The notes under the pieces are model-generated. The model was not told the origin of the DNA. It made no database searches and saw nothing but the letters and a program-made list of their open reading frames with translations. A program made the translations under genes and the position numbers. Positions 1 to 64,000 of a DNA stretch of 64,000 nt are shown one piece after another. The DNA comes from an uncultured Gammaproteobacteria bacterium (lineage in GTDB: Bacteria > Pseudomonadota > Gammaproteobacteria > Arenicellales > UBA868): the NCBI GenBank assembly GCA_905612355.1, contig CAJQRU010000072.1, positions 53,185 to 117,184 on the forward strand, in the 5' to 3' direction. Every line of letters begins with the position of its first letter. The first letter of the stretch is position 1.

Positions 1-735
1 CCAATGATTGCGATGTTCATCCTTTCATTTCAAGGGCGACGGGGTGGCACGAGTTTTCCAATGCGTGGGGTAAGTCTGTATTGGTGGGAAAAGCTTATTG
101 AACCGTCTATGGTGGGCGATATGCAGGGAGCATTGATGCGATCGTTGATCCTCGCATTGATCGTTATGGTGATTACTGCGATTTTCTCCACCATGTTGGC
201 GATGGCATTTAGAAAGAGATTTTTTGGGGCCAATGTCCTGTTTTATGTCGTAATGGCTGGATTGATGGTCCCTGGTATCTTGCTCAGCCTCAGTATGGCA
301 ACACTATTGCGGCAGATAGGAATGCCCGCAGCGTGGTGGTCCTCAGGTTTAGGCGTACATGTTGTTTGGACATTGCCGTTTGGGTTTCTGGTGATGATGG
401 CTGTATTTAATCGATTTGATACGAGCCTAGAGGAGGCGGCTCGAGACATGGGCGCGGACGAGTGGACTGTGTTTAAAGAGGTCACATTCCCACTGGTTTT
501 GCCCGGCATTGTTGCGGCAGGCCTATTTGGATTCACCTTGTCATACGATGAATTTGCTAGAACAACGCTCTTAGCGGGCGAATTTAATACGTTGCCGCTG
601 GACATTAATGCCTCTATGACTCAGCGTATAAGGCCGACGCTGTTCGCGCTCGGGACAGCATCCACGTTGTTTTCACTGCTAATGATTGGACTCTTTTTAG
701 GGATTTACAGTCTGCTGTATCGACGGATCAACTGA
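1..735 (+). CDS. ABC transporter permease, PotC/spermidine-putrescine type (5' end truncated by window edge)
   Basis: Multiple TM segments; EAA loop 'LEEAARDMGADEWTVFKEVTFPLVLPGI'; frame open to window start. Confidence 0.9.
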   Translation, partial: PMIAMFILSFQGRRGGTSFPMRGVSLYWWEKLIEPSMVGDMQGALMRSLILALIVMVITAIFSTMLAMAFRKRFFGANVLFYVVMAGLMVPGILLSLSMATLLRQIGMPAAWWSSGLGVHVVWTLPFGFLVMMAVFNRFDTSLEEAARDMGADEWTVFKEVTFPLVLPGIVAAGLFGFTLSYDEFARTTLLAGEFNTLPLDINASMTQRIRPTLFALGTASTLFSLLMIGLFLGIYSLLYRRIN

Positions 736-844
736 CAATTGTTCCGTCTGACACCCTTGGGTCAAGCCGCTCAGGGTGACAGCTTGATCTTGGGCGGGTC
801 TGTCGCGCTTATCGGCGCGATCCCCCATTTGGGTAGGTCCGATA

Positions 845-1927
845 TCAATCGAGCAAGACGGCAGAAGCAGCAGACCAACACAAGGTTTCTTTTTCACCCA
901 CTTTATAGACCTGATTTCTGCTATCCCGGTGTTGCTCGACCTGTATATAGTGTTTTGGCGCGAACTCAAAAACATCCGTTTCTAGCGATCCTAGATATTC
1001 TGTCGCGACATAGGTCGCATCAATGCGATTGGCCATGTCTGGATGATGCCCGGTAACGACCCAGTCTGCTCGAACGCACAGGGATACGGATGAACCGATA
1101 GAGTGATGATGTTGTCCATCAGGGATGCTGACATAGAACATCGAGTCACCATGTTCTATCAAAGCGATAGAACCACTGAGGGAGGTGAGAATGCCATCAA
1201 AGAGGTTGTTGTTTCCAATAAATTCGGCAACAAAGCGAGTACGGGGCATCTCATTGATTTCTCTGGAGGTGCCTGTTTGTTGAATAACAGCATCGCTCAT
1301 AACGATGACCGAATCAGCCATAGAGAGTGCTTCTTGTTGTGAATGAGTCACCATGATGAATGTTATGCCGATTTCTTGTTGAATCTTCTTTAATTCGACC
1401 ATCATGGTTTGTCGAAGACTGTAATCCAACGAACCGAGGGGTTCATCAAGGAGCAAGACGGTGGGGCGACTGATTAAGGCTCTTCCCAGAGCAACTCGTT
1501 GTTGTTGGCCTCCGCTTAGATCACGCGGATGACGATCGGCTAACTCGGTGAGGCCGACGAGGGCGATCATGTCTTGTGCTTGCCGGCGGCGTTCCGTTGA
1601 TTCAATGCCCCGCATCTTCAGGCTAAATTCTACATTCTGTAATACGGTTCGATGCGGGAAGAGGGCGAAGCTTTGAAACATCATCGAGGTGTCTCGTTGC
1701 GATGGCGGCAGATCAGTAACGTCTTGCCCGCTGAGGTAAATCTTGCCGGTGGTTACCTCCTCTAGGCCCCCGATCATTCGCAGCGTGGTCGTTTTTCCAC
1801 AGCCACTAGGGCCTAACATCGCGACAAAAGATCCTCTTTCAATGCTCGCGTTGAAATCGATAACCGCGCGGGTATCCCCGGGGTAGGTCTTGCAGACGTC
1901 GGCTAGAACGACGTCGTAGTCAGGCAT
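845..1927 (-). CDS. ABC transporter ATP-binding protein, PotA-like
   Basis: Walker A 'GPSGCGKTT', signature 'LSGGQQQRVALGRAL', Walker B 'LLLDEPLGSLD', C-terminal TOBE-like region. Confidence 0.95.
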   Translation of the reverse strand: MPDYDVVLADVCKTYPGDTRAVIDFNASIERGSFVAMLGPSGCGKTTTLRMIGGLEEVTTGKIYLSGQDVTDLPPSQRDTSMMFQSFALFPHRTVLQNVEFSLKMRGIESTERRRQAQDMIALVGLTELADRHPRDLSGGQQQRVALGRALISRPTVLLLDEPLGSLDYSLRQTMMVELKKIQQEIGITFIMVTHSQQEALSMADSVIVMSDAVIQQTGTSREINEMPRTRFVAEFIGNNNLFDGILTSLSGSIALIEHGDSMFYVSIPDGQHHHSIGSSVSLCVRADWVVTGHHPDMANRIDATYVATEYLGSLETDVFEFAPKHYIQVEQHRDSRNQVYKVGEKETLCWSAASAVLLD

Positions 1928-1951
1928 AATGGGTGTATCGATGAATTGTTT

Positions 1952-4516
1952 TTAATTGACGGCCTTTGATGTGGCGAGAACAAGGCTCCATACGGTTTCG
2001 AATGGAACCTCGTTGAAGACGCCATCCTGATTGAATTGGGCGAGCGCTGAAACCGCCTCTAACTGTGTGGTGTCTGCACCGGCGACACCTTGGAGTATTT
2101 CGATCGCTTCGACGAAGGTTGTGGATTCGCGTTCACGCTTTGTCTTCAGGGTTGTCTTGAGTAATGTGCCGATATTGGCGACCGCTTCCTGAAAGCGTCC
2201 TGCGCCATTGGGAGTCCCGAAGACGCCGCGCACGCCATTTTGAGCAAATCGCTGGCGTAGCCCGTCGGGAAGTGATTGAGCGAGCCCTTCAAGCGCTTCT
2301 CCAATTCCAAAACCGGTGGTAAAGAGGCCTCGAATGTTGTCTATGGTTCCGTCATCACTGCCGCCATACATTCTGATTTGGGCCCCCTGCAGAGCGTTGC
2401 CCATCGCTTTAGCCTGATCGCTACGAACGTCTCGTTCTGCTTCTATGTGCATTTTTGATAGTTCTAGGAACGTCGCTGCATCGTTGTATTTCTTCAGAGC
2501 GTCTGCTTTGGCTTCGATGCCGCTCGCTTCAGCTTCTAGCATGCGCTGCGTATTCGCGACCCGGAGTTGTTCGATCTCCATCTCCGCGCGGCCCTTTGCT
2601 GCGGCTTCTTTTTCGATGCCAATAGCCGAAATTTGTTGTGCGTCACTGGTGGCCTGTGCGCGTGTACGAGTGGCTGCGGCCTCGCGATCAGCGGCTTCTT
2701 TCCTAGCGTCGGCCTGAGCAAGCATATGCATTCGTGTAATTTCGGCGTTGTTTTCCTCCTCCACACGGCGTGTATCTGCGTTATTTTCAGCTTCGATCAG
2801 GTCGACGATCTTCTGACGTTCTGCGTCGGCGATATATCGCACCGAGTCCGCGTTATGTTCAGCCTGTTGTCTGGACGCTGTAGCCTCAAGTCGTTTTGCC
2901 GCCGCAAAGTCAAGGTCGGCGTCTTTCGCGGCTAACGCTATTTCCCGATTACGCTCTTCACTTTGGCGCGCCAAGGAACGTTGCACCTCAGCAGCTTCAC
3001 GTTTTTGCGACTCACTTAGAATCGACGTGTCTTTCGCGATCTGCGCCTTCTCGAGGTCCAACTCCTTATTGATTTCCTCTTGTTCGACCTTCCACTTCTC
3101 TTCGAGCAGGAAGCGCTGTTTTTCACTTAACAAGGTGGCTTGCGCTTCCGCTACATCTTTCTCTTGAGCAGAAGTGGCAAGAGCGTCCTGTTTGCTGACA
3201 TCTAAAAGAGCGAGTCTAGTTTTGAGTTGTTCCTGATTGATGGCGATTTCTGCCTGTTCAGCGGCTTTACTCCGCTCAAGGCGGGCACTTTCTTCACGGG
3301 CAGTGATCGCCGTCTGGCGTTCGATGTCGGCTTCATCTCGTTGCCGTTCGTTAGCGATTAACTGTATTTGTTTATCCTTTTGTGCCGCATCCAATGCGAT
3401 CTCGCGGGTAATTTGAGCCAGCTCTTCCTCTTTCGTTTTTTCAACGAGCTCTATTTGCCGATCTTTTTCTGCTTTATCCAGTTCGAGCTTCCGTGTGATT
3501 TCGGCGAGTTCTTCCTGCTTTGCTTTGCCGATCAGGACGATTTCACGATCGCGTCGTTGTTGCTCGATCTGTTTGCCTTTTTCGATTTCCGAAGATTCGC
3601 GTTTTCTGGACTCCTCAATGATGGCGACATCACGCTCAGTGCGGAGTTGTTCTACCACGCGTTCGTTTTCGATCTCCTTTTGCTCGACAGACAGTTTCTG
3701 ATCGAGGACGTAACGTTGCTTTTCACCCACATGGAGGGCTTGTTCGTTGGAAATCGCCCTGTCTTGTACTGAACGAGCGAAAGCCTCTTGCCGTTCGATT
3801 TCCAGCAACTCGAGCTGAGTCTCTAATTCCCTTTGTCGAATAGCGATACTGGTGCGCTTTTCTGTTTCATGAACGTCGCGTTTCGCCCGTGAAGTAATCT
3901 CGGTAATGATTCGGAGTCCTTCTGCATCAAATACATTATCGGTTTTGAAGTACTCTTTTCCTGTTTGTTCCATTGATACAATGGTGACTTCTTCTAGGAC
4001 GAGTCCATTGGCGCTAAAGCTTTCGATGACTTGGGACTTTATGTCGCGGGCGAAGGTGTCACGATTCTCATGGAGTTCTGCTAGGTCTTTTGTTGCGGCG
4101 TAGCTGCGCAATGCACTGACGATTTTTGCTTCTAGGAGATTTCGAACAGTGTCTGGATCAAAGGTCTTTTGACCCAGACTTCTACTAGCGGTGAGAAGCG
4201 ACTCTGCGGTGTGTCCGACGTGAGTATAGAGTTCGGTGACTACATCGATTCGAATATTGTCATGAGTCAAAATGGCCTGATCGCGCGCACGGCCAACGAT
4301 TAACTTTATCGTTTCCAACGAAACCCAGGAGACTTCGTGAAATACAGGTAGAACAATGGCACCTTGGCCTAGGCATACACGGGTTCCACCGAAACCGGTA
4401 CGGATGAAGCCCATATTGGCAGGAGCCCGTTTATAGACCCAGATAGAAATGACATAGAAAATGGCAACCGCAACGATTGCTAGGAGAACGATAGTAATTA
4501 GGCTTTCGATGGACAT
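1952..4516 (-). CDS. Flotillin/SPFH-family protein with very long coiled coil
   Basis: N-terminal TM anchor, SPFH-like region (VRNLLEAKIVSALRSYAATKDLAELHENRDTF), ~450 aa of Glu/Lys/Ala-rich coiled coil. Confidence 0.85.
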   Translation of the reverse strand: MSIESLITIVLLAIVAVAIFYVISIWVYKRAPANMGFIRTGFGGTRVCLGQGAIVLPVFHEVSWVSLETIKLIVGRARDQAILTHDNIRIDVVTELYTHVGHTAESLLTASRSLGQKTFDPDTVRNLLEAKIVSALRSYAATKDLAELHENRDTFARDIKSQVIESFSANGLVLEEVTIVSMEQTGKEYFKTDNVFDAEGLRIITEITSRAKRDVHETEKRTSIAIRQRELETQLELLEIERQEAFARSVQDRAISNEQALHVGEKQRYVLDQKLSVEQKEIENERVVEQLRTERDVAIIEESRKRESSEIEKGKQIEQQRRDREIVLIGKAKQEELAEITRKLELDKAEKDRQIELVEKTKEEELAQITREIALDAAQKDKQIQLIANERQRDEADIERQTAITAREESARLERSKAAEQAEIAINQEQLKTRLALLDVSKQDALATSAQEKDVAEAQATLLSEKQRFLLEEKWKVEQEEINKELDLEKAQIAKDTSILSESQKREAAEVQRSLARQSEERNREIALAAKDADLDFAAAKRLEATASRQQAEHNADSVRYIADAERQKIVDLIEAENNADTRRVEEENNAEITRMHMLAQADARKEAADREAAATRTRAQATSDAQQISAIGIEKEAAAKGRAEMEIEQLRVANTQRMLEAEASGIEAKADALKKYNDAATFLELSKMHIEAERDVRSDQAKAMGNALQGAQIRMYGGSDDGTIDNIRGLFTTGFGIGEALEGLAQSLPDGLRQRFAQNGVRGVFGTPNGAGRFQEAVANIGTLLKTTLKTKRERESTTFVEAIEILQGVAGADTTQLEAVSALAQFNQDGVFNEVPFETVWSLVLATSKAVN

Positions 4517-4628
4517 AGGCGCGTTCCAGCTGTTTTGTAGCTTTCCAGTGGTGGATTGTAATGCCTGTGGCGGCGTTATTCTGTCGGTTTAAGTATGAGA
4601 CGATTTGAAGTTAAGTGCTTAGGATTCT

Positions 4629-6929
4629 TTAGCTGCTTTCTCTAACCGGTTTTTCTCCAAAGTCGAAATGTGATCGTTTTCCTGGCGCACCCAGGAGCCG
4701 TTGGCGTAATGCTTCCGTTTTCTCAACGTCGATGGTCCCGATGTCTGAATCGATCACCACGCCATAATACTCTTTGGCCGACTCAATGGTGGTTAATCCA
4801 CGTGCGACGTCCTTTTGGACTGCTTCTACAGGGCGTCGCAGCGGGTCTCCCCAACCTCCAGTGCCAGGACCTGCGTAAAGAAGTTTATCACCCGGGTAAA
4901 CGGGCAAACGGTCTATTTTGGGAGCGAGCGTTCGGCGTTCACCGCTTTTGGTGGTCAAAGACTTTTCAGAACGCGATCCGGGTCGACCGCCAAAAATACC
5001 CCATGGCTGGCCAGTTTGGCGATCATCTTGAATTGACAATGCTCCGGGTGCCGTAAATCGGTAGGTTGTTGCAACGCCGTTACCACCCCGAAAGGATCCC
5101 GCACCACCAGAGTCTGGAATACAGCGGCGGGAATCAACTCTGATTGGTGCTTGATGTTCCATCGCCTCTATAGAATACAGTTTTGTCGTGTGTTCCCAAC
5201 TCGGTCCATCGATGCCGTCCGCAGCCAAACGTGCCGGTATCGCCCCGAAGTGGGTTTCAGCCAGCGGTAACCCCTGTGATGCGTCGTCCGGTACAAATGT
5301 CAAAACGCCCTGATTTGATTCTCCTGCCGCTACGACCAGGAAATCAGCCGAGTGGCTGAACACCCCATTGATGACATCTCGTAATCGACCTAACAGGTGC
5401 CTGCGACTCCCCAAGGCGGCAGGGAAGGCTGCCTTAATCAGTGAACCTTCGGGTAGTGTGATGTTGAATAATGAATTGCCACCGCCGGATGGTTCCATCT
5501 CTGGGTCGATACGACGAAGGAGGTATCGACCCACAAGATTCTGTAGAGTCGATTCCTGTAGATGGAGATTAATGGGTCCGAACGCCTGGGCATCCGTGCC
5601 AGTCCAATCCAAATATGCTTTGTCTTCTTCTCGCCAGATGGTCACCTTGAGTCGAAATGGGCCGTTTCCACAGCCGTCATCGTCCACGTAATCTTCAAAT
5701 GATTGCGGCTCACTGGGAAAGTACTTGGGTATGATGGCGCGCATCACCTGACGTGTCCGCTCTAGCAGTATTTGACTTGCCCGGGTATAGCTCGGCTCAC
5801 CAAAGCGTGCACATAATTGAAGCACTCGGGCCTCACCTATCCTCGTGGCCGCCACTAGTGTCATTAAATCATTATGATTCGCAACGGGCGCCCGGGTATT
5901 GCTCGTGAGAATGGCAAGCGCTTCGTGATTTAGGTCCCCGTTCTTGTATAACTTGATGGGTGGAACGCGCAGGCCTTCCCCAAAGATCGAATGTGTAGTT
6001 ACCGAGTTACTGCCAAGTGATTCGCTGCCAATATCGGTCATATGTCCGTAGGCCGAACTAAAGCCCACGAGCCGGGCCCCTAGAAAGATGGGAGTCACCA
6101 CGGCCCAGTCGTTCAAGTGCCCGCCCGCTCCGCCCGGGCTATAAGGGTCACTGTGTAGAATGACATCACCGGGGGCGAGGTCAGGCATCGAGGCTCGTAA
6201 CATTTTAGGTAAATCGGTTTCAGTATGACCCACGAGCAAATGCCCGTTGGCATCTGCGATCATGGTGTCGGCGTCACGTTGGAGACGGATCCCGGCGGAC
6301 ATGGCGCTGCGAACGAGAACGACCTCCATCTCTCGTCGAGCGGACCTTAGAGCAGTCTCCACAATATATGGAAGCGATTTTTCAACATCGTCTCCAGCGC
6401 GAGTGTTGGCTTGTCGAACTCTCGAGATATGTTCGCTTTGGCGCAGCGCGTCGGTGGGCCCGGGGCCAGGTGCCTGGGGTGTGCTTTGGTGTCCGTGGGC
6501 AGATATGAAATCAGCGTGGGTATCCGGTGCTAAATCGGCGTGACAACGGGCGAGCGCATCATCTGTTGCTCGTTGAAGGGCGATGCCGATATTGCCATCA
6601 TTAACGGCCGTGCCAAACTGCATTCGGGTTTGTCCCATCGCCGTTAGACGACAAAGCACCCGGACCTCGCCAGGCTCCACCTTATGTTCAACAATTTCGT
6701 AAGACCAGGCTTTGGCGTAAGTGTCTGTAAGCAACGTCGTAATGTGTGGGCCCACTGAGGATGGCGCGTTATGGGTATCATTCTCCGTTAGATTCGGGGA
6801 TCTAGGCGTCTGACCCGCCTCATCACCTGCGCCAGGCGTACCGAGCGCCATCTGTGTCGCAAATAATCTATCAAACTCGCTTTTGTTGGCGTCGGCGAGT
6901 TCCTCTAAGGATAGGTCAGGTTTGTTCAC
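4629..6929 (-). CDS. HyuB-family protein (hydantoinase B/oxoprolinase; copy 1) with unusual ~150-aa N-terminal extension
   Basis: HyuB core 'ALRSARREMEVVLVRSAMSAGIR...DPYSPGGAGGHLNDWAVV', 'GPGTGGWGDP'; N-terminus homologous to ORF 10513-10962. Confidence 0.9.
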   Translation of the reverse strand: MNKPDLSLEELADANKSEFDRLFATQMALGTPGAGDEAGQTPRSPNLTENDTHNAPSSVGPHITTLLTDTYAKAWSYEIVEHKVEPGEVRVLCRLTAMGQTRMQFGTAVNDGNIGIALQRATDDALARCHADLAPDTHADFISAHGHQSTPQAPGPGPTDALRQSEHISRVRQANTRAGDDVEKSLPYIVETALRSARREMEVVLVRSAMSAGIRLQRDADTMIADANGHLLVGHTETDLPKMLRASMPDLAPGDVILHSDPYSPGGAGGHLNDWAVVTPIFLGARLVGFSSAYGHMTDIGSESLGSNSVTTHSIFGEGLRVPPIKLYKNGDLNHEALAILTSNTRAPVANHNDLMTLVAATRIGEARVLQLCARFGEPSYTRASQILLERTRQVMRAIIPKYFPSEPQSFEDYVDDDGCGNGPFRLKVTIWREEDKAYLDWTGTDAQAFGPINLHLQESTLQNLVGRYLLRRIDPEMEPSGGGNSLFNITLPEGSLIKAAFPAALGSRRHLLGRLRDVINGVFSHSADFLVVAAGESNQGVLTFVPDDASQGLPLAETHFGAIPARLAADGIDGPSWEHTTKLYSIEAMEHQAPIRVDSRRCIPDSGGAGSFRGGNGVATTYRFTAPGALSIQDDRQTGQPWGIFGGRPGSRSEKSLTTKSGERRTLAPKIDRLPVYPGDKLLYAGPGTGGWGDPLRRPVEAVQKDVARGLTTIESAKEYYGVVIDSDIGTIDVEKTEALRQRLLGAPGKRSHFDFGEKPVRESS

Positions 6930-6941
6930 GGCGGTGTCGTG

Positions 6942-8993
6942 TTATACGCTCTGGACTGTCTGAGGTTTAATCAAAAGAGTGCCGTCAGGGCAAACAGTAG
7001 CGTCATGGCCTGGGTGAATGAGTGTTGTGGCATCGTATTGCAGTATTACAGCAGGCCCTGAAACAGACATGTCCGAGGTCAAATCCAGGCGTTCGTATAC
7101 TTGAGTGTCCAGGAAATCTCCATCAAAACATATTCGGCATTGATCTGGGATTGTGGATTCCGGTCTTCGTAATTGGCTTTTCGCCTTTAATGTCGATACC
7201 TGAGGTTGTGTATATCCAATGATTCGCAAGTTGACAATCTCAACCGGTAGCTCTCTGTCAAATCCGGATAGGGTCTGGTGTGCGGATACAAACTGCTCTT
7301 CCAACTTATCGAGGTTTGCACTCGGATTTGCGAGATGTAAGGGCAGTGTTATCTCCACGCTATCGCCAGCGTAACGCAGATCGGCTTCTGCCAGGAAGGT
7401 GTACTTATCTTTGGCTGATCCGTCGTCTTGCAACTGGGCATTAACGTGGGTTTGCAGCTTTTGCAATACCTGATCGAGCAGTGTGCTGGACACAGTGGTA
7501 ATCGGTTTTAGTATGGTCTGAGACAATTCGTGACGTTGCGATGCAGACAGGGTTCCGTGGGCTGATAGCATTCCCGGTTCGGGCGGTATGACAACAGGAA
7601 ACATATTTCCCAGCATTCCAAGCGCGTTGGCGTGCATTGGGCCGGCACCGCCGAATGCAATCAACGTTAAATGTTTCGCCTCTAGATGTTTTTCCGACGC
7701 TAGCAGGCATATGTTTCCGTAAACTTTCTCGTTCGCGACATCAATTACTGCTTTGGCTGCCTCTACAAGATCCATTCCGAGCGCTTTTGCCACCGGGGAC
7801 ATCGCGGTTTCGGCGGCACCGGTATCTATTGGAAATCGTCCCCCTAACAACCCGAAGGGTAGTCGACCCAGAATTACATTGGCATCGGTTAATGTCGCGA
7901 CGGTTCCGCCAAGTCCGTAACACGCCGGACCCGGGCCATTGGGGGTGGGGGCCTTTATACGAATCATGCCCGTTATCGGGATGTCGACCAAGGAGCCTGC
8001 GCCGGCTCCGATATGTCGCGTGCCCAGCGTTGGGAGTCCCAGGCGATAGGGGCCGACCGATCCATCGCGCAAAGGCGGTCGTAGCGTCTGATGGAGCAGC
8101 GTAATCTCTGTTGTGCTTCCCCCCCAGTCCAAAGCGAGCGCATCGCCGGGGGCCGCGGAAGAGGCAATCTCGTGCGCCGCCCTGGCGGCACAGGCGGAAC
8201 TGGACAATGCGGCAAAGATTGGAAAACGCTGCGCTCGTTCCGATCCCATCAATCCGCCATCCGATCGCGCTACCAATATGTCCGGCGGTGCAGATAGGTC
8301 TGTGAATTTGTCATTCAGAATCTTCAGGTGAGTCATCATGCTCCGTTGAAGATAGGCGTTCATGACGGTGAGAGAGGTACGCTCAAATTCACGAAAGACC
8401 CGTCGTAGTTCGCTCGAGAGTGTCACCGGAAAGCCTGGAGCAAGGTTTGATATCAGATCGCGGAGCATGCGCTCGTGTATGGGGTTGGAGTAAGAATGAA
8501 GTAGTGATATCGCTATATGTTCTGCCCCAAGGTGAATAATTTCCTGAATCATGTTCGACGCCACCGAACTATCTAGCGGCTGTAGAATCTGTCCCTCGGC
8601 TGACATCCGTTCCGGAATTCCGCGCGTCAGCGTAAGATCCGCCAGTGGTTCCGCCTGGGTGGCCGTGTGGGGGTTGGATGAGGCAAAGCCCTCAGATACC
8701 CCGCCTAGAAGGAGAATGTGCTCAAAGCCTTCACTGGTGAGTAGAGCGACCTTCGGTCCGTTTCGTTTAGCGACGGTCAACGCTGGTATCGATGTGCTGT
8801 TAACAACCGTCGCGATGTCCGCCGCCGCTACTTTGCTGGTATCGAGGAGTTCACGAAGTCCAGTAAAAACTGCTGATGCCAGGTCCTCGGGCGTCGAAAG
8901 AACCTTTGTAGCGTATAGCTTGCCGGACCCCTCATCCAGAAGGGATAAGTCCGTAAATGTCCCTCCGATATCAATCCCTAGGCGGGCAGCCAT
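6942..8993 (-). CDS. HyuA-family protein (hydantoinase A/oxoprolinase; copy 1)
   Basis: 'RLGIDIGGTFTDLSLLDE', 'GDALALDWGGSTTEI', 'LIAFGGAGPMHANALG'. Confidence 0.93.
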   Translation of the reverse strand: MAARLGIDIGGTFTDLSLLDEGSGKLYATKVLSTPEDLASAVFTGLRELLDTSKVAAADIATVVNSTSIPALTVAKRNGPKVALLTSEGFEHILLLGGVSEGFASSNPHTATQAEPLADLTLTRGIPERMSAEGQILQPLDSSVASNMIQEIIHLGAEHIAISLLHSYSNPIHERMLRDLISNLAPGFPVTLSSELRRVFREFERTSLTVMNAYLQRSMMTHLKILNDKFTDLSAPPDILVARSDGGLMGSERAQRFPIFAALSSSACAARAAHEIASSAAPGDALALDWGGSTTEITLLHQTLRPPLRDGSVGPYRLGLPTLGTRHIGAGAGSLVDIPITGMIRIKAPTPNGPGPACYGLGGTVATLTDANVILGRLPFGLLGGRFPIDTGAAETAMSPVAKALGMDLVEAAKAVIDVANEKVYGNICLLASEKHLEAKHLTLIAFGGAGPMHANALGMLGNMFPVVIPPEPGMLSAHGTLSASQRHELSQTILKPITTVSSTLLDQVLQKLQTHVNAQLQDDGSAKDKYTFLAEADLRYAGDSVEITLPLHLANPSANLDKLEEQFVSAHQTLSGFDRELPVEIVNLRIIGYTQPQVSTLKAKSQLRRPESTIPDQCRICFDGDFLDTQVYERLDLTSDMSVSGPAVILQYDATTLIHPGHDATVCPDGTLLIKPQTVQSV

Positions 8994-9232
8994 CAGCTTA
9001 AACCTCTCCTTTTAGATTGAGTATCTGGCGGAATACCAAATGGCCTAGGATGACCGGTTCGGCGCGCATCGAATCAGAGGTGAACAATCTACAACAGATC
9101 GCGGTGCTCGGGAAGTCGTTTAAAATATTCGCCAAAACTTTTCTTCAAACTCACGAGGCCAGCGGCTGACACGAATGAGACCGTTGATGGTATAAAGACC
9201 TCGACGCGCAACATCTAGAGAGTGAATCAGCG

Positions 9233-9751
9233 ATGGAATCCTCACAAAACCGGTGGCGACGGCCCGGAGCTTGGATCGGGCTGGGTATTTTTGCTGTCCT
9301 TGTTCTTTTTTTGCTGTTTTACCAACCGGTAGAACAGTACTTAATGGAGCGCATCCCACAAATCCATTTTTCCAATATTCTTTTCTGGTTTGCATCGGTG
9401 GTCGCGATCATCAGTTTCGCCATATCGCACCGGCAGTCGTTTAAAAAGAATATATTTGGCCAATTTTCTGAAATAAGTGCGCAAGAATTGGTTTTCGATA
9501 CCCTGCAGATAGCGATTTTAGCCGCTGTCATATTATGCGCCGGGGCCACTATTCAGGCAGTAGAGATGCTGAGTGAGCATCTAATGAATGATGGCCAGCT
9601 CATCACCGCGGTATTCGGCAGTCGCTTGCTTTCGGTGTTTGTTTTGATGTTAATGGCGATTCTGTTTTATTTGTTGCACCGTGTAGTGCGGGCTTATAGG
9701 GTGGGTTGGCGCCGAGGCTGGACACCTCCCGGAGCGGTCGGGCGTGGCTAA
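9233..9751 (+). CDS. Integral membrane protein of unknown function (~4 predicted TM helices)
   Basis: Hydrophobic segments 'WIGLGIFAVLVLFLLFY', 'ILFWFASVVAIISFAI', 'LQIAILAAVILCAGATIQAV', 'LLSVFVLMLMAILFYLL'. Confidence 0.65.
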   Translation: MESSQNRWRRPGAWIGLGIFAVLVLFLLFYQPVEQYLMERIPQIHFSNILFWFASVVAIISFAISHRQSFKKNIFGQFSEISAQELVFDTLQIAILAAVILCAGATIQAVEMLSEHLMNDGQLITAVFGSRLLSVFVLMLMAILFYLLHRVVRAYRVGWRRGWTPPGAVGRG

Positions 9752-9778
9752 GGCGTTGGCGAGGAATCTGGGCTATTC

Positions 9779-10501
9779 ATGAACCACGACTGGGAAGAAC
9801 CGACCCGTGCTGATTACGCAGCGAAGGGTTTAGGAAGTCGGTCTGGGTTTGGCGAGAAACCGGCACTTCTGATCGTTGATTTCAGTAACGGATTTACCGA
9901 TCCTGCATCCCCATTAGGTGGAGATTTTGATAGTCAGGTTGACGTTACCGCTCGATTATTGGCGAAGTTCAGAGCGGGATGTTTTCCGGTGGTCTATACC
10001 ACGGTAGCTTACGACCCAGACTTTAATGATGCGGGCATATTTATAGAGAAGATTCCCGCATTATCGTTGCTCGTTAAAGGCTCGAAATGGGTAGAGATTG
10101 ATCGGAGAATTGCTCCGCTAAAAGGAGACGAGGTCATCGTTAAGAAATACGCGAGTGCATTCTTTGGGACCGAGTTGGATCGATATTTTCATGGGCAGGG
10201 CGTCGATACTGTGGTGATTACGGGGGCGACGACCAGTGGGTGTGTGAGAGCCTCTGTAGTTGATGCATTGCAATATGGCTTTCGGACCATCGTCTGCCGT
10301 GAGGGTGTCGGTGATCGTGCGGAGGGGCCCCATCACGCCAATCTATTTGATATGGATTCAAAGTACTGTGACGTAAAGGTTGAACAGGAGATCCAAGAAC
10401 ACCTTGAGTCATTGGTTGTGTCTGGGGGAATGCAGGGGCGCGCTAATAACGAGTTTCGTCAATGGTGGCAAGGAAGATTGCCAACGCGTGTTGATTTCTG
10501 A
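9779..10501 (+). CDS. Isochorismatase-family cysteine hydrolase (N-carbamoylsarcosine amidase-like)
   Basis: 'ALLIVDFSNGFTDP', 'VIVKKYASAFFGTELD', catalytic-Cys motif 'GATTSGCVRASVVDALQYGFR'. Confidence 0.9.
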   Translation: MNHDWEEPTRADYAAKGLGSRSGFGEKPALLIVDFSNGFTDPASPLGGDFDSQVDVTARLLAKFRAGCFPVVYTTVAYDPDFNDAGIFIEKIPALSLLVKGSKWVEIDRRIAPLKGDEVIVKKYASAFFGTELDRYFHGQGVDTVVITGATTSGCVRASVVDALQYGFRTIVCREGVGDRAEGPHHANLFDMDSKYCDVKVEQEIQEHLESLVVSGGMQGRANNEFRQWWQGRLPTRVDF

Positions 10502-10512
10502 GAACTTTTTGC

Positions 10513-10962
10513 ATGGCCTCAAACTCGCGTAACGCTGGAAACTCTTTTTCAGAACTGCTTGATGCAAATCGAGAGCAGCTGGAGAGGCTCTATTCGAGCG
10601 TCAATATCGAGTCTTCACGCCCAGGTTCGAAACCGAGCAGTGGTGAGGTGTCAGTTGTTCGGTTAAGCGACGACGCCCGAGAGCATTTGGGCGATCCAAT
10701 CGAATGGTTGGAACAACATTATGCCGGCAGGTGGCGACATGAAATACGAGATCGTCGTGTCGAGGATGATGAGATGCTTGTGTTAGTGCGGTTGGAGCTT
10801 CCCGCGCTTGGCATCCGTAAAAGTCAGTTCGGGCGAGCGCCAGTGAACGAGCGTTCAGGTAGGCCGCTAGACCTGGGTCAGAAAGGGGGTATCGGCGAAG
10901 AGCGGCAGGCGTGCGATGCGGCTGTGCGTGACGCCCTTAGACGGTGTATCGAACTGTTCTGA
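10513..10962 (+). CDS. Small protein of unknown function, homologous to N-terminal extension of HyuB copy 1
   Basis: 'SFSELLDANREQLERLYSS' and 'WRHEIRDRRVEDDEMLVLVRLELPALGIRKSQFG...AVRDALRRC' match the N-terminus of ORF 4629-6929. Confidence 0.75.
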   Translation: MASNSRNAGNSFSELLDANREQLERLYSSVNIESSRPGSKPSSGEVSVVRLSDDAREHLGDPIEWLEQHYAGRWRHEIRDRRVEDDEMLVLVRLELPALGIRKSQFGRAPVNERSGRPLDLGQKGGIGEERQACDAAVRDALRRCIELF

Positions 10963-11007
10963 ACGGTCGAGCGAAGGATGTAAGTTGTTTGGAATGGTGA
11001 CCAGGTC

Positions 11008-11913
11008 GTGAAAAATATCAAACCATTTAGGTTGCGGAATCATTCTGGTTTTTCTATCCGATCTGATGACTTTCTGGGTCAGCATGTTGTGTTCTGTTGT
11101 ATCACTTTAGGCGCTTTCGCCTCAGGAAGTAACCAGCTTACAGAGCTTGTTTCGCGTTTGGGCTCACGAAACGTTCGAGTGGTCGTCATCACCCAAGGGG
11201 GGCTTGGGGCCAATCAGGATTTTTCGATGCGGATCGGAGGCTCGATAGACGTTTTGCTCGATGACGATGGCACAGTGTCTCAAATGCTTAGAAGTGTTTG
11301 TGGTCGGGACCGCGTTGACTGCCAGGCGTTTTTGGCGGTTTTAGGACCGATGGGTCAATTGGTGAAATGGCTGGATGCTGGTGACTTGAAAGGTGGACTG
11401 GAAGCGTTAAATCATTACTTCTTGGCGAAACGATTAATCGGTGATCGTGTTCCGGATGTTCCTCTTCAACAATTGGAAGATGGGAAAGTATTGACGCGCA
11501 GTTTCGGTGAATGGTTCGCGAAAAAGCGAGTGGTGGTTTTCGGGGTGCCTGGTGCGTTTACGCCTGTCTGTAACCTAGAGCATCTACCAGGGTATACCGC
11601 CGCCGCAGGCCAAATGCACGCGAGAGGTGTGGACCAGGTAGTTTGTATTGCCGTGAACGATGCGTATGTGATGGATGCGTGGGCGCGTGCTACCAAAACC
11701 CCGAGTACGGTTGCCATGTTGGCGGATGGGAGTGGCCGCTTTACGAGGGCGATGGGCTTGTCACTGGACCTGAGGGGCGCAGGGCTTGGGATGCGCTCCT
11801 GCCGTTATGCGATGCTCGTCGAAGGAGGAGTTATCATTCACATGAACGTGGAGACGGGATTTGATGTCAGCGTCAGTGGTGCCGCGCCGATGCTACAGTT
11901 GTTGAACCACTGA
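11008..11913 (+). CDS. Tandem thioredoxin-fold protein; C-terminal Prx5-type peroxiredoxin domain
   Basis: C-terminal 'FGVPGAFTPVCNLEHLPGY...GVDQVVCIAVNDAYVMDAW'; N-terminal half AhpC-like without the peroxidatic Cys. Confidence 0.8.
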   Translation: MKNIKPFRLRNHSGFSIRSDDFLGQHVVFCCITLGAFASGSNQLTELVSRLGSRNVRVVVITQGGLGANQDFSMRIGGSIDVLLDDDGTVSQMLRSVCGRDRVDCQAFLAVLGPMGQLVKWLDAGDLKGGLEALNHYFLAKRLIGDRVPDVPLQQLEDGKVLTRSFGEWFAKKRVVVFGVPGAFTPVCNLEHLPGYTAAAGQMHARGVDQVVCIAVNDAYVMDAWARATKTPSTVAMLADGSGRFTRAMGLSLDLRGAGLGMRSCRYAMLVEGGVIIHMNVETGFDVSVSGAAPMLQLLNH

Positions 11914-11936
11914 GGGGTAGTGCCAGCCGGTCGGAG

Positions 11937-13829
11937 CTAGGATTTGTTTTCATTGGCCGATAGGGTCATCCATTTTTGGAAGACTGGGGTGGTCGGTGGC
12001 TCAAGGTGGGTGTCTGACAGACAGTTGGTTTTCAACTCCTCGACGCTGCCACCAAAATCGAATAATTCAATCTTTCCCCGTGACGATGAGAGCTGACGAC
12101 GCAACTCAGCCGTAGCGGTGTCATTGACTTTATTGTCGGTGGTGATGACAACGCCGTAACGTTTTGCGCCTTCGGGCGAAACCAATCGCCTTCGGACATC
12201 CAATGCAACTGTGGCGGGGTCACGTGCAAGGGGGTCGCCCCAACCACCACCGCCCCAGGTGTTGAAATAAAGCGTATCTCCAGGTGACACTTTGACTCGA
12301 TCACATTTAGAAGGCATCCATTCTGATTCACCAGTATTGCGCACCATCAGTTTCGTACTGCGTTTTCCTGGTCGCCCACCATTTACACCCCAAGGATGGG
12401 TAAGCCAACGATCATCATGGATGGAAATTTCCCCAGGCTCGAGAAATTGATAGCCCATGGATAGGCCATTACCCCCCCTATGTAGCCCGGCACCGCCACT
12501 ATCGACAATCGTTTCATACTGAACAATTCGCAATGGAAAGTATGCCTCCAGGAACTCGTTAGGTACGTTGGTAAAGGCGGGCCACAGGGAATGGCCGTCC
12601 GGGCCATCGCCCGCGGGCCGCCCGGGGACTCCGCCAAAGCCAATCTGATAGAGTTGATACCACTCACCTTCTTTGTCATAACCGGAATACATAAAGTGGG
12701 GACTGTCAGAAAAACCGGCAGCACACAACGCATCTGGTGAGCTTTGGCCGAGCAGGCCGCTCATGACGTCAAAAATGCGGGCTAGCATATGCGTCCGTGA
12801 ACTCAATGCTGCGGGCCTGATCGGCTTCAGTATAGATCCGCGGGGAATCCTGACGTCGACCAGATCATAAAAACCATCATTAAAAAGTATTTGCGGGTCA
12901 AAAAGATTGATAAAAAATGCCCCCAGGAACATTTTGAACATCTCCTCATTTAAGAGGAAATTGACCGAACTGATGGACTGTGGGTCAGTTCCGGCGAAAT
13001 CGAAAATGACCATTTCGCCGTCGCGCCACATGGTGCATTCGATTTTATACGGACCCATCCCCATTCCGTCGTCATCGATATAGTCAATAAAGTGTTGTTT
13101 TGATTCGGGAATCACCTTGTTAAGAATGGATCCCATGGCACGTTTGTTTCGATCCAGCATCTCTTGCATTGCCGATATCAACGGGTCAACTCCAAAGCGT
13201 TCGACCATTTCAACAATACGTCGTTCCGCCAGGCGAAGCGCTGCTACCACCGCATTGAAATCTGAACGATTCCATTCTGGGAGGCGACAATTGCGAAGAA
13301 TCATTTCCAGAATTTCTTTGTTTAGTTCACCCTTGCGATAGATTTTGACCGGAGGAATCTGAATGCCTTCTTCAAATATTTGCGCAGCATCGGTCGGTAG
13401 GCTGCCAGGCACCTTGCCACCGATGTCGGTCATGTGTCCAAACATCGCAGCCCAGGCCACGATCCGTCCATCGATATAGATGGGCATCATCATCAACCAA
13501 TCGTTCAGGTGGCTGATCGCACCGTTGCAGGTGTACGGGTCATTAGTCAGAAAAATGTCACCCTCTTCAATGGTGCCGTCGTAACCTTGCTGAAAACCCC
13601 AGAAGAATGATCCGAACTGGCCGACCACCATTTTTCCTTCCTGGTTAGCTATCATAGGAAAGGCGTCGTGTTGTTCACGTATGCCCGGTGACATGGCAGT
13701 CCTAAACAGCACCGCGTCCATTTCTGTCCGCGCATTACGTAAGGCATTTTCGATGATGTCTAGCGTAATCGGATCAACGGCGACAGGTTGAAACGGTTTC
13801 GTATTGCTTTGTATCAGTTGTGCTGGCAT
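11937..13829 (-). CDS. HyuB-family protein (copy 2)
   Basis: 'ALRNARTEMDAVLFRTAMSPGIREQHDAFPMI', 'NDPYTCNGAISHLNDW', 'WGGGGWGDP'. Confidence 0.93.
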   Translation of the reverse strand: MPAQLIQSNTKPFQPVAVDPITLDIIENALRNARTEMDAVLFRTAMSPGIREQHDAFPMIANQEGKMVVGQFGSFFWGFQQGYDGTIEEGDIFLTNDPYTCNGAISHLNDWLMMMPIYIDGRIVAWAAMFGHMTDIGGKVPGSLPTDAAQIFEEGIQIPPVKIYRKGELNKEILEMILRNCRLPEWNRSDFNAVVAALRLAERRIVEMVERFGVDPLISAMQEMLDRNKRAMGSILNKVIPESKQHFIDYIDDDGMGMGPYKIECTMWRDGEMVIFDFAGTDPQSISSVNFLLNEEMFKMFLGAFFINLFDPQILFNDGFYDLVDVRIPRGSILKPIRPAALSSRTHMLARIFDVMSGLLGQSSPDALCAAGFSDSPHFMYSGYDKEGEWYQLYQIGFGGVPGRPAGDGPDGHSLWPAFTNVPNEFLEAYFPLRIVQYETIVDSGGAGLHRGGNGLSMGYQFLEPGEISIHDDRWLTHPWGVNGGRPGKRSTKLMVRNTGESEWMPSKCDRVKVSPGDTLYFNTWGGGGWGDPLARDPATVALDVRRRLVSPEGAKRYGVVITTDNKVNDTATAELRRQLSSSRGKIELFDFGGSVEELKTNCLSDTHLEPPTTPVFQKWMTLSANENKS

Positions 13830-13847
13830 GTTTAGGAGTCCCGATAT

Positions 13848-16217
13848 CTACACGTTGATCGGATTAATTAGAATATTCCCTACGGGATCTACGTCACCTG
13901 CATGGTTCGGCAGGATCAGAGTGGTTGAGTCCATTTCAGTAATGATGGCTGGGCCCAAAATTCGATCGCCATACCTGAATTGCGATCGATCATAAATCAC
14001 TGCGCCATGATCATGCCCATCGACAAAGATATTGGTTTGAGCGTAAACGGCGCGCTGGGGGTCGCCACCGCCTTCGGGGAGTCGCTGTGCCGTCGCCGAG
14101 CTTTCGCGTCCTTGAACGAGAGCGCGTAAGTTGTAAAGCTCCCGTTGGGTCTCGAGTGAGAAGGTGAACATTTGTTCGTGCATCTTGTCAAAGCGTTGAC
14201 CTAGGCCCTCTAGGCCATCTTTCTTGAAATCTTCGGGCGACACATCGACCGTTAGTCGCATTCCTTGTCCAGCGTACCTCAGGTCGATTTGATACAGCGT
14301 GGTCTGTTCACTCTCAGGCACTCCCTCGGCGTGGAGCGTCTGCGCCGCAGCGGTCGCAAGTTCCTGGAGGGAAGACAACACCTCATCATTAGTGGTCTCG
14401 GAAAATCGTCGTACAAAGGTTCGGGAAGCTTCGTCGCGAACACGGGTAGTCGCGTCACCGTAAGCACAAAGCACACCGGGGCCTGGCGGAATGATGACCG
14501 GCCACGAATTCATCAGCCTGCCAAGCGCGTTAGCATGAAGGGGGCCGGCGCCACCGAAACCCACTAGGGCGAAGTCACGCGGATCGAAACCTTGTTCAAC
14601 AGAGACCAGTCGCAGTGCCCCAAACATATTCTCGTTAACGATGTTGATGATGCCTTCGGCAGCCTCCTTTAAGGACAAACCCATCCCCTTTGCCACTATA
14701 GTGACCGCCTGTTCGGCTTGTTTTCGGTCAATGGCCAGTTCCCCGCCGAGTCTTGCGTCTGCTGGCAGATAACCCAGTACAACATTGGCATCGGTGACCG
14801 TGGGTTCCATGCCGCCTTTCCCATAGGCTGCAGGCCCAGGTTCTGCGCCGGCACTTTGTGGACCCACTCGTAAGGCTTTCGTCAATTCCGGGACATAAGC
14901 GATTGAGCCACCTCCAGCTCCCACCGTTCGGACGTCAACCGATGACGAGCGAACAGTCACATCGGCAACACGGGTTTCTCGCCGAGTCTGAGGGACACCG
15001 TTCTGAATCAGTGCAACATCTGTCGAGGTGCCTCCCATATCAAAAGTCAGGAGGTCACTAAAGCCGGCTTGTTTCGCGATCCATATCGCACCCGATACCC
15101 CACCTGCTGGACCACTCATCAATAAATTAACCGGCGTTGCTTTGGCAGCTTCCGCTGAGGCTAAGCCACCGTCGGAACGTAGGATATGCAACTGCACCTT
15201 ATTCATTCGGCGATTTAACTCGCCTTCTAAACTCTCCAGATAGGTCGAGACTACGGGGCGAATGTAAGAATTGACAACGGTTGTTTCCGTTCGCTCGTAC
15301 TCATACATCTCGGGCACGACCTCGGAAGAGATCGACACTGGAATATTGGGCATTACCCTTTCGGCAATAGCGCGGACTCGTTGCTCATGAATGCCACTGG
15401 CGTAGGCATTCATTAACGAAACGGTTAAGGCTTCGATGCCTTCGTCTGCCAGGGCTTTCAAAGAAATTTGCAATGCATCTTCATCAAGAGGGGTAACAAC
15501 GTTGCCTTTCGCATCCAGTCGTTCGATCGCTTCGATGGTAAGTTCGAGCGGAGCTAGGGGGTCGCTCTTGTTAAAAATTACCCAACCACCCAGACCCCCG
15601 GGAACATAGGAGCGGGCGATCTGAAGCACCTGTTGATATCCCTTGGTAGTAACCAAGCCAACCTTTGCCCCTGATGCTGTTAACACTGTGTTGGTGGCGA
15701 CAGTCGTTCCGTGCATTACATGACTAATATCAGATGGAGCGACATTTGCCGAGTTACAAACGCGTTCAATCCCCTCCAGCACGCCGATAGATGAGTCCTG
15801 TGGTGTTGAGATAACTTTGGCAGTGAAAAAGTCACCACTGGTTTCATTGATCAATAAAACATCGGTAAAGGTTCCTCCTACATCGACGCCCAAGCGATAA
15901 GACGCAGTTCCAGTCGAAGCGCGCCGTGTCGTTTGGTCTCTATGAACCGGTGTATCTTCTCTTTCAGCCCGGGCCGTGACATCTGCCGGTAGCTGTGGTG
16001 TTTTTTGTTCTCGACTAAGCGGCTGTGACTTAGAGTCGGGTTTTGAGCGAAGTTTGCTGGGGGTTGTAGTGGCTCTGTCAGCCTTGGTCTGATGCTCTGG
16101 CGACGAGACGTCTATGTGTTTTGGGGTTTCGGGTTTGTTCAGTCGCGTAAATTCATCTTTAGCGCGTCGCAATTCACTGTCAAACCAGTCCGTTATTTTT
16201 CGGGAATCCTTACTCAT
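13848..16217 (-). CDS. HyuA-family protein (copy 2) with ~105-aa N-terminal helix plus disordered linker
   Basis: 'YRLGVDVGGTFTDVLLINE', 'LLTFDMGGTSTDVALI', 'VGFGGAGPLHANALG'; N-terminal 'ITDWFDSELRRAKDEFTRL' followed by Pro/Ser/Thr/Lys-rich linker. Confidence 0.92.
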   Translation of the reverse strand: MSKDSRKITDWFDSELRRAKDEFTRLNKPETPKHIDVSSPEHQTKADRATTTPSKLRSKPDSKSQPLSREQKTPQLPADVTARAEREDTPVHRDQTTRRASTGTASYRLGVDVGGTFTDVLLINETSGDFFTAKVISTPQDSSIGVLEGIERVCNSANVAPSDISHVMHGTTVATNTVLTASGAKVGLVTTKGYQQVLQIARSYVPGGLGGWVIFNKSDPLAPLELTIEAIERLDAKGNVVTPLDEDALQISLKALADEGIEALTVSLMNAYASGIHEQRVRAIAERVMPNIPVSISSEVVPEMYEYERTETTVVNSYIRPVVSTYLESLEGELNRRMNKVQLHILRSDGGLASAEAAKATPVNLLMSGPAGGVSGAIWIAKQAGFSDLLTFDMGGTSTDVALIQNGVPQTRRETRVADVTVRSSSVDVRTVGAGGGSIAYVPELTKALRVGPQSAGAEPGPAAYGKGGMEPTVTDANVVLGYLPADARLGGELAIDRKQAEQAVTIVAKGMGLSLKEAAEGIINIVNENMFGALRLVSVEQGFDPRDFALVGFGGAGPLHANALGRLMNSWPVIIPPGPGVLCAYGDATTRVRDEASRTFVRRFSETTNDEVLSSLQELATAAAQTLHAEGVPESEQTTLYQIDLRYAGQGMRLTVDVSPEDFKKDGLEGLGQRFDKMHEQMFTFSLETQRELYNLRALVQGRESSATAQRLPEGGGDPQRAVYAQTNIFVDGHDHGAVIYDRSQFRYGDRILGPAIITEMDSTTLILPNHAGDVDPVGNILINPINV

Positions 16218-16271
16218 ACTTATCTGCTTGTTAAGTCGTCTATCGGTAGGGTGGCTAATTGGTCGGGCGTT

Positions 16272-16919
16272 TTATTGGTTGTTATTGCGGCGCCAGTTTG
16301 TAATCGCATCAATCATTGCATCTGCCGTGGTCAGATCGCAGTATCGCCGGGAGACATCACGTAAATTATCCCAGTGTGGTCCCTCATGCTGATCTCCGAC
16401 ACAGTCTTCCGGCACTAGAGTGCGGAAACCCCACTGGAAACTGTCAACTATACTCGCGCGTACACATCCTGAGGTGACACACCCTAAGAGAATGATTGTG
16501 TCTACACCTTCTTTATTGAAAAATGCAGCCGCGGGTGTTTGAAAGAACATGGATGCGCCAGATTTTCGCATCGCAACGTCATATTCCTTGTTATAAGTTC
16601 GCGGATCAAATTGTGTCGAGTGATCGCCGTCGATAAATCCTTCTAGGACAGCAGTAATCTTCCAGTAAGGTTTGTCACGGGCAGAGCTATATCCTGTGTA
16701 GCAATTGGCAACGGGCACGCCGCATTCTCGAGCAACGTTTAACAGTCGGGTGGAATTACTGATTGCACGTTGGACTAATGCCGAGCCACCTAGTGAGTGG
16801 TCGGGGTCGGTAAATCCCAGTTGAAAATCCACCACAGCAATCCCTGGCTTTTCTCCAAATCCGATTGTTTGAGCGCCGTAGGAGCGTGCCTCATAGGCGT
16901 CGTTCTCGTTGCTGTTCAT
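16272..16919 (-). CDS. Isochorismatase-family cysteine hydrolase (N-carbamoylsarcosine amidase-like), paralogue of 9779-10501
   Basis: 'GFGEKPGIAVVDFQLGFTDPDHSLGG', 'GCVTSGCVRASIVDSFQWGFR'. Confidence 0.9.
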   Translation of the reverse strand: MNSNENDAYEARSYGAQTIGFGEKPGIAVVDFQLGFTDPDHSLGGSALVQRAISNSTRLLNVARECGVPVANCYTGYSSARDKPYWKITAVLEGFIDGDHSTQFDPRTYNKEYDVAMRKSGASMFFQTPAAAFFNKEGVDTIILLGCVTSGCVRASIVDSFQWGFRTLVPEDCVGDQHEGPHWDNLRDVSRRYCDLTTADAMIDAITNWRRNNNQ

Positions 16920-17041
16920 GATGTTCTATGGATAATCAATTTTCTCAGGTTAGTATTTCGCTTGCGATCGCGTTTATTCGACAATCTTGAGATACGTGAT
17001 GCGCGAGGAAGTATAGAGGGTTGTTCCAGGCTCGCGCCATT

Positions 17042-17077
17042 CGAGATATCTAGATCTCGTGGCGAAGCGGGACTTCG
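17042..17077. promoter_or_regulatory. Candidate operator: inverted repeat CGAGAT-N6-ATCTCG, then CGAAG-N5-CTTCG
   Basis: Read directly in the divergent intergenic region between ORFs 16272-16919 (-) and 17155-18702 (+). Confidence 0.35.
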
Positions 17078-17154
17078 TGCAAAATGGGCGGAAAAATCGT
17101 TTTTTCTAGGGTAAAGGCGTAAGCAGAGCTGATGACATTAGGTGGGGCCAGTCG

Positions 17155-18702
17155 ATGAACCAGGAGGCGGCATTCTTTAGCGGCGAGCGGTCGTTGTCTC
17201 GCGCTGGTTTCCAGTCGCGTGTTTTACGGGCCGGTAATGTGCTCGCGTCGTTGGGGGTGGGGCCAGGTGATGCAGTCGCCTTATTGCTGCGCAACGATTT
17301 CTGTTTTTTCGAAGCGACTTACGGGGCGAATCTAGTGGGCGCCTACGCAGTGCCGATTAACTGGCATTCTACTGATGATGAATTAGCTTATCTGCTAGAG
17401 GATTCGCAGCCGCGGGTGTTGGTGGGTCATGCGGATTTGCTGGCCGGAGTTTTCGGTGCCTTGACTCACGCGAAGCGGCGGGGTATGCAGGTTTTGGTGG
17501 TCGAAACCGCACCGGAATTAGCCGCAGCCTATGGGCTTGCGAAAGAAGTCTGTCTGGCGCGTGGCGAGGACCCCTTATGGAGTGCGCTTATCGAGAACGC
17601 GGCAGAGCTCCCAGATCAACGTGGCGAGGTCATTCAGTCCATGTTTTATACCTCGGGGACGACCGGGTCGCCCAAGGGGGTCCGCCGCTTAGCCCAGTCG
17701 AAAAGTGGCGCTGAAACATTAGGTCGAATTCGTGATCGTATCTTTGGCTTAAGCTCAGGGATCAGCGCACTCGTTCCAGGCCCTCTCTACCATAGTGCGC
17801 CGAACTCCATGGCGCTTAGGGCGGCTTCGCAGGCACAGACCATGGTGTTAATGCCACGCTTTGATAGCGAGGAATGCCTTCGCCTGATCGAGAAATATCG
17901 GATAACCAACATGTTTATGGTGCCGACAATGTTGGTGCGCCTGTTGAAGTTACCGCCAGCGGTCCGTGCCCAATACGACACGACGTCACTTCGGTACGTC
18001 ATGATTGCCGCCGCACCATGCCCTGCGGAAGTTAAACGGAAAATGATTCATTGGTGGGGACCCATTGTTCATGAGTTTTATGGGTCGACGGAGCTCGGGT
18101 ACATGACGATTTGTGATTCTGCGGAATCACTTAGGAAGCCCGGTACGGTGGGGCGAGCGGTTAATGGGGCGCGGGTTAAAGCGCTGGATTCGAATGGCAA
18201 CGAGGTTTCCGTAGGTGAGCCAGGTGAGATTTTTGGTCGGCTTTCAGCCTTCCCAGACTTCACTTATAACAATCGTGATGAGGAGCGGGCCGAAATTGAA
18301 AGAGACGGGTTAATCACTTGCGGCGATATGGGTTATTTTGACCGTGACGGTTATCTTTTCTTATGCGATAGAGTGCGTGACATGGTGATCTCTGGCGGGG
18401 TCAATATCTACCCGGCAGAGATTGAAGCGAGTTTGCTTGGCATGCCTGGAGTTGCAGATTGCGCGGTGTTTGGGGTTCCCCATGACGAGTATGGAGAGCA
18501 ATTGTTAGCGATTGTGCAATGTGTAACCGGACATTCTCTGAAGGCTGAAGATATCAAGACTTATCTGCGCGAGCGAATAGCAGGGTTCAAGGTTCCTCGC
18601 CGCGTAGAGTTTCAACGCGAACTCCCTCGGGAGGATTCAGGAAAAATATTTAAACGTCGACTTCGCGAGCCCTATTGGCGGGGTGAGTCTAGAAAGATTT
18701 AA
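17155..18702 (+). CDS. AMP-forming acyl-CoA synthetase/ligase
   Basis: 'SMFYTSGTTGSPKGVRR', 'FYGSTELGYMTI', 'GDMGYFDRDGYLFLCDRVRDMVISGGVNIYPAEIE'. Confidence 0.95.
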   Translation: MNQEAAFFSGERSLSRAGFQSRVLRAGNVLASLGVGPGDAVALLLRNDFCFFEATYGANLVGAYAVPINWHSTDDELAYLLEDSQPRVLVGHADLLAGVFGALTHAKRRGMQVLVVETAPELAAAYGLAKEVCLARGEDPLWSALIENAAELPDQRGEVIQSMFYTSGTTGSPKGVRRLAQSKSGAETLGRIRDRIFGLSSGISALVPGPLYHSAPNSMALRAASQAQTMVLMPRFDSEECLRLIEKYRITNMFMVPTMLVRLLKLPPAVRAQYDTTSLRYVMIAAAPCPAEVKRKMIHWWGPIVHEFYGSTELGYMTICDSAESLRKPGTVGRAVNGARVKALDSNGNEVSVGEPGEIFGRLSAFPDFTYNNRDEERAEIERDGLITCGDMGYFDRDGYLFLCDRVRDMVISGGVNIYPAEIEASLLGMPGVADCAVFGVPHDEYGEQLLAIVQCVTGHSLKAEDIKTYLRERIAGFKVPRRVEFQRELPREDSGKIFKRRLREPYWRGESRKI

Positions 18703-18712
18703 TCCTTCGGAG

Positions 18713-19918
18713 TTATGCCCCCTGCTGCCCAACGATGACGACCGAGCAGACATTCTGATGAGGGAAGCCGCCCAGATTATGTGTTAAACCAAAAACGGGA
18801 TCATGGGCAGTTTGTCGATCCCCCGCCCGGCCCTGCATCTGAAGATAGATTTCATACAACATACGTAGTCCTGATGCCCCGATGGGATGCCCGAAACACT
18901 TCAGCCCTCCGTCAATCTGACAGGGGACTTTGCCGTCTGAGTCGTAAAATCCGTTCCTGACGTCATTAATCGCCTCGCCTTCGGGTGAGATATAAAGATC
19001 TTCCATGGTCACAAGTTCTGTAACCGAGAAACAATCATGCACCTCGAGAAGATCGATTGCCGTGCGCGGCTTTTCGATGCCGGCCTCTTGGTACGCGCGT
19101 TTGGAAGCTGCGCGTGTGGTCATGAAGTAACTACCGTCCCATGAATTGTGTTGCACCTCGGTACCATTAGAGACCGCGAGCTGTAGTGCTTTTACGGTAA
19201 TCAGGTCTTTCTTGCCTAATGCAGCGGCAATATCTGGAGTGGTGACAATGGCGCATGCTGATCCGTCAGACACCCCACAACAATCAAAGAGCCCCAGTGG
19301 TTCAGCGATCATAGGCGCGTTCAACACTTGTTCTTCGGTAATCGGTTTTCTAAGGTGGGCCTTCGGATTCTTTGCGCCGTTGTCATGGCTTTTCACGGAA
19401 ATATGTGCCATGGCTTGCTTAAGATCTTGTTTCGAGACACGATGTTTTGCCTGATATGCGCTCGCCAATTGGGCAAAGGATCCTGGGGCGGACATATTCG
19501 ACCAATACATGTCATTTAACCCACCACGAGACCTTTGCGGCAACCCGCCATATCCTGTGTCTTTTAGTTTTTCGACACCTAACGCGAGGGCGATATCGGC
19601 GGCACCGGAGGCAACTGCGTATACGGCACCGCGGAATGCCTCCGAGCCCGAGGCGCAATAGTTCTCGACACGCGTGACCGGTATATAAGGCAGCCTTAAG
19701 GCCATGGCGAGTGGTATGCCGGATTTGCCTACGTGTTGTTCTTCAATGGCGGTTGAAAACCAGGCCGCCTCAATTTGATCTTTTTCGATGCCGGCGTCTT
19801 TCAGCGCTTCCGAAAATGACTCCACCATCAAGTCCTCAGCATTGTCATTCCAGCGTTCACCAAATTTGGAACAGCCCATTCCGAGAATCGCGACCTTATC
19901 TCTGATCCCTTTAGCCAT
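18713..19918 (-). CDS. Thiolase-family protein (SCP-x/lipid-transfer thiolase-like)
   Basis: 'VENYCASGSEAFRGAVYAVASG', 'LLEVHDCFSVTELV', 'GGLKCFGHPIGASGLRMLYE'. Confidence 0.9.
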   Translation of the reverse strand: MAKGIRDKVAILGMGCSKFGERWNDNAEDLMVESFSEALKDAGIEKDQIEAAWFSTAIEEQHVGKSGIPLAMALRLPYIPVTRVENYCASGSEAFRGAVYAVASGAADIALALGVEKLKDTGYGGLPQRSRGGLNDMYWSNMSAPGSFAQLASAYQAKHRVSKQDLKQAMAHISVKSHDNGAKNPKAHLRKPITEEQVLNAPMIAEPLGLFDCCGVSDGSACAIVTTPDIAAALGKKDLITVKALQLAVSNGTEVQHNSWDGSYFMTTRAASKRAYQEAGIEKPRTAIDLLEVHDCFSVTELVTMEDLYISPEGEAINDVRNGFYDSDGKVPCQIDGGLKCFGHPIGASGLRMLYEIYLQMQGRAGDRQTAHDPVFGLTHNLGGFPHQNVCSVVIVGQQGA

Positions 19919-19920
19919 TG

Positions 19921-21399
19921 TTAAGGTTTCCCGTTGTTATCGAAAGCGTTATCGATCGGTACCGCTTTCCAGAAGTATCGGCGGAATCCACGCACCACAT
20001 CATAGTCCTTCACTCGAAACATGAGGCACATCGCTTGCCCGACGGAAAGTTCCGAGTCAGAAAAAATATCCGTGAAGTCAAGCATCGCTCTACCACCCTC
20101 ATCAAACTGTACCATGCCGTAGTAAGCGGGAGGATCCGGGGAATAGGTGAGGCGATCAGCCGTATACGAATTCACTTTGCACGACAGGTTTGAGAATGGG
20201 TGGTCAGCTTGCGTGTTCAATGCACCACAATCGGGATTCACGCAAAGGTTGGATTTCGGATATTGCAGTGTATCGCAGGTCTCGCAACGTCCACCAATGA
20301 GGCCAAGCAACATTTCTTTGTTCCGGTAAAGTGTGGTCAGACCTGTTTGCTTATCCACCTCGGCCCGGAGGCCTTGCTCAATGGTTACCAGATCGTTAAT
20401 CGCCAAATATCGGTGATAATTGTCATCCTGACATCCCGCACTCAACAGTTGGTTTACGTCTTTCATGGGACCTTGTGTAACGACCTGATCAGTTGTTCGA
20501 AAGAGCAGGGCGTCGCAGCCTTGTCCAAACCCTGCAATCAGGATTAACTGGCCAGGCGTTGCCTCCTCGAGTGCGTGCGTAAGCATCAGAAGGGTATGGA
20601 TAGATCCAGCTTCCCCTGTGCGCCCCTGTAAGTTGTCACGCACCGCACTGTCGGAAATGCCGAGTGTTTTTGCCAACATGCCGGCAACCCGTCTAGCAGG
20701 TGAAGGAAAGCAGAAATGATCGATTTCTGCAGCTGCGATGTCCGCATTGGATAAAGCCTGACGAACCGCACTAGGCACGATCTTAAGGAACCCCTCGTCC
20801 CGCACCCATCGTTCTTCCCACACGTAATCGAATGGTTGATTCTGCCCCCGGTAGTGATCAACAAAATCAACGCTTTGTGTCGCGTAGCCGACAAGCGTGG
20901 CGACACCCTCGCCAGGTCCTACTAACAGGGCAGCGCCGCCATCTCCAGAAGTCAGTTGGAGTGGGCTGCTTGCTTTAGTCTGGCGTTTTTCCCCACCGAT
21001 CACCAGAGTGTTGCGCTGATTTCCCACTGCAATTTGCAAGGCGGTCAACAAGGCCGAAGTGCCTGCGCGCTGCGACCCGGTGATATCCATTGTGTGAAGA
21101 TCATTGCCAAGGTGCAATGCTTCCGCGGCGATCCCGGCATTCTGTCGGTCCTGGAACGGCAGGCTGGTGGAAGCCAGATAAAGACCGTCAATCTGCGTGT
21201 ATTGTTGTGGAGTGAGCGCATTGCGTGCAGCTTCCACTGCCATCGTGAGCGCATCTTCATCCCAGTTGGCGATTGCACGTTCACCCTTCCCGAGATTCGC
21301 GAGTGAGGGGTTAAACCAACTGTACGCGCGAGCCATGACTTCCCGTTGTAGCCGCGCCTTGGGGATATAGGCGCCAAATGCGTGTATGCCAACGCTCAT
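19921..21399 (-). CDS. HMG-CoA synthase/KAS III-like protein fused to a DUF35-type zinc ribbon/OB-fold
   Basis: N-terminal 'GIHAFGAYIPKARL', 'DITGSQRAGTSALLTALQIA'; C-terminal 'GGRCETCDTLQYPKSNLCVNPDCG'. Confidence 0.85.
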   Translation of the reverse strand: MSVGIHAFGAYIPKARLQREVMARAYSWFNPSLANLGKGERAIANWDEDALTMAVEAARNALTPQQYTQIDGLYLASTSLPFQDRQNAGIAAEALHLGNDLHTMDITGSQRAGTSALLTALQIAVGNQRNTLVIGGEKRQTKASSPLQLTSGDGGAALLVGPGEGVATLVGYATQSVDFVDHYRGQNQPFDYVWEERWVRDEGFLKIVPSAVRQALSNADIAAAEIDHFCFPSPARRVAGMLAKTLGISDSAVRDNLQGRTGEAGSIHTLLMLTHALEEATPGQLILIAGFGQGCDALLFRTTDQVVTQGPMKDVNQLLSAGCQDDNYHRYLAINDLVTIEQGLRAEVDKQTGLTTLYRNKEMLLGLIGGRCETCDTLQYPKSNLCVNPDCGALNTQADHPFSNLSCKVNSYTADRLTYSPDPPAYYGMVQFDEGGRAMLDFTDIFSDSELSVGQAMCLMFRVKDYDVVRGFRRYFWKAVPIDNAFDNNGKP

Positions 21400-21433
21400 C
21401 AGGTCTCCTTTTTTATTTTATTGCTGCGATGCT

Positions 21434-22573
21434 TTAACCAATCGCGCCGCTGCGCACCAGTTGCGCGATTTCACTATCATCAAAGCCCCACCCCTGAAGT
21501 ACCTCATCGTTGTGTTCTCCGGGTAGGGGTGGCGCAGTCGGGGTGTTACTGGGCGTGACGCTGAAGCGCGGTGCAGGCGCCGCCTGTAGAGTTCCCTCAA
21601 TCTCGATGAAAGTCCCGCGAGCGACATTGTGTGGATGTTGCGGAGCTTCGCTCATGGTCAGGACCGGCGCAAAACAGGCGTCGGTGTTTTCGAGTAATTC
21701 TCGCCAATGCGTCTGGTCGTGAGTAATAAAGACAGCGGCTAAGCGAGATTTAGCTGCGCCCCAGTTTTCCGAATTCATTGGGTTTTGGAATTCCGGTGCA
21801 TCAGTCAGACCCAATTTCTCAAGCAGCAGTTTATGAAATTGTGGCTCAATGGCCCCGAGGGCAATCCATCGTCCATCGGCACATTCATAGGTGCTATAAA
21901 AGTAGGCACCACCGTCTACCAGGTTGTTGTAGCGATCCTCGTTCCAACGACCGGTTGCTCTTAACGTTAAAGCGCTGCCCATTAACAGGGGAACCCCGTC
22001 AGTCATTGCGGCGTCGACTACCTGACCGCGGCCTGTGGTTTGCACTTGCAATAAAGCGGCCAAAATGCCCGTGGTTAGCATCATGCCACCGGCTCCAAAA
22101 TCAGCCACCATATTTAGCGGGGGTACGGGACCACTCATTTCCGATCCGATCGCAGAGAGGGCGCCGGTAATGCCAAGGTAGTTGATATCGTGGCCCGCGG
22201 CCTGGGCTAACGGCCCTGACTGTCCCCATCCTGTTACACGGCCATAAACGAGGCGAGGGTTGCGCGCTAGACAGATGTCCGGTCCGAGGCCGAGACGTTC
22301 CATGACCCCCGGGCGAAAGCCTTCCACCAGGGCATCGGCCTGATCGATCAGACGCAAAGCGGTTGCTATGCCATCGGTCGATTTCAGATTGATCCCTACT
22401 GAACGACGGGATCGATCGAGGATGTTTTTTCTGGCGTCCACGGTGCTGGGATGCCCACCGATACGATCGATTCGTACTACGTCAGCGCCCATATCGCCAA
22501 GCATCATGGCACAGAATGGACCCGGCCCGAGACCTGTGAGTTCAATCACTTTAATGCCTGAAAGTGTGCCCAT
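21434..22573 (-). CDS. CoA transferase family III (CaiB/BaiF; alpha-methylacyl-CoA racemase-like)
   Basis: 'LSGIKVIELTGLGPGPFCAMMLGDMGADVVRIDR', 'DALVEGFRPGVMERLGLGPD', 'GHDINYLGITGAL'; start placed at internal Met (22573). Confidence 0.93.
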   Translation of the reverse strand: MGTLSGIKVIELTGLGPGPFCAMMLGDMGADVVRIDRIGGHPSTVDARKNILDRSRRSVGINLKSTDGIATALRLIDQADALVEGFRPGVMERLGLGPDICLARNPRLVYGRVTGWGQSGPLAQAAGHDINYLGITGALSAIGSEMSGPVPPLNMVADFGAGGMMLTTGILAALLQVQTTGRGQVVDAAMTDGVPLLMGSALTLRATGRWNEDRYNNLVDGGAYFYSTYECADGRWIALGAIEPQFHKLLLEKLGLTDAPEFQNPMNSENWGAAKSRLAAVFITHDQTHWRELLENTDACFAPVLTMSEAPQHPHNVARGTFIEIEGTLQAAPAPRFSVTPSNTPTAPPLPGEHNDEVLQGWGFDDSEIAQLVRSGAIG

Positions 22574-22584
22574 TCTGTTGTGTG

Positions 22585-23448
22585 TTAACCCCGTATACCA
22601 ATGCAACCGTTGTTGAGGACGACGATGTTTCGTTCGGTTGCAATCGCACGAAAAGAGATGTTGTTTCCTTCAAGCCACATTTCAGTTCGAATGGTTTCGC
22701 CCGGATAGACCGGGGCTGAAAAACGTAGTTGCATCGAATGAAATTTCTGGGCCTCGTAGTCTAAACAGCTTTTGAGGACGGCATGGCCTGCGATACCGAG
22801 TGTGCACAAGCCGTGGAGTATGGGTGCGTCGAAGCCTGCGCTTCGAGCGACCTCGGGGCTTGCGTGCAAGGGATTGGGATCGCCGGAGAGTCGATAAATG
22901 AGGGCGGCCTGGGGTACGCTGGTTAGATCACAGACCCGGTCTGCCGGTCGATCAGGTAAAGGGTGAGGGCGAGGCTGTGTGACAGAGGGTCCGCCGAAGC
23001 CCCCGTCACTGCGGGCCACGGTCGTAGAAGTGAGGGTGGCGAGGGATTCACCGGTGTTGCGATTCTGGATATGTCGCTCTGTGTAAATCAGGGCCCCGCG
23101 TCCTTCGCCTTTATCCAGGATGTCTGTTACCCGAGTTTGGGCAACGACGGTCGCGGCCGATGGTAAGGGGCGATGGAGTTCAATGCCTTGTTCACCATGT
23201 AGAAGCGTTTCCCAAGTGACACCGGTGGAGGCTTCGCGCAGCCAGAAACCTGGGGTGCCCAGAACTGCCGCCATCGTCGGCAGGGCGATGAGCTCCGGCT
23301 CTTCAAATACATAACGCAGCTGTCTCTCATCGAGAGGGTCGTTACCCAATCCAACGCCAAGCGCGTAAAGAATTGAATCTTTCTCGGTATAAGTTTGCTC
23401 AATCTCCGGGAATGGCCAATTCAGCAGGGTATCGTAGTCAATGGTCAT
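22585..23448 (-). CDS. MaoC-family dehydratase (2-enoyl-CoA hydratase-like)
   Basis: 'YALGVGLGNDPLDERQLRYVFE', 'YRLSGDPNPLHASPEVARSAGFDAPILHGLCTLGIAGHA' (hydratase-2 motif). Confidence 0.93.
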   Translation of the reverse strand: MTIDYDTLLNWPFPEIEQTYTEKDSILYALGVGLGNDPLDERQLRYVFEEPELIALPTMAAVLGTPGFWLREASTGVTWETLLHGEQGIELHRPLPSAATVVAQTRVTDILDKGEGRGALIYTERHIQNRNTGESLATLTSTTVARSDGGFGGPSVTQPRPHPLPDRPADRVCDLTSVPQAALIYRLSGDPNPLHASPEVARSAGFDAPILHGLCTLGIAGHAVLKSCLDYEAQKFHSMQLRFSAPVYPGETIRTEMWLEGNNISFRAIATERNIVVLNNGCIGIRG

Positions 23449-24368
23449 CACATCGGGTCCCAGCTGAAAATGTCCTGACTGCGATCCAGCGGATAGAGCT
23501 GGGCCTTAAATGCGGGAAACGCCTGTGTGATCAGACTTTCCGGAGTCCAACCTGCCCCATCATGCACACTTCGGATAGGGCGGTTCTGACTAATCAGGAA
23601 CACTTCGTTATGACGAACGGCAAATATTTGACCGGTAATGTCATGCCCGGCGTCCGATGCCAGGGCGACGATAAGCGGTGCAATTTTGTCAGGGGTCATT
23701 TGTTTGAGTTTTTCAACGCGTTCTTTCTGGGCCTCATCATTGACCGGGATGGACCCAATCATTCGACTCCAGGCAAACGGTGCGATGCAATTGGAGCGCA
23801 CATTAAAGCGTTCCATATCAAGGGCAATAGATTTGGATAGGCCGACGATTCCCATTTTGGCGGCGGCATAATTAGCTTGGCCAAAGTTTCCAATCAGTCC
23901 AGAAGTCGATGTCATATGAACCATACAGCCTGACTGTTGTTCTCGAAAGTGCTTAGCGGCGGCGCTAGCAATATTAAAAGCCCCCTTTAGATGAACGTCG
24001 ATGACCGCATCCCAATCTGATTCAGACATTTTATGAAATATGACATCACGCAAAATGCCAGCATTGTTTACGATCAAATCGATTCGACCGAAGGTATCCA
24101 CAGCTTGTTGCACCATGCGTCTGGCTGCGGCACCCTCGGAAACGCTGTCGACATTAGTGTCGGCGTAACCGCCCAGGCTTCGAATGTGGTTAGCTACTTC
24201 TTCTGCGGGCGTCGAATCAGCTCCTTCACCGTAACCGCTACCACCCAAATCATTGACTAATACGCTAGCCCCATAGGCGGCTAACAGTTTGGAAATTTCT
24301 GCGCCGATACCGCGGCCGGCGCCAGTAACCAGCGCAACTTTTCCGTGAAGAAGGTCAGTCATGCTCAT
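23448..24368 (-). CDS. Short-chain dehydrogenase, peroxisomal (3R)-hydroxyacyl-CoA dehydrogenase-like
   Basis: 'VALVTGAGRGIGAEI', 'VNNAGILRD', 'YAAAKMGIVGLSKSIALD'. Confidence 0.93.
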   Translation of the reverse strand: MSMTDLLHGKVALVTGAGRGIGAEISKLLAAYGASVLVNDLGGSGYGEGADSTPAEEVANHIRSLGGYADTNVDSVSEGAAARRMVQQAVDTFGRIDLIVNNAGILRDVIFHKMSESDWDAVIDVHLKGAFNIASAAAKHFREQQSGCMVHMTSTSGLIGNFGQANYAAAKMGIVGLSKSIALDMERFNVRSNCIAPFAWSRMIGSIPVNDEAQKERVEKLKQMTPDKIAPLIVALASDAGHDITGQIFAVRHNEVFLISQNRPIRSVHDGAGWTPESLITQAFPAFKAQLYPLDRSQDIFSWDPM

Positions 24369-24425
24369 ATGATGCGCTTGAGTGTCCTTTGCGTGCGTGT
24401 AACACCGTGTTCGGAAAATGCCATG

Positions 24426-25472
24426 TCACCAGCTTTGTGAAAACTGTTTGAACTGGCTATCAATGTCCTGTACCTCTGCGACTAGTTTATGCACATCGTT
24501 TTCGTCGGGCAGTGAGGAAAGATCCAAGGCGATCGTATCGGTTTGACCCTGAAATCGCTCACGCACCCTCGAGACCAATTCGTCAGGGGGCGCGATGATG
24601 GAAAACTCATCGACAACGTGGTCAGGAACCTCAGCTGCCATCTTGCTCCAGAGCCCTTGGCGCGACATCTGATGCAATGTCGACCCGAGATCTTCCCAAC
24701 CGTGCAACGCCAATACGGGCAAGTAAGTACGGGTGGATCCGTAAAATGCAATCCGGGCACGAATGTCTTCACGTGCTTGGGTTAGGGTTTTTTGATCAGC
24801 GCCCGTCGCAACGAAGCCGCCCCCCCACACTTCAAATAAAGAACGGTCTCGTCCGCTCTTAATGAGACCCGATTGAATCTCAGGAAGGGCGATTTCTGTA
24901 ATGTATTTCCGTGTCGCAAAGGGATGAAGTCTGACCCCATCGCAGATCTGGCCAGCGAGTCTCATCATGGCCGGTCCGACGGCTGCAATAGTGACGGGTA
25001 TAGCGTGCAGGTTTGATTTTTCCGGTGAAAATTCAGGTGTCATCAATGTGAATTGGTAGTGTTCTCCGCGGTAATCCAGCGGCTCATTGTTTTCCCAACA
25101 TCGCCAGATCGCCCGCAGGGCCTGTATATATTCCCGCAGTCGAGGCTGCGGAGCGGACCAGGGCACACTAAAACGGCGTTCATTGTGACCCTTCACTTGC
25201 GTGCCCAAGCCGAGCGTGAATCGTCCGGAAGATTGGGTATGCAGGTCCCAGGCGCTGTGAGCAACCACCATGGGGCTGCGCGGGAAACACACAGCAATGG
25301 CAGTTCCTAATTGAACTCGCTGCGTAGCGGTAGTGGCAATAGCGAGCGACATGAAAGGGTCATTGTTCAATTCAAAAGTGACGACGCCATCAAATCCATG
25401 AGATTCGGCGGTCGCTGCCTGAGTACGTATTTCGTTCCAGTTGGAGGATCGAATGCCATGTTCTATTCTCAT
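24426..25472 (-). CDS. LLM-class (luciferase-like) oxidoreductase, probably F420-dependent (TIGR03617-like)
   Basis: 'HGFDGVVTFELNNDPFMSLAIATTATQRVQLGTAIAVCFPRSPMVVAHSAWDLHTQSSGRFTLGLGTQVKGHNERRF'. Confidence 0.88.
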   Translation of the reverse strand: MRIEHGIRSSNWNEIRTQAATAESHGFDGVVTFELNNDPFMSLAIATTATQRVQLGTAIAVCFPRSPMVVAHSAWDLHTQSSGRFTLGLGTQVKGHNERRFSVPWSAPQPRLREYIQALRAIWRCWENNEPLDYRGEHYQFTLMTPEFSPEKSNLHAIPVTIAAVGPAMMRLAGQICDGVRLHPFATRKYITEIALPEIQSGLIKSGRDRSLFEVWGGGFVATGADQKTLTQAREDIRARIAFYGSTRTYLPVLALHGWEDLGSTLHQMSRQGLWSKMAAEVPDHVVDEFSIIAPPDELVSRVRERFQGQTDTIALDLSSLPDENDVHKLVAEVQDIDSQFKQFSQSW

Positions 25473-25859
25473 CCTACAGGTCTCCGGCTACACGACTGAT
25501 TGTCCATTGAGTGCGATTGACAGAGGCTAAAGTCATGCACAGTAAGTCTTGCTCTCGAATCTGCGATTAAAGATGCGTTGCTTGGCTAGAACAAATGGAT
25601 CTAAGGCAGCGTGCCAGAGTCCATTCCGGTCGGTCGGATTCTCTATGGTTGAGTCCGACGTAAAAAGAAAATCGCGTCATTTGTATAGGTTCGAATTAGT
25701 CATGCGATATTAGGCACGTCGGGATTGTAATGCGATTTCATCCTTACCTCGACTCTGGATGACCTATAGCCTGTTCAAGTTTTGTTGGAAATGTTTATCA
25801 TGGGCCAAAGCATAGCGCCTCACGATACAGCGCTCTATACAAACTCAGGTATTCAATAT

Positions 25860-26780
25860 ATGAGCAGACCATTATTTAACGATGTTCGACGGGTTGCCTG
25901 CGTGGGATCCGGTACGATTGGTGCAGCGTGGGCAGCGTGTTTTCTCTCGCGCGGAATCGAAGTATTTGCCACTGACCCTAATCCGGCGGCAGAAGCTCAT
26001 TTGGAGAAAGCAATCGACGCGGCTTGGCCTAAATTAGTGGCCATCGGGTTACCGAGCGAAGCCGATCGCTCTCAGCTGCACTTTACCAACGATATGACTG
26101 AGGCGGTATCGGGAGCGGACTTTATTCAAGAAAGCGCCCCGGATAACGAGGATCTCAAGATGGAGTTAATAGGACAAATTAGCGAATCGTGTCCCATCGA
26201 TAGTGTTATTGCGAGTTCTTCATCGACCTTTCTACCCAGCCGTCTGGCGAGTCGTTGCACAAATCCCGAGCGAGTCATCGTTGGTCACCCGTTCGTCCCG
26301 GTTTACCTCATTCCACTGGTTGAGGTGGTCGGTGGCGCGCAAACATCGCTCGACGTTCTCGACTGGGCGACAGGCTTCTATGATCGATTAGGCAAGGCGC
26401 CGCTAAGATTGAAAACAGAAATAGAGGGCTATATCGCCAATCGGTTACAGCGCGTAGTTTTTGAAGAAGCGTTGGCGTTAGTGGCCAAAGGCATCTGTGA
26501 CTATGATGACATCGATAAGGCGGTAACCTTGGGGCCGGGACTGCGATGGGCTATTCAGGGGCCGATCCTTCATCGTCATCTGGGCGGAGGAAAAGGCGGC
26601 GTACGCCATATGATTGATCACTTTGGTTGGGATGGAGAACCGGGCGGAGAAAACCAGTTTATTGAGGCCATTAATGATCGTTGGGGTCACACAACGATTG
26701 ATGAATTGGAGGATTGGCGTGACGATAATCTGGTGACCATGTTAAAACATTTACGATCTGCACCCGCGGCAAAGGACTAG
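25860..26780 (+). CDS. 3-hydroxyacyl-CoA dehydrogenase family (L-carnitine dehydrogenase-like)
   Basis: 'VACVGSGTIGAAWAACFLSRGIEVFATDPNP', 'VIASSSSTFLPSRLA', 'VGHPFVPVYLIPLVEVVGG'; start chosen at internal Met of ORF 25782-26780. Confidence 0.88.
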   Translation: MSRPLFNDVRRVACVGSGTIGAAWAACFLSRGIEVFATDPNPAAEAHLEKAIDAAWPKLVAIGLPSEADRSQLHFTNDMTEAVSGADFIQESAPDNEDLKMELIGQISESCPIDSVIASSSSTFLPSRLASRCTNPERVIVGHPFVPVYLIPLVEVVGGAQTSLDVLDWATGFYDRLGKAPLRLKTEIEGYIANRLQRVVFEEALALVAKGICDYDDIDKAVTLGPGLRWAIQGPILHRHLGGGKGGVRHMIDHFGWDGEPGGENQFIEAINDRWGHTTIDELEDWRDDNLVTMLKHLRSAPAAKD

Positions 26781-26823
26781 GGTTCTACTGGCGGTAGATA
26801 ACACGCTGTCAGTTAACAATGTC

Positions 26824-27747
26824 ATGATGAACAACGAAGACCTGATTGGTGAAGTCGTTAGGGTGCGTGGCGAAACAGAACAGCGCATTCCCTTAGTGCT
26901 CGATTCGCCTCACAGTGGAACGTTCTACCCAAAAGATTTTGGGCATCAAGTGCCACTTGAACAGCTGCGATGGGGAGAAGACACCCATGTGGAACGACTG
27001 TTCGAAGATGTCCTCGATATAGGCGGTGTAATGGTCGACGCCTTATTTCCTAGAACCTATATCGATCCGAACAGGGCGCGGACTGATCTCAATGTAGACC
27101 ACTTATCAATCGACGGCGCTGACAAGCTCCCATTTGAGTTGAAACCCTCTGTTAAGAGTGAGCGAGGAATCGGACTGATCTGGACTCGAGCGCCTGTGCT
27201 GGGCGGGCCGATGTACCCACACCCGATCTCGCCAGCGGCGGTGCTGCATCGTTTGTCCAAGTATTACGATCCGTATCACGACAAGACTCGAAAAACGCTC
27301 GATGCGACGCACCGGCGATTCGGGCATTTTATTCACGTGAACTGTCATTCGATGGCTAGCCGAGCCGGTCCCCTTACTGCGAATAATGAGGAGCCGATGC
27401 GACCTGATTTTGTTATTGGTGACCGGGATGGTACGACTTGTGCGCAGAGCGTAACGCGTTGGTTAGAACACATCCTAAAGCGAGAAGGTTACAGTGTGTC
27501 CGTAAATGATCCCTATAAGGGCGTGGAACTGGTACGGGCCTACAGCGATCCGAAGCTGGGGCGACATTCGGTCCAGCTTGAGGTGAATCGGGCCTTGTAT
27601 ATGAATGAAAAAACCAGAGAGCCTATTGCACAGTTTAGCGAGATACAGCGCCTTCTGGGTCGGGTGATGAGGGGGCTGCTTGAGTGGGACGCGTCAGGTA
27701 GCAAAGCGTTCAAAACAACAGTCCGCCGAATCCAGCAAAGCCCATAA
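26824..27747 (+). CDS. N-formylglutamate amidohydrolase family
   Basis: 'PLVLDSPHSGTFYPKDF', 'HFIHVNCHSMASRAG', 'HSVQLEVNRALYMNE'. Confidence 0.88.
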   Translation: MMNNEDLIGEVVRVRGETEQRIPLVLDSPHSGTFYPKDFGHQVPLEQLRWGEDTHVERLFEDVLDIGGVMVDALFPRTYIDPNRARTDLNVDHLSIDGADKLPFELKPSVKSERGIGLIWTRAPVLGGPMYPHPISPAAVLHRLSKYYDPYHDKTRKTLDATHRRFGHFIHVNCHSMASRAGPLTANNEEPMRPDFVIGDRDGTTCAQSVTRWLEHILKREGYSVSVNDPYKGVELVRAYSDPKLGRHSVQLEVNRALYMNEKTREPIAQFSEIQRLLGRVMRGLLEWDASGSKAFKTTVRRIQQSP

Positions 27748-27865
27748 AATCGACGAGTCGTCCATGTTTGTTGTCGCAATCTGATCGTTTTTGTGAATTG
27801 TGTTAACGTCTCTATCGGAGGTGTACGTTTTGCTATCAGAACAATTTCAAAAGGAGGAGACATTC

Positions 27866-28891
27866 ATGAATCGATCAATACAATGCGGTCTTGGTCTAGT
27901 GGCTGGTATCGCCGCGCTGTTCGCTGTTAGTGGTGCGGTGCTTGCTGCCGAATTTAAATTTGATTTAGCCAATGAGTACCAGGCAGGTTCCTTGCCTGGA
28001 CAGACCGATGCCGATTTTGCTAAAGCAGTAACGGTTACCAGTGGCGGGCGGATTGCAGTCACAAATCATCCAGGTGGAGGACTCGGTTTTAAATCACGCC
28101 AGCACTTTGAGGCGGTGATGGATGGAGCCGTACCCATCGCAAGTACTCCCTTCTCGTCCTTAGAGAAAATTGAACCCATTTTCGATCTGCAGAGTTTGCC
28201 GTTTATCACGACCACCGTGAATGAAACGGAAGCCATGTTTATTGTCGCGAAACCTGATTATGAGAAGGCTTTTAATAAGCACAATCAGACACTGCTTTAC
28301 GGCGCGCCGTGGACTCCCCAAGGCATCTGGGAAAAGACCAAGATTCGCAAGCCTGAGGACCTGAAGGGCCTGAAGATTCGGACTTATAACGCGCAGGGTG
28401 CTGAAGTCCTGAAGGCTGCCGGGGCTTCACCTATCCAGTTGAGTTGGGCCGATGTTATTCCAGCGCTCAGCAACGGTACCATTACGGGTGTATTAACCTC
28501 TGACGAAGGTGGGGTTAACTCAAAGTTCTGGGAATTGGGGTGCAAATATTTCAATTCCATCGGTTTTGCGATGGGCATCAATGCGGTCACTATGAATCTT
28601 GACTCCTACAACGCTTTGCCCGTTGAAATGAAGATTGCTTTGCGGGTTGCTGCTGACCGTGCCGAGCAAGCCGCATGGTTGCGCGCGCGATCTCGCGTAT
28701 CGGCGAATAAAGACACGCTGAAGTCGGCTGGAGGAGAATATGTTGACGACGTTCCGGCATCCGTGATCGATCACATCAAGGTAGCTGCGGCACCATTAAA
28801 GAAAGCTTGGATAAAGAATATGGGCGCAGACGAGGCCGCAAAAATCATGGCGAAGTTTGATGCATTCATGAAGGCTAACTACGGCGGTTAA
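27866..28891 (+). CDS. TRAP transporter substrate-binding protein, DctP family
   Basis: Signal peptide 'MNRSIQCGLGLVAGIAALFAVSGAVLAAEF'; 'IRKPEDLKGLKIRTYNAQGAEVLKAAGASPIQLSWADVIPALSNGTITGVLTS'; RBS AAGGAGGAGA upstream. Confidence 0.93.
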   Translation: MNRSIQCGLGLVAGIAALFAVSGAVLAAEFKFDLANEYQAGSLPGQTDADFAKAVTVTSGGRIAVTNHPGGGLGFKSRQHFEAVMDGAVPIASTPFSSLEKIEPIFDLQSLPFITTTVNETEAMFIVAKPDYEKAFNKHNQTLLYGAPWTPQGIWEKTKIRKPEDLKGLKIRTYNAQGAEVLKAAGASPIQLSWADVIPALSNGTITGVLTSDEGGVNSKFWELGCKYFNSIGFAMGINAVTMNLDSYNALPVEMKIALRVAADRAEQAAWLRARSRVSANKDTLKSAGGEYVDDVPASVIDHIKVAAAPLKKAWIKNMGADEAAKIMAKFDAFMKANYGG

Positions 28892-28933
28892 AATAACCTA
28901 GGTTCTCAGTTTCAATCGAGTATCGAAAACGAA

Positions 28934-28963
28934 CCAGCCCCTGGCGTCCGCGTTAGGGGCTGG
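28934..28963 (+). promoter_or_regulatory. Intercistronic stem-loop CCAGCCCCT-N12-AGGGGCTGG between dctP and dctQ
   Basis: Perfect 9-bp inverted repeat read directly; no U-tract follows. Confidence 0.65.
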
Positions 28964-28986
28964 AATCGAATGAGTCGGGACAGCGC

Positions 28987-29517
28987 ATGAAAACATTTCA
29001 GACCATTGTTTTCTTTATATCCCGGGCCGCGGCAGTCCTCGCGGGCGTGATTATTGTCTATATGGTTTGCCACATATTGCTGGAAATTTTCGTGCGCAGT
29101 GCTTTCGCTACCTCTACCTTTTCTTTGGACGAGTTGATTGGGTACAGTGTTGCGGCTTGTGCTTACCTTGGTCTGGGTTACACCCTTGAAAAGGGTGGAT
29201 TAATTCGCGTCAATCTTGTTTTATCGAAAATGAACCCATTATCTCGTGCCCGAAAAATCATCGAGGTGCTGTGCTGCATCGGCACTTTGATCGCTATGGG
29301 ACTGCCGCTCTGGTATTTCGGGCGTAGCGTCATCATAAAGTATGGCAGCGGATACACCAGCGGCACGATGCTGAATGCGCCGCAGTGGATTCCCGAGGGC
29401 TTTCTTCTGGTGGGTCTCATTATTTTTTGGATCCAATTACTGGCTTACCTCTTCAGGGTCTTGGGAAATCAAGTTGATTTGGATGCCACTCGTGCTGCTA
29501 ATCTTGGGATCGAGTGA
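28987..29517 (+). CDS. TRAP transporter small permease, DctQ family
   Basis: Four hydrophobic segments; position between DctP and DctM. Confidence 0.9.
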   Translation: MKTFQTIVFFISRAAAVLAGVIIVYMVCHILLEIFVRSAFATSTFSLDELIGYSVAACAYLGLGYTLEKGGLIRVNLVLSKMNPLSRARKIIEVLCCIGTLIAMGLPLWYFGRSVIIKYGSGYTSGTMLNAPQWIPEGFLLVGLIIFWIQLLAYLFRVLGNQVDLDATRAANLGIE

Positions 29518-29551
29518 CATCGTCAGGGTCTATTAAAACAGAGTTAATCCG

Positions 29552-30886
29552 ATGACAGAACTCATTGCTGCTCAACCGCTTTTAGTCGCCGTTTTGGTGT
29601 TAGGGATTATGTTTCTATTCCTCGGCATGGGCATCTGGGTGTTTGCAGCATTGACTCTGGTTAGTCTGACCGGACTCGTTGTCTTTTTGGATATGCCCAT
29701 CGATCGACTGGGTGTCATTGTCAAAGGCACGATGTGGAGAACCGCCAATACGTGGGAGTTGGCTGCCATACCTATTTTCGTATGGATGGGAGAGTTAATT
29801 TTTAGAACGGATGTATCCGAACGACTCTTTAAGGGGCTAGAGCCGTGGGTTGATCTAATCCCTGGACGGTTATTCCATACCAATATTGCCGGCTGCACTC
29901 TCTTTGCCGCGGTCAGCGGGTCTAGTGTGGCAACGACGGCAACCATTGGTCGCATTACAACAAAGGCGTTAAAAGAGCGGGGCTATAACGAATGGCTGTC
30001 CGTTGGGTCACTGGCGGGTGCGGGAAGTTTGGGTTTAATGATTCCACCGTCAATCGTGATGATTATTTATGGAGTGCTCGCGGAAGTGTCGATTGCTCGA
30101 TTGTTTGCGGCGGGCCTTTTCCCCGGATTACTCGCGGCAGGTCTTTACTCTACGTTTATCGCGTTACGCTGTTCCATTAACCCAGATCTGGTTCCGAAAC
30201 GGGCGGAAGTGCGGTACACCAACGGCGATCGGCTGCGTGGTCTGGTTCTGATGCTTCCCATATTGGTGCTGATCCCATTGGTGCTAGGGGGCATTTACAG
30301 CGGATTGGCGACGCCTTCGGAGGCAGCGGCACTGGGGCTAACGGGAACATTAATTATCACCACTGTGATGAGACAGTTGACTTGGAAGGTGTTGGTGGAA
30401 TCCCTGGGTGGCGCGGTCCGTATTACGTGCATGGCCTTATCTATTCTTGTGGCCGCGGGGATCTTGTCTTCAGCTATGGGCTTTCTTCACATCCCACAAG
30501 AAATCTCGAAGCTAATAGTCAGCCTGGAGCTTGGACCCTATGGTTTAATTTTAATTATTGGTATTTTTTACCTGGTTTTAGGTTTATTTATGGAGGGCTT
30601 ATCGATTTGCGTGATGAGCCTTCCCATCACATTACCCTTAATTATTGGGGCCGGTTACGATCCGATCTGGTTCGGAATCTTTTTGGTAATAACGGTTGAG
30701 TTGGCACAGGTGACGCCTCCTGTGGGCTTTAATCTCTTTGTCCTACAGGCCTTATCCGGCCAACCCATCGAAAAAGTCGCAATCGCCGCCTTTCCTTTTT
30801 TCTTACTGTTGGCATCTACTGCGGTGTTATTGGTTTTCTTCCCGCAAATCGCTTTATGGTTGCCTGATCAATTGTATAGTCGTTAG
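29552..30886 (+). CDS. TRAP transporter large permease, DctM family
   Basis: 'FTNIAGCTLFAAVSGSSVATTATIGRI'-like segment (HTNIAGCTLFAAVSGSSVATTATIG), 'SLAGAGSLGLMIPPSIVMIIYG', 'VELAQVTPPVGFNLFVLQ'. Confidence 0.96.
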   Translation: MTELIAAQPLLVAVLVLGIMFLFLGMGIWVFAALTLVSLTGLVVFLDMPIDRLGVIVKGTMWRTANTWELAAIPIFVWMGELIFRTDVSERLFKGLEPWVDLIPGRLFHTNIAGCTLFAAVSGSSVATTATIGRITTKALKERGYNEWLSVGSLAGAGSLGLMIPPSIVMIIYGVLAEVSIARLFAAGLFPGLLAAGLYSTFIALRCSINPDLVPKRAEVRYTNGDRLRGLVLMLPILVLIPLVLGGIYSGLATPSEAAALGLTGTLIITTVMRQLTWKVLVESLGGAVRITCMALSILVAAGILSSAMGFLHIPQEISKLIVSLELGPYGLILIIGIFYLVLGLFMEGLSICVMSLPITLPLIIGAGYDPIWFGIFLVITVELAQVTPPVGFNLFVLQALSGQPIEKVAIAAFPFFLLLASTAVLLVFFPQIALWLPDQLYSR

Positions 30887-31001
30887 TAAGTTTGTCTTAT
30901 CCTGCGTGTTGACCCGCTGACTCTGCCTGCTGCAGAGACTAGGCTGCTGTTGGGCACAACCAGTAATCCTTTATTTAGGGATCTAAATATAGAGACGTAT
31001 T

Positions 31002-32678
31002 ATGAGGATCCAAGTTGATCCAACCACACTTGCAGTTTTAAAAGGACGGCTAGAACAGTTAGCTGACGAGATGGACGCTAACCTTTTTCGTTCAGCATTT
31101 AATCCTATTATTGCCGAAGCCCGCGATGCAAGTCATGGCTTGTATCACCCGGCAACTGGCGAAACATTGATCCAAGGTAAGAATGGATTGCCGATATTTG
31201 TTGGGACAATGGCTTTTGCCGTTAAATACTTGATTGATCACTTAATACAAAACGACGTCACTATCCAAGACGGTGATGTTTACTTGTTCAATGACCCATA
31301 TGATGGAGGCACGCACCTTTCAGACTTCAAATTGGTTCGGCCCTATTTCAGCGACGGTAGGATATTTTGCTTTATCGCTTCCGTCGCGCACTGGCATGAC
31401 GTAGGAGGCAACGTACCGGGAAACTACAATCCTGCGGCAACGGAATGTCATCAGGAAGCGGTCTTGATTCCTCCGGTACTCCTAATCAATCGGGGAATTG
31501 TGAATCAGGACATAGTCAGTATTTTGCAGGCGAATTCGAGGTTACCGACATCATTGATTGGTGATTTAAAGGCACAGATCGGTGCGCTCGAACTCGGTTG
31601 CAATCGAATGGCTCAACTTTTGAAAGATTTTGATCCGGGCCTCGTGTGGCAGGTTTGCGGGCAGTTAAAAACAATTGCTGAGTCGATGATGCGCGAACAT
31701 GTCTCCCGACTACCAAATGGGTTTTACTCTGCGGAAGACTGGTTAGATAACGATGGCACGACGGCTAGCCCACTGATGGTTGCCGTTGATCTGACCATCA
31801 GTGATGCTAATCTCGTGCTCGATTTTTCCAGAACCGCACTCCAGTGTTCTGGTCCAATTAACGTTTCTAAATCAACCACTATTGCCGCATGTTATGTTGG
31901 ATTAAAACATCTTTTTAAGGACGTGCCGGCTAATTCCGGAGTTTTATCCGCGATTGATTTTATAATTCCAGACGACAGTCTATTAGCCGCAACCGCACCG
32001 AAACCAGTGGGCGGTTACACCGAGACGATTCTTCGAATAATCGACGTCATCTTCGTCGCAATGTCAAAAGCCGATCCAGCCATAGTGAACGGCTGTGCTT
32101 ACGGCACGATAAATGCACTATCGATGTCGGGATACAGGCAATCTGGTGAGCGTTGGGTGTTGTTCTCGTTCTTTGGCGGCGGCCATGGTGGACACCCTGA
32201 AGGAGATGGCCTTAACCATGGAAATGCTCCTATCTCAATGGCGACGATACCGCCGCTCGAGATTTTAGAGGCTGCTTACCCCATTTATTTTTCTAAGTGG
32301 GCGTTGCGTCCCAACAGCGGGGGGCAGGGGCGTTATCGTGGCGGTTTGGGTGCCATATACGAGATCGTATTGCTTGAGGAGCATGCAGATGTTTTTCTCT
32401 TTGGTGACCGCAGTCGTTTTGGTCCTCCGGGAGTGTGCGGGGGTGGTTCTGGAATGGTGAACTCATTCCTTTATGAGCATGACGGTAACATGATTGCGCC
32501 GCCGCTTCTCTCAAAAGCAACCGGTATCCGCTTGAAGAAAGGGCAACGGGTTCGTCTAGAAACTCCCGGGGGAGGGGGTTATGGAGATTCCGCTGAAAGG
32601 AAAGAGCAGGATATAGCTAACGACATTCTTGAGGGTTATGTGACTGATCGATTGGACGTTGAGAGCATTCATGACTGA
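31002..32678 (+). CDS. HyuB-family protein (copy 3)
   Basis: 'LEQLADEMDANLFRSAFNPIIAEARDASHG', 'LFNDPYDGGTHLSDFKLVRP', 'TPGGGGYGD'. Confidence 0.93.
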   Translation: MRIQVDPTTLAVLKGRLEQLADEMDANLFRSAFNPIIAEARDASHGLYHPATGETLIQGKNGLPIFVGTMAFAVKYLIDHLIQNDVTIQDGDVYLFNDPYDGGTHLSDFKLVRPYFSDGRIFCFIASVAHWHDVGGNVPGNYNPAATECHQEAVLIPPVLLINRGIVNQDIVSILQANSRLPTSLIGDLKAQIGALELGCNRMAQLLKDFDPGLVWQVCGQLKTIAESMMREHVSRLPNGFYSAEDWLDNDGTTASPLMVAVDLTISDANLVLDFSRTALQCSGPINVSKSTTIAACYVGLKHLFKDVPANSGVLSAIDFIIPDDSLLAATAPKPVGGYTETILRIIDVIFVAMSKADPAIVNGCAYGTINALSMSGYRQSGERWVLFSFFGGGHGGHPEGDGLNHGNAPISMATIPPLEILEAAYPIYFSKWALRPNSGGQGRYRGGLGAIYEIVLLEEHADVFLFGDRSRFGPPGVCGGGSGMVNSFLYEHDGNMIAPPLLSKATGIRLKKGQRVRLETPGGGGYGDSAERKEQDIANDILEGYVTDRLDVESIHD

Positions 32679-34719
32679 ATTATCCGCTCAGACGGCAATT
32701 GGGATTGACGTTGGTGGGACGTATACCGATTTGTTTCTGTATGACGCAAAAAATTGCGAGTGTAGTGTGGTCAAAGTGGTTACCGATCATGCTGCTCAAG
32801 CCAATGGTATTGAAGTCGGGTTGAAAAATTGCAATGTCCAATTGAATAACGTTGGGACGATTGTTCATGGTACAACCGTTGGCACTAATGCGTTACTTCA
32901 ACGCACGGGAGCTCGAGTAGGCTTGATTACAACCAAAGGCTTCGGTGATGTTCTCGAAATGCGCCGAAGGGATCGGCCCCAAACGTGGGGGTTGTGGGGT
33001 CGCTTCGATCCAATCATTCCTCGCCATCGTCGCCTTGAAGTAGAAGAACGCACTTTGTCCGATGGAAAGGTGATCCAACCCGTCCACGAAGATGAGATTA
33101 AAGAAGCTGGCCAAAGATTACTGGACATGGGTGCGGAATCGGTTGTCGTTTTTTTTATCAACTCATATGCAAATCAACAAAATGAAACTTATGCAGGTGA
33201 TATTCTTAGAGAGATATGGCCGAACGAGTATGTGTCGACTTCGTCAGAAATTTTACCTGAAATAAGGGAATACGAACGTGCCTCGACTTCAGCGATTAAT
33301 GCTTATCTGCAACCAATTTTAGGACCTTATCTAACCGATCTGGGGGACAGACTTCATCGCCATCACATCGATACCCAGATATTGGTCGTTCAGTCAAATG
33401 GCGGATTAACCAGTACACGTATGGCGTGTCGGGAACCGGTAAGGACGACGCTTTCTGGGCCAGCCGCGGGGGTGATCGGTGCAGCATATATTGCCCATCA
33501 AAGTGGCTACGACAACGTCATTACCTGTGATATGGGTGGTACAAGCTTTGATGTATCACTGATAGCGGATGGTTCCGCATCAATGGTCGCTGAGACGGCG
33601 ATCGATTTTGGTATGGTCACGCGATCTCCGATGATTGAGATCGTGACGATTGGTGCGGGTGGAGGTTCTATCGCTAATGTGGATGCCGGTGGCATACTAG
33701 AGATCGGGCCAGAAAGTGCGGGTTCTGAGCCCGGCCCTGCTTGTTATGGTAAAGGGAACGGGACGCCTACTGTTACCGATGCCAACCTGGTTCTAGGTCG
33801 AATTAACCCTTTGACACCGATTGGGATGGGCATCGGACAACTTGACCTCGATGCAGCGAAGCGGGCCATCGTGTCGCACATTGCAAAACCATTGGGTTTG
33901 GACTTGATGGCCGCTGCGGATGCAATTATACGTGTCGCAAATTCCAAAATGGCCGGTGCGATACGTCTTGTCTCCATCGAAAGAGGTTATCAACCGGAAG
34001 CGTTTGTTTTAATGCCATTTGGCGGTGGGGGAGCTCTGCATGCAGGCGCGTTGATTAAAGATGTTGGACTCTCGAAAGCGGTTATTCCAAGATATCCTGG
34101 AGCAACGAGTGCCTTTGGCTGTGTTGTTGCTGATATTCGATTGGATCGTGTAAAAACCATCAATACTTTATTAAAGCACTTAGATATTAATCGATTAAAT
34201 GAAGAATCCGAACGATTACACCTGGATGGAATGCGGAATCTCGAAGCGTCACAGCTGTCGGTAAAAGAGTTAACGGTTTATCTTGAGCTTGACATGAATT
34301 ATGTCGGTCAAACCCACACGATTACAGTTCAATTACCACAGAATCTGGTCAGTGTGGGACTCATCCGAAAAGCCTTCGAACAGACCTATCGTAGAATATA
34401 TAGCGACGTGTTAGAGGGTATTCCAGTAAGGGTGCTCAATATGCGAATGGTTATGATTGGGAAGCGTCCAGAGTTCGACTTATCACTATTTTTGAATGCG
34501 AAAGTAGAGAGCACGCAAACAAAAACAATTAAGCAAAGAGATGTCTGGGTCGAGGGTGAGTGGCAAAGTGTTCGTGTGTACCAACGTAACCAACTGAATG
34601 CCGGGACAGTCATTGTTGGACCAGCGCTCATTGAGCAGAATGATGCCACAGTCTTTGTTGATGACAAGCTGACTGGTACCGCTGACACATTCGGTAATTT
34701 GACACTGGAATTACAGTAG
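32671..34719 (+). CDS. HyuA-family protein (copy 3)
   Basis: 'AIGIDVGGTYTDLFLYD', 'VITCDMGGTSFDVSLI', 'LMPFGGGGALHAGAL'; start at 32671 overlaps HyuB stop by 8 nt. Confidence 0.94.
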   Translation: MTELSAQTAIGIDVGGTYTDLFLYDAKNCECSVVKVVTDHAAQANGIEVGLKNCNVQLNNVGTIVHGTTVGTNALLQRTGARVGLITTKGFGDVLEMRRRDRPQTWGLWGRFDPIIPRHRRLEVEERTLSDGKVIQPVHEDEIKEAGQRLLDMGAESVVVFFINSYANQQNETYAGDILREIWPNEYVSTSSEILPEIREYERASTSAINAYLQPILGPYLTDLGDRLHRHHIDTQILVVQSNGGLTSTRMACREPVRTTLSGPAAGVIGAAYIAHQSGYDNVITCDMGGTSFDVSLIADGSASMVAETAIDFGMVTRSPMIEIVTIGAGGGSIANVDAGGILEIGPESAGSEPGPACYGKGNGTPTVTDANLVLGRINPLTPIGMGIGQLDLDAAKRAIVSHIAKPLGLDLMAAADAIIRVANSKMAGAIRLVSIERGYQPEAFVLMPFGGGGALHAGALIKDVGLSKAVIPRYPGATSAFGCVVADIRLDRVKTINTLLKHLDINRLNEESERLHLDGMRNLEASQLSVKELTVYLELDMNYVGQTHTITVQLPQNLVSVGLIRKAFEQTYRRIYSDVLEGIPVRVLNMRMVMIGKRPEFDLSLFLNAKVESTQTKTIKQRDVWVEGEWQSVRVYQRNQLNAGTVIVGPALIEQNDATVFVDDKLTGTADTFGNLTLELQ

Positions 34720-34732
34720 TGGGAGCACGGCA

Positions 34733-35341
34733 GTGAACGACCCGGGACTCTCTAGTGCGTTATTGTTACTAGATCTGCAAAATGATTTCATACACCCTGA
34801 AGGTGCTTATGCGCGGGGAGGGGTCGATGTTTTATCTTTCCAGAGGACAGTAAAGACCCTGCGCCCGTTAGTTGGAAAAATTCGAGGGGCGGGATTGCCC
34901 ATCATCTCGTCTCACTTCACATTAGTCACCGGGATGAACGGAGATGCGTTTATTTCCGCTCATCTGAGGAGATTGCGCCCCTTCTTGAAGGCGGGTAACT
35001 TCCGTTCCGGAACCTTCGGACACTGTTTAGTTGACGAACTGTCGCCGAGTGATTTCGCTGTAGAGAAGGTTACCTATTCGGCGTTTTACATGTCGCGATT
35101 AGATTGGTTATTGAAGCAGTTAAGCATCGACCGCTTAATTGTTGGGGGCATTGTAACCAACGGCGCGGTTGCATCGACCGTGCGTGATGCCCATCTGAGA
35201 GGCCTTGACATTGTTTTGCTATCGGATGGCTGTGCGGCGAGTAACGATGAAAGTCATGACATTAATCTAAAGGCATTGTCCGACGTTGCGACAATCATGC
35301 GGTGTGATGAAGTACGATTGTCTGAGTTAGTGATGCCCTAA
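34733..35341 (+). CDS. Isochorismatase-fold protein without catalytic cysteine (GTG start)
   Basis: 'ALLLLDLQNDFIHPEGAY', 'AVEKVTYSAF', 'GGIVTNGAVASTVRDAHLRGLDIVLLSDGCAASN'. Confidence 0.85.
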   Translation: MNDPGLSSALLLLDLQNDFIHPEGAYARGGVDVLSFQRTVKTLRPLVGKIRGAGLPIISSHFTLVTGMNGDAFISAHLRRLRPFLKAGNFRSGTFGHCLVDELSPSDFAVEKVTYSAFYMSRLDWLLKQLSIDRLIVGGIVTNGAVASTVRDAHLRGLDIVLLSDGCAASNDESHDINLKALSDVATIMRCDEVRLSELVMP

Positions 35342-35364
35342 ACGAACGCGCCAATAGTTTCTTA

Positions 35365-36741
35365 TTAAGAATTAGTCGATTTCGTCAGTTCCCGAGCTAT
35401 AGCACGGCCAGCCGCGAAGCCGCTTGTAATCGCAAAGAACCAGCCGTTCCCTGATAAGTAACCATCGCTGCCGGCACCTGAGAGTCCCACAGCATCGTTG
35501 CCAACCGCATAAACATGGTTAATCGAGGTTCCCGATTCGTCTATGACTTGGCTCTGTTTATTAATCGTTAACCCGCCCTGGGTGTGTGCGATCGATCCCG
35601 TTACTCGGGATGCATAAAATGGAGGGCGCAATACGGGAGTTTCCCTCAGACGGCCAAATTCGTCTTGGACTCCAATCGGTGTCAGATTGTAAGTGTCAAG
35701 CGTGTCCTTAAGGCGATCTCCTGGAAGGTCAAAAAATTCACTAAGTTGCTTTATGTCAGAGAAGGAGTGAATTTCGCCTTTTTCTAATGCATCAATCATG
35801 ATGTAGAGATCGGCAATTTTTCCCTGGATGCGTTCATCCCACAACAAGAACACAAATTTTCCATCTTGGGCTCGAAATAGAGTTGATAAAGGAGAATAAC
35901 CGAGATCCTCGCGAACAAATCGAACACCGCTGTTGTTCACTGCGATACCTCCCTCGCTGATTACCCCCGGCGTCACGCGAGTACCGTCCTCACGGATGGT
36001 GTCTCGACCCTGAAACGCGTTCATCAATTTGGTTTCCCCGCCAAGTGTTAGGCCCCAGCGGATTCCATCACCCGTGTTGGTCGCTGCCCCAATATGCCAT
36101 GCATCAGTCATGTCCGGGATGTACTGTTTGATCATTCCGGGATTGCCCCCAAACCCACCCGTGGCAAGAACCAGGAAGTCGGCCACAATGTCTAACTCGC
36201 GTCCATCTGAAAGTGCTTTGACGCGAAATGCACCTTTCGACGTGCGTTCGATCTCTCGAGCGGTTGTATGATTGAGCAAATTGATGTTCTCAGATTTCTC
36301 AAGGAAAGTGTGCAGACACCGAATAATTGGGATGCCACTTCGTAATTTGTGGCTGTGCATACGCGGCGTGTTATGTCCGAGCCAGTGTATTTCGCCAGCA
36401 AACTCAAGTGGAACGTGGGCAATGTCGGCCATCCAATGGAGAGCGTTTGCCGAATGCCTGCACATGGACAATGTGATCTCGTAATCACTTTCGCCATGAT
36501 TCTTCGCGCAGATGTCGGCGGCCATCGCTTCAGGCGTATCGAGGATGTCCTGTTGTTTCTGAAAACGTGTGGCGGCGCCTGGGATAAATGCACTCGCTAT
36601 TGTTGAATTACAGTCGGCACTGCAATCGATCTCTAGTAGAGTGATATGCGCGCCGGGCGCGAAGCTTGCAATTACGCCGGCCGTCACACATCCGGCGGCG
36701 CCCCCGCCTACAATTACAACGTCTGTGTTGATAGAACGCAT
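35365..36741 (-). CDS. FAD-dependent oxidoreductase (fumarate reductase/ketosteroid dehydrogenase flavoprotein-like)
   Basis: 'DVVIVGGGAAGCVTAGVIA', 'FLVLATGGFGGNPGMIKQYIP', C-terminal 'VYAVGNDAVGLSGAGSDGYLSGNGWFFAITSGFAAGR'; start at internal Met. Confidence 0.88.
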   Translation of the reverse strand: MRSINTDVVIVGGGAAGCVTAGVIASFAPGAHITLLEIDCSADCNSTIASAFIPGAATRFQKQQDILDTPEAMAADICAKNHGESDYEITLSMCRHSANALHWMADIAHVPLEFAGEIHWLGHNTPRMHSHKLRSGIPIIRCLHTFLEKSENINLLNHTTAREIERTSKGAFRVKALSDGRELDIVADFLVLATGGFGGNPGMIKQYIPDMTDAWHIGAATNTGDGIRWGLTLGGETKLMNAFQGRDTIREDGTRVTPGVISEGGIAVNNSGVRFVREDLGYSPLSTLFRAQDGKFVFLLWDERIQGKIADLYIMIDALEKGEIHSFSDIKQLSEFFDLPGDRLKDTLDTYNLTPIGVQDEFGRLRETPVLRPPFYASRVTGSIAHTQGGLTINKQSQVIDESGTSINHVYAVGNDAVGLSGAGSDGYLSGNGWFFAITSGFAAGRAIARELTKSTNS

Positions 36742-36745
36742 CTGG

Positions 36746-38146
36746 CTAGGTGTGAAAGTGAAAGTTCTGAATGCAAAAGCAATCCAGCAAGTCTCGTATA
36801 GAGGCCATATCAAGATGTCGATACTCGGGCGCGGTATAGATATCGGCTATTAGTGCTGGATCAACGCCCGAAGGAAGGAAGTCCAAGATATCTTTGACTT
36901 TATCTCGCATTTGTTGGTTGGTCAGAGGTAGCTCAGGATCTCCAGGACCACGTTCGACGCGGGAGGAAAATGTTTTCCCGTTCAACGTGGTAAGCGAGAC
37001 CGTGGCCGGTGCAGATACAGGATAATCGCGCGTGGCGTCTGAACATTCCTTAATCTGTATTAGATCACGCAATCGAGAGATAATCGGGTCGTCTCTCATA
37101 CCTGCGTTGAAGTCATTCAACTCTGGTTTTCCGTGGAGAATCGTAACGGCAGCCACATGCTGGAGACTAAAGCGACCGGCCGTTTCATGGGCTGGCGCAG
37201 CCTGATCGCATAACTTAATTGCCTCCGAGAAAGTGCTGATTTCTATCTTGGATATATCATCAGGAACGAAAGGCCCGTATTCCAGGAATAACTTCTGAAG
37301 TGCGAGTACGGTGGAATGAGTATGTCTACAGCAGGGCCACGGTTTAAGGCTAGTGTCCCAAAGAGACCATCGAGTCAGAGGCGCTTCCAGGAATGACGTT
37401 TCAGGGTCTGGGCAAGCCGCCGAAAAATATCCGTATTCTCCTTCGAGTACCGCGGATGGGCCACGTAGACCTGCCTGCGCGGCGGTTGCACAAAGATACC
37501 CAGACATAGCCGCGTGGCTTGAATGAAGTTGTTTTGTTTCGGTTGCCTCTGTACGGCATTCCCAAATACCGCCAGCCATAGAGCCCGCGTGCCCGAGTGC
37601 ATTTTGCATAATCGTTTTGCTATAGCCGTTTACGCGCACAGCGGTTGCCGTAGCAGCGAAGGTTCCGCAGGTGGCAGTTTTGTGCCAGTGCTGATAATGT
37701 TTTTTCCCGACGGCACTCCCCATCCGGGCCATCACTTCATAGCCCACGACTATTCCATCTAGAAAGTCTCGAATGCCCCGCTCTTCCTGTTGGGCGACTC
37801 CAAGTGCCACAGGTATAACGATCGGTCCTGGATGAGTTACAGACAATCTGTGATAGTCATCGAGTTCGGCCGCATTACCCAGAGCAGCATTGTGTATTAG
37901 TGCCGTCATGATGTCACAGTCGCCGATGCCCAGAGTGGTGGCGCGGCCACCAGAGCGGTTGTTTTTTGTCAGCGTTATGATGCCCGAGCCTACGTTCAGC
38001 TTGAGAGCGACTAATGAGGCTAACAGCCAATCAATAAAGTGCTGCAACGCACGGTCCCGTAGTTCGTCTTCAATAGGCGCTTGGCTCAGCTTTGTTAAAT
38101 GTTCAGAAAGAAACATATTGACACTCGCATCGTGGTCAGAGTTCAA
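36746..38146 (-). CDS. MmgE/PrpD family protein
   Basis: 'ALIHNAALGNAAELDDYHRLSVTHPGPIVIPVALGVAQ', 'FAATATAVRVNGYSKTIMQNALGHAGSMAGG', 'KPWPCCRHTHS'. Confidence 0.9.
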   Translation of the reverse strand: MNSDHDASVNMFLSEHLTKLSQAPIEDELRDRALQHFIDWLLASLVALKLNVGSGIITLTKNNRSGGRATTLGIGDCDIMTALIHNAALGNAAELDDYHRLSVTHPGPIVIPVALGVAQQEERGIRDFLDGIVVGYEVMARMGSAVGKKHYQHWHKTATCGTFAATATAVRVNGYSKTIMQNALGHAGSMAGGIWECRTEATETKQLHSSHAAMSGYLCATAAQAGLRGPSAVLEGEYGYFSAACPDPETSFLEAPLTRWSLWDTSLKPWPCCRHTHSTVLALQKLFLEYGPFVPDDISKIEISTFSEAIKLCDQAAPAHETAGRFSLQHVAAVTILHGKPELNDFNAGMRDDPIISRLRDLIQIKECSDATRDYPVSAPATVSLTTLNGKTFSSRVERGPGDPELPLTNQQMRDKVKDILDFLPSGVDPALIADIYTAPEYRHLDMASIRDLLDCFCIQNFHFHT

Positions 38147-38267
38147 CGTGGAAATGGGTTGTTACAGTCTTTTGGCTATGATTCAGTATCATATGTGGGT
38201 GGAACATCACTATTATCAATAGCGTCCTGCTCTGCTTCCCGAAGCAATCTTTGAAATCATCTAGGCG

Positions 38268-38804
38268 TTAGACGCGCGCTTCTTTTTCAACCTCAATTTG
38301 TAGCGTGTCATTAAAACGATTAAAGAAACCACATAGGGCCGTTCTCAGAACGAGTTCCACGATTTGGGCTTCCGTGAAATGCTCGCGCAGGTCAGCAAAC
38401 ATTTTGTCGCGAATTCGTCCAGGTGTGTTCGTGACCTGGACAGCGAAGTCGCGAACCAAGCAATCGAGATCATTCAGCCCAGGGCAGTCAGGGTTAAGAA
38501 TGTTTTCCACAGCTTCGGAGTCTAGCCCTTCGGCGATAAGACGGGGATCATGATGGACTACGCAGTAGTCACACTCATTAATTCGCGAAACGACAACCAA
38601 TGCGATTTCCAGATAACGTTGTGGTAGGCAGGCTTCCTCCTTGAGGTCAAGTAAAAGCCCCATGATATGTTTAAGGGCAGGGGGTCTTTGGGCAAAGATT
38701 TTTACTTGATTTGCAAATGGTCCGTATTCTGTGGAAAAGCGTCGGTAAATATCGTGTAGTTCATGGGGGACTTCTTCGAGAGTGATTTCTTTTACGCGCG
38801 GCAT
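38268..38804 (-). CDS. Carboxymuconolactone decarboxylase/AhpD-like protein
   Basis: 'LEIALVVVSRINECDYCVVHHDPRL' (CxxC and downstream His of the AhpD core). Confidence 0.85.
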   Translation of the reverse strand: MPRVKEITLEEVPHELHDIYRRFSTEYGPFANQVKIFAQRPPALKHIMGLLLDLKEEACLPQRYLEIALVVVSRINECDYCVVHHDPRLIAEGLDSEAVENILNPDCPGLNDLDCLVRDFAVQVTNTPGRIRDKMFADLREHFTEAQIVELVLRTALCGFFNRFNDTLQIEVEKEARV

Positions 38805-38840
38805 AGTGTGTGCTCCGTAGGCGGTTATTGATTGTTTCGG

Positions 38841-39812
38841 CTACGTCTTCTCTACCGCTTCTAATGTTTCGTAATCAGTAAGGTGGCCATGCAATGAACG
38901 GATAGAGCGCGCGCTAGTCGCTTTAACTAGTAACGTGATGGCAGCGTTATAAGGTAATTCCATCCCGAGGAGTCTACCCTCTCGCACTGCAGCACCATTC
39001 AGTGCGTCAATCTCTGTCAGGACCCCGTTTTCCATATGCTGAAGCATAGAGGGTTTGTTGAATATAGTTCCACTGAATGCTGCGATGGTTGAGCGAATAT
39101 CGGGATCACGCAAGCTTATTTGTTTGGCTTGCAGAAGTGACAGGATTTCGTCAACGATGACTCCTTGAAAAATCTTTGCATCGGTATTATTTCCAATTTC
39201 ACCTGTGCGAAATCCAGTCAAAGCACAAATAGGATTAACAGCGCAATTTAATACAAACTTTGTCCAAATCACGGCTTCAATATCACTGACTAAATCCACG
39301 TTAAACCCGGCGTTCGAGAGCATGATTTGAAGGCGACGTGCGCGCTCGGAAATATCACCGTTCAATTCACCAATCCATGTTGTGTTGGCGTTGGTATGAA
39401 CTGAGTGCCCAGGGGCATCAAGGCGCGCGCTATGGTAACTGATGCCACCGAGAACGCGGTCATTACCAAGCGTCTCCTGCAGGATATTGACATTACCGAT
39501 ACCGTTTTGAAATGTGACTACAAAACCATCCTCTTTTAACCATCGTTTGGCATGTTGCGCGGCTTCCGCCGTATTATTAGTGTCAGTATGAATAAAGGCC
39601 ACGTCGACGGGCTCGAGCTGACTTGGGTCACATTCGGCATGCAGTTTGACAAAATGATCTCCTGTGAGACCGCTCAAGTGAAACCCGCGCTCCTGGATGG
39701 CAGATAGGGCATGTGGATTTTTTTCCACCATCGATACTTGCACTCCTGACAGTGCCAGTTGTACTCCGTAGAGGCCGCCCATAGCGCCGGCTCCGATGAC
39801 TCCGACTTTCAT
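38841..39812 (-). CDS. Ketopantoate reductase (ApbA/PanE) family
   Basis: 'KVGVIGAGAMGGLYGVQLALSGVQV', 'VTFQNGIGNVNILQETLGNDRVLGGI', 'KFVLNCAVNPICALTG'. Confidence 0.9.
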   Translation of the reverse strand: MKVGVIGAGAMGGLYGVQLALSGVQVSMVEKNPHALSAIQERGFHLSGLTGDHFVKLHAECDPSQLEPVDVAFIHTDTNNTAEAAQHAKRWLKEDGFVVTFQNGIGNVNILQETLGNDRVLGGISYHSARLDAPGHSVHTNANTTWIGELNGDISERARRLQIMLSNAGFNVDLVSDIEAVIWTKFVLNCAVNPICALTGFRTGEIGNNTDAKIFQGVIVDEILSLLQAKQISLRDPDIRSTIAAFSGTIFNKPSMLQHMENGVLTEIDALNGAAVREGRLLGMELPYNAAITLLVKATSARSIRSLHGHLTDYETLEAVEKT

Positions 39813-40690
39813 TAACTGTCGACCCTGTGTTTCGTAAATTCATAGATCCGGGTCGCATCAGCTCCCGGTTCTGTTTGGTTGAAAGAACGCCATTGGTTAA
39901 CAATGGTGTTGGCTACCTCGCTGGCGGTGTCGGATTTCTCGCACCCTTCAAGAAAAAGTTCGATGTCTTTTAGCATGAGTGAATTGGTGAATCCGGCATC
40001 ATATTGTCCCGTTACGATCTGGCTTGGAAATTTGTCGCGGCTGGCAGAGTTCACACCGGTTGAGACATTAATAACGTCGCACATCTGCTGAATATCAAGA
40101 CCTTGGTTGACGCCATAAAGAATTGCTTCGCTGGTTGCTGCCAGTGCTGTCGCTGAGAGAAAGTTGTTAAGCACTTTCATTACCTGTGCTTGTCCGGGGT
40201 TGGGTCCAATGTAAAACTGATTTGCCGTGAACGTTTTCAGAAAATGAAGAACTGCCTGAAACAAGGTGTTGTCTCCAGCACACATGATGGAAAGCGACCC
40301 CGCTCTCGCACCCCTTACGCCACCTGACACGGGGCTGTCGAGATAAAGGCCTTTATGCGGCTTCAGAGCGGCTGCGATCGAAGTACTATTTTGTGGGCCG
40401 ATCGTGGATGTATCGATTACAGTGAATTCATTTAACGGAGGCACCGAGATTAGTTGCGATGTGACGGCTGACACTGCGTTGGAATCCGGAAGGCTCAGGA
40501 GCACAGTCGAGGCGGACCGTTGTACTTCTTGAATGGATTTGCAGGATACCCACAATCCTTGAGTGTTGAGTTTTTCGTTATCGGTATCGTAAGCAAATAC
40601 CTCAAAACCGCCGTTAGCCAAATGTTCTGCGATAGGTCTTCCCATATTGCCCAAGCCAATGACGCCGATATTGTTGTCTTTGATAGTCAC
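39812..40690 (-). CDS. 3-hydroxyisobutyrate dehydrogenase/6-phosphogluconate dehydrogenase-like oxidoreductase
   Basis: 'IGVIGLGNMGRPIAEHLANGGFEVFAYD', 'YLDSPVSGGVRGARAGSLSIMCAG', 'GQAQVMKVLNNFLSATALAATSEA'. Confidence 0.93.
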   Translation of the reverse strand: MTIKDNNIGVIGLGNMGRPIAEHLANGGFEVFAYDTDNEKLNTQGLWVSCKSIQEVQRSASTVLLSLPDSNAVSAVTSQLISVPPLNEFTVIDTSTIGPQNSTSIAAALKPHKGLYLDSPVSGGVRGARAGSLSIMCAGDNTLFQAVLHFLKTFTANQFYIGPNPGQAQVMKVLNNFLSATALAATSEAILYGVNQGLDIQQMCDVINVSTGVNSASRDKFPSQIVTGQYDAGFTNSLMLKDIELFLEGCEKSDTASEVANTIVNQWRSFNQTEPGADATRIYEFTKHRVDS

Positions 40691-40781
40691 GATGCCTTGT
40701 CCTGGTGTGAGGAAGTGGGTAACGTCAAGATTGTCATGTTAATGAACACGAACATCTTGTGTTGCGTGGGAGGATGTATTC

Positions 40782-41612
40782 ATGGGTGAGAATGATGTCT
40801 ACGAAGTATACGCTGTCTGTTATGCCATTCGACACGAAAGAAGGCGAGCAGAAAACCATATCATGGTCGCATCATCTGACCCGATTCATGATGGGTTAGA
40901 ACCACTCGCATACTTTATTTGGGCTATCCGAAACGCTCATCGGACGATCGTTGTTGATACAGGGTTTGATGAGAAAGAAGCCGAAAGACGCCGCCAGGCG
41001 TCCGGAAATGTTTGGACATGTGATTTCCGGCGTTCACCGGCAGCGAGCCTGTCCCTGATCGGTATTGACTCCCATACGATTGAAGATGTCGTAGTCACTC
41101 ATTTGCATTACGACCACGCGGGCACTTTGTATGATTTCCCGCGCGCCAGATTTCATTTACAGGAACGTGAAATACAGTATGCAACGGGGCCGCATATGAC
41201 ACAGAAGTTTTTTTCCGGCGCCTATACGGTGAATCATATTGTCGATGTTGTAAGAAATGTATTTGAAGGGCGGGTCGTGTTCCATAATGGTGATGATGAG
41301 ATAGCTCCCGGGGTCTCTGTACACCACATTGGTGGTCATACGATGGGCATACAATGTGTTCGTGTGAAAACACGTAAAGGATGGGTAGTGTTAGCAAGTG
41401 ATGTTAGTCACTTTTATGAAAATTATGAGAAACGATCACCGTTCCCGATTGTTTATAACGTTGCCGACATGCTTAAGGGCTTCCAGCGCCTGGAAATACT
41501 CGCGGGAGAAGATGGAATTATTGTGCCCGGACATGACCCCCTGGTATTGAAGCGATTTCCCGCCGCCAGCAAGTCTAGTGCGGGCATCGTCGTAAGACTC
41601 GATGCAGACTAG
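40782..41612 (+). CDS. Metallo-beta-lactamase-fold hydrolase (AHL-lactonase-like)
   Basis: Metal motif 'VVVTHLHYDHAGTLYDFP', 'VHHIGGHTMGIQCVRV', 'LASDVSHFYENYEKRSPFPIVYN'. Confidence 0.88.
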   Translation: MGENDVYEVYAVCYAIRHERRRAENHIMVASSDPIHDGLEPLAYFIWAIRNAHRTIVVDTGFDEKEAERRRQASGNVWTCDFRRSPAASLSLIGIDSHTIEDVVVTHLHYDHAGTLYDFPRARFHLQEREIQYATGPHMTQKFFSGAYTVNHIVDVVRNVFEGRVVFHNGDDEIAPGVSVHHIGGHTMGIQCVRVKTRKGWVVLASDVSHFYENYEKRSPFPIVYNVADMLKGFQRLEILAGEDGIIVPGHDPLVLKRFPAASKSSAGIVVRLDAD

Positions 41613-41668
41613 ACTGGAATCCGATACTTGTTGCGTTCTAATAACCGAACTTATAAGGGATTTGTTAA

Positions 41669-42436
41669 ATGACACCACTTCTATCATTTGATGACACTAT
41701 CGCAGTAATCACATTGAATCGCCCGGAAGCATTGAACGCATTGTCGTTTGATATCATGTCCGCGTTAGATGAATTATTAGTCAAAGTTGATCGATCTGAT
41801 GCCCGTGGACTTATTATCACGGGTGCAGGAGCTAAAGCATTTTCTGCGGGTGCCGATATCGGCGAATTACGCAAGCGCAGCATGCGGGAACAGCAACAGA
41901 GCACACAATTTGGTCAATCTGTGTTTCAGCGATTGGAGCAACTTCGTCAACCATCTATCGCATTGATGAATGGGTACGCTTTTGGGGGAGGGCTTGAGCT
42001 CGCAATGGCGTGCACTTTTCGCATTGCACAGAAGAACGCAAAAATGGGTTTGCCCGAAATCAAGTTAGGATTGATACCGGGTTATGGCGGAACACAACGT
42101 CTGCCGCGTCTGATCGGGCAGGGTCGCGCAATGGAGATAATTTTAAGTGGTCGAACCGTTGAAGCAATCGAAGCCCAGCAGATCGGCCTCGTGAATCAGT
42201 TGGTTGAGGAGGCATCAATTGAGATCGCGAAGGATTTCCTGAAGCCTATGTTGGGATTTAGCCAAGTTGCTCTCAATCTCGCTCGCTCAGCAGTTCTCAG
42301 GGCGTTCGACAAATCGTTACTTGACGGACAGGCCATTGAGAATGATCTTTCAACCCTTGCGTTTCAAAGTGAGGATTCTGAGGAAGGCATGATGGCATTC
42401 CTGGAAAAACGTAAAGCGATCTTTAATGATGCCTAG
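41669..42436 (+). CDS. Enoyl-CoA hydratase/isomerase
   Basis: 'ITLNRPEALNALSFDIMSALDELL', 'GAGAKAFSAGADIGEL', 'NGYAFGGGLELAMACTFRIA'. Confidence 0.95.
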   Translation: MTPLLSFDDTIAVITLNRPEALNALSFDIMSALDELLVKVDRSDARGLIITGAGAKAFSAGADIGELRKRSMREQQQSTQFGQSVFQRLEQLRQPSIALMNGYAFGGGLELAMACTFRIAQKNAKMGLPEIKLGLIPGYGGTQRLPRLIGQGRAMEIILSGRTVEAIEAQQIGLVNQLVEEASIEIAKDFLKPMLGFSQVALNLARSAVLRAFDKSLLDGQAIENDLSTLAFQSEDSEEGMMAFLEKRKAIFNDA

Positions 42437-43136
42437 GTTGCGCGCCATCGTTACTGGTGCAAGTCGTGGTATAGGGGCTGCAATTGTGCAAGATATTAGT
42501 TCCCGAGGATATGAGAGTTTTGGGTTATCGAGGAGTGGTACTGCGGTGGCCGGTACTGGGATGGTTTGCGATGTATCAGACGAAGATCAAATAAAACGGG
42601 TATTCGCCTCTATTGTTGCAGGCGGCCCAGTCGATTTGCTTGTCAATAATGCAGGTGCGTATATGGCACGGCGCTCTGCTGAGCTTACGGCTAAAGAATA
42701 CAATGCCGTCATGAATTTAAATGCAACAAGCATGATGATCGCGTGCCGAGAAATCTATCCCTCTATGCAAGACAATGGCGGAGGATTGGTCATCAATATG
42801 GGCTCGTTTTTCGATCGATTAGGGGTCCCGGGAAGTGTGGCCTATTGTGCGTCTAAGGCCGCGGTCGGCGCGATGACACGCTGTTTAGCTGTCGAATGGG
42901 CACCACATGGTATTTACATCATCAATGTGGCGCCTGGTTACGTCGAAACCGATTTAAGTTCGGATTATCTTGCAAACAATAAAAACAGAAAGTGGCTGAA
43001 TACCCGTATCCCGATTGGAAGGCCGGCCCACCCCAATGAGGTGGCGAAGCTGGTTGGACAACTGGTGGAGTCCGGGGGTGCTTTATTAACGGGTCAGACA
43101 ATTTATATGGATGGCGCTCATGCCATTAATCAATAA
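42426..43136 (+). CDS. Short-chain dehydrogenase/reductase
   Basis: 'AIVTGASRGIGAAI', 'VNNAGAYM', 'YCASKAAVGAMTRCLAVEW'. Confidence 0.93.
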   Translation: MMPRLRAIVTGASRGIGAAIVQDISSRGYESFGLSRSGTAVAGTGMVCDVSDEDQIKRVFASIVAGGPVDLLVNNAGAYMARRSAELTAKEYNAVMNLNATSMMIACREIYPSMQDNGGGLVINMGSFFDRLGVPGSVAYCASKAAVGAMTRCLAVEWAPHGIYIINVAPGYVETDLSSDYLANNKNRKWLNTRIPIGRPAHPNEVAKLVGQLVESGGALLTGQTIYMDGAHAINQ

Positions 43137-43170
43137 ATAAATAAATACAGAGCAACGGAGGAGTAAGGCG

Positions 43171-43965
43171 ATGTCGTCGATGGATAAAGTTGCCGTCGTA
43201 ACCGGGGGTGCCAGTGGAATAGGTGAGGGCTGCGTCCGCAAACTGGTGTCGCTCGGATATTTGGTTGAGATCCTTGATCAAGAAAGCGAGCAATCGGCCC
43301 GATTGGTCAATGAGTTGAACTCATCGAGCTTGCGGACAAAGTACCACGTTGTTGATGTTGCCGATGCGCATAGTGTGGATGAATGCGCGCAACAAATTTG
43401 GGGGGAGCACGGGCGAATCGATGTTTTGGTTACGTCTGCAGGAATTCTTGAGAGCAGCGCTAATATTCTTGATATGGATATGGTGAGTCATGATCGAGTA
43501 TGGCAAATCAATTACCACGGTACGGTTCACTGTGTTCGTTCTTTTGGGAAAATCATGCGTGCGGCGTTGCGGGGGGCCATCGTAACCGTTGGTTCAACGA
43601 CTAGTTTTGTTGCGTTTCCATTGCCAGCTTACTGTCCCGGAAAAACCGCGATACGTCGATTGACTGAAATACTAGCAGTGGAACTGGGACGTTTTGGGAT
43701 ACGGGTTAACGGTGTGGCACCGACCTATGTCATCACGCCCGCGATGCAGGCCAAAATCGACGCCGGTGAACGAGATCCAGAAGTGCTGCGGAATTCAGGA
43801 GCGCTCAATATGTTGGTTGAACCTCACCATGTTGCGGATGCAGTCGCATTTTTGTGTTCAGACGCTGCAACCGCCATCACCGGCGTCATGTTGCCCGTTG
43901 ACGCGGGCTTCCATGCCGCTATTCCCTACCGGACATACGCAGGGGGGGTGCCGTGGAAGGAATAA
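43171..43965 (+). CDS. Short-chain dehydrogenase/reductase
   Basis: 'AVVTGGASGIGEGC', 'VTSAGILESS', 'YCPGKTAIRRLTEILAVELG'. Confidence 0.92.
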   Translation: MSSMDKVAVVTGGASGIGEGCVRKLVSLGYLVEILDQESEQSARLVNELNSSSLRTKYHVVDVADAHSVDECAQQIWGEHGRIDVLVTSAGILESSANILDMDMVSHDRVWQINYHGTVHCVRSFGKIMRAALRGAIVTVGSTTSFVAFPLPAYCPGKTAIRRLTEILAVELGRFGIRVNGVAPTYVITPAMQAKIDAGERDPEVLRNSGALNMLVEPHHVADAVAFLCSDAATAITGVMLPVDAGFHAAIPYRTYAGGVPWKE

Positions 43966-44618
43966 ACCCACAAACCGGCGTATTGGCCCTGTGGAATGAT
44001 TGTGCCGTGGGCCACGAGGAGTTATACGATAAGTGGTATCACGATGAGCATTTTTTTGACCGAGTCAGTATTAAAGGGTTCCGATTGGGGCGCCGTTATG
44101 AATCTTTAGGCACGAATCCACAATTTTTTACCTACTATGAAACTGAATCCACTGACGTATTGTTTTCATCGGCCTATCAGGCGCAGCTAGATCAACCGTC
44201 CTTGTTGACCAAAGAAGTGATGGCCGGTATGTTTATCAATGTCACTCGAACGGTCTGTTCCTGTGTGCAACGTTCTGGCCGAGAGCGGGGTGGTTTTGTT
44301 GTCACCATGAGTACTCGAGAGCACGGCAAAGAGGAGGAATTTAAAACAATGGCACTGTTGTTCGGCGAGCTTTCGGGGGTCGTAAGAACGGAAGTATGGA
44401 TGCGGGTTATGGACTCAACACACTCGCATACTAGACCTCGAAAAGAAGAACAAATTCGAGGCCAAGATCAAACGGTAGAGTCGTGTTTGGTGCTTCATTT
44501 AACACGTGAAGATGATGCACGAAGAGTCAGCGATTTACTGGCGAGTAAAAACAATACGGATTCTGATATTGATGGTTACCGTTTGTTGAGCGAACTTCGC
44601 CATGAGGATTGCGGGTGA
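43953..44618 (+). CDS. DUF4286-like (dimeric alpha-beta barrel) protein of unknown function
   Basis: 'LALWNDCAVGHEELYDKWYHDEHFFDRVSIKGFRLGRRYESL'; GTG start overlapping preceding SDR stop. Confidence 0.65.
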   Translation: MEGINPQTGVLALWNDCAVGHEELYDKWYHDEHFFDRVSIKGFRLGRRYESLGTNPQFFTYYETESTDVLFSSAYQAQLDQPSLLTKEVMAGMFINVTRTVCSCVQRSGRERGGFVVTMSTREHGKEEEFKTMALLFGELSGVVRTEVWMRVMDSTHSHTRPRKEEQIRGQDQTVESCLVLHLTREDDARRVSDLLASKNNTDSDIDGYRLLSELRHEDCG

Positions 44619-44685
44619 ACAGTGTGTTTTAGAAGGTGCTGTGTTGGTAGTGTATGCACCGTGTACAACAGTGGTGGAGAACAAA

Positions 44686-46071
44686 ATGATCGATAATCCT
44701 TATGAAAGCATCAGCACTCAAGCGGAAAAAATACTTCGCCACGAGTTAACATCAAGTGAGCTAGTCGAGCAGTGTTGCGAGCGTATTGGGATGTTGGATT
44801 CTCGACTGGGTGCGTTCCAGTTATTGTGCCTCGAGCAGGCTCGTGTGGCGGGGCAGGCGGTCGACCAGGCCATTGCAAGCGGCCACAGAATAGGGCCTTT
44901 CCATGGAATCCCTTTCGCGCTAAAGGACATCATTGATGTCGATGGTTTGGTTACGACCGCCGGTTGTCAGTTGCGCAAAACACACATCGCTCGCCAGAGT
45001 GCGACTATCGCTCGGCGACTCCTTGCCGCTGGCGGTGTTTTTCTTGGTAAAACGAAAACCGTGGAATTCGCCTTCGGTGGCTGGGGAACTAACCAGAAAA
45101 TGGGCACTCCATGGAACCCGTGGGATTTGAATCGTCAGCGCACGCCTGGGGGCTCATCCAGCGGATCCGGAGTTGCGGTGTCTGCAGGACTAGCGGGCTG
45201 TGCCGTGGGTACCGATACCGGTGGGTCAGTTCGACTGCCAGCGGCAATGTGTGGCATCGTGGGTCTGAAGGTCTCGCAGGGAGTATTGCCCCTCGATGGC
45301 ATTGTCCCGTTGTCACATACCCTCGACACACCCGGACCCATGGCTCGGTGGGTCAGTGACGTTGCCTTGATGTATGAGACCTTATTGGGTCGAAACCCGG
45401 CGGCCGTCGACCAGGATCGCAAAGAAGACAAGGGGCTTTGGTATGAACTGAAACGAGGCATTGACGGCATGTTGTTGGGTGAACTATCGCGGACTGAACG
45501 CGAAGGCGTTGCGGCTGACGTTCTCACACTGTATGACGATGCCCTCGAGTTGCTGCGGCAACACGGTGCACGGATTGAAGCATTTGAACCATCACAATCT
45601 TTCGATGACTTAAAACACGCCTCGGGGGTCATCATGGCGGCTGAAGGGTACTATCACCACGGCGCCCTTTATGCGGACGAAACCGCGCTCCTTGATGAGG
45701 ATGTACGCCCGCGGATGTTGGCGGGGGCCAGGATCAGCGCGAGTGAATATATCGACGCATTGTGCCAAAGAAAAAAAGACCAAGCCGTTTTGGGAAAACA
45801 GGTGGCGCGTTTTGATGCCATCGTGACACCGACCACACCAACCACTGCCCGGCCGATACAGTCGTTAGACCAAAGCGTTACCCCTGCGTACTTCACACGG
45901 GCTGCCAATTACCTCGGTCTGTGTGGGCTGTCCCTTCCCATGGGTTTTACCCCAGAGGGCCTGCCGGGCGGGTTACAAATTCTGAGCTCCGCACATCAGG
46001 AAGCCACCGTGCTTCGAATTGGCGCTGAGTATGAACGTCGGAGGCCGCCAGCGGGCGGGCCTCCTTTATGA
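44686..46071 (+). CDS. Amidase-signature family amidase (GatA-like)
   Basis: 'FHGIPFALKDIIDVDGLVTTAG', 'TPGGSSSGSGVAVSAGLAGCAVGTDTGGSVRLPAAMCGIVGLK'; start at internal Met of ORF 44602-46071. Confidence 0.95.
   Translation: MIDNPYESISTQAEKILRHELTSSELVEQCCERIGMLDSRLGAFQLLCLEQARVAGQAVDQAIASGHRIGPFHGIPFALKDIIDVDGLVTTAGCQLRKTHIARQSATIARRLLAAGGVFLGKTKTVEFAFGGWGTNQKMGTPWNPWDLNRQRTPGGSSSGSGVAVSAGLAGCAVGTDTGGSVRLPAAMCGIVGLKVSQGVLPLDGIVPLSHTLDTPGPMARWVSDVALMYETLLGRNPAAVDQDRKEDKGLWYELKRGIDGMLLGELSRTEREGVAADVLTLYDDALELLRQHGARIEAFEPSQSFDDLKHASGVIMAAEGYYHHGALYADETALLDEDVRPRMLAGARISASEYIDALCQRKKDQAVLGKQVARFDAIVTPTTPTTARPIQSLDQSVTPAYFTRAANYLGLCGLSLPMGFTPEGLPGGLQILSSAHQEATVLRIGAEYERRRPPAGGPPL
46040..46064. 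terminator. Candidate terminator hairpin GGAGGCC-N11-GGCCTCC at the convergent junction
   Basis: Perfect 7-bp inverted repeat within the last codons of the amidase, followed by a short T run; converges on the SDR end at 46087. Confidence 0.45.
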
Positions 46072-46086
46072 GCACCGGGGTAAGTG

Positions 46087-46857
46087 TTATTTAGAAACGA
46101 ATCCTCCATCGACGGGTAAGGCCACGCCCGTGATGTAAGACGCTTCATCTGATAGTAGAAACAAGGCCGCATTAGCGACTTCCTCTGCGGTGCCTACACG
46201 TTTCAAGGGGATATTTCCTTTCATCATTTCTAAATTGGCCTCTTTATCCGCATTTTGGTCGGGCCGTGCCATAAAGACATTTAACATTGGCGTGTCGATC
46301 GGGCCCGGACAAACACTATTTACTCGGATGCCATCGCCAGCGAGACGACCCGCCAGAGATGCCATGAGCCCATTAACCGCCCATTTGGCGGCTGAATAAA
46401 CGGGGCTGAACGGTGATCCAATGAGTCCGGCGATGGATGCAGTAAATAAAATACTGCCTCCTCCGCGAGATTGCATCGCTGGAATCGCGGCACCTGTCGT
46501 CCGAAAGACCGATCGAAGATTCAGGTCCATGGTGATCTCATAATCTGCCGCGTCAAGATCCTCAACTCGGGAATAGCCGGGATGACCCACATGATTCCAA
46601 AGAAGATCCAGGCCCCCATAATGTTGTACCGTATCCGTAACTATTCGAGCACACTCAGTGTCATCAGTGAGATCGGCACAAATTCCAATCGCATCGTGTC
46701 CGGCGTCTGTGAGACCTTTAACGACGGTGTTAAGGTTTTTTTCGTCAACATCTACTGCCACAACTTGGGCGCCCTCATGAGCAAATCGAGTAACGCCCGC
46801 CCGACCCATACCGGATGCCGCCGCGGTAACCAACGCGATTTTTTTGTTGAGCCGCAT
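46087..46857 (-). CDS. Short-chain dehydrogenase/reductase
   Basis: 'ALVTAAASGMGRAGV', 'YSAAKWAVNGLMASLAGRLAGDGIRVNSVCPGPIDTPM', 'YITGVALPVDGGF'. Confidence 0.94.
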   Translation of the reverse strand: MRLNKKIALVTAAASGMGRAGVTRFAHEGAQVVAVDVDEKNLNTVVKGLTDAGHDAIGICADLTDDTECARIVTDTVQHYGGLDLLWNHVGHPGYSRVEDLDAADYEITMDLNLRSVFRTTGAAIPAMQSRGGGSILFTASIAGLIGSPFSPVYSAAKWAVNGLMASLAGRLAGDGIRVNSVCPGPIDTPMLNVFMARPDQNADKEANLEMMKGNIPLKRVGTAEEVANAALFLLSDEASYITGVALPVDGGFVSK

Positions 46858-46946
46858 ATTACATTTCTCCGATATTTTAGTGGACCATCATGGGAATTCT
46901 GCCACCGCTGCGCTTAGAGGGATAAATCTTTGTCTAACAGCAGGTT

Positions 46947-48191
46947 TTATCGAGTATAGACGGTATCAGCGCGACCGCCAGCCCAGAGGCCTCGTTCAAC
47001 TTCTGATAGTGTTTCGCCCAGGTCCGACAGATATTCTGGAATGGCCGTGGCGTTGTGGCGATCCAGAAAGAGATGGATGGCCTGCGGTCGCGTGAGGTGT
47101 CCTGTGACCCATCCCCGGGCTAGCATTCCTTCACTGACGGCCATGATGTCAACCTTCGCAGCGGTAAATGCGACCAAGTAGGCGTCGGGGTTTCCTAACA
47201 CACTCAATCCTTGCAGTTGGGTTATACCTCGGACCAATTGGTCTCTCGCCGTCAGGATTTCCGACACAATTTCACGATAACCCGACTGACCGAGGATCTG
47301 AATCATGGCCCATGCCGATGCCAGTCCTCCAGCCGACCGGGACCCCATTAATCCGGCAGTCGAATATCGGCCACCAGGCCAATTATCAAAAGTGTAACGT
47401 TGGTATTGTTCGTTCTTCGCATCTGCCAACAGCAATGCCGAGGCACCCTTATTGGCGTATCCCAATTTATGCAAATCAACCGATAACGAGGTAACGCCAT
47501 CGATCGATAAATCAAATGTGGGGGTCTCGTACCCCAGTTGCTGTGCGAATGGCAGAACGAATCCCCCGTGACATGCATCTACGTGGAGCCATAGATCACT
47601 TTCCTTCGCAATATCCGCCAGTTCATCAACTCGGTCCGTTACCCCAAACGGAAAAGAAGGGGCGGAAGCGGCCAAGAAAACAGTGTTGGGTCCGACTGAT
47701 GCTTTGATTTGTTCGGGATCCGCCCGAAATACCTGGCTCGACGCAAGGCGTATGGCCTTCGCTCCCATCAGGTGGGCAGCTTTGTCAAAACCTGGGTGAG
47801 CAGCTTCAGGAATGATCAGATCAAACGGGGCCTTCTTGCCAATGGACTTAGCGCGGTTAAGTGCTGACTTCACTGCGAGCAACAAACTCTCAGTGCCGCC
47901 TCCGGTCAGGTTTCCTGTGCCGCTCGGCGGGGCCTTGAACAGTCCCAAAAGGGCGCTGATTATCTCTTGTTCGATCTGCACGAGCCCAGGAAAAATTCGC
48001 CCCGCATAAAGTACATTGTGGTTTTGGTACACCCCGGCAGCTTGATTAGACGCATCGACAATGTCGTCCCCGCCGAAATAACTTCCGCCAATGAACATCT
48101 TCTTTGCGTGCCATGGAGTATCTGTTTCTACATATGAACGTAGCCTGCAGAGGACTTCATCGACGGTTTGACCTGAATCCGGGAAAGTCAT
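46947..48191 (-). CDS. PLP-dependent decarboxylase/lyase, sphingosine-1-phosphate lyase-like
   Basis: 'GNLTGGGTESLLLAVKSALNRAK', 'LWLHVDACHGGFVLPFAQQLG', 'LSVDLHKLGYANKGASALLL'. Confidence 0.88.
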   Translation of the reverse strand: MTFPDSGQTVDEVLCRLRSYVETDTPWHAKKMFIGGSYFGGDDIVDASNQAAGVYQNHNVLYAGRIFPGLVQIEQEIISALLGLFKAPPSGTGNLTGGGTESLLLAVKSALNRAKSIGKKAPFDLIIPEAAHPGFDKAAHLMGAKAIRLASSQVFRADPEQIKASVGPNTVFLAASAPSFPFGVTDRVDELADIAKESDLWLHVDACHGGFVLPFAQQLGYETPTFDLSIDGVTSLSVDLHKLGYANKGASALLLADAKNEQYQRYTFDNWPGGRYSTAGLMGSRSAGGLASAWAMIQILGQSGYREIVSEILTARDQLVRGITQLQGLSVLGNPDAYLVAFTAAKVDIMAVSEGMLARGWVTGHLTRPQAIHLFLDRHNATAIPEYLSDLGETLSEVERGLWAGGRADTVYTR

Positions 48192-48532
48192 TCCTTTGTT
48201 TCCAAGTTGTCGGTGTTGATCTCGACTTCCAGATCAAGAATCAGGAAGCTCCAGGATTTTCCGTGTCCATCTAGATTTAGCGATTCGTTTACCCCGCCTT
48301 CCAGCGCTCGGTCCATGACGACGTTAAGTCCATGAACTTTGGGCAATGGATAACAGCGCACCGCGCCTCGCACAAGATTGCCGAATTCAGATTTCAACCG
48401 TTCCGGTGTGATCTGGCGAATCAGGATCGAATAGTGTTTCGGTTCATAAACAAAAACCCCCACGTTGGAGCGATTACCTTTGTCGCCAGCACGCGCGTGG
48501 GCAATGTGTCGCAGGCTAGTTCGGCCCTTCAT
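48188..48532 (-). CDS. AtuA C-terminal-like small protein
   Basis: 'RTSLRHIAHARAGDKGNRSNVGVFVYEPKHYSILIRQITPERLKSEFGNLVRGAVRCYPLPKVHGLNVVMDRALEGGVNESLNLDGHGKSWS'. Confidence 0.85.
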   Translation of the reverse strand: MKGRTSLRHIAHARAGDKGNRSNVGVFVYEPKHYSILIRQITPERLKSEFGNLVRGAVRCYPLPKVHGLNVVMDRALEGGVNESLNLDGHGKSWSFLILDLEVEINTDNLETKE

Positions 48533-49917
48533 ATTTGAATAAACTCAACGGTCGTTTTAACCCTATCGCGCTCCAATAAGGCCGAGTACGTCAACACACT
48601 CGGTGTGATGTGGCCTCGATAGCCGGCGCCGCCTGCTGGGCCACAACACAGTAAAGCTTCCATCTCCCACAAAACATTAGCCGCTTCTTCGGGATCCGGC
48701 GTACGTAGCGCACAGCGCAGGCGAATATCCTTTGAATCCGGACTAAATTTACCCGCGCTGGCATGTAATGAAGCCGCGCCAATTAGGTCTATTCGTCGTT
48801 CGCTCACGCTCCCATGCACGCTATCCAGCCGCTGATTAATAACTTCTCCGGCCAGTTGCGCTCGGCTGAGAGCGCCAGGTCCGGCATACGAGACTTCGGC
48901 TTCGGCAAGGTGTCCTCCATCAAAAGCCACCGTCACTTTCAGTGTCTCCGTTCTTGCGCGACCTTTTGCTCCACAGACCATCACTCGGTCATTCCCTTGA
49001 TCATCCAGTTCAACCATGGAGAAATCTGCGATCACGTCAGGTGTGATGTAGGCGGACGGGTCGTGAACTTCGTAGTACAGCTGTTCTTTGACTGTTTGGC
49101 GATCAACTCGGCCACCCGTCGTCGGTAGTTTGGTGATCACCACTGAACCGTCAGGTGAGATTTCGGCGATTGGAAAACCGACCCTGGCCAACTCGTCAAC
49201 CTCTTTGAAACCGGGGTCAGCAAAGTAGCCACCCGTTACTTGAGCCGCACATTCCATTAGATGGCCAGCAACCGTGCCATTGGCGAGTTGTTGCCAGTCA
49301 TGATTGCTCCACCCAAAGTGGGCTTGCATTGGGGCGAGGAACAGTGAGGGATCTGCGACCCGCCCGGTGATCACAACGTCAGCTCCCCTCGTCAGGGCAG
49401 GGGTGATGCTTTGGGAGCCTAGATAGGCGTTAGCACCGATCATAGGTCGGCCAATTTGTGCAACAGTGCATTCGGGTTCGATAAGTTCTACATCTGGCGT
49501 GATCAGGTGGGTTACGTCGTCCCCGAGAACCGCGGCAATATTGAGGTGTCCCAGTTGGCATTGGGCGGCAATCTCGCTGGTCCGTACCGCCGCGGCCAGT
49601 GGGTCGGCTGCTCCCATGTTGGTTATCAGACAGGTATTGTGGCGACTGCATAAGGGGAGTAAATGGTTCATGCGTTTTACGAGCAGTGGGTTATAACCGT
49701 TGCCGTTAGCCAATTGCATGTCGCGATGCGCAAAGGCCAAAGTTCGTTCACCCAAACACTCGAAAATAATGGCATCGAGTGAGCCGTGTTCGACCAGTTC
49801 CATTGCAGGATCGAGTCGATCAGAAGAGAAGCCAGCGCCCGTTCCAATACGCAAAATGTCAGTGTGATTAGGCATGGTGTTGGCAGCGGAATTAATAGAG
49901 TGCGAAACCCGAAACAA
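48529..49917 (-). CDS. Acyclic terpene utilization AtuA-like protein (DUF1446)
   Basis: 'LRIGTGAGFSSDRLDPAMELVEHGSLDAIIFECLGERTLA', 'ADVVITGRVADPSLFLAPM', 'MECAAQVTGGYFADPG'. Confidence 0.9.
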   Translation of the reverse strand: MFRVSHSINSAANTMPNHTDILRIGTGAGFSSDRLDPAMELVEHGSLDAIIFECLGERTLAFAHRDMQLANGNGYNPLLVKRMNHLLPLCSRHNTCLITNMGAADPLAAAVRTSEIAAQCQLGHLNIAAVLGDDVTHLITPDVELIEPECTVAQIGRPMIGANAYLGSQSITPALTRGADVVITGRVADPSLFLAPMQAHFGWSNHDWQQLANGTVAGHLMECAAQVTGGYFADPGFKEVDELARVGFPIAEISPDGSVVITKLPTTGGRVDRQTVKEQLYYEVHDPSAYITPDVIADFSMVELDDQGNDRVMVCGAKGRARTETLKVTVAFDGGHLAEAEVSYAGPGALSRAQLAGEVINQRLDSVHGSVSERRIDLIGAASLHASAGKFSPDSKDIRLRCALRTPDPEEAANVLWEMEALLCCGPAGGAGYRGHITPSVLTYSALLERDRVKTTVEFIQI

Positions 49918-50056
49918 TCTTATCTGCTAGACTGTTTCCGAGTTACGATCGGTCGGCATTTAAGGGAGGTCATGATCATGACTGGTGAGGCAATTTTTCC
50001 CAAGGAGAGGGTGTCTCTTGAGCCCACCTTACCGGCTAAGCGTGCGAGATACTACA

Positions 50057-50100
50057 GCCAGGAAAACAATTTTTATTTTTCCTGGCCTGGGGTTCCAGGC
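50057..50100. repeat. Two adjacent perfect inverted repeats: GCCAGGAAAA-N10-TTTTCCTGGC and GCCTGG-N4-CCAGGC
   Basis: Read directly from sequence. Confidence 0.7.
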
Positions 50101-50226
50101 AATCACTCACACAGCCATCGCTCAGGATTGCCTGTTGTTCGTAGCCACAAACGAGCCACTTCTCTCTCTGGAGCGTTTGTGGCCACCTAGGTTTGGTGAT
50201 GACCGCATGGAGGCAGTGCATTGACC

Positions 50227-50256
50227 ATCGAACGAAATCGAACGAAATCGAACGAC
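50227..50256 (+). repeat. 10-bp tandem repeat (ATCGAACGAA x3, last copy with one mismatch)
   Basis: atcgaacgaa|atcgaacgaa|atcgaacgac read directly. Confidence 0.95.
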
Positions 50257-50674
50257 AGTTTGGACCGGTGTTAAATCGACCAATAACGGAAAACACCTCG
50301 AGCCACGCCGTCGTATTTTCCAATCACGCATTAAATGGCAGCACAAATATTCTGCCAACGATTAATTGCACGATTAATACGTTAGAACCGGGTCGGGACC
50401 AACGTCCACATCGACACAATGGTGTGGCCGTTACACTCAGCCTCCAAGGGGAAGGCGTTTATTCAATGATTGAAGATCAACGGGTGAATTGGATTGAATA
50501 CGGGGTACAGATTACCTCGGCTGCTTTTCTGCATTCGCACCATAATCGGGGTGGTGCACGCATGCGTTCTCCAATCATCCAGGATGGAGCATTGCACTGT
50601 TACACGCGAACCCCCGGATTCAGTTGGACTTAATAGATCATGAATTTCTGATGCGTCTCTGAGTTATCAATCCA

Positions 50675-51814
50675 TTGAGTGATCAGGTACAGGAACAGTT
50701 CGGATGGGGCTTTTCAAGCGTCACCGATTGGCATGATGCAATTGATGCCTGTTTGGAAACCACAACGCTAGGACAGTCAGAGGCGAACCTAGGCTTTGTT
50801 TATGTTACCAGTGAGCACGTCCCAGCACTTGAGGCGATTGTTGAGTACCTGAAAGTCCACAGCGGGATAGACCACTGGGTAGGCACCAGTGGCATTGGCA
50901 TCGTGGCCTGTGATACGGAATGCTACGATTCACCGGGAATTGCCATGCTGACGGGTGTCTTTCCAACGGATGGGTTCCGAGTCCTTTCAACAGTGGTTGA
51001 TGCTGCGTCGGAATGCTCAAAGGATGTGCAGACCTGGTGTGCGAACAACTTCAGCACCGTTGGCATTGTTCATGCGGATCCGCATAACCCACACTTGCAG
51101 CAATTGATCCCAGGTCTTTCTGACATCCTTGGTGGGGGGTTTCTCCTCGGAGGGTTGACCTCGACTTCTGGCGAGGAGCACCAACAGGTCGCCGATGGAC
51201 TAACGAACGGTGGCATCTCTGGTGTTCTTTTTTCGGAGAAAGTGTCAATAGCCTCCGGACTGAGTCAGGGATGCAGTCCGCTTGGGCCCAACAGGACGAT
51301 TACTGAATGCGATCGAAATCTTATTGTGCGCATTGATGATCGTCCCGCATTAACGGTCTTTAAAGAAGATATCGGCGAACCTTTTTCAAGTAACCTCAAT
51401 CGTGTGGGCGGTCATATATTTGTGGGTCTGTCGGTTACGGGGTCCGATACCGGTGATTATGTGGTCCGAAACTTAATTGGTATCGATGTTGAACAGGAAG
51501 TGCTTGCTATTGGCGAGCATGTTTCCCCTGGTGAGGTTATTGTATTTTGCAAGCGAGATGCGGACACGGCACGCAAAGATCTGATTCGAATGGCTAAAGA
51601 TGTACGCCGCCGAGTCGGGAATAAGACACCTAAAGGCGGCCTTTACTTCTCTTGTTTGGGGCGCGGGCGCCATACCTTCGGCCCTAATTCTGGGGAAATG
51701 AAAATCCTTAGCCAGGAATTAGGAGATGTCCCGCTGGTGGGGTTTTTTGCAAACGGGGAAATCTCGCATAATCGCCTGTACGGATATACTGGTGTTCTAA
51801 GTCTGTTTTATTAA
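50675..51814 (+). CDS. FIST-domain sensory/signalling protein (TTG start)
   Basis: 'GFVYVTSEHVPALEAIVEYLKVHSGIDHWVGTSGIGIV', C-terminal 'GLYFSCLGRGRHTFGPNSGEMKILSQELGDVPLVGFFANGEIS'. Confidence 0.88.
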   Translation: MSDQVQEQFGWGFSSVTDWHDAIDACLETTTLGQSEANLGFVYVTSEHVPALEAIVEYLKVHSGIDHWVGTSGIGIVACDTECYDSPGIAMLTGVFPTDGFRVLSTVVDAASECSKDVQTWCANNFSTVGIVHADPHNPHLQQLIPGLSDILGGGFLLGGLTSTSGEEHQQVADGLTNGGISGVLFSEKVSIASGLSQGCSPLGPNRTITECDRNLIVRIDDRPALTVFKEDIGEPFSSNLNRVGGHIFVGLSVTGSDTGDYVVRNLIGIDVEQEVLAIGEHVSPGEVIVFCKRDADTARKDLIRMAKDVRRRVGNKTPKGGLYFSCLGRGRHTFGPNSGEMKILSQELGDVPLVGFFANGEISHNRLYGYTGVLSLFY

Positions 51815-51869
51815 TCCTTTTAAAGGCAAAATTAAGCGTGTAGAACGCGTCAATACGTGGAGAGAAAAC

Positions 51870-53216
51870 TTGGATAACAACACTGAAACTTCATTGCTTC
51901 ATCGTGACGCAGCCCACTTAATTCATCCGCTTCATAGCCCGAAGGGCCACGTTGGCGGAAAAGTGTGGGTTGGGGGTAAGGGTGCTTTTCTGATCGACGC
52001 TAATGGCGATCGTTTCATTGATGGTCTTTCGGGACTGTGGAACAACACGGCGGGAAATGGGCGATCTGAATTGGCCGATGCAGCGCATCAGCAAATGACA
52101 GATCTGGCTTATTCCTCTGGATATACCGGGAGCTCTAATCCGCGCGCAATTGAGTTGGCCGAGCGTTTGGCGGCAATCACTTATCCGAACATTAACCACT
52201 TCTTTTTTACGTCCGGTGGTGGCGAGTCGACGGACAGCAATATTAAGATGGCGCGATATTACTGGAAGTTAAAAAACAAGCCGAACAAAACCAAAGTGAT
52301 TTCTCGTATTTGGGGTTATCACGGGGTGACCTTAGCGGCGATGTGTGCCACAGGGATTAATAGTTACTGGCCCATGTTCGAACCCAGGATTCCTGGATTC
52401 GTTCATATTCCCTGTCCGGATCCTTATCGATATCGGTCCAGTGATTCTTCTGTCAGCGTTGGGATCGCAGCGGCGAATGAACTTGAGAAAGCCATTCTAG
52501 AAGAAGGCGCTGACAGCGTCGCTATGTTTATTGCAGAACCCGTGCAGGGAGCCGGGGGGGTCATCGTTCCGCCGGATGATTACTTTCCTCGAATACGAGA
52601 GATCTGCGATCAGTATGAGGTTTTGTTAGTTTCTGATGAAGTCATCACGGGATTTGGTCGAACCGGCACCATGTTCGGGCTTGAGCATTGGGGGGTTAAA
52701 CCTGATCTGATCCAGTATGCCAAGGCAATTACATCGGGATATTTCCCATTGGGTGGTATTGGAGTCAGTGATGAAATCGCACAGACGATGGAGGACAGTG
52801 GTAAACCCTGGATGCATGCCTATACTTATAGCGCGCATCCAACCGGTTGTGCAGTCGCTCTGGCTATGCTGGATATTATTGAAACTGAAGATTTCCCAGG
52901 GCAGGCAAAACAAAAGGGCGCGCGATTGCTCGCTGGACTTCGTTCGGCGTTAAGCGGTCATCCGCATGTCGGTGAAATCCGAGGTCTTGGCATGATGTGC
53001 GCTGTCGAGTACGTTAAAGATACGGCGACGGGCGAGATGTTTCCGGCTGAAGACGCAATTGGTGCTCGCATCCATGAGGAGACCGTTGCGCGAGGAATGT
53101 TCAGTCGCGTGCGGGGCGATGTTTATGCATTGGCGCCGCCCATCGTCACAGAAGAGCAGACCTTGGATGACATGGTTGGTATTCTTGCCGATGCGACTCG
53201 GGCCGTTATCGGCTGA
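51870..53216 (+). CDS. Class III aminotransferase (omega-transaminase type)
   Basis: 'FFTSGGGESTDSNIKMARYYWKLK', 'VSDEVITGFGRTGTMFGLEHWGVKPDLIQYAKAITSGYFPLGGI'. Confidence 0.95.
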   Translation: MDNNTETSLLHRDAAHLIHPLHSPKGHVGGKVWVGGKGAFLIDANGDRFIDGLSGLWNNTAGNGRSELADAAHQQMTDLAYSSGYTGSSNPRAIELAERLAAITYPNINHFFFTSGGGESTDSNIKMARYYWKLKNKPNKTKVISRIWGYHGVTLAAMCATGINSYWPMFEPRIPGFVHIPCPDPYRYRSSDSSVSVGIAAANELEKAILEEGADSVAMFIAEPVQGAGGVIVPPDDYFPRIREICDQYEVLLVSDEVITGFGRTGTMFGLEHWGVKPDLIQYAKAITSGYFPLGGIGVSDEIAQTMEDSGKPWMHAYTYSAHPTGCAVALAMLDIIETEDFPGQAKQKGARLLAGLRSALSGHPHVGEIRGLGMMCAVEYVKDTATGEMFPAEDAIGARIHEETVARGMFSRVRGDVYALAPPIVTEEQTLDDMVGILADATRAVIG

Positions 53217-53287
53217 ACAGCACTGTCATGCAGGTAGCTGGCTGTCATGATTATCATGGCAGGTGCTGTGGTCGCGTCTGCTTGTCG

Positions 53288-53728
53288 ATGCCAGAGGGTC
53301 AATCGGGATTTGAAGTTTATTTTCGTTCGGTCATTCGAAAGGAAGAGTCTCACCTGTTCGAGTGGCAATCGTGCGATGACACTCCAGCTGATTTTGACAA
53401 TCGATTAGTTAATAGTGGAATCGAGGGCGTTGGATTCATTACGGCCTTTCCACACATCACGAAGGTCTTTGGATATTCACCCCAAACCGAGACGGTAGTG
53501 GATGTGGGATATCTTGATACCCACTCATTTGAGCGGGTTTCGAGTGACCGGGGTGAGAGGCGCGACGAGCATGCATGCTACGCAGAGGCCGTCATTGTGG
53601 TTGATGAATATCATGCGGGGGCTGCGGCTAAGACAGCGCCCGATGATCTGAAAGACTTCAGTAGATCTATCGACTATTTATTCGCTCGGGCTGGAAAACT
53701 CGCCAACTATTGGAACCTCGCCCAATGA
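53288..53728 (+). CDS. Protein of unknown function between two class III aminotransferases
   Basis: ORF with Met start at 53288; ATGA overlap with the downstream aminotransferase supports translation. Confidence 0.6.
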   Translation: MPEGQSGFEVYFRSVIRKEESHLFEWQSCDDTPADFDNRLVNSGIEGVGFITAFPHITKVFGYSPQTETVVDVGYLDTHSFERVSSDRGERRDEHACYAEAVIVVDEYHAGAAAKTAPDDLKDFSRSIDYLFARAGKLANYWNLAQ

Positions 53729-55110
53729 GCGTGCCCTTAGATCCTAATTCGTGGGAAGGGCGAGCAATGCATGCTGTTCTGCCGGCATTTAGCGATGTTA
53801 CTACGCTGAAAGGGCGGGGCCCCCTCGTTCTGGACCACGGTGAGGGCATTTATGTCGTTGACGTTCATGGAAAGCGCTATCTTGATGCCAATTCGGGTCT
53901 GTGGAATTCGGTCGCCGGATTTAATCATCCTGTATTGATCGAGGCGGGTTGCAGACAGTTTCGTCGGTTCCCTGGCTATCACACATTTTTTGGTCGTATG
54001 AGTGACGTCACTATTGAACTGTGCGAACGACTGATAGCAATTTCGCCCTTTGAGTCGGGGCGAGTTTTTCTCACTAATTCGGGTTCTGAGGCGAATGACA
54101 CGGTGGTCAAAATGCTTTGGTTGCTCGCGACACACCAAGGCCAACCACAACGACGGAAAATATTAACGCGGCTCAATAGCTACCATGGCGTGACGGTTGC
54201 GGCAGCGTCGATGACAGCGAAGCCCTATAACGCAGCTTTTGGATTGCCATTGAAAGATTTTATTCACGTTGACTGCCCGCACTATTGGCGTTATCGAACA
54301 CTCGATGAAAGCGAAGAACAATACTCGCAGCGTTTAGCGGAGCGACTTGAGCGTGTGATTCTTTCCGAGGATCCGACCACTATCGCGGGTTTCTTTGCGG
54401 AGCCAGTTTTAGGGGCCGGCGGGGTCATTCCTCCGCCTGCGGGCTATTTCCCCGCGATTCAGCAAGTGCTGTGGCGCTACAACATCCCCCTGATTGCGGA
54501 TGAGGTCATTTGTGGGCTGGGTCGAACGGGGGTGTTATGGGGTTCGGAGCGTTTCGATCTGGAACCGGACATCATCGTCGCATCCAAATGTATTACCGCG
54601 GGTTACTTTCCGATGGGTGCTGTCATCGTGAAACCCTCAGTAGCCGATGCATTGAATGCTGCGATCGCCGAACAGGAGGAATTTGCCCACGGGTTTACTT
54701 CCGCCGGACACCCGGTAGGTTGCGCAATTGCCTTGAGCGCGATCGAACTCATTACGACTGGTGGCTTGTTGGAAAACATTCAAGCATTGTCTGGACAATT
54801 TGAATCGGGTCTCGCTGCGTTCGCGTCTCACCCGCATGTCGGAGAGGTACGCACCGCCGGATGGATGGGTGCTTTAGAGATGGTCGAAAACAAAGAGACC
54901 TGTACGCCATTTCCAGCGGCATTGCGCGTCAGTGAGCGAATTGCTAACGCGGCGCTTGATGTAGGCCTGATTTGTCGACCACTTGGCCAGGCGATTGTGA
55001 TTTGTCCTCCTTTTATTATGACAGCACACGAGCTGCACACGATGTTTTCGATGCTCGCCGACACGCTGGAGTGCGTTTTTGATGCTCTAGCGCACTCAAG
55101 TCAAATGTGA
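53725..55110 (+). CDS. Class III aminotransferase
   Basis: 'FLTNSGSEANDTVVKMLWLLAT', 'IADEVICGLGRTGVLWGSERFDLEPDIIVASKCITAGYFPMGAVIV'; ATG at 53725 overlaps upstream stop. Confidence 0.95.
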   Translation: MSVPLDPNSWEGRAMHAVLPAFSDVTTLKGRGPLVLDHGEGIYVVDVHGKRYLDANSGLWNSVAGFNHPVLIEAGCRQFRRFPGYHTFFGRMSDVTIELCERLIAISPFESGRVFLTNSGSEANDTVVKMLWLLATHQGQPQRRKILTRLNSYHGVTVAAASMTAKPYNAAFGLPLKDFIHVDCPHYWRYRTLDESEEQYSQRLAERLERVILSEDPTTIAGFFAEPVLGAGGVIPPPAGYFPAIQQVLWRYNIPLIADEVICGLGRTGVLWGSERFDLEPDIIVASKCITAGYFPMGAVIVKPSVADALNAAIAEQEEFAHGFTSAGHPVGCAIALSAIELITTGGLLENIQALSGQFESGLAAFASHPHVGEVRTAGWMGALEMVENKETCTPFPAALRVSERIANAALDVGLICRPLGQAIVICPPFIMTAHELHTMFSMLADTLECVFDALAHSSQM

Positions 55111-55956
55111 TCGTACGGTTTGTTCCTTTCTCGCGTTGTAGGTCGCGGAGATCACGATGATGCCGCCACCGAGCCAAACCCAGAAATTGGGTTGCTCACC
55201 GAATAAAAATAAACCCATTAAAGTTGCCCAGACCAATTGTAAGAAGGTGATCGGCTGCAGCGCGGAAATTTCAGCACTTCGAAAAGCCCGTGTCATGCAG
55301 TAGTGACCGGCAGTGGCAAAAACCGCACATAAAAATAGCCACGAAAGCTCTTCCAGGGTGGGTTGACGCCAAATTGCGATCGCAGGAAGGGTCAAAGTGA
55401 GTGTGCAGAACACCGACAGCATCAACAAGATGTGTCCATTAGACTCACTTCTTGTCAGGTTTTTAGCAATCAACATAGAAACGGCAAAAAGTGGGGCGGC
55501 CACTAATTGTGCAATGGCACCCAGATCGATGACCCGAAAACCAGGCTGAAGAATGATCAAGCCTCCCGCAATGCCTAGGGCGACGGCAATAGCGCGATGC
55601 CGGTAGAAATGCTCTTTGAGAAATACGCTGGCGCCAATGATAATAAACACCGGCGTCATAAAGCTGAGCGCCGTGACTTCGGCAATCGGAAGCCGCATCA
55701 TGGCAAAAAACCAAAGCATAATGGCGATCCCATGCGCGACTCCCCGAAATGCATGCAGTCGCAATCGAGCAAATGGGATTCGCAATAGACTGGCGCGCAG
55801 GCAGAAAGGAATGATGAGGGCTACACCAAAGGCATAACGAAGAAATGCAGCCTGAATGGGGTGCATTTCTGAGCCCAAATAGCGCACCACAGCAGTCACG
55901 ATGACAAAAAGGACAGTGGTCGCTACCATCCATAGAATTCCTGCTTTATTTTTCAT
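55096..55956 (-). CDS. EamA/DMT-superfamily transporter
   Basis: Ten hydrophobic segments; 'MHPIQAAFLRYAFGVALIIPFCLR', 'LQPITFLQLVWATLMGLFLFGEQPNFWVWLGGGIIVISA'. Confidence 0.92.
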   Translation of the reverse strand: MKNKAGILWMVATTVLFVIVTAVVRYLGSEMHPIQAAFLRYAFGVALIIPFCLRASLLRIPFARLRLHAFRGVAHGIAIMLWFFAMMRLPIAEVTALSFMTPVFIIIGASVFLKEHFYRHRAIAVALGIAGGLIILQPGFRVIDLGAIAQLVAAPLFAVSMLIAKNLTRSESNGHILLMLSVFCTLTLTLPAIAIWRQPTLEELSWLFLCAVFATAGHYCMTRAFRSAEISALQPITFLQLVWATLMGLFLFGEQPNFWVWLGGGIIVISATYNARKEQTVRSHLT

Positions 55957-56083
55957 TGAATCGGACGGAAGACTTCATAGGGGCTCTGCGAACTATGTGT
56001 CGGCATCATTTTTTGGGTAGCGAGATCGTTTAGTATATTTTAGAGGTGATACCCATTTAACGTTTGAGACATGACTCATACCC

Positions 56084-56908
56084 ATGCCTGATTATTGTTC
56101 ATTTTCAATCAAGCCACTATCGAATCCGATCGGGGCGCTAATCAAGGGTCTTGACTTGACCGAGACTGTCCATGGTGATGCGCTCCTGGACATTCGTAGT
56201 GCCTGGTCCCGTTACCTGGTACTGGTTTTCGAAGGGCAGGAATTAACCCCAGCCCAACAACTAAACTTTGCCCACCAACTGGGGCGGGTGATTCGATACC
56301 CGATGGTGCAGGGTTTGCCGGATTATCCCGAGATTATCCCGGTCGTTAAACTACCCCACGAAACACGCAACTTCGGTGGAGTGTGGCACTCCGACACCAC
56401 CTACTTGCCAGACCCTCCGTCCGCAACTTTATTGCTTGCCAGAGAATTGCCCCCCTCGGGAGGTGATACTCAGTTTGCAAATATGTATTTGGCTTATGAT
56501 GCTTTGGCAGACCAGACAAAACAGGTCATCAATAAGCTGACCGTGATCCAGAGTTCTGCCAAGCCGCGGGTGGCGAAAGGGCGCTCGGAGAAGGTGCAAA
56601 TCGGTGCCCGTGCTGGTGACATTGAATTAACCGCAGAGCACCCTGCCGTGCGTATTCATCCGGTTACGGGTAAACGCGCGTTGTATGTGAATCCAGCACA
56701 TTCAGTTCGGTTTAAGACAATGACCTCAGTTGAAAGCGAGCCACTGCTCAGCCTTTTATTTCAACACCAAATTAACCCCGCATTTACAGGGAGTTATCGA
56801 TGGCAACAGGGCGCTATGGTGTTATGGGATAACCGCTGCGTTCAGCACTACCCGCTCAATGATTATCACGGCTATAAGCGAGTGATGCACCGCATTACCA
56901 TTGCCTGA
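56084..56908 (+). CDS. TauD/TfdA family Fe(II)/2-oxoglutarate dioxygenase
   Basis: 'VWHSDTTYLPDPPSATLLLARELPPSGGDTQFANMYLAYDAL', C-terminal 'WDNRCVQHYPLNDYHGYKRVMHRITI'. Confidence 0.95.
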   Translation: MPDYCSFSIKPLSNPIGALIKGLDLTETVHGDALLDIRSAWSRYLVLVFEGQELTPAQQLNFAHQLGRVIRYPMVQGLPDYPEIIPVVKLPHETRNFGGVWHSDTTYLPDPPSATLLLARELPPSGGDTQFANMYLAYDALADQTKQVINKLTVIQSSAKPRVAKGRSEKVQIGARAGDIELTAEHPAVRIHPVTGKRALYVNPAHSVRFKTMTSVESEPLLSLLFQHQINPAFTGSYRWQQGAMVLWDNRCVQHYPLNDYHGYKRVMHRITIA

Positions 56909-56947
56909 ACAGATGCATTGCTACACAAACTGACTAATCTGGTGACT

Positions 56948-57307
56948 TCAATCCTCCAGGGGAAGTAGAACCGCGTGCCCGTGTGGAGTATTCGCATAGG
57001 CCTCTCGCCAGGCTTCGATGCGCCCCTCAATTTCGTGATTATCGAGCAAAGAAGAGTTGATCAGCACTTGTTCGAGCGCCCGAGCCCAATGATGGTAGTA
57101 GGTGTCGCCTAAATCTGGATCATTTCGTTGGCTTGCCTGTTGTATTTCGCTCGCCAATGCGCGCGTCCAGGAGTCTTTTGTAAGAATACCGGTTTCCTGC
57201 AACCGAACGGCAAGGGCAAACACTTGGGCTTCCCAGGGCGAGTTAAACGTGGCGTTCTGCTGCGGTTGCAGAGGAATTTCGACAGCTGACCCACTGCTAG
57301 AGGTCAT
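56948..57307 (-). CDS. Nitrile hydratase accessory protein (P14K-like)
   Basis: 'FNSPWEAQVFALAVRLQETGILTKDSWTRALASEIQQA...YYHHWARALEQVLI'; ATG at 57307 overlaps NHase beta stop. Confidence 0.85.
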   Translation of the reverse strand: MTSSSGSAVEIPLQPQQNATFNSPWEAQVFALAVRLQETGILTKDSWTRALASEIQQASQRNDPDLGDTYYHHWARALEQVLINSSLLDNHEIEGRIEAWREAYANTPHGHAVLLPLED

Positions 57308-57978
57308 TGTTTGGCTCCGTCGCTGGTCAGATAAGACTCCCAAAGATCAACGTAAACCTGTTCATTGCCTGCGTTATCCTCTCCCCATAATTCGCCTGCA
57401 TCAAAGCGGATGGTGTAAAGGTGTTGGCCCGTTCGATCGCCCATTGCATGGTCATCAGGAAAAATGTGTCCCCCATGTTGATGGATGACCGTGCCGCGAC
57501 GTCCCCGTGTATAACGGGGTGCCCGGGTATGCCCGATGGGATGCCGATTAACCACTATGACCTCTTGGCCAATCACAAATTGTGGTGGTTCCGCCACCGG
57601 CAACTCAACCGATTTTCCTTCTTGAAGTTTTGCTTTGACTTCTTTTTTCGTTAACACGATTTCCTGATCGGGAAAACCCTTACCGCAAGATCCCGATTGG
57701 AGTTCAGCTTCTGTTAGAAGGCCACTATCAACCAGTAATGTTTGAAGTCCTGCCAACCAATTCTCGTAGTAAGTGTTACGCAGGTAGTCGATTGGGTGTT
57801 GACGTTCTCGGGCGTGGCGTGATTGATCTAAATTCCAGCGTCCCAAAAATCCGGTGGCCAGTGTCAAAGCGAATACCCTGCGTTCCCACGAATGATGGAA
57901 AACCGGCTCGTCTGTTTCGCTTTCAGGGTTTACGGCCCCCAAGCCGTGCATACCGCCCAGGTCATGCCCACCATTCAT
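57304..57978 (-). CDS. nthB: Nitrile hydratase beta subunit
   Basis: '[43 protein letters not shown]', 'GHTRAPRYTRGRRGTVIHQHGGHIFPDDHA', 'LYTIRFDAGELWGED'. Confidence 0.96.
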   Translation of the reverse strand: MNGGHDLGGMHGLGAVNPESETDEPVFHHSWERRVFALTLATGFLGRWNLDQSRHARERQHPIDYLRNTYYENWLAGLQTLLVDSGLLTEAELQSGSCGKGFPDQEIVLTKKEVKAKLQEGKSVELPVAEPPQFVIGQEVIVVNRHPIGHTRAPRYTRGRRGTVIHQHGGHIFPDDHAMGDRTGQHLYTIRFDAGELWGEDNAGNEQVYVDLWESYLTSDGAKQ

Positions 57979-58625
57979 TAGTCGTTGGTGTCCGAGAAAG
58001 GTTTTAGCGTCTCTACTCCGATCATCGAATTACGAGTGACCAGTTGCTGTAGCGCGCCTTCTGACAAGTGGTCCGTATTGACGGGCCGTTGTGGTAATAC
58101 GAGGTAACGCATTTCAGAAGTTGAATCCCATACCTGAATACTGACATCGGTTCCAAGCTGAGTGCCAAATTCCTCGAGAACCTTTCTCGGCTCACTGACA
58201 GCGCGGGCCCGGTACGGAGCCGACTTGTACCATTGGGGCGGCAGTCCTAGGAGAGGCCAGGGGTAACACGAACAAAGTGTGCAAACAACAAGATTATGGA
58301 CGGAATCCGTATTTTTTAGAACGCGGATGTGTTCGCCCTGACGACCAGAATACCCGAGTGACGCGATTGCCGATCCGGGGCTCGCTAAAAGGTGCTCGCG
58401 AAAGTTTAAGTCTACCCAGGCTTTTGCAACCACATGAGCGCCGTTCTGGGGGCCGACTTGGTGTTCGTAAGTGTCGACCAACTCGTCCAGTGCTTCCGGA
58501 TCGACGAGGCCTTTTTCCACCAGGAGTGACTCGAGGGCCTTGACTCGGAGTTCTATCTCGGAAGGTGCTTCCGTGGCATCATGGTCATGGTCATGGTCAT
58601 GGTCATGGTTATGGTCATCTTGCAT
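57978..58625 (-). CDS. nthA: Nitrile hydratase alpha subunit, cobalt type
   Basis: Metal-binding motif '[30 protein letters not shown]' (Thr form associated with Co-type); His/Asp-rich N-terminus. Confidence 0.97.
58581..58618. repeat. Hexanucleotide tandem repeat (ATGGTC)n encoding the His-Asp tract of NHase alpha
   Basis: atggtcatggtcatggtcatggtcatggttatggtcat read directly. Confidence 0.95.
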
Positions 58626-58713
58626 TATTGAGTCATTCCAGCAATGGAGCTTTTACGCTTGACTGATAATATACACTTTCCTCGAATACTGAATGCTTTG
58701 ATCGATAGAAAAA

Positions 58714-59283
58714 ATGGCCGAGCACGAGAAAATTTACCTGACTGCAGAATCTCTGTTGCGAGATTCTTTCTTACTGGCTGAGCAGATACTCAAGGATGGA
58801 TTTACCCCAAATTTTATCGTGGCAGTGTGGAGGGGAGGCACGCCCGTGGGTATTGCGGTACAGGAACTGCTTCAATATACCGGGATACCCACTAACCACA
58901 TAGCTATTCGGACGTCTTACTACACGGGCATTGATGAAACAGAGGGCTCCGTGCGAGTCCATGGGCTCGGTTACTTGATTCGCGAGCTCAATTATGGAGA
59001 CTCTTTGCTAATTGTTGACGATGTTTTCGATAGCGGCCGAAGCATCGATGCCATTATCACGACACTTGAACAACGTACACGGCGAAATATGCCAGGCAAT
59101 GTGCGAGTGGCAACTCCATGGTACAAGCCAGGGAAAAATAAGACTGATCGCGTGCCTGACTTTTATATACACCAAACCGAGGCCTGGTTGGTATTTCCTC
59201 ATGAACTTCAAGGTCTGACGCCGACGGAGGTCGCCGAGGGGAAACCTGGCATTGCTGATATCGTTTCCAGATGCGGGAGCTAG
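58714..59283 (+). CDS. Phosphoribosyltransferase family protein
   Basis: PRPP motif 'DSLLIVDDVFDSGRSIDAII'; 'IVAVWRGGTPVGIAVQELL'. Confidence 0.9.
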   Translation: MAEHEKIYLTAESLLRDSFLLAEQILKDGFTPNFIVAVWRGGTPVGIAVQELLQYTGIPTNHIAIRTSYYTGIDETEGSVRVHGLGYLIRELNYGDSLLIVDDVFDSGRSIDAIITTLEQRTRRNMPGNVRVATPWYKPGKNKTDRVPDFYIHQTEAWLVFPHELQGLTPTEVAEGKPGIADIVSRCGS

Positions 59284-59295
59284 AAGAGCGTTTGT

Positions 59296-61506
59296 TTAGC
59301 TGTTCTTCGTAAAGCTTACGGTTACCTCAACCCCGTTGGCATCAGCTCGATTTTTCGCGATAACCGTTGCCCCATGGAACTCAGCGATTTCGCGAACAAT
59401 ATACAAGCCCAGCCCGAGATGTGAGTGGCGTGCATCGGTTGAACTGGAGACCATGGGGTCAAAGACGCGTTCACTGAGTTCCGTTGGCAGGCTTGGCCCG
59501 TCGTTGATAATCGAAAGTTGAATGATATTGGGAAGCTCGTTGATTCGCACGATAATCGTGCTCTGTTCACGGCCAAACTGAACTGCATTGTCAATCAATT
59601 TATCCAATAACTGGGCTATACGATCAGGCGTGCCATGGATGAACAGTGGAGAGGTCGGGAAGTGGTTTACGAATGTGCGTGAGGGGTTACTTAATTGGTA
59701 GCCATCGACACAACCTGTAACGAGCTCGACTAAGTTGAAGCGCTCTTCATCGGATTGTTCATTACGTAAAGCTTCTTTCAGGTTAGCAGCTTCAGTAAGG
59801 CTGGTCAGTATCGTGCGCAAACGAAAAATTCCGCTGCGGGCGCGGTTTAAATACTTGTCGTCGACAAGTTCTTTATGTTGATACTCTAGGTAGTCCAGAG
59901 AAGAATTTACAACATTCAAAGGATTGTTCATTTCATGGGCTAACGTGTCGGGCAACTTCTCTAAATAGCGGGTGTACTGACCCAAGTTTTGAAGCATCGA
60001 AGAGATGCTGCGTGTGAGGTTGCCCAGCTCGTCACCGGCCCGAGTGCCTGAGCGAATGTAATCCTGCAATAGGCGACCATCTATCGTCGTCGCTTGCTCT
60101 GTCTCTCGTTGCAGTCGCGTGACGCGATAGGTTAAACGTGTGGCAAATACACCGATCGCAATGGCCAGGAATAAGAACACACCGAGGAAGAGAATGACGA
60201 AGCGACTCAAGGTCGCGTGTTTTATGGTCACCACGCGATTTCCGCTTTGTTTGATCAAAACAGAGCCGATGATTTGGTCTTCTGCCCAAATCGGTTGCGC
60301 GGCGGCGATAACTTTAGCGCCCCCATGACGTCTCAATTCACTTACTGTTTTGCCTTCGCGTATTGAATGCTGAAGCAATGGTTCATCCAGTCGATTAAGA
60401 GCCACAACTGAATCAAAATCATCAGTTGCTGGAATTCTCAGCAACCAGTCCATCACATCCAAAGTTAGAGTCGATACTCGATCGAGCAGGGCCATGTCAG
60501 ATGTATCGGTTGGTGCTAGTTTGTACCCTTCAGGGAAGATAGAGCCTAACTGTGCCCGAACTCGATATTCCTTGTCCCAGATGGTGATGTTAGCGGCCCG
60601 CAAATGTAACGGGCGGATCAACTCAGCAAGTTTGGGGCTCGTTAGATGCACCTGACCGACATGTTCGCTGCCGAGGGGAGAGGTGCTGATTTTTGTGCGG
60701 ATTTCTCTCGACTTTTTATCATCTACGTCGAGGACTTCAAAAAATAGGCGGGTAGACTTACCTATAAAATCTTCTGGGATTCTTATGCGGACGGTATAGC
60801 CCGTCTTCTCTCGTTTGAATTCAGCAGCAACAATAGTCAAAGAATCGCCCGTGATCGGCGTTCGCCAATCAGCCTCCATGCTATACATACTCATGCGTCC
60901 CTCTTTTTTCCTCGAAAGCAAAAGATAACGGTCAGGCGATCGGCCTGGGGACTCTAGAGTGAGGCGAACCTGGTCGCTGTGGTCTAGTTTTAAACGATCC
61001 GGATCTCGGTAAATAACGATATCGTCCACAACATCGAATAGGGCATAAAAGTACTCATCGCTGATGCCAACCGCATGTCGTACCCAAAAGGACTCTGGAG
61101 AGAATTCGATTCCACACTCGTATGAACCGCTCCCAGTGTAGTCAGCTAATGGTCCAAGGAGTTCGGCCCACTGTGTTCCAGAAGCCTCGAATGGTAACGA
61201 CTCTTTCAATTCAGTGGGAATCGGGTGGTAGGCGAGACCGACGACTTCTGGGACACCGGCCAACCCCGAAAACAAATCTTTTCGGCCGCTAAGAAGGCTT
61301 GCAATGCCTTCAGCTGTCAGTTCGAGGGCTTGTCGTTGGCCTTCCAGGAGAAACGACTCCATTTCTCGAACTGATTTGTACCCCATCCATGGAATGGTCA
61401 AAAGGGTGAGTATGAGGAGTAATAATTTGGTCCGAATGCGCAGGGCAGGGCGTAGTCTCGGGCGCTGCCGATCAGCGTGGCGAGCGTTGGAGGGAGGCCG
61501 CTGCAA
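59296..61506 (-). CDS. pdsS: Sensor histidine kinase resembling the proteobacterial dedicated sortase system HK (PdsS-like)
   Basis: H-box 'DTLAHEMNNPLNVVNSSLDYLE', ATPase 'HLGLGLYIVREIAEFHGA', HAMP-like segment; long periplasmic region; recalled family TIGR03785. Confidence 0.75.
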   Translation of the reverse strand: MQRPPSNARHADRQRPRLRPALRIRTKLLLLILTLLTIPWMGYKSVREMESFLLEGQRQALELTAEGIASLLSGRKDLFSGLAGVPEVVGLAYHPIPTELKESLPFEASGTQWAELLGPLADYTGSGSYECGIEFSPESFWVRHAVGISDEYFYALFDVVDDIVIYRDPDRLKLDHSDQVRLTLESPGRSPDRYLLLSRKKEGRMSMYSMEADWRTPITGDSLTIVAAEFKREKTGYTVRIRIPEDFIGKSTRLFFEVLDVDDKKSREIRTKISTSPLGSEHVGQVHLTSPKLAELIRPLHLRAANITIWDKEYRVRAQLGSIFPEGYKLAPTDTSDMALLDRVSTLTLDVMDWLLRIPATDDFDSVVALNRLDEPLLQHSIREGKTVSELRRHGGAKVIAAAQPIWAEDQIIGSVLIKQSGNRVVTIKHATLSRFVILFLGVFLFLAIAIGVFATRLTYRVTRLQRETEQATTIDGRLLQDYIRSGTRAGDELGNLTRSISSMLQNLGQYTRYLEKLPDTLAHEMNNPLNVVNSSLDYLEYQHKELVDDKYLNRARSGIFRLRTILTSLTEAANLKEALRNEQSDEERFNLVELVTGCVDGYQLSNPSRTFVNHFPTSPLFIHGTPDRIAQLLDKLIDNAVQFGREQSTIIVRINELPNIIQLSIINDGPSLPTELSERVFDPMVSSSTDARHSHLGLGLYIVREIAEFHGATVIAKNRADANGVEVTVSFTKNS

Positions 61507-61548
61507 TAGGGGTGGAGACAGGGTAAGTGGGTGGGCGGATAGGACTCG

Positions 61549-62244
61549 TTAGTCCTGGGCCCATTTGTACCCCGTTCCGTGGACGGTTTGGATGCGATTA
61601 AAGGCGGTATCGATTTCTCGAAATTTGCTTCTGATACGGCGGATGTAGCCATTAATGGTGTTCTTTTCAACCAGGCCTTGTCGAGTGACATCGATCAGGG
61701 CATCGTAGGTCTTTACGTGTCCGGGTCGACGGGCCAGTGATTCTACGATCTGAAACTCGGTCAGGGTAAAGTTCAAACGTTGCCCCCGCCACTGAATGGA
61801 CATGCTGTTTTCGTCGATGTCGAGTTCGTTAGTGGTCAGAACGGTTGTATTGGGTACGGGGCTTTGTAGATGGGTTGCGATACTGAGCAGGGCGTGCACA
61901 CGCGCGACCAGAAATGCAAGACTGACGGGCTTGGTGATGTAGTCCCACGCCATCATGCGTTGCGAAGAGATTCGATCGATGTCGCTATCGCGTGCCGTTA
62001 TGAAAATGACCGGCACGGTCTGACTCTGGTTTCTCAGTTCCATGCATAGATCAAAACCGCCGTCCATGTCTTGACCCAACATAATATCCAGGATCGCTAG
62101 GTCCGGCAGTGCCGTTCGAAAGGCCGATTGAGCCGAAGGTTTATCGGCATAGGCGTTGACGACGTAGCCGTTAGCAATTAGGACATCGACGTAAGTGTCT
62201 CGTTGATCAGCATCGTCTTCGACGACAGCGATTGTGGTCGGCAT
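61549..62244 (-). CDS. pdsR: OmpR-family response regulator resembling the dedicated sortase system RR (PdsR-like)
   Basis: Receiver 'VVEDDADQRDTYVDVLIANGY...LAILDIMLGQDMDGGFDL', wHTH 'LNFTLTEFQIVESLARRPGHVKTYDALID...NTINGYIRRIRSKF'. Confidence 0.8.
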   Translation of the reverse strand: MPTTIAVVEDDADQRDTYVDVLIANGYVVNAYADKPSAQSAFRTALPDLAILDIMLGQDMDGGFDLCMELRNQSQTVPVIFITARDSDIDRISSQRMMAWDYITKPVSLAFLVARVHALLSIATHLQSPVPNTTVLTTNELDIDENSMSIQWRGQRLNFTLTEFQIVESLARRPGHVKTYDALIDVTRQGLVEKNTINGYIRRIRSKFREIDTAFNRIQTVHGTGYKWAQD

Positions 62245-62319
62245 AGTCAGTTATCGTATACGAGACGGTAATAGGTAACCCCATCGCGCAAGACCGGGTA
62301 AGCCCGTTAGGGCGCGGGC

Positions 62320-62832
62320 TCAGCTAATCGCGGTTGGGCCACCCGAGCTATTATCGCTGCCAGGTCGTACCGGCCGGGTAGCACCCGGTCGTAGGCGAGT
62401 GGTTCTAACGCCGCGCTCGCCTGCGGCGGCCTGCTTGTCGTGTTCCATATCGATGGACCCTTTAAATTGGCAGCCGTCCTCCAGGACGACCCTAGGGGCT
62501 CGAATGTCCCCCGAAACCTGGCCCGTTGGGCTGATAATGACCTGTTCACTGCCGCGAAGTTCGCCTTTAACTTCACCGTCAACACGAATAATCCGAGCGC
62601 TAATATTGGCGGTTAGGCGACCGTTTTCGCTAATAACGAGGTTATTGTCCTTAAGATTAACCGTGCCTTCGATGACTCCCTCGACCACTAAGTTCTCCTC
62701 GCCAGTGACATCTCCGTTGATCGTGATGGAAGGGCCGATCGAGGCGGATTGGCCTCGAGGCGACTCTTTACGGGCTGATTCGGTGGGTTTAGAGGCCTCT
62801 GCTGAGGCGGCATCGGTAGTTTTATCAACCAT
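62320..62832 (-). CDS. Bactofilin (polymer-forming cytoskeletal protein)
   Basis: 'ITINGDVTGEENLVVEGVIEGTVNLKDNNLVISENGRLTANISARIIRVDGEVKGELRGSEQVIISPTGQVSGDIRAPRVVLEDG' beta-helix repeats. Confidence 0.93.
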   Translation of the reverse strand: MVDKTTDAASAEASKPTESARKESPRGQSASIGPSITINGDVTGEENLVVEGVIEGTVNLKDNNLVISENGRLTANISARIIRVDGEVKGELRGSEQVIISPTGQVSGDIRAPRVVLEDGCQFKGSIDMEHDKQAAAGERGVRTTRLRPGATRPVRPGSDNSSGGPTAIS

Positions 62833-62976
62833 GGTGGTGGCTCCTTTGGAAGGCAGATGCCTTAAATATTCGACCTAATTGTTCTGGGGGCATTGTGTTT
62901 CAAGGGAGCGGGGGCGTCAATCACCACGATCGAGCCGATGTGCCAGACCCTTCGTACCGAACTTTACATAATATAC

Positions 62977-63006
62977 ATTATACGAATAATGAGCGCTCCC
63001 CAACAA
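62977..63006 (-). promoter_or_regulatory. Candidate sigma70 promoter TTGTTG-N18-TATAAT upstream of bactofilin
   Basis: Minus strand: -35 at 63006-63001, 18-bp spacer, -10 TATAAT at 62982-62977. Confidence 0.55.
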
Positions 63007-63008
63007 CA

Positions 63009-63854
63009 TTAGGTGCCTCTTGCCGCTAGCAAGGTTTCTTCGTGAAGGTCCCGTTTGGCGCCGCGGAACAGATTAAAGAAGTTACGCGTCGTAACATCAG
63101 CAAGATGCGCCACCTCTACACCCCGCAGCTCGCTAATGAAAACCGCCGTGTGATAAACATACCCGGGCTCGTTTCTTTTTCCTCGGTGGGGTACGGGTGT
63201 CAGATACGGCGAGTCAGTTTCGATTAGCAGTCGGTCCTCCGGAACGTATTTCGCGACCGCTTGAATGGCTGTGGCATTCTTGAAGGTCACGATACCCGAC
63301 AAGGAGATATAGAACCCCAACTCGAGCGCGGCTCGCGCGACCGTAATGTCCTCGGTAAAGCAATGCATTACTCCACCGGCTTCCCTTGCTGTTTCTTCAC
63401 GTAGAACGTGCAAGGTATCCTCGGCCGCACTTCTGGTGTGAATGATTAAGGGCTTATTTAACTCCCGGGCGACCTGGACATGCATCCTGAAGCGATCCCG
63501 TTGCCAGTTTAAGTCCCCCTCAGAACGGAAATAATCCAGCCCCGTCTCTCCGATGGCAACTACTTCGCCTTCACTGCCCGCTTCGGACACCCATTGCCGC
63601 TCCCTTTCACTGTCCATCGACACACTATTGGGATGAATGCCTGCGCTCGCAAACAAATAACTCCTGCTTTTAACCAGTAGCAACAATGATTCAAAACTAG
63701 AGGCCTCTACTGAGACCACTAGGCAATACGCGACCTTGTTTTCAACCGTGCGCTTGAGGACTTCATTGCGGTCAACATCGAACTCATTAAAATCGATGTG
63801 GCAATGTGAATCAACGAGGATCACTTGGCCATCATTCCTTCCACTAGCCTGCAC
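63009..63854 (-). CDS. TatD-family metal-dependent hydrolase
   Basis: 'LVDSHCHIDFNEFD', 'AIGETGLDYFRSEGDLNWQRDRFRMHVQVARELNKPLIIHTRSA', 'LLIETDSPYLTP'. Confidence 0.95.
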   Translation of the reverse strand: MQASGRNDGQVILVDSHCHIDFNEFDVDRNEVLKRTVENKVAYCLVVSVEASSFESLLLLVKSRSYLFASAGIHPNSVSMDSERERQWVSEAGSEGEVVAIGETGLDYFRSEGDLNWQRDRFRMHVQVARELNKPLIIHTRSAAEDTLHVLREETAREAGGVMHCFTEDITVARAALELGFYISLSGIVTFKNATAIQAVAKYVPEDRLLIETDSPYLTPVPHRGKRNEPGYVYHTAVFISELRGVEVAHLADVTTRNFFNLFRGAKRDLHEETLLAARGT

Positions 63855-63878
63855 GCCGTGTCGTTTCAGACCTTCCGC

Positions 63879-64000
63879 TTACATCGAGTGGGTGGTGCGA
63901 TCGCTGTTCGACGTGCCCGTAAGCAGTGCCTCTATTCTTTTTCGTACCGGTTCGCCGTCCGGCGAATTAAAATGAATCCCCACGCCTGCCGTCCGTCCAG
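63879..64000 (-). CDS. PilZ-domain protein, C-terminal fragment (truncated by window edge)
   Basis: Minus-strand translation 'GRTAGVGIHFNSPDGEPVRKRIEALLTGTSNSDRTTHSM*'; adjacent to tatD as in the common holB-pilZ-tatD order. Confidence 0.75.
   Translation of the reverse strand, partial: GRTAGVGIHFNSPDGEPVRKRIEALLTGTSNSDRTTHSM

Follow-up and report, generated by a model that had tools for sequence, protein, structure and literature searches.

The Rad52 annealase fold has been called 'not common' and 'probably unique to SSAPs', and of the five SSAP fold elements that have been listed the first three are present in all SSAPs (PMC9870868). Among the ATP-dependent cyclic-amide hydrolases (HyuAB), solved structures are available for N-methylhydantoinase/ATP-dependent hydantoinase (PDB 7hk5, 9h03) and for caprolactamase CapAB (6yra), and in caprolactamase the Asp-His-Asp-His metal site of the B subunit and the ATP-site residues Asp11 and Asp295 of CapA have been shown to be essential (PMC8453981). 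In the literature as far as searched, no paper joins Rad52 and hydantoinases. Here we describe a locus at which the two appear to meet; it lies in a stretch of 64,000 nucleotides from a marine bacterium, referred to below as the window, and contains the subunits HyuA1 and HyuB1, whose bodies are homologous to those of the solved enzymes.

Free and fused copies of one module

The free copy is a protein of 149 aa encoded at 10513..10962 (+), exactly as quoted in an earlier sequence-only reading of this DNA. It is the sole long open frame of the segment, the opposite strand having no long frame and a reverse-complement frame rich in stops. Orthologs are found at the same position in six other genomes (G001, G002 with two loci, G007, G012, G014 and G016), and the gene is under purifying selection, with a dN/dS of 0.23 for the whole gene and of 0.21 and 0.17 for its core in comparisons of close relatives. 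The plasmid collection gave no match to the free protein.

That reading had proposed that one domain exists in this cluster both free and as the N-terminal extension of HyuB1, and the own-genome search, the shuffle tests and hhalign all bear it out. HyuB1 (4629..6929, -) is a Hydantoinase_B subunit of 766 aa with PF02538 at residues 189-696, and its module occupies residues 8-133 (6531..6908, -; core 63-133). Both alignments quoted earlier between the two proteins are correct. A search of the genome with the free protein brings up, beside the protein itself, the N-terminus of HyuB1 (E 7e-7). The Smith-Waterman score against HyuB1 residues 1-150 is 113, whereas shuffled sequences average 27 (sd 4.6) and none of 5000 attains that score, for an extreme-value p of about 2.5e-11; when the parts are tested singly, p is 9e-10 (core) and 2e-5 (N-terminal helix). 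A lack of significant similarity between the two sequences had been named as the result that would speak against the claim, and hhalign of the free and fused ortholog groups gives instead P 4.4e-17. The free and fused copies are thus one domain. In HyuB1 the module core evolves more slowly than the enzyme body (dN/dS 0.036 and 0.113 against 0.228 and 0.153 in close relatives) and is therefore not a decaying remnant, while the linkers, unlike the core, are under relaxed selection. HyuB2 (11937..13829, -; 630 aa) serves as an internal negative comparison, as no module is detected with the module profile either in it or in a fourth HyuB (L084:611-2410).

What the 149-aa protein and HyuB1 share is a helix, a disordered linker and an alpha-beta-beta-beta-alpha core. 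In the AlphaFold2 model of the free protein, built on a 23-sequence alignment, an N-terminal helix at residues 12-28 (10546..10596), with the conserved motif S-F/L-x-x-L-x-x-x-N-K/R-x-Q/E, is followed by disorder to about residue 52 and by the core at residues 62-148 (10696..10956), which consists of a helix (62-70), strands 75-84, 87-96 and 101-110, and a long helix (128-148). Confidence is moderate, with a mean pLDDT of 66, about 80-85 over most of the core and low values in the loop 111-127. In a second model, made separately for full-length HyuB1, the elements follow one another in the same way, namely helix 8-29, disorder 30-61, helix 63-71, strands 75-85, 88-97 and 100-109, helix 114-133, and a disordered linker leading to the Hydantoinase_B body; residues 30-61 and 140-181, which separate helix, core and enzyme body, are long disordered linkers with pLDDT <50. 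Of the 29 members, at least 26 share the residue at each of ten positions (L66, W74, V90, L94, G107, A109, A133, A137, A141 and C145), the last four forming a ladder of small residues along the final helix.

The family profile yields a further match on the same contig, 4.3 kb beyond the left end of the window (E 7.9e-6). This third copy, which the sequence-only reading had missed, forms the C-terminal end (residues 640-705 or so) of a HyuB3 of 708 aa encoded at L084:6749-8875 (+). HyuB proteins with the fusion at this end are encoded in two other genomes, G012 and G014, as well (E 1e-6 and 2e-6; the other two loci are L055:6325-8469 and L057:2107-4275). Compared with the other copies by hhalign, the C-fused copies give P 2e-11. 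The module therefore occurs free, N-fused and C-fused within one supercluster. Since the C-fused copies consist of the core only, without the N-terminal helix, helix and core may differ in role.

Enzymes, neighbouring genes and distribution

HyuB1 has a clear Hydantoinase_B domain (PF02538, E 6e-112) that conserves the Asp-His-Asp-His metal site in alignment to 6yra_B, and its partner ATPase subunit HyuA1 (6942..8993, -), assigned by Pfam, keeps the equivalents of CapA Asp11 and Asp295 at the ATP site. The nearest solved relative of the pair is N-methylhydantoinase. With its metal and ATP-site residues conserved, HyuA1B1 is probably active, and a role as a dead scaffold is rejected because these ligands and aspartates are intact. 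In this genus HyuA1 shows drift in two motifs that are usually conserved, with NSTSIP for GTTVATN and GGSTTE for GGTSTD, the key aspartates being kept. HyuA2 (13848-16217, -) has an N-terminal extension of about 105 aa, composed of a conserved helix W-F-D-x-x-L-x-x-A-K-D-x-F and a low-complexity linker; the extension is present in five genomes, is absent from HyuA1 and is not homologous to the module helix.

The free gene lies between a gene for an isochorismatase-family hydrolase (9779..10501, +), 11 bp upstream, and one for a two-part peroxiredoxin-like protein (11008..11913, +), 45 bp downstream, both assigned by Pfam and synteny, and this order is constant at its orthologs. The peroxiredoxin-like protein consists of two thioredoxin-fold parts, with AhpC-TSA_2 at residues 43-95 and Redoxin at 145-283. 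Divergent from HyuA1 lies a gene for a 172-aa protein with four transmembrane segments (9233..9751, +; hydropathy and synteny), and beyond HyuB1 follow genes for an SPFH/flotillin-like protein of 854 aa (1952..4516, -; Band_7, FloT-like, co-occurrence), for a PotA-like ABC importer ATPase (845..1927, -; Pfam and synteny) and for an ABC importer permease (4..735, +; BPD_transp_1).

This arrangement, which the sequence-only reading had likewise not noticed, is maintained well beyond the window. Wherever the contig extends far enough, the flotillin-like SPFH gene is directly downstream of the N-fused HyuB and the 4-TM gene is divergent from HyuA, and the arrangement spans Gammaproteobacteria, Alphaproteobacteria and SAR324 MAGs; the ABC ATPase and permease genes come next at loci with a sufficiently long flank. 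The SPFH proteins have 854-938 aa, and the copy in the window has one N-terminal transmembrane segment. It also has a very long charged coiled region, and paralogs of it occur close to the third pair of HyuAB genes in G012 and G014. All three genomes with a C-fused HyuB3 also have a 4-TM paralog beside it, and an ABC substrate-binding protein adjoins there as well. A natural reading of the cluster is that HyuAB would open an imported cyclic ureide or lactam, which the isochorismatase-type hydrolase would cleave next.

On the whole the module is rare, since only the window genome gave a good match when the class and the phylum were sampled at random (369 and 399 genomes). In its own family 8 of 33 genomes carry the module, and the seven of them with the free protein are exactly those that have the SPFH ortholog, the contig of the eighth module-bearing genome ending short. 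A scan of GTDB species, with patterns derived from the helix that may miss distant relatives, found the fused form at 16 loci, in marine Gammaproteobacteria, Rhodospirillaceae, other Alphaproteobacteria and one SAR324 MAG. One genome, G002, has two divergent versions of the whole cluster (L051 and L052, on contigs C236 and C174), and both versions include a free and a fused module of their own.

Relationship of the core to the Rad52 superfamily

The sequence-only reading had proposed a Rad52-type fold from a residue pattern, and this proposal has gained support from two separate models by Foldseek and from profile-profile comparison. Against the PDB, the model of the free protein matches human RAD52 at all of ranks 1-14 (best E 3.9e-4, probability 1.00), with dsRBDs next at about 1e-2; against BFVD, a phage 'DNA repair protein Rad52/59/22' comes first (E 8e-5), and SAK3 and Erf proteins are also listed. 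The HyuB1 model likewise finds RAD52 first after the matches to the HyuB body (4.4e-3), with Rv1738 close behind (4.7e-3). An acetone-carboxylase gamma-like fold, which the same reading had named as an example of an unrelated fold that would speak against its claim, was not found with the module by Foldseek or PDB profile searches; a protein of that kind, too, would add a small subunit to a related enzyme.

Because Rv1738 and dsRBDs have a similar topology, profiles were compared. Bacterial Rad52 (PF04098) was not found in 56 gammaproteobacteria, and for this reason the Rad52 profile was made from human RAD52, with its letters 100% checked in the PDB, and five phage proteins. With all 29 module sequences, hhalign gives Prob 96.2, P 2.5e-9 and a score of 57 against this profile, compared with a maximum of 22 over 200 column shuffles; an earlier comparison with 23 sequences gave P 6e-8, which was reached by 0 of 599 shuffles, and reversed profiles stayed at background. 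By subset the free proteins alone (8 sequences) give a Prob of 56% and the C-fused copies alone 14%, so the Rad52 signal needs the pooled module family. Compared with human RAD52 alone, the module gives no significant result; the Pfam models Rad52 (PF04098) and dsrm do not match it, searches of Pfam, NCBIfam and PDB sequences with the module returned nothing usable, and in PHROGs the matches were weak and scattered over families without a name (best E 6e-5).

The antiparallel three-stranded beta-sheet of the superfamily has its counterpart in the module, the antiparallel order being judged from the Foldseek match, and so has the long alpha3 across the sheet (128-148 in the free protein, 114-133 in HyuB1), whose packing is taken from the same match and whose ladder A133-A137-A141-C145 aligns with RAD52 alpha3. 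A helix at 62-70 (free) or 63-71 (HyuB1) stands in the alpha2 position in the correct order. The beta-hairpin and alpha1, which vary across the superfamily, have no counterpart, the stretch from the N-terminal helix to the alpha2 position being disordered (pLDDT about 22-56).

We also considered that the resemblance is convergent and that the core is an unrelated domain of the dsRBD-like or DUF1876 (Rv1738-like; Rv1738/Rv2632c) kind. Members of both appear in the Foldseek lists with similar TM-scores to short targets, and both share the topology alpha-beta-beta-beta-alpha or beta-beta-beta-alpha. Unlike Rad52, however, they show no significant profile similarity to the module, with P 1e-3 and Prob 20 for a dsRBD profile of 15 sequences and P 2e-3 and Prob 13 for a DUF1876 profile of 11 sequences; moreover the FG-x-x-W motif and the i+4 ladder Ala/Ala/(Ala,Gly)/(Cys,Ala) of alpha3 align with the Rad52 family positions. 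Convergence is thus unlikely, and the module is very probably a relative of the Rad52 superfamily in fold and profile.

Function of the module and comparison with known systems

The features by which RAD52 binds DNA are missing from this relative. In the joint alignment the hairpin bearing R55 has no counterpart, and the equivalents of K102, K133, K152 and R156 are absent or variable; the K-R-A-L-R-x-F-G segment is not kept, with R/A/T/V at its first position (K152) and R/K/Q/W at its second (R153), the latter being K, Q or W in several members. The module cores are neutral to acidic, with a net charge of 0 to -4. Because the hairpin and the DNA-binding residues are absent, strand annealing by the module is unlikely, and judged by its residues it would not be an annealase. 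The broader proposal of a nucleic-acid-binding domain, for single-strand annealing or for regulation, through which HyuB would moonlight on DNA or RNA, could appeal to the Rad52 homology and to the dsRBD-like folds next in Foldseek; the same losses and the neutral to acidic core speak against it, as do genes that sit within a transport and catabolic cluster and not beside recombination genes, and we regard it as very unlikely. The main rival to an assembly function is an allosteric or trans-acting regulatory role, in which the module would regulate HyuB or gate its substrate from within the same chain, with the free protein as a trans-acting activator or inhibitor. The strong constraint on the HyuB1 core and the fusion to catalytic B subunits in both orientations would suit such a role, but the long disordered linkers fit tethering better than tight allostery and HyuB2 does without the module; we regard this account as rather unlikely. 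Finally, the N-terminal helix might be a cargo-targeting tag, of the microcompartment or encapsulin type, common to several enzymes of the cluster. A helix with a disordered linker has the look of such a tag, and HyuA2 also starts with a helix and a long linker; yet the pairwise hint of a helix shared with HyuA2 (p 0.009) failed the profile test, in which HyuA2 is not recovered, and we reject it. Encapsulin is present in 0 of the 8 module-bearing genomes, and shell genes are absent but for a BMC locus in two of them (G012:C9 and G016:C45), elsewhere on the genome and unlinked to the cluster, so that microcompartment or encapsulin cargo is rejected as well and the tag appears most improbable.

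From the portability of the module, its disordered tethers, the lost DNA-binding residues and the constant SPFH and 4-TM neighbours we infer, with a probability of about 0.5, that the module serves assembly or docking in a cyclic-amide pathway associated with the membrane. The 149-aa protein is, on this reading, a reduced Rad52-superfamily module in its free form, with a separate amphipathic helix, a disordered linker and then a putative alpha2, sheet and alpha3. Having lost the DNA-binding hairpin and basic residues, the module most likely acts as a protein-protein assembly or docking domain, which would gather the HyuAB hydrolases and the free adaptor at a membrane site of the SPFH/flotillin-like and 4-TM proteins, beside the ABC importer; the imported lactam or ureide would be opened there and handed to the isochorismatase-type hydrolase. 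Docking, self-association of the copies, the SPFH and transmembrane partners and channelling are all inferred alike, and several of the linked genes could be linked solely through membership of one pathway. More tentatively, this non-annealing Rad52 branch may be a portable assembly module whose three forms co-assemble into a flotillin-scaffolded, membrane-attached metabolon around the cyclic-amide hydrolases, and by analogy, equally tentatively, such co-assembly might be likened to the rings or filaments of Rad52.

These data suggest that a repair fold has been reused to assemble enzymes at the membrane. The module family would then be a counter-example to a fold restricted to SSAPs, as a Rad52-type core without DNA-binding residues, in three topologies, within a catabolic enzyme system. 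It would show the reuse of a DNA-repair fold for protein assembly, and the metabolon reading, if true, would make it the first domain of the Rad52 fold whose role is purely metabolic and structural; the free module and the 4-TM and SPFH proteins would also offer a specific handle on enzyme recruitment by bacterial flotillin-like scaffolds.

Compared with the solved enzymes 7hk5, 9h03 and 6yra, whose aligned parts start at about residue 186 of HyuB1, HyuB1 has an extra N-terminal region of about 180 aa (module and linker) and HyuB3 an extra C-terminal region. Like Rad52, RecT, Erf and Sak3 (RAD52 PDB 8rj3, 8ril; PF04098), the module has a three-stranded sheet and alpha3 in this order, preceded by a helix in the alpha2 position. 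Unlike Rad52, it has a core of about 75-90 aa instead of about 180 aa, carries neither a hairpin with Y-(I/V)-(E/D)-G nor the K-R-A-L-R-x-F-G basic motif, has no Pfam match, and is found within a catabolic operon and fused to an enzyme.
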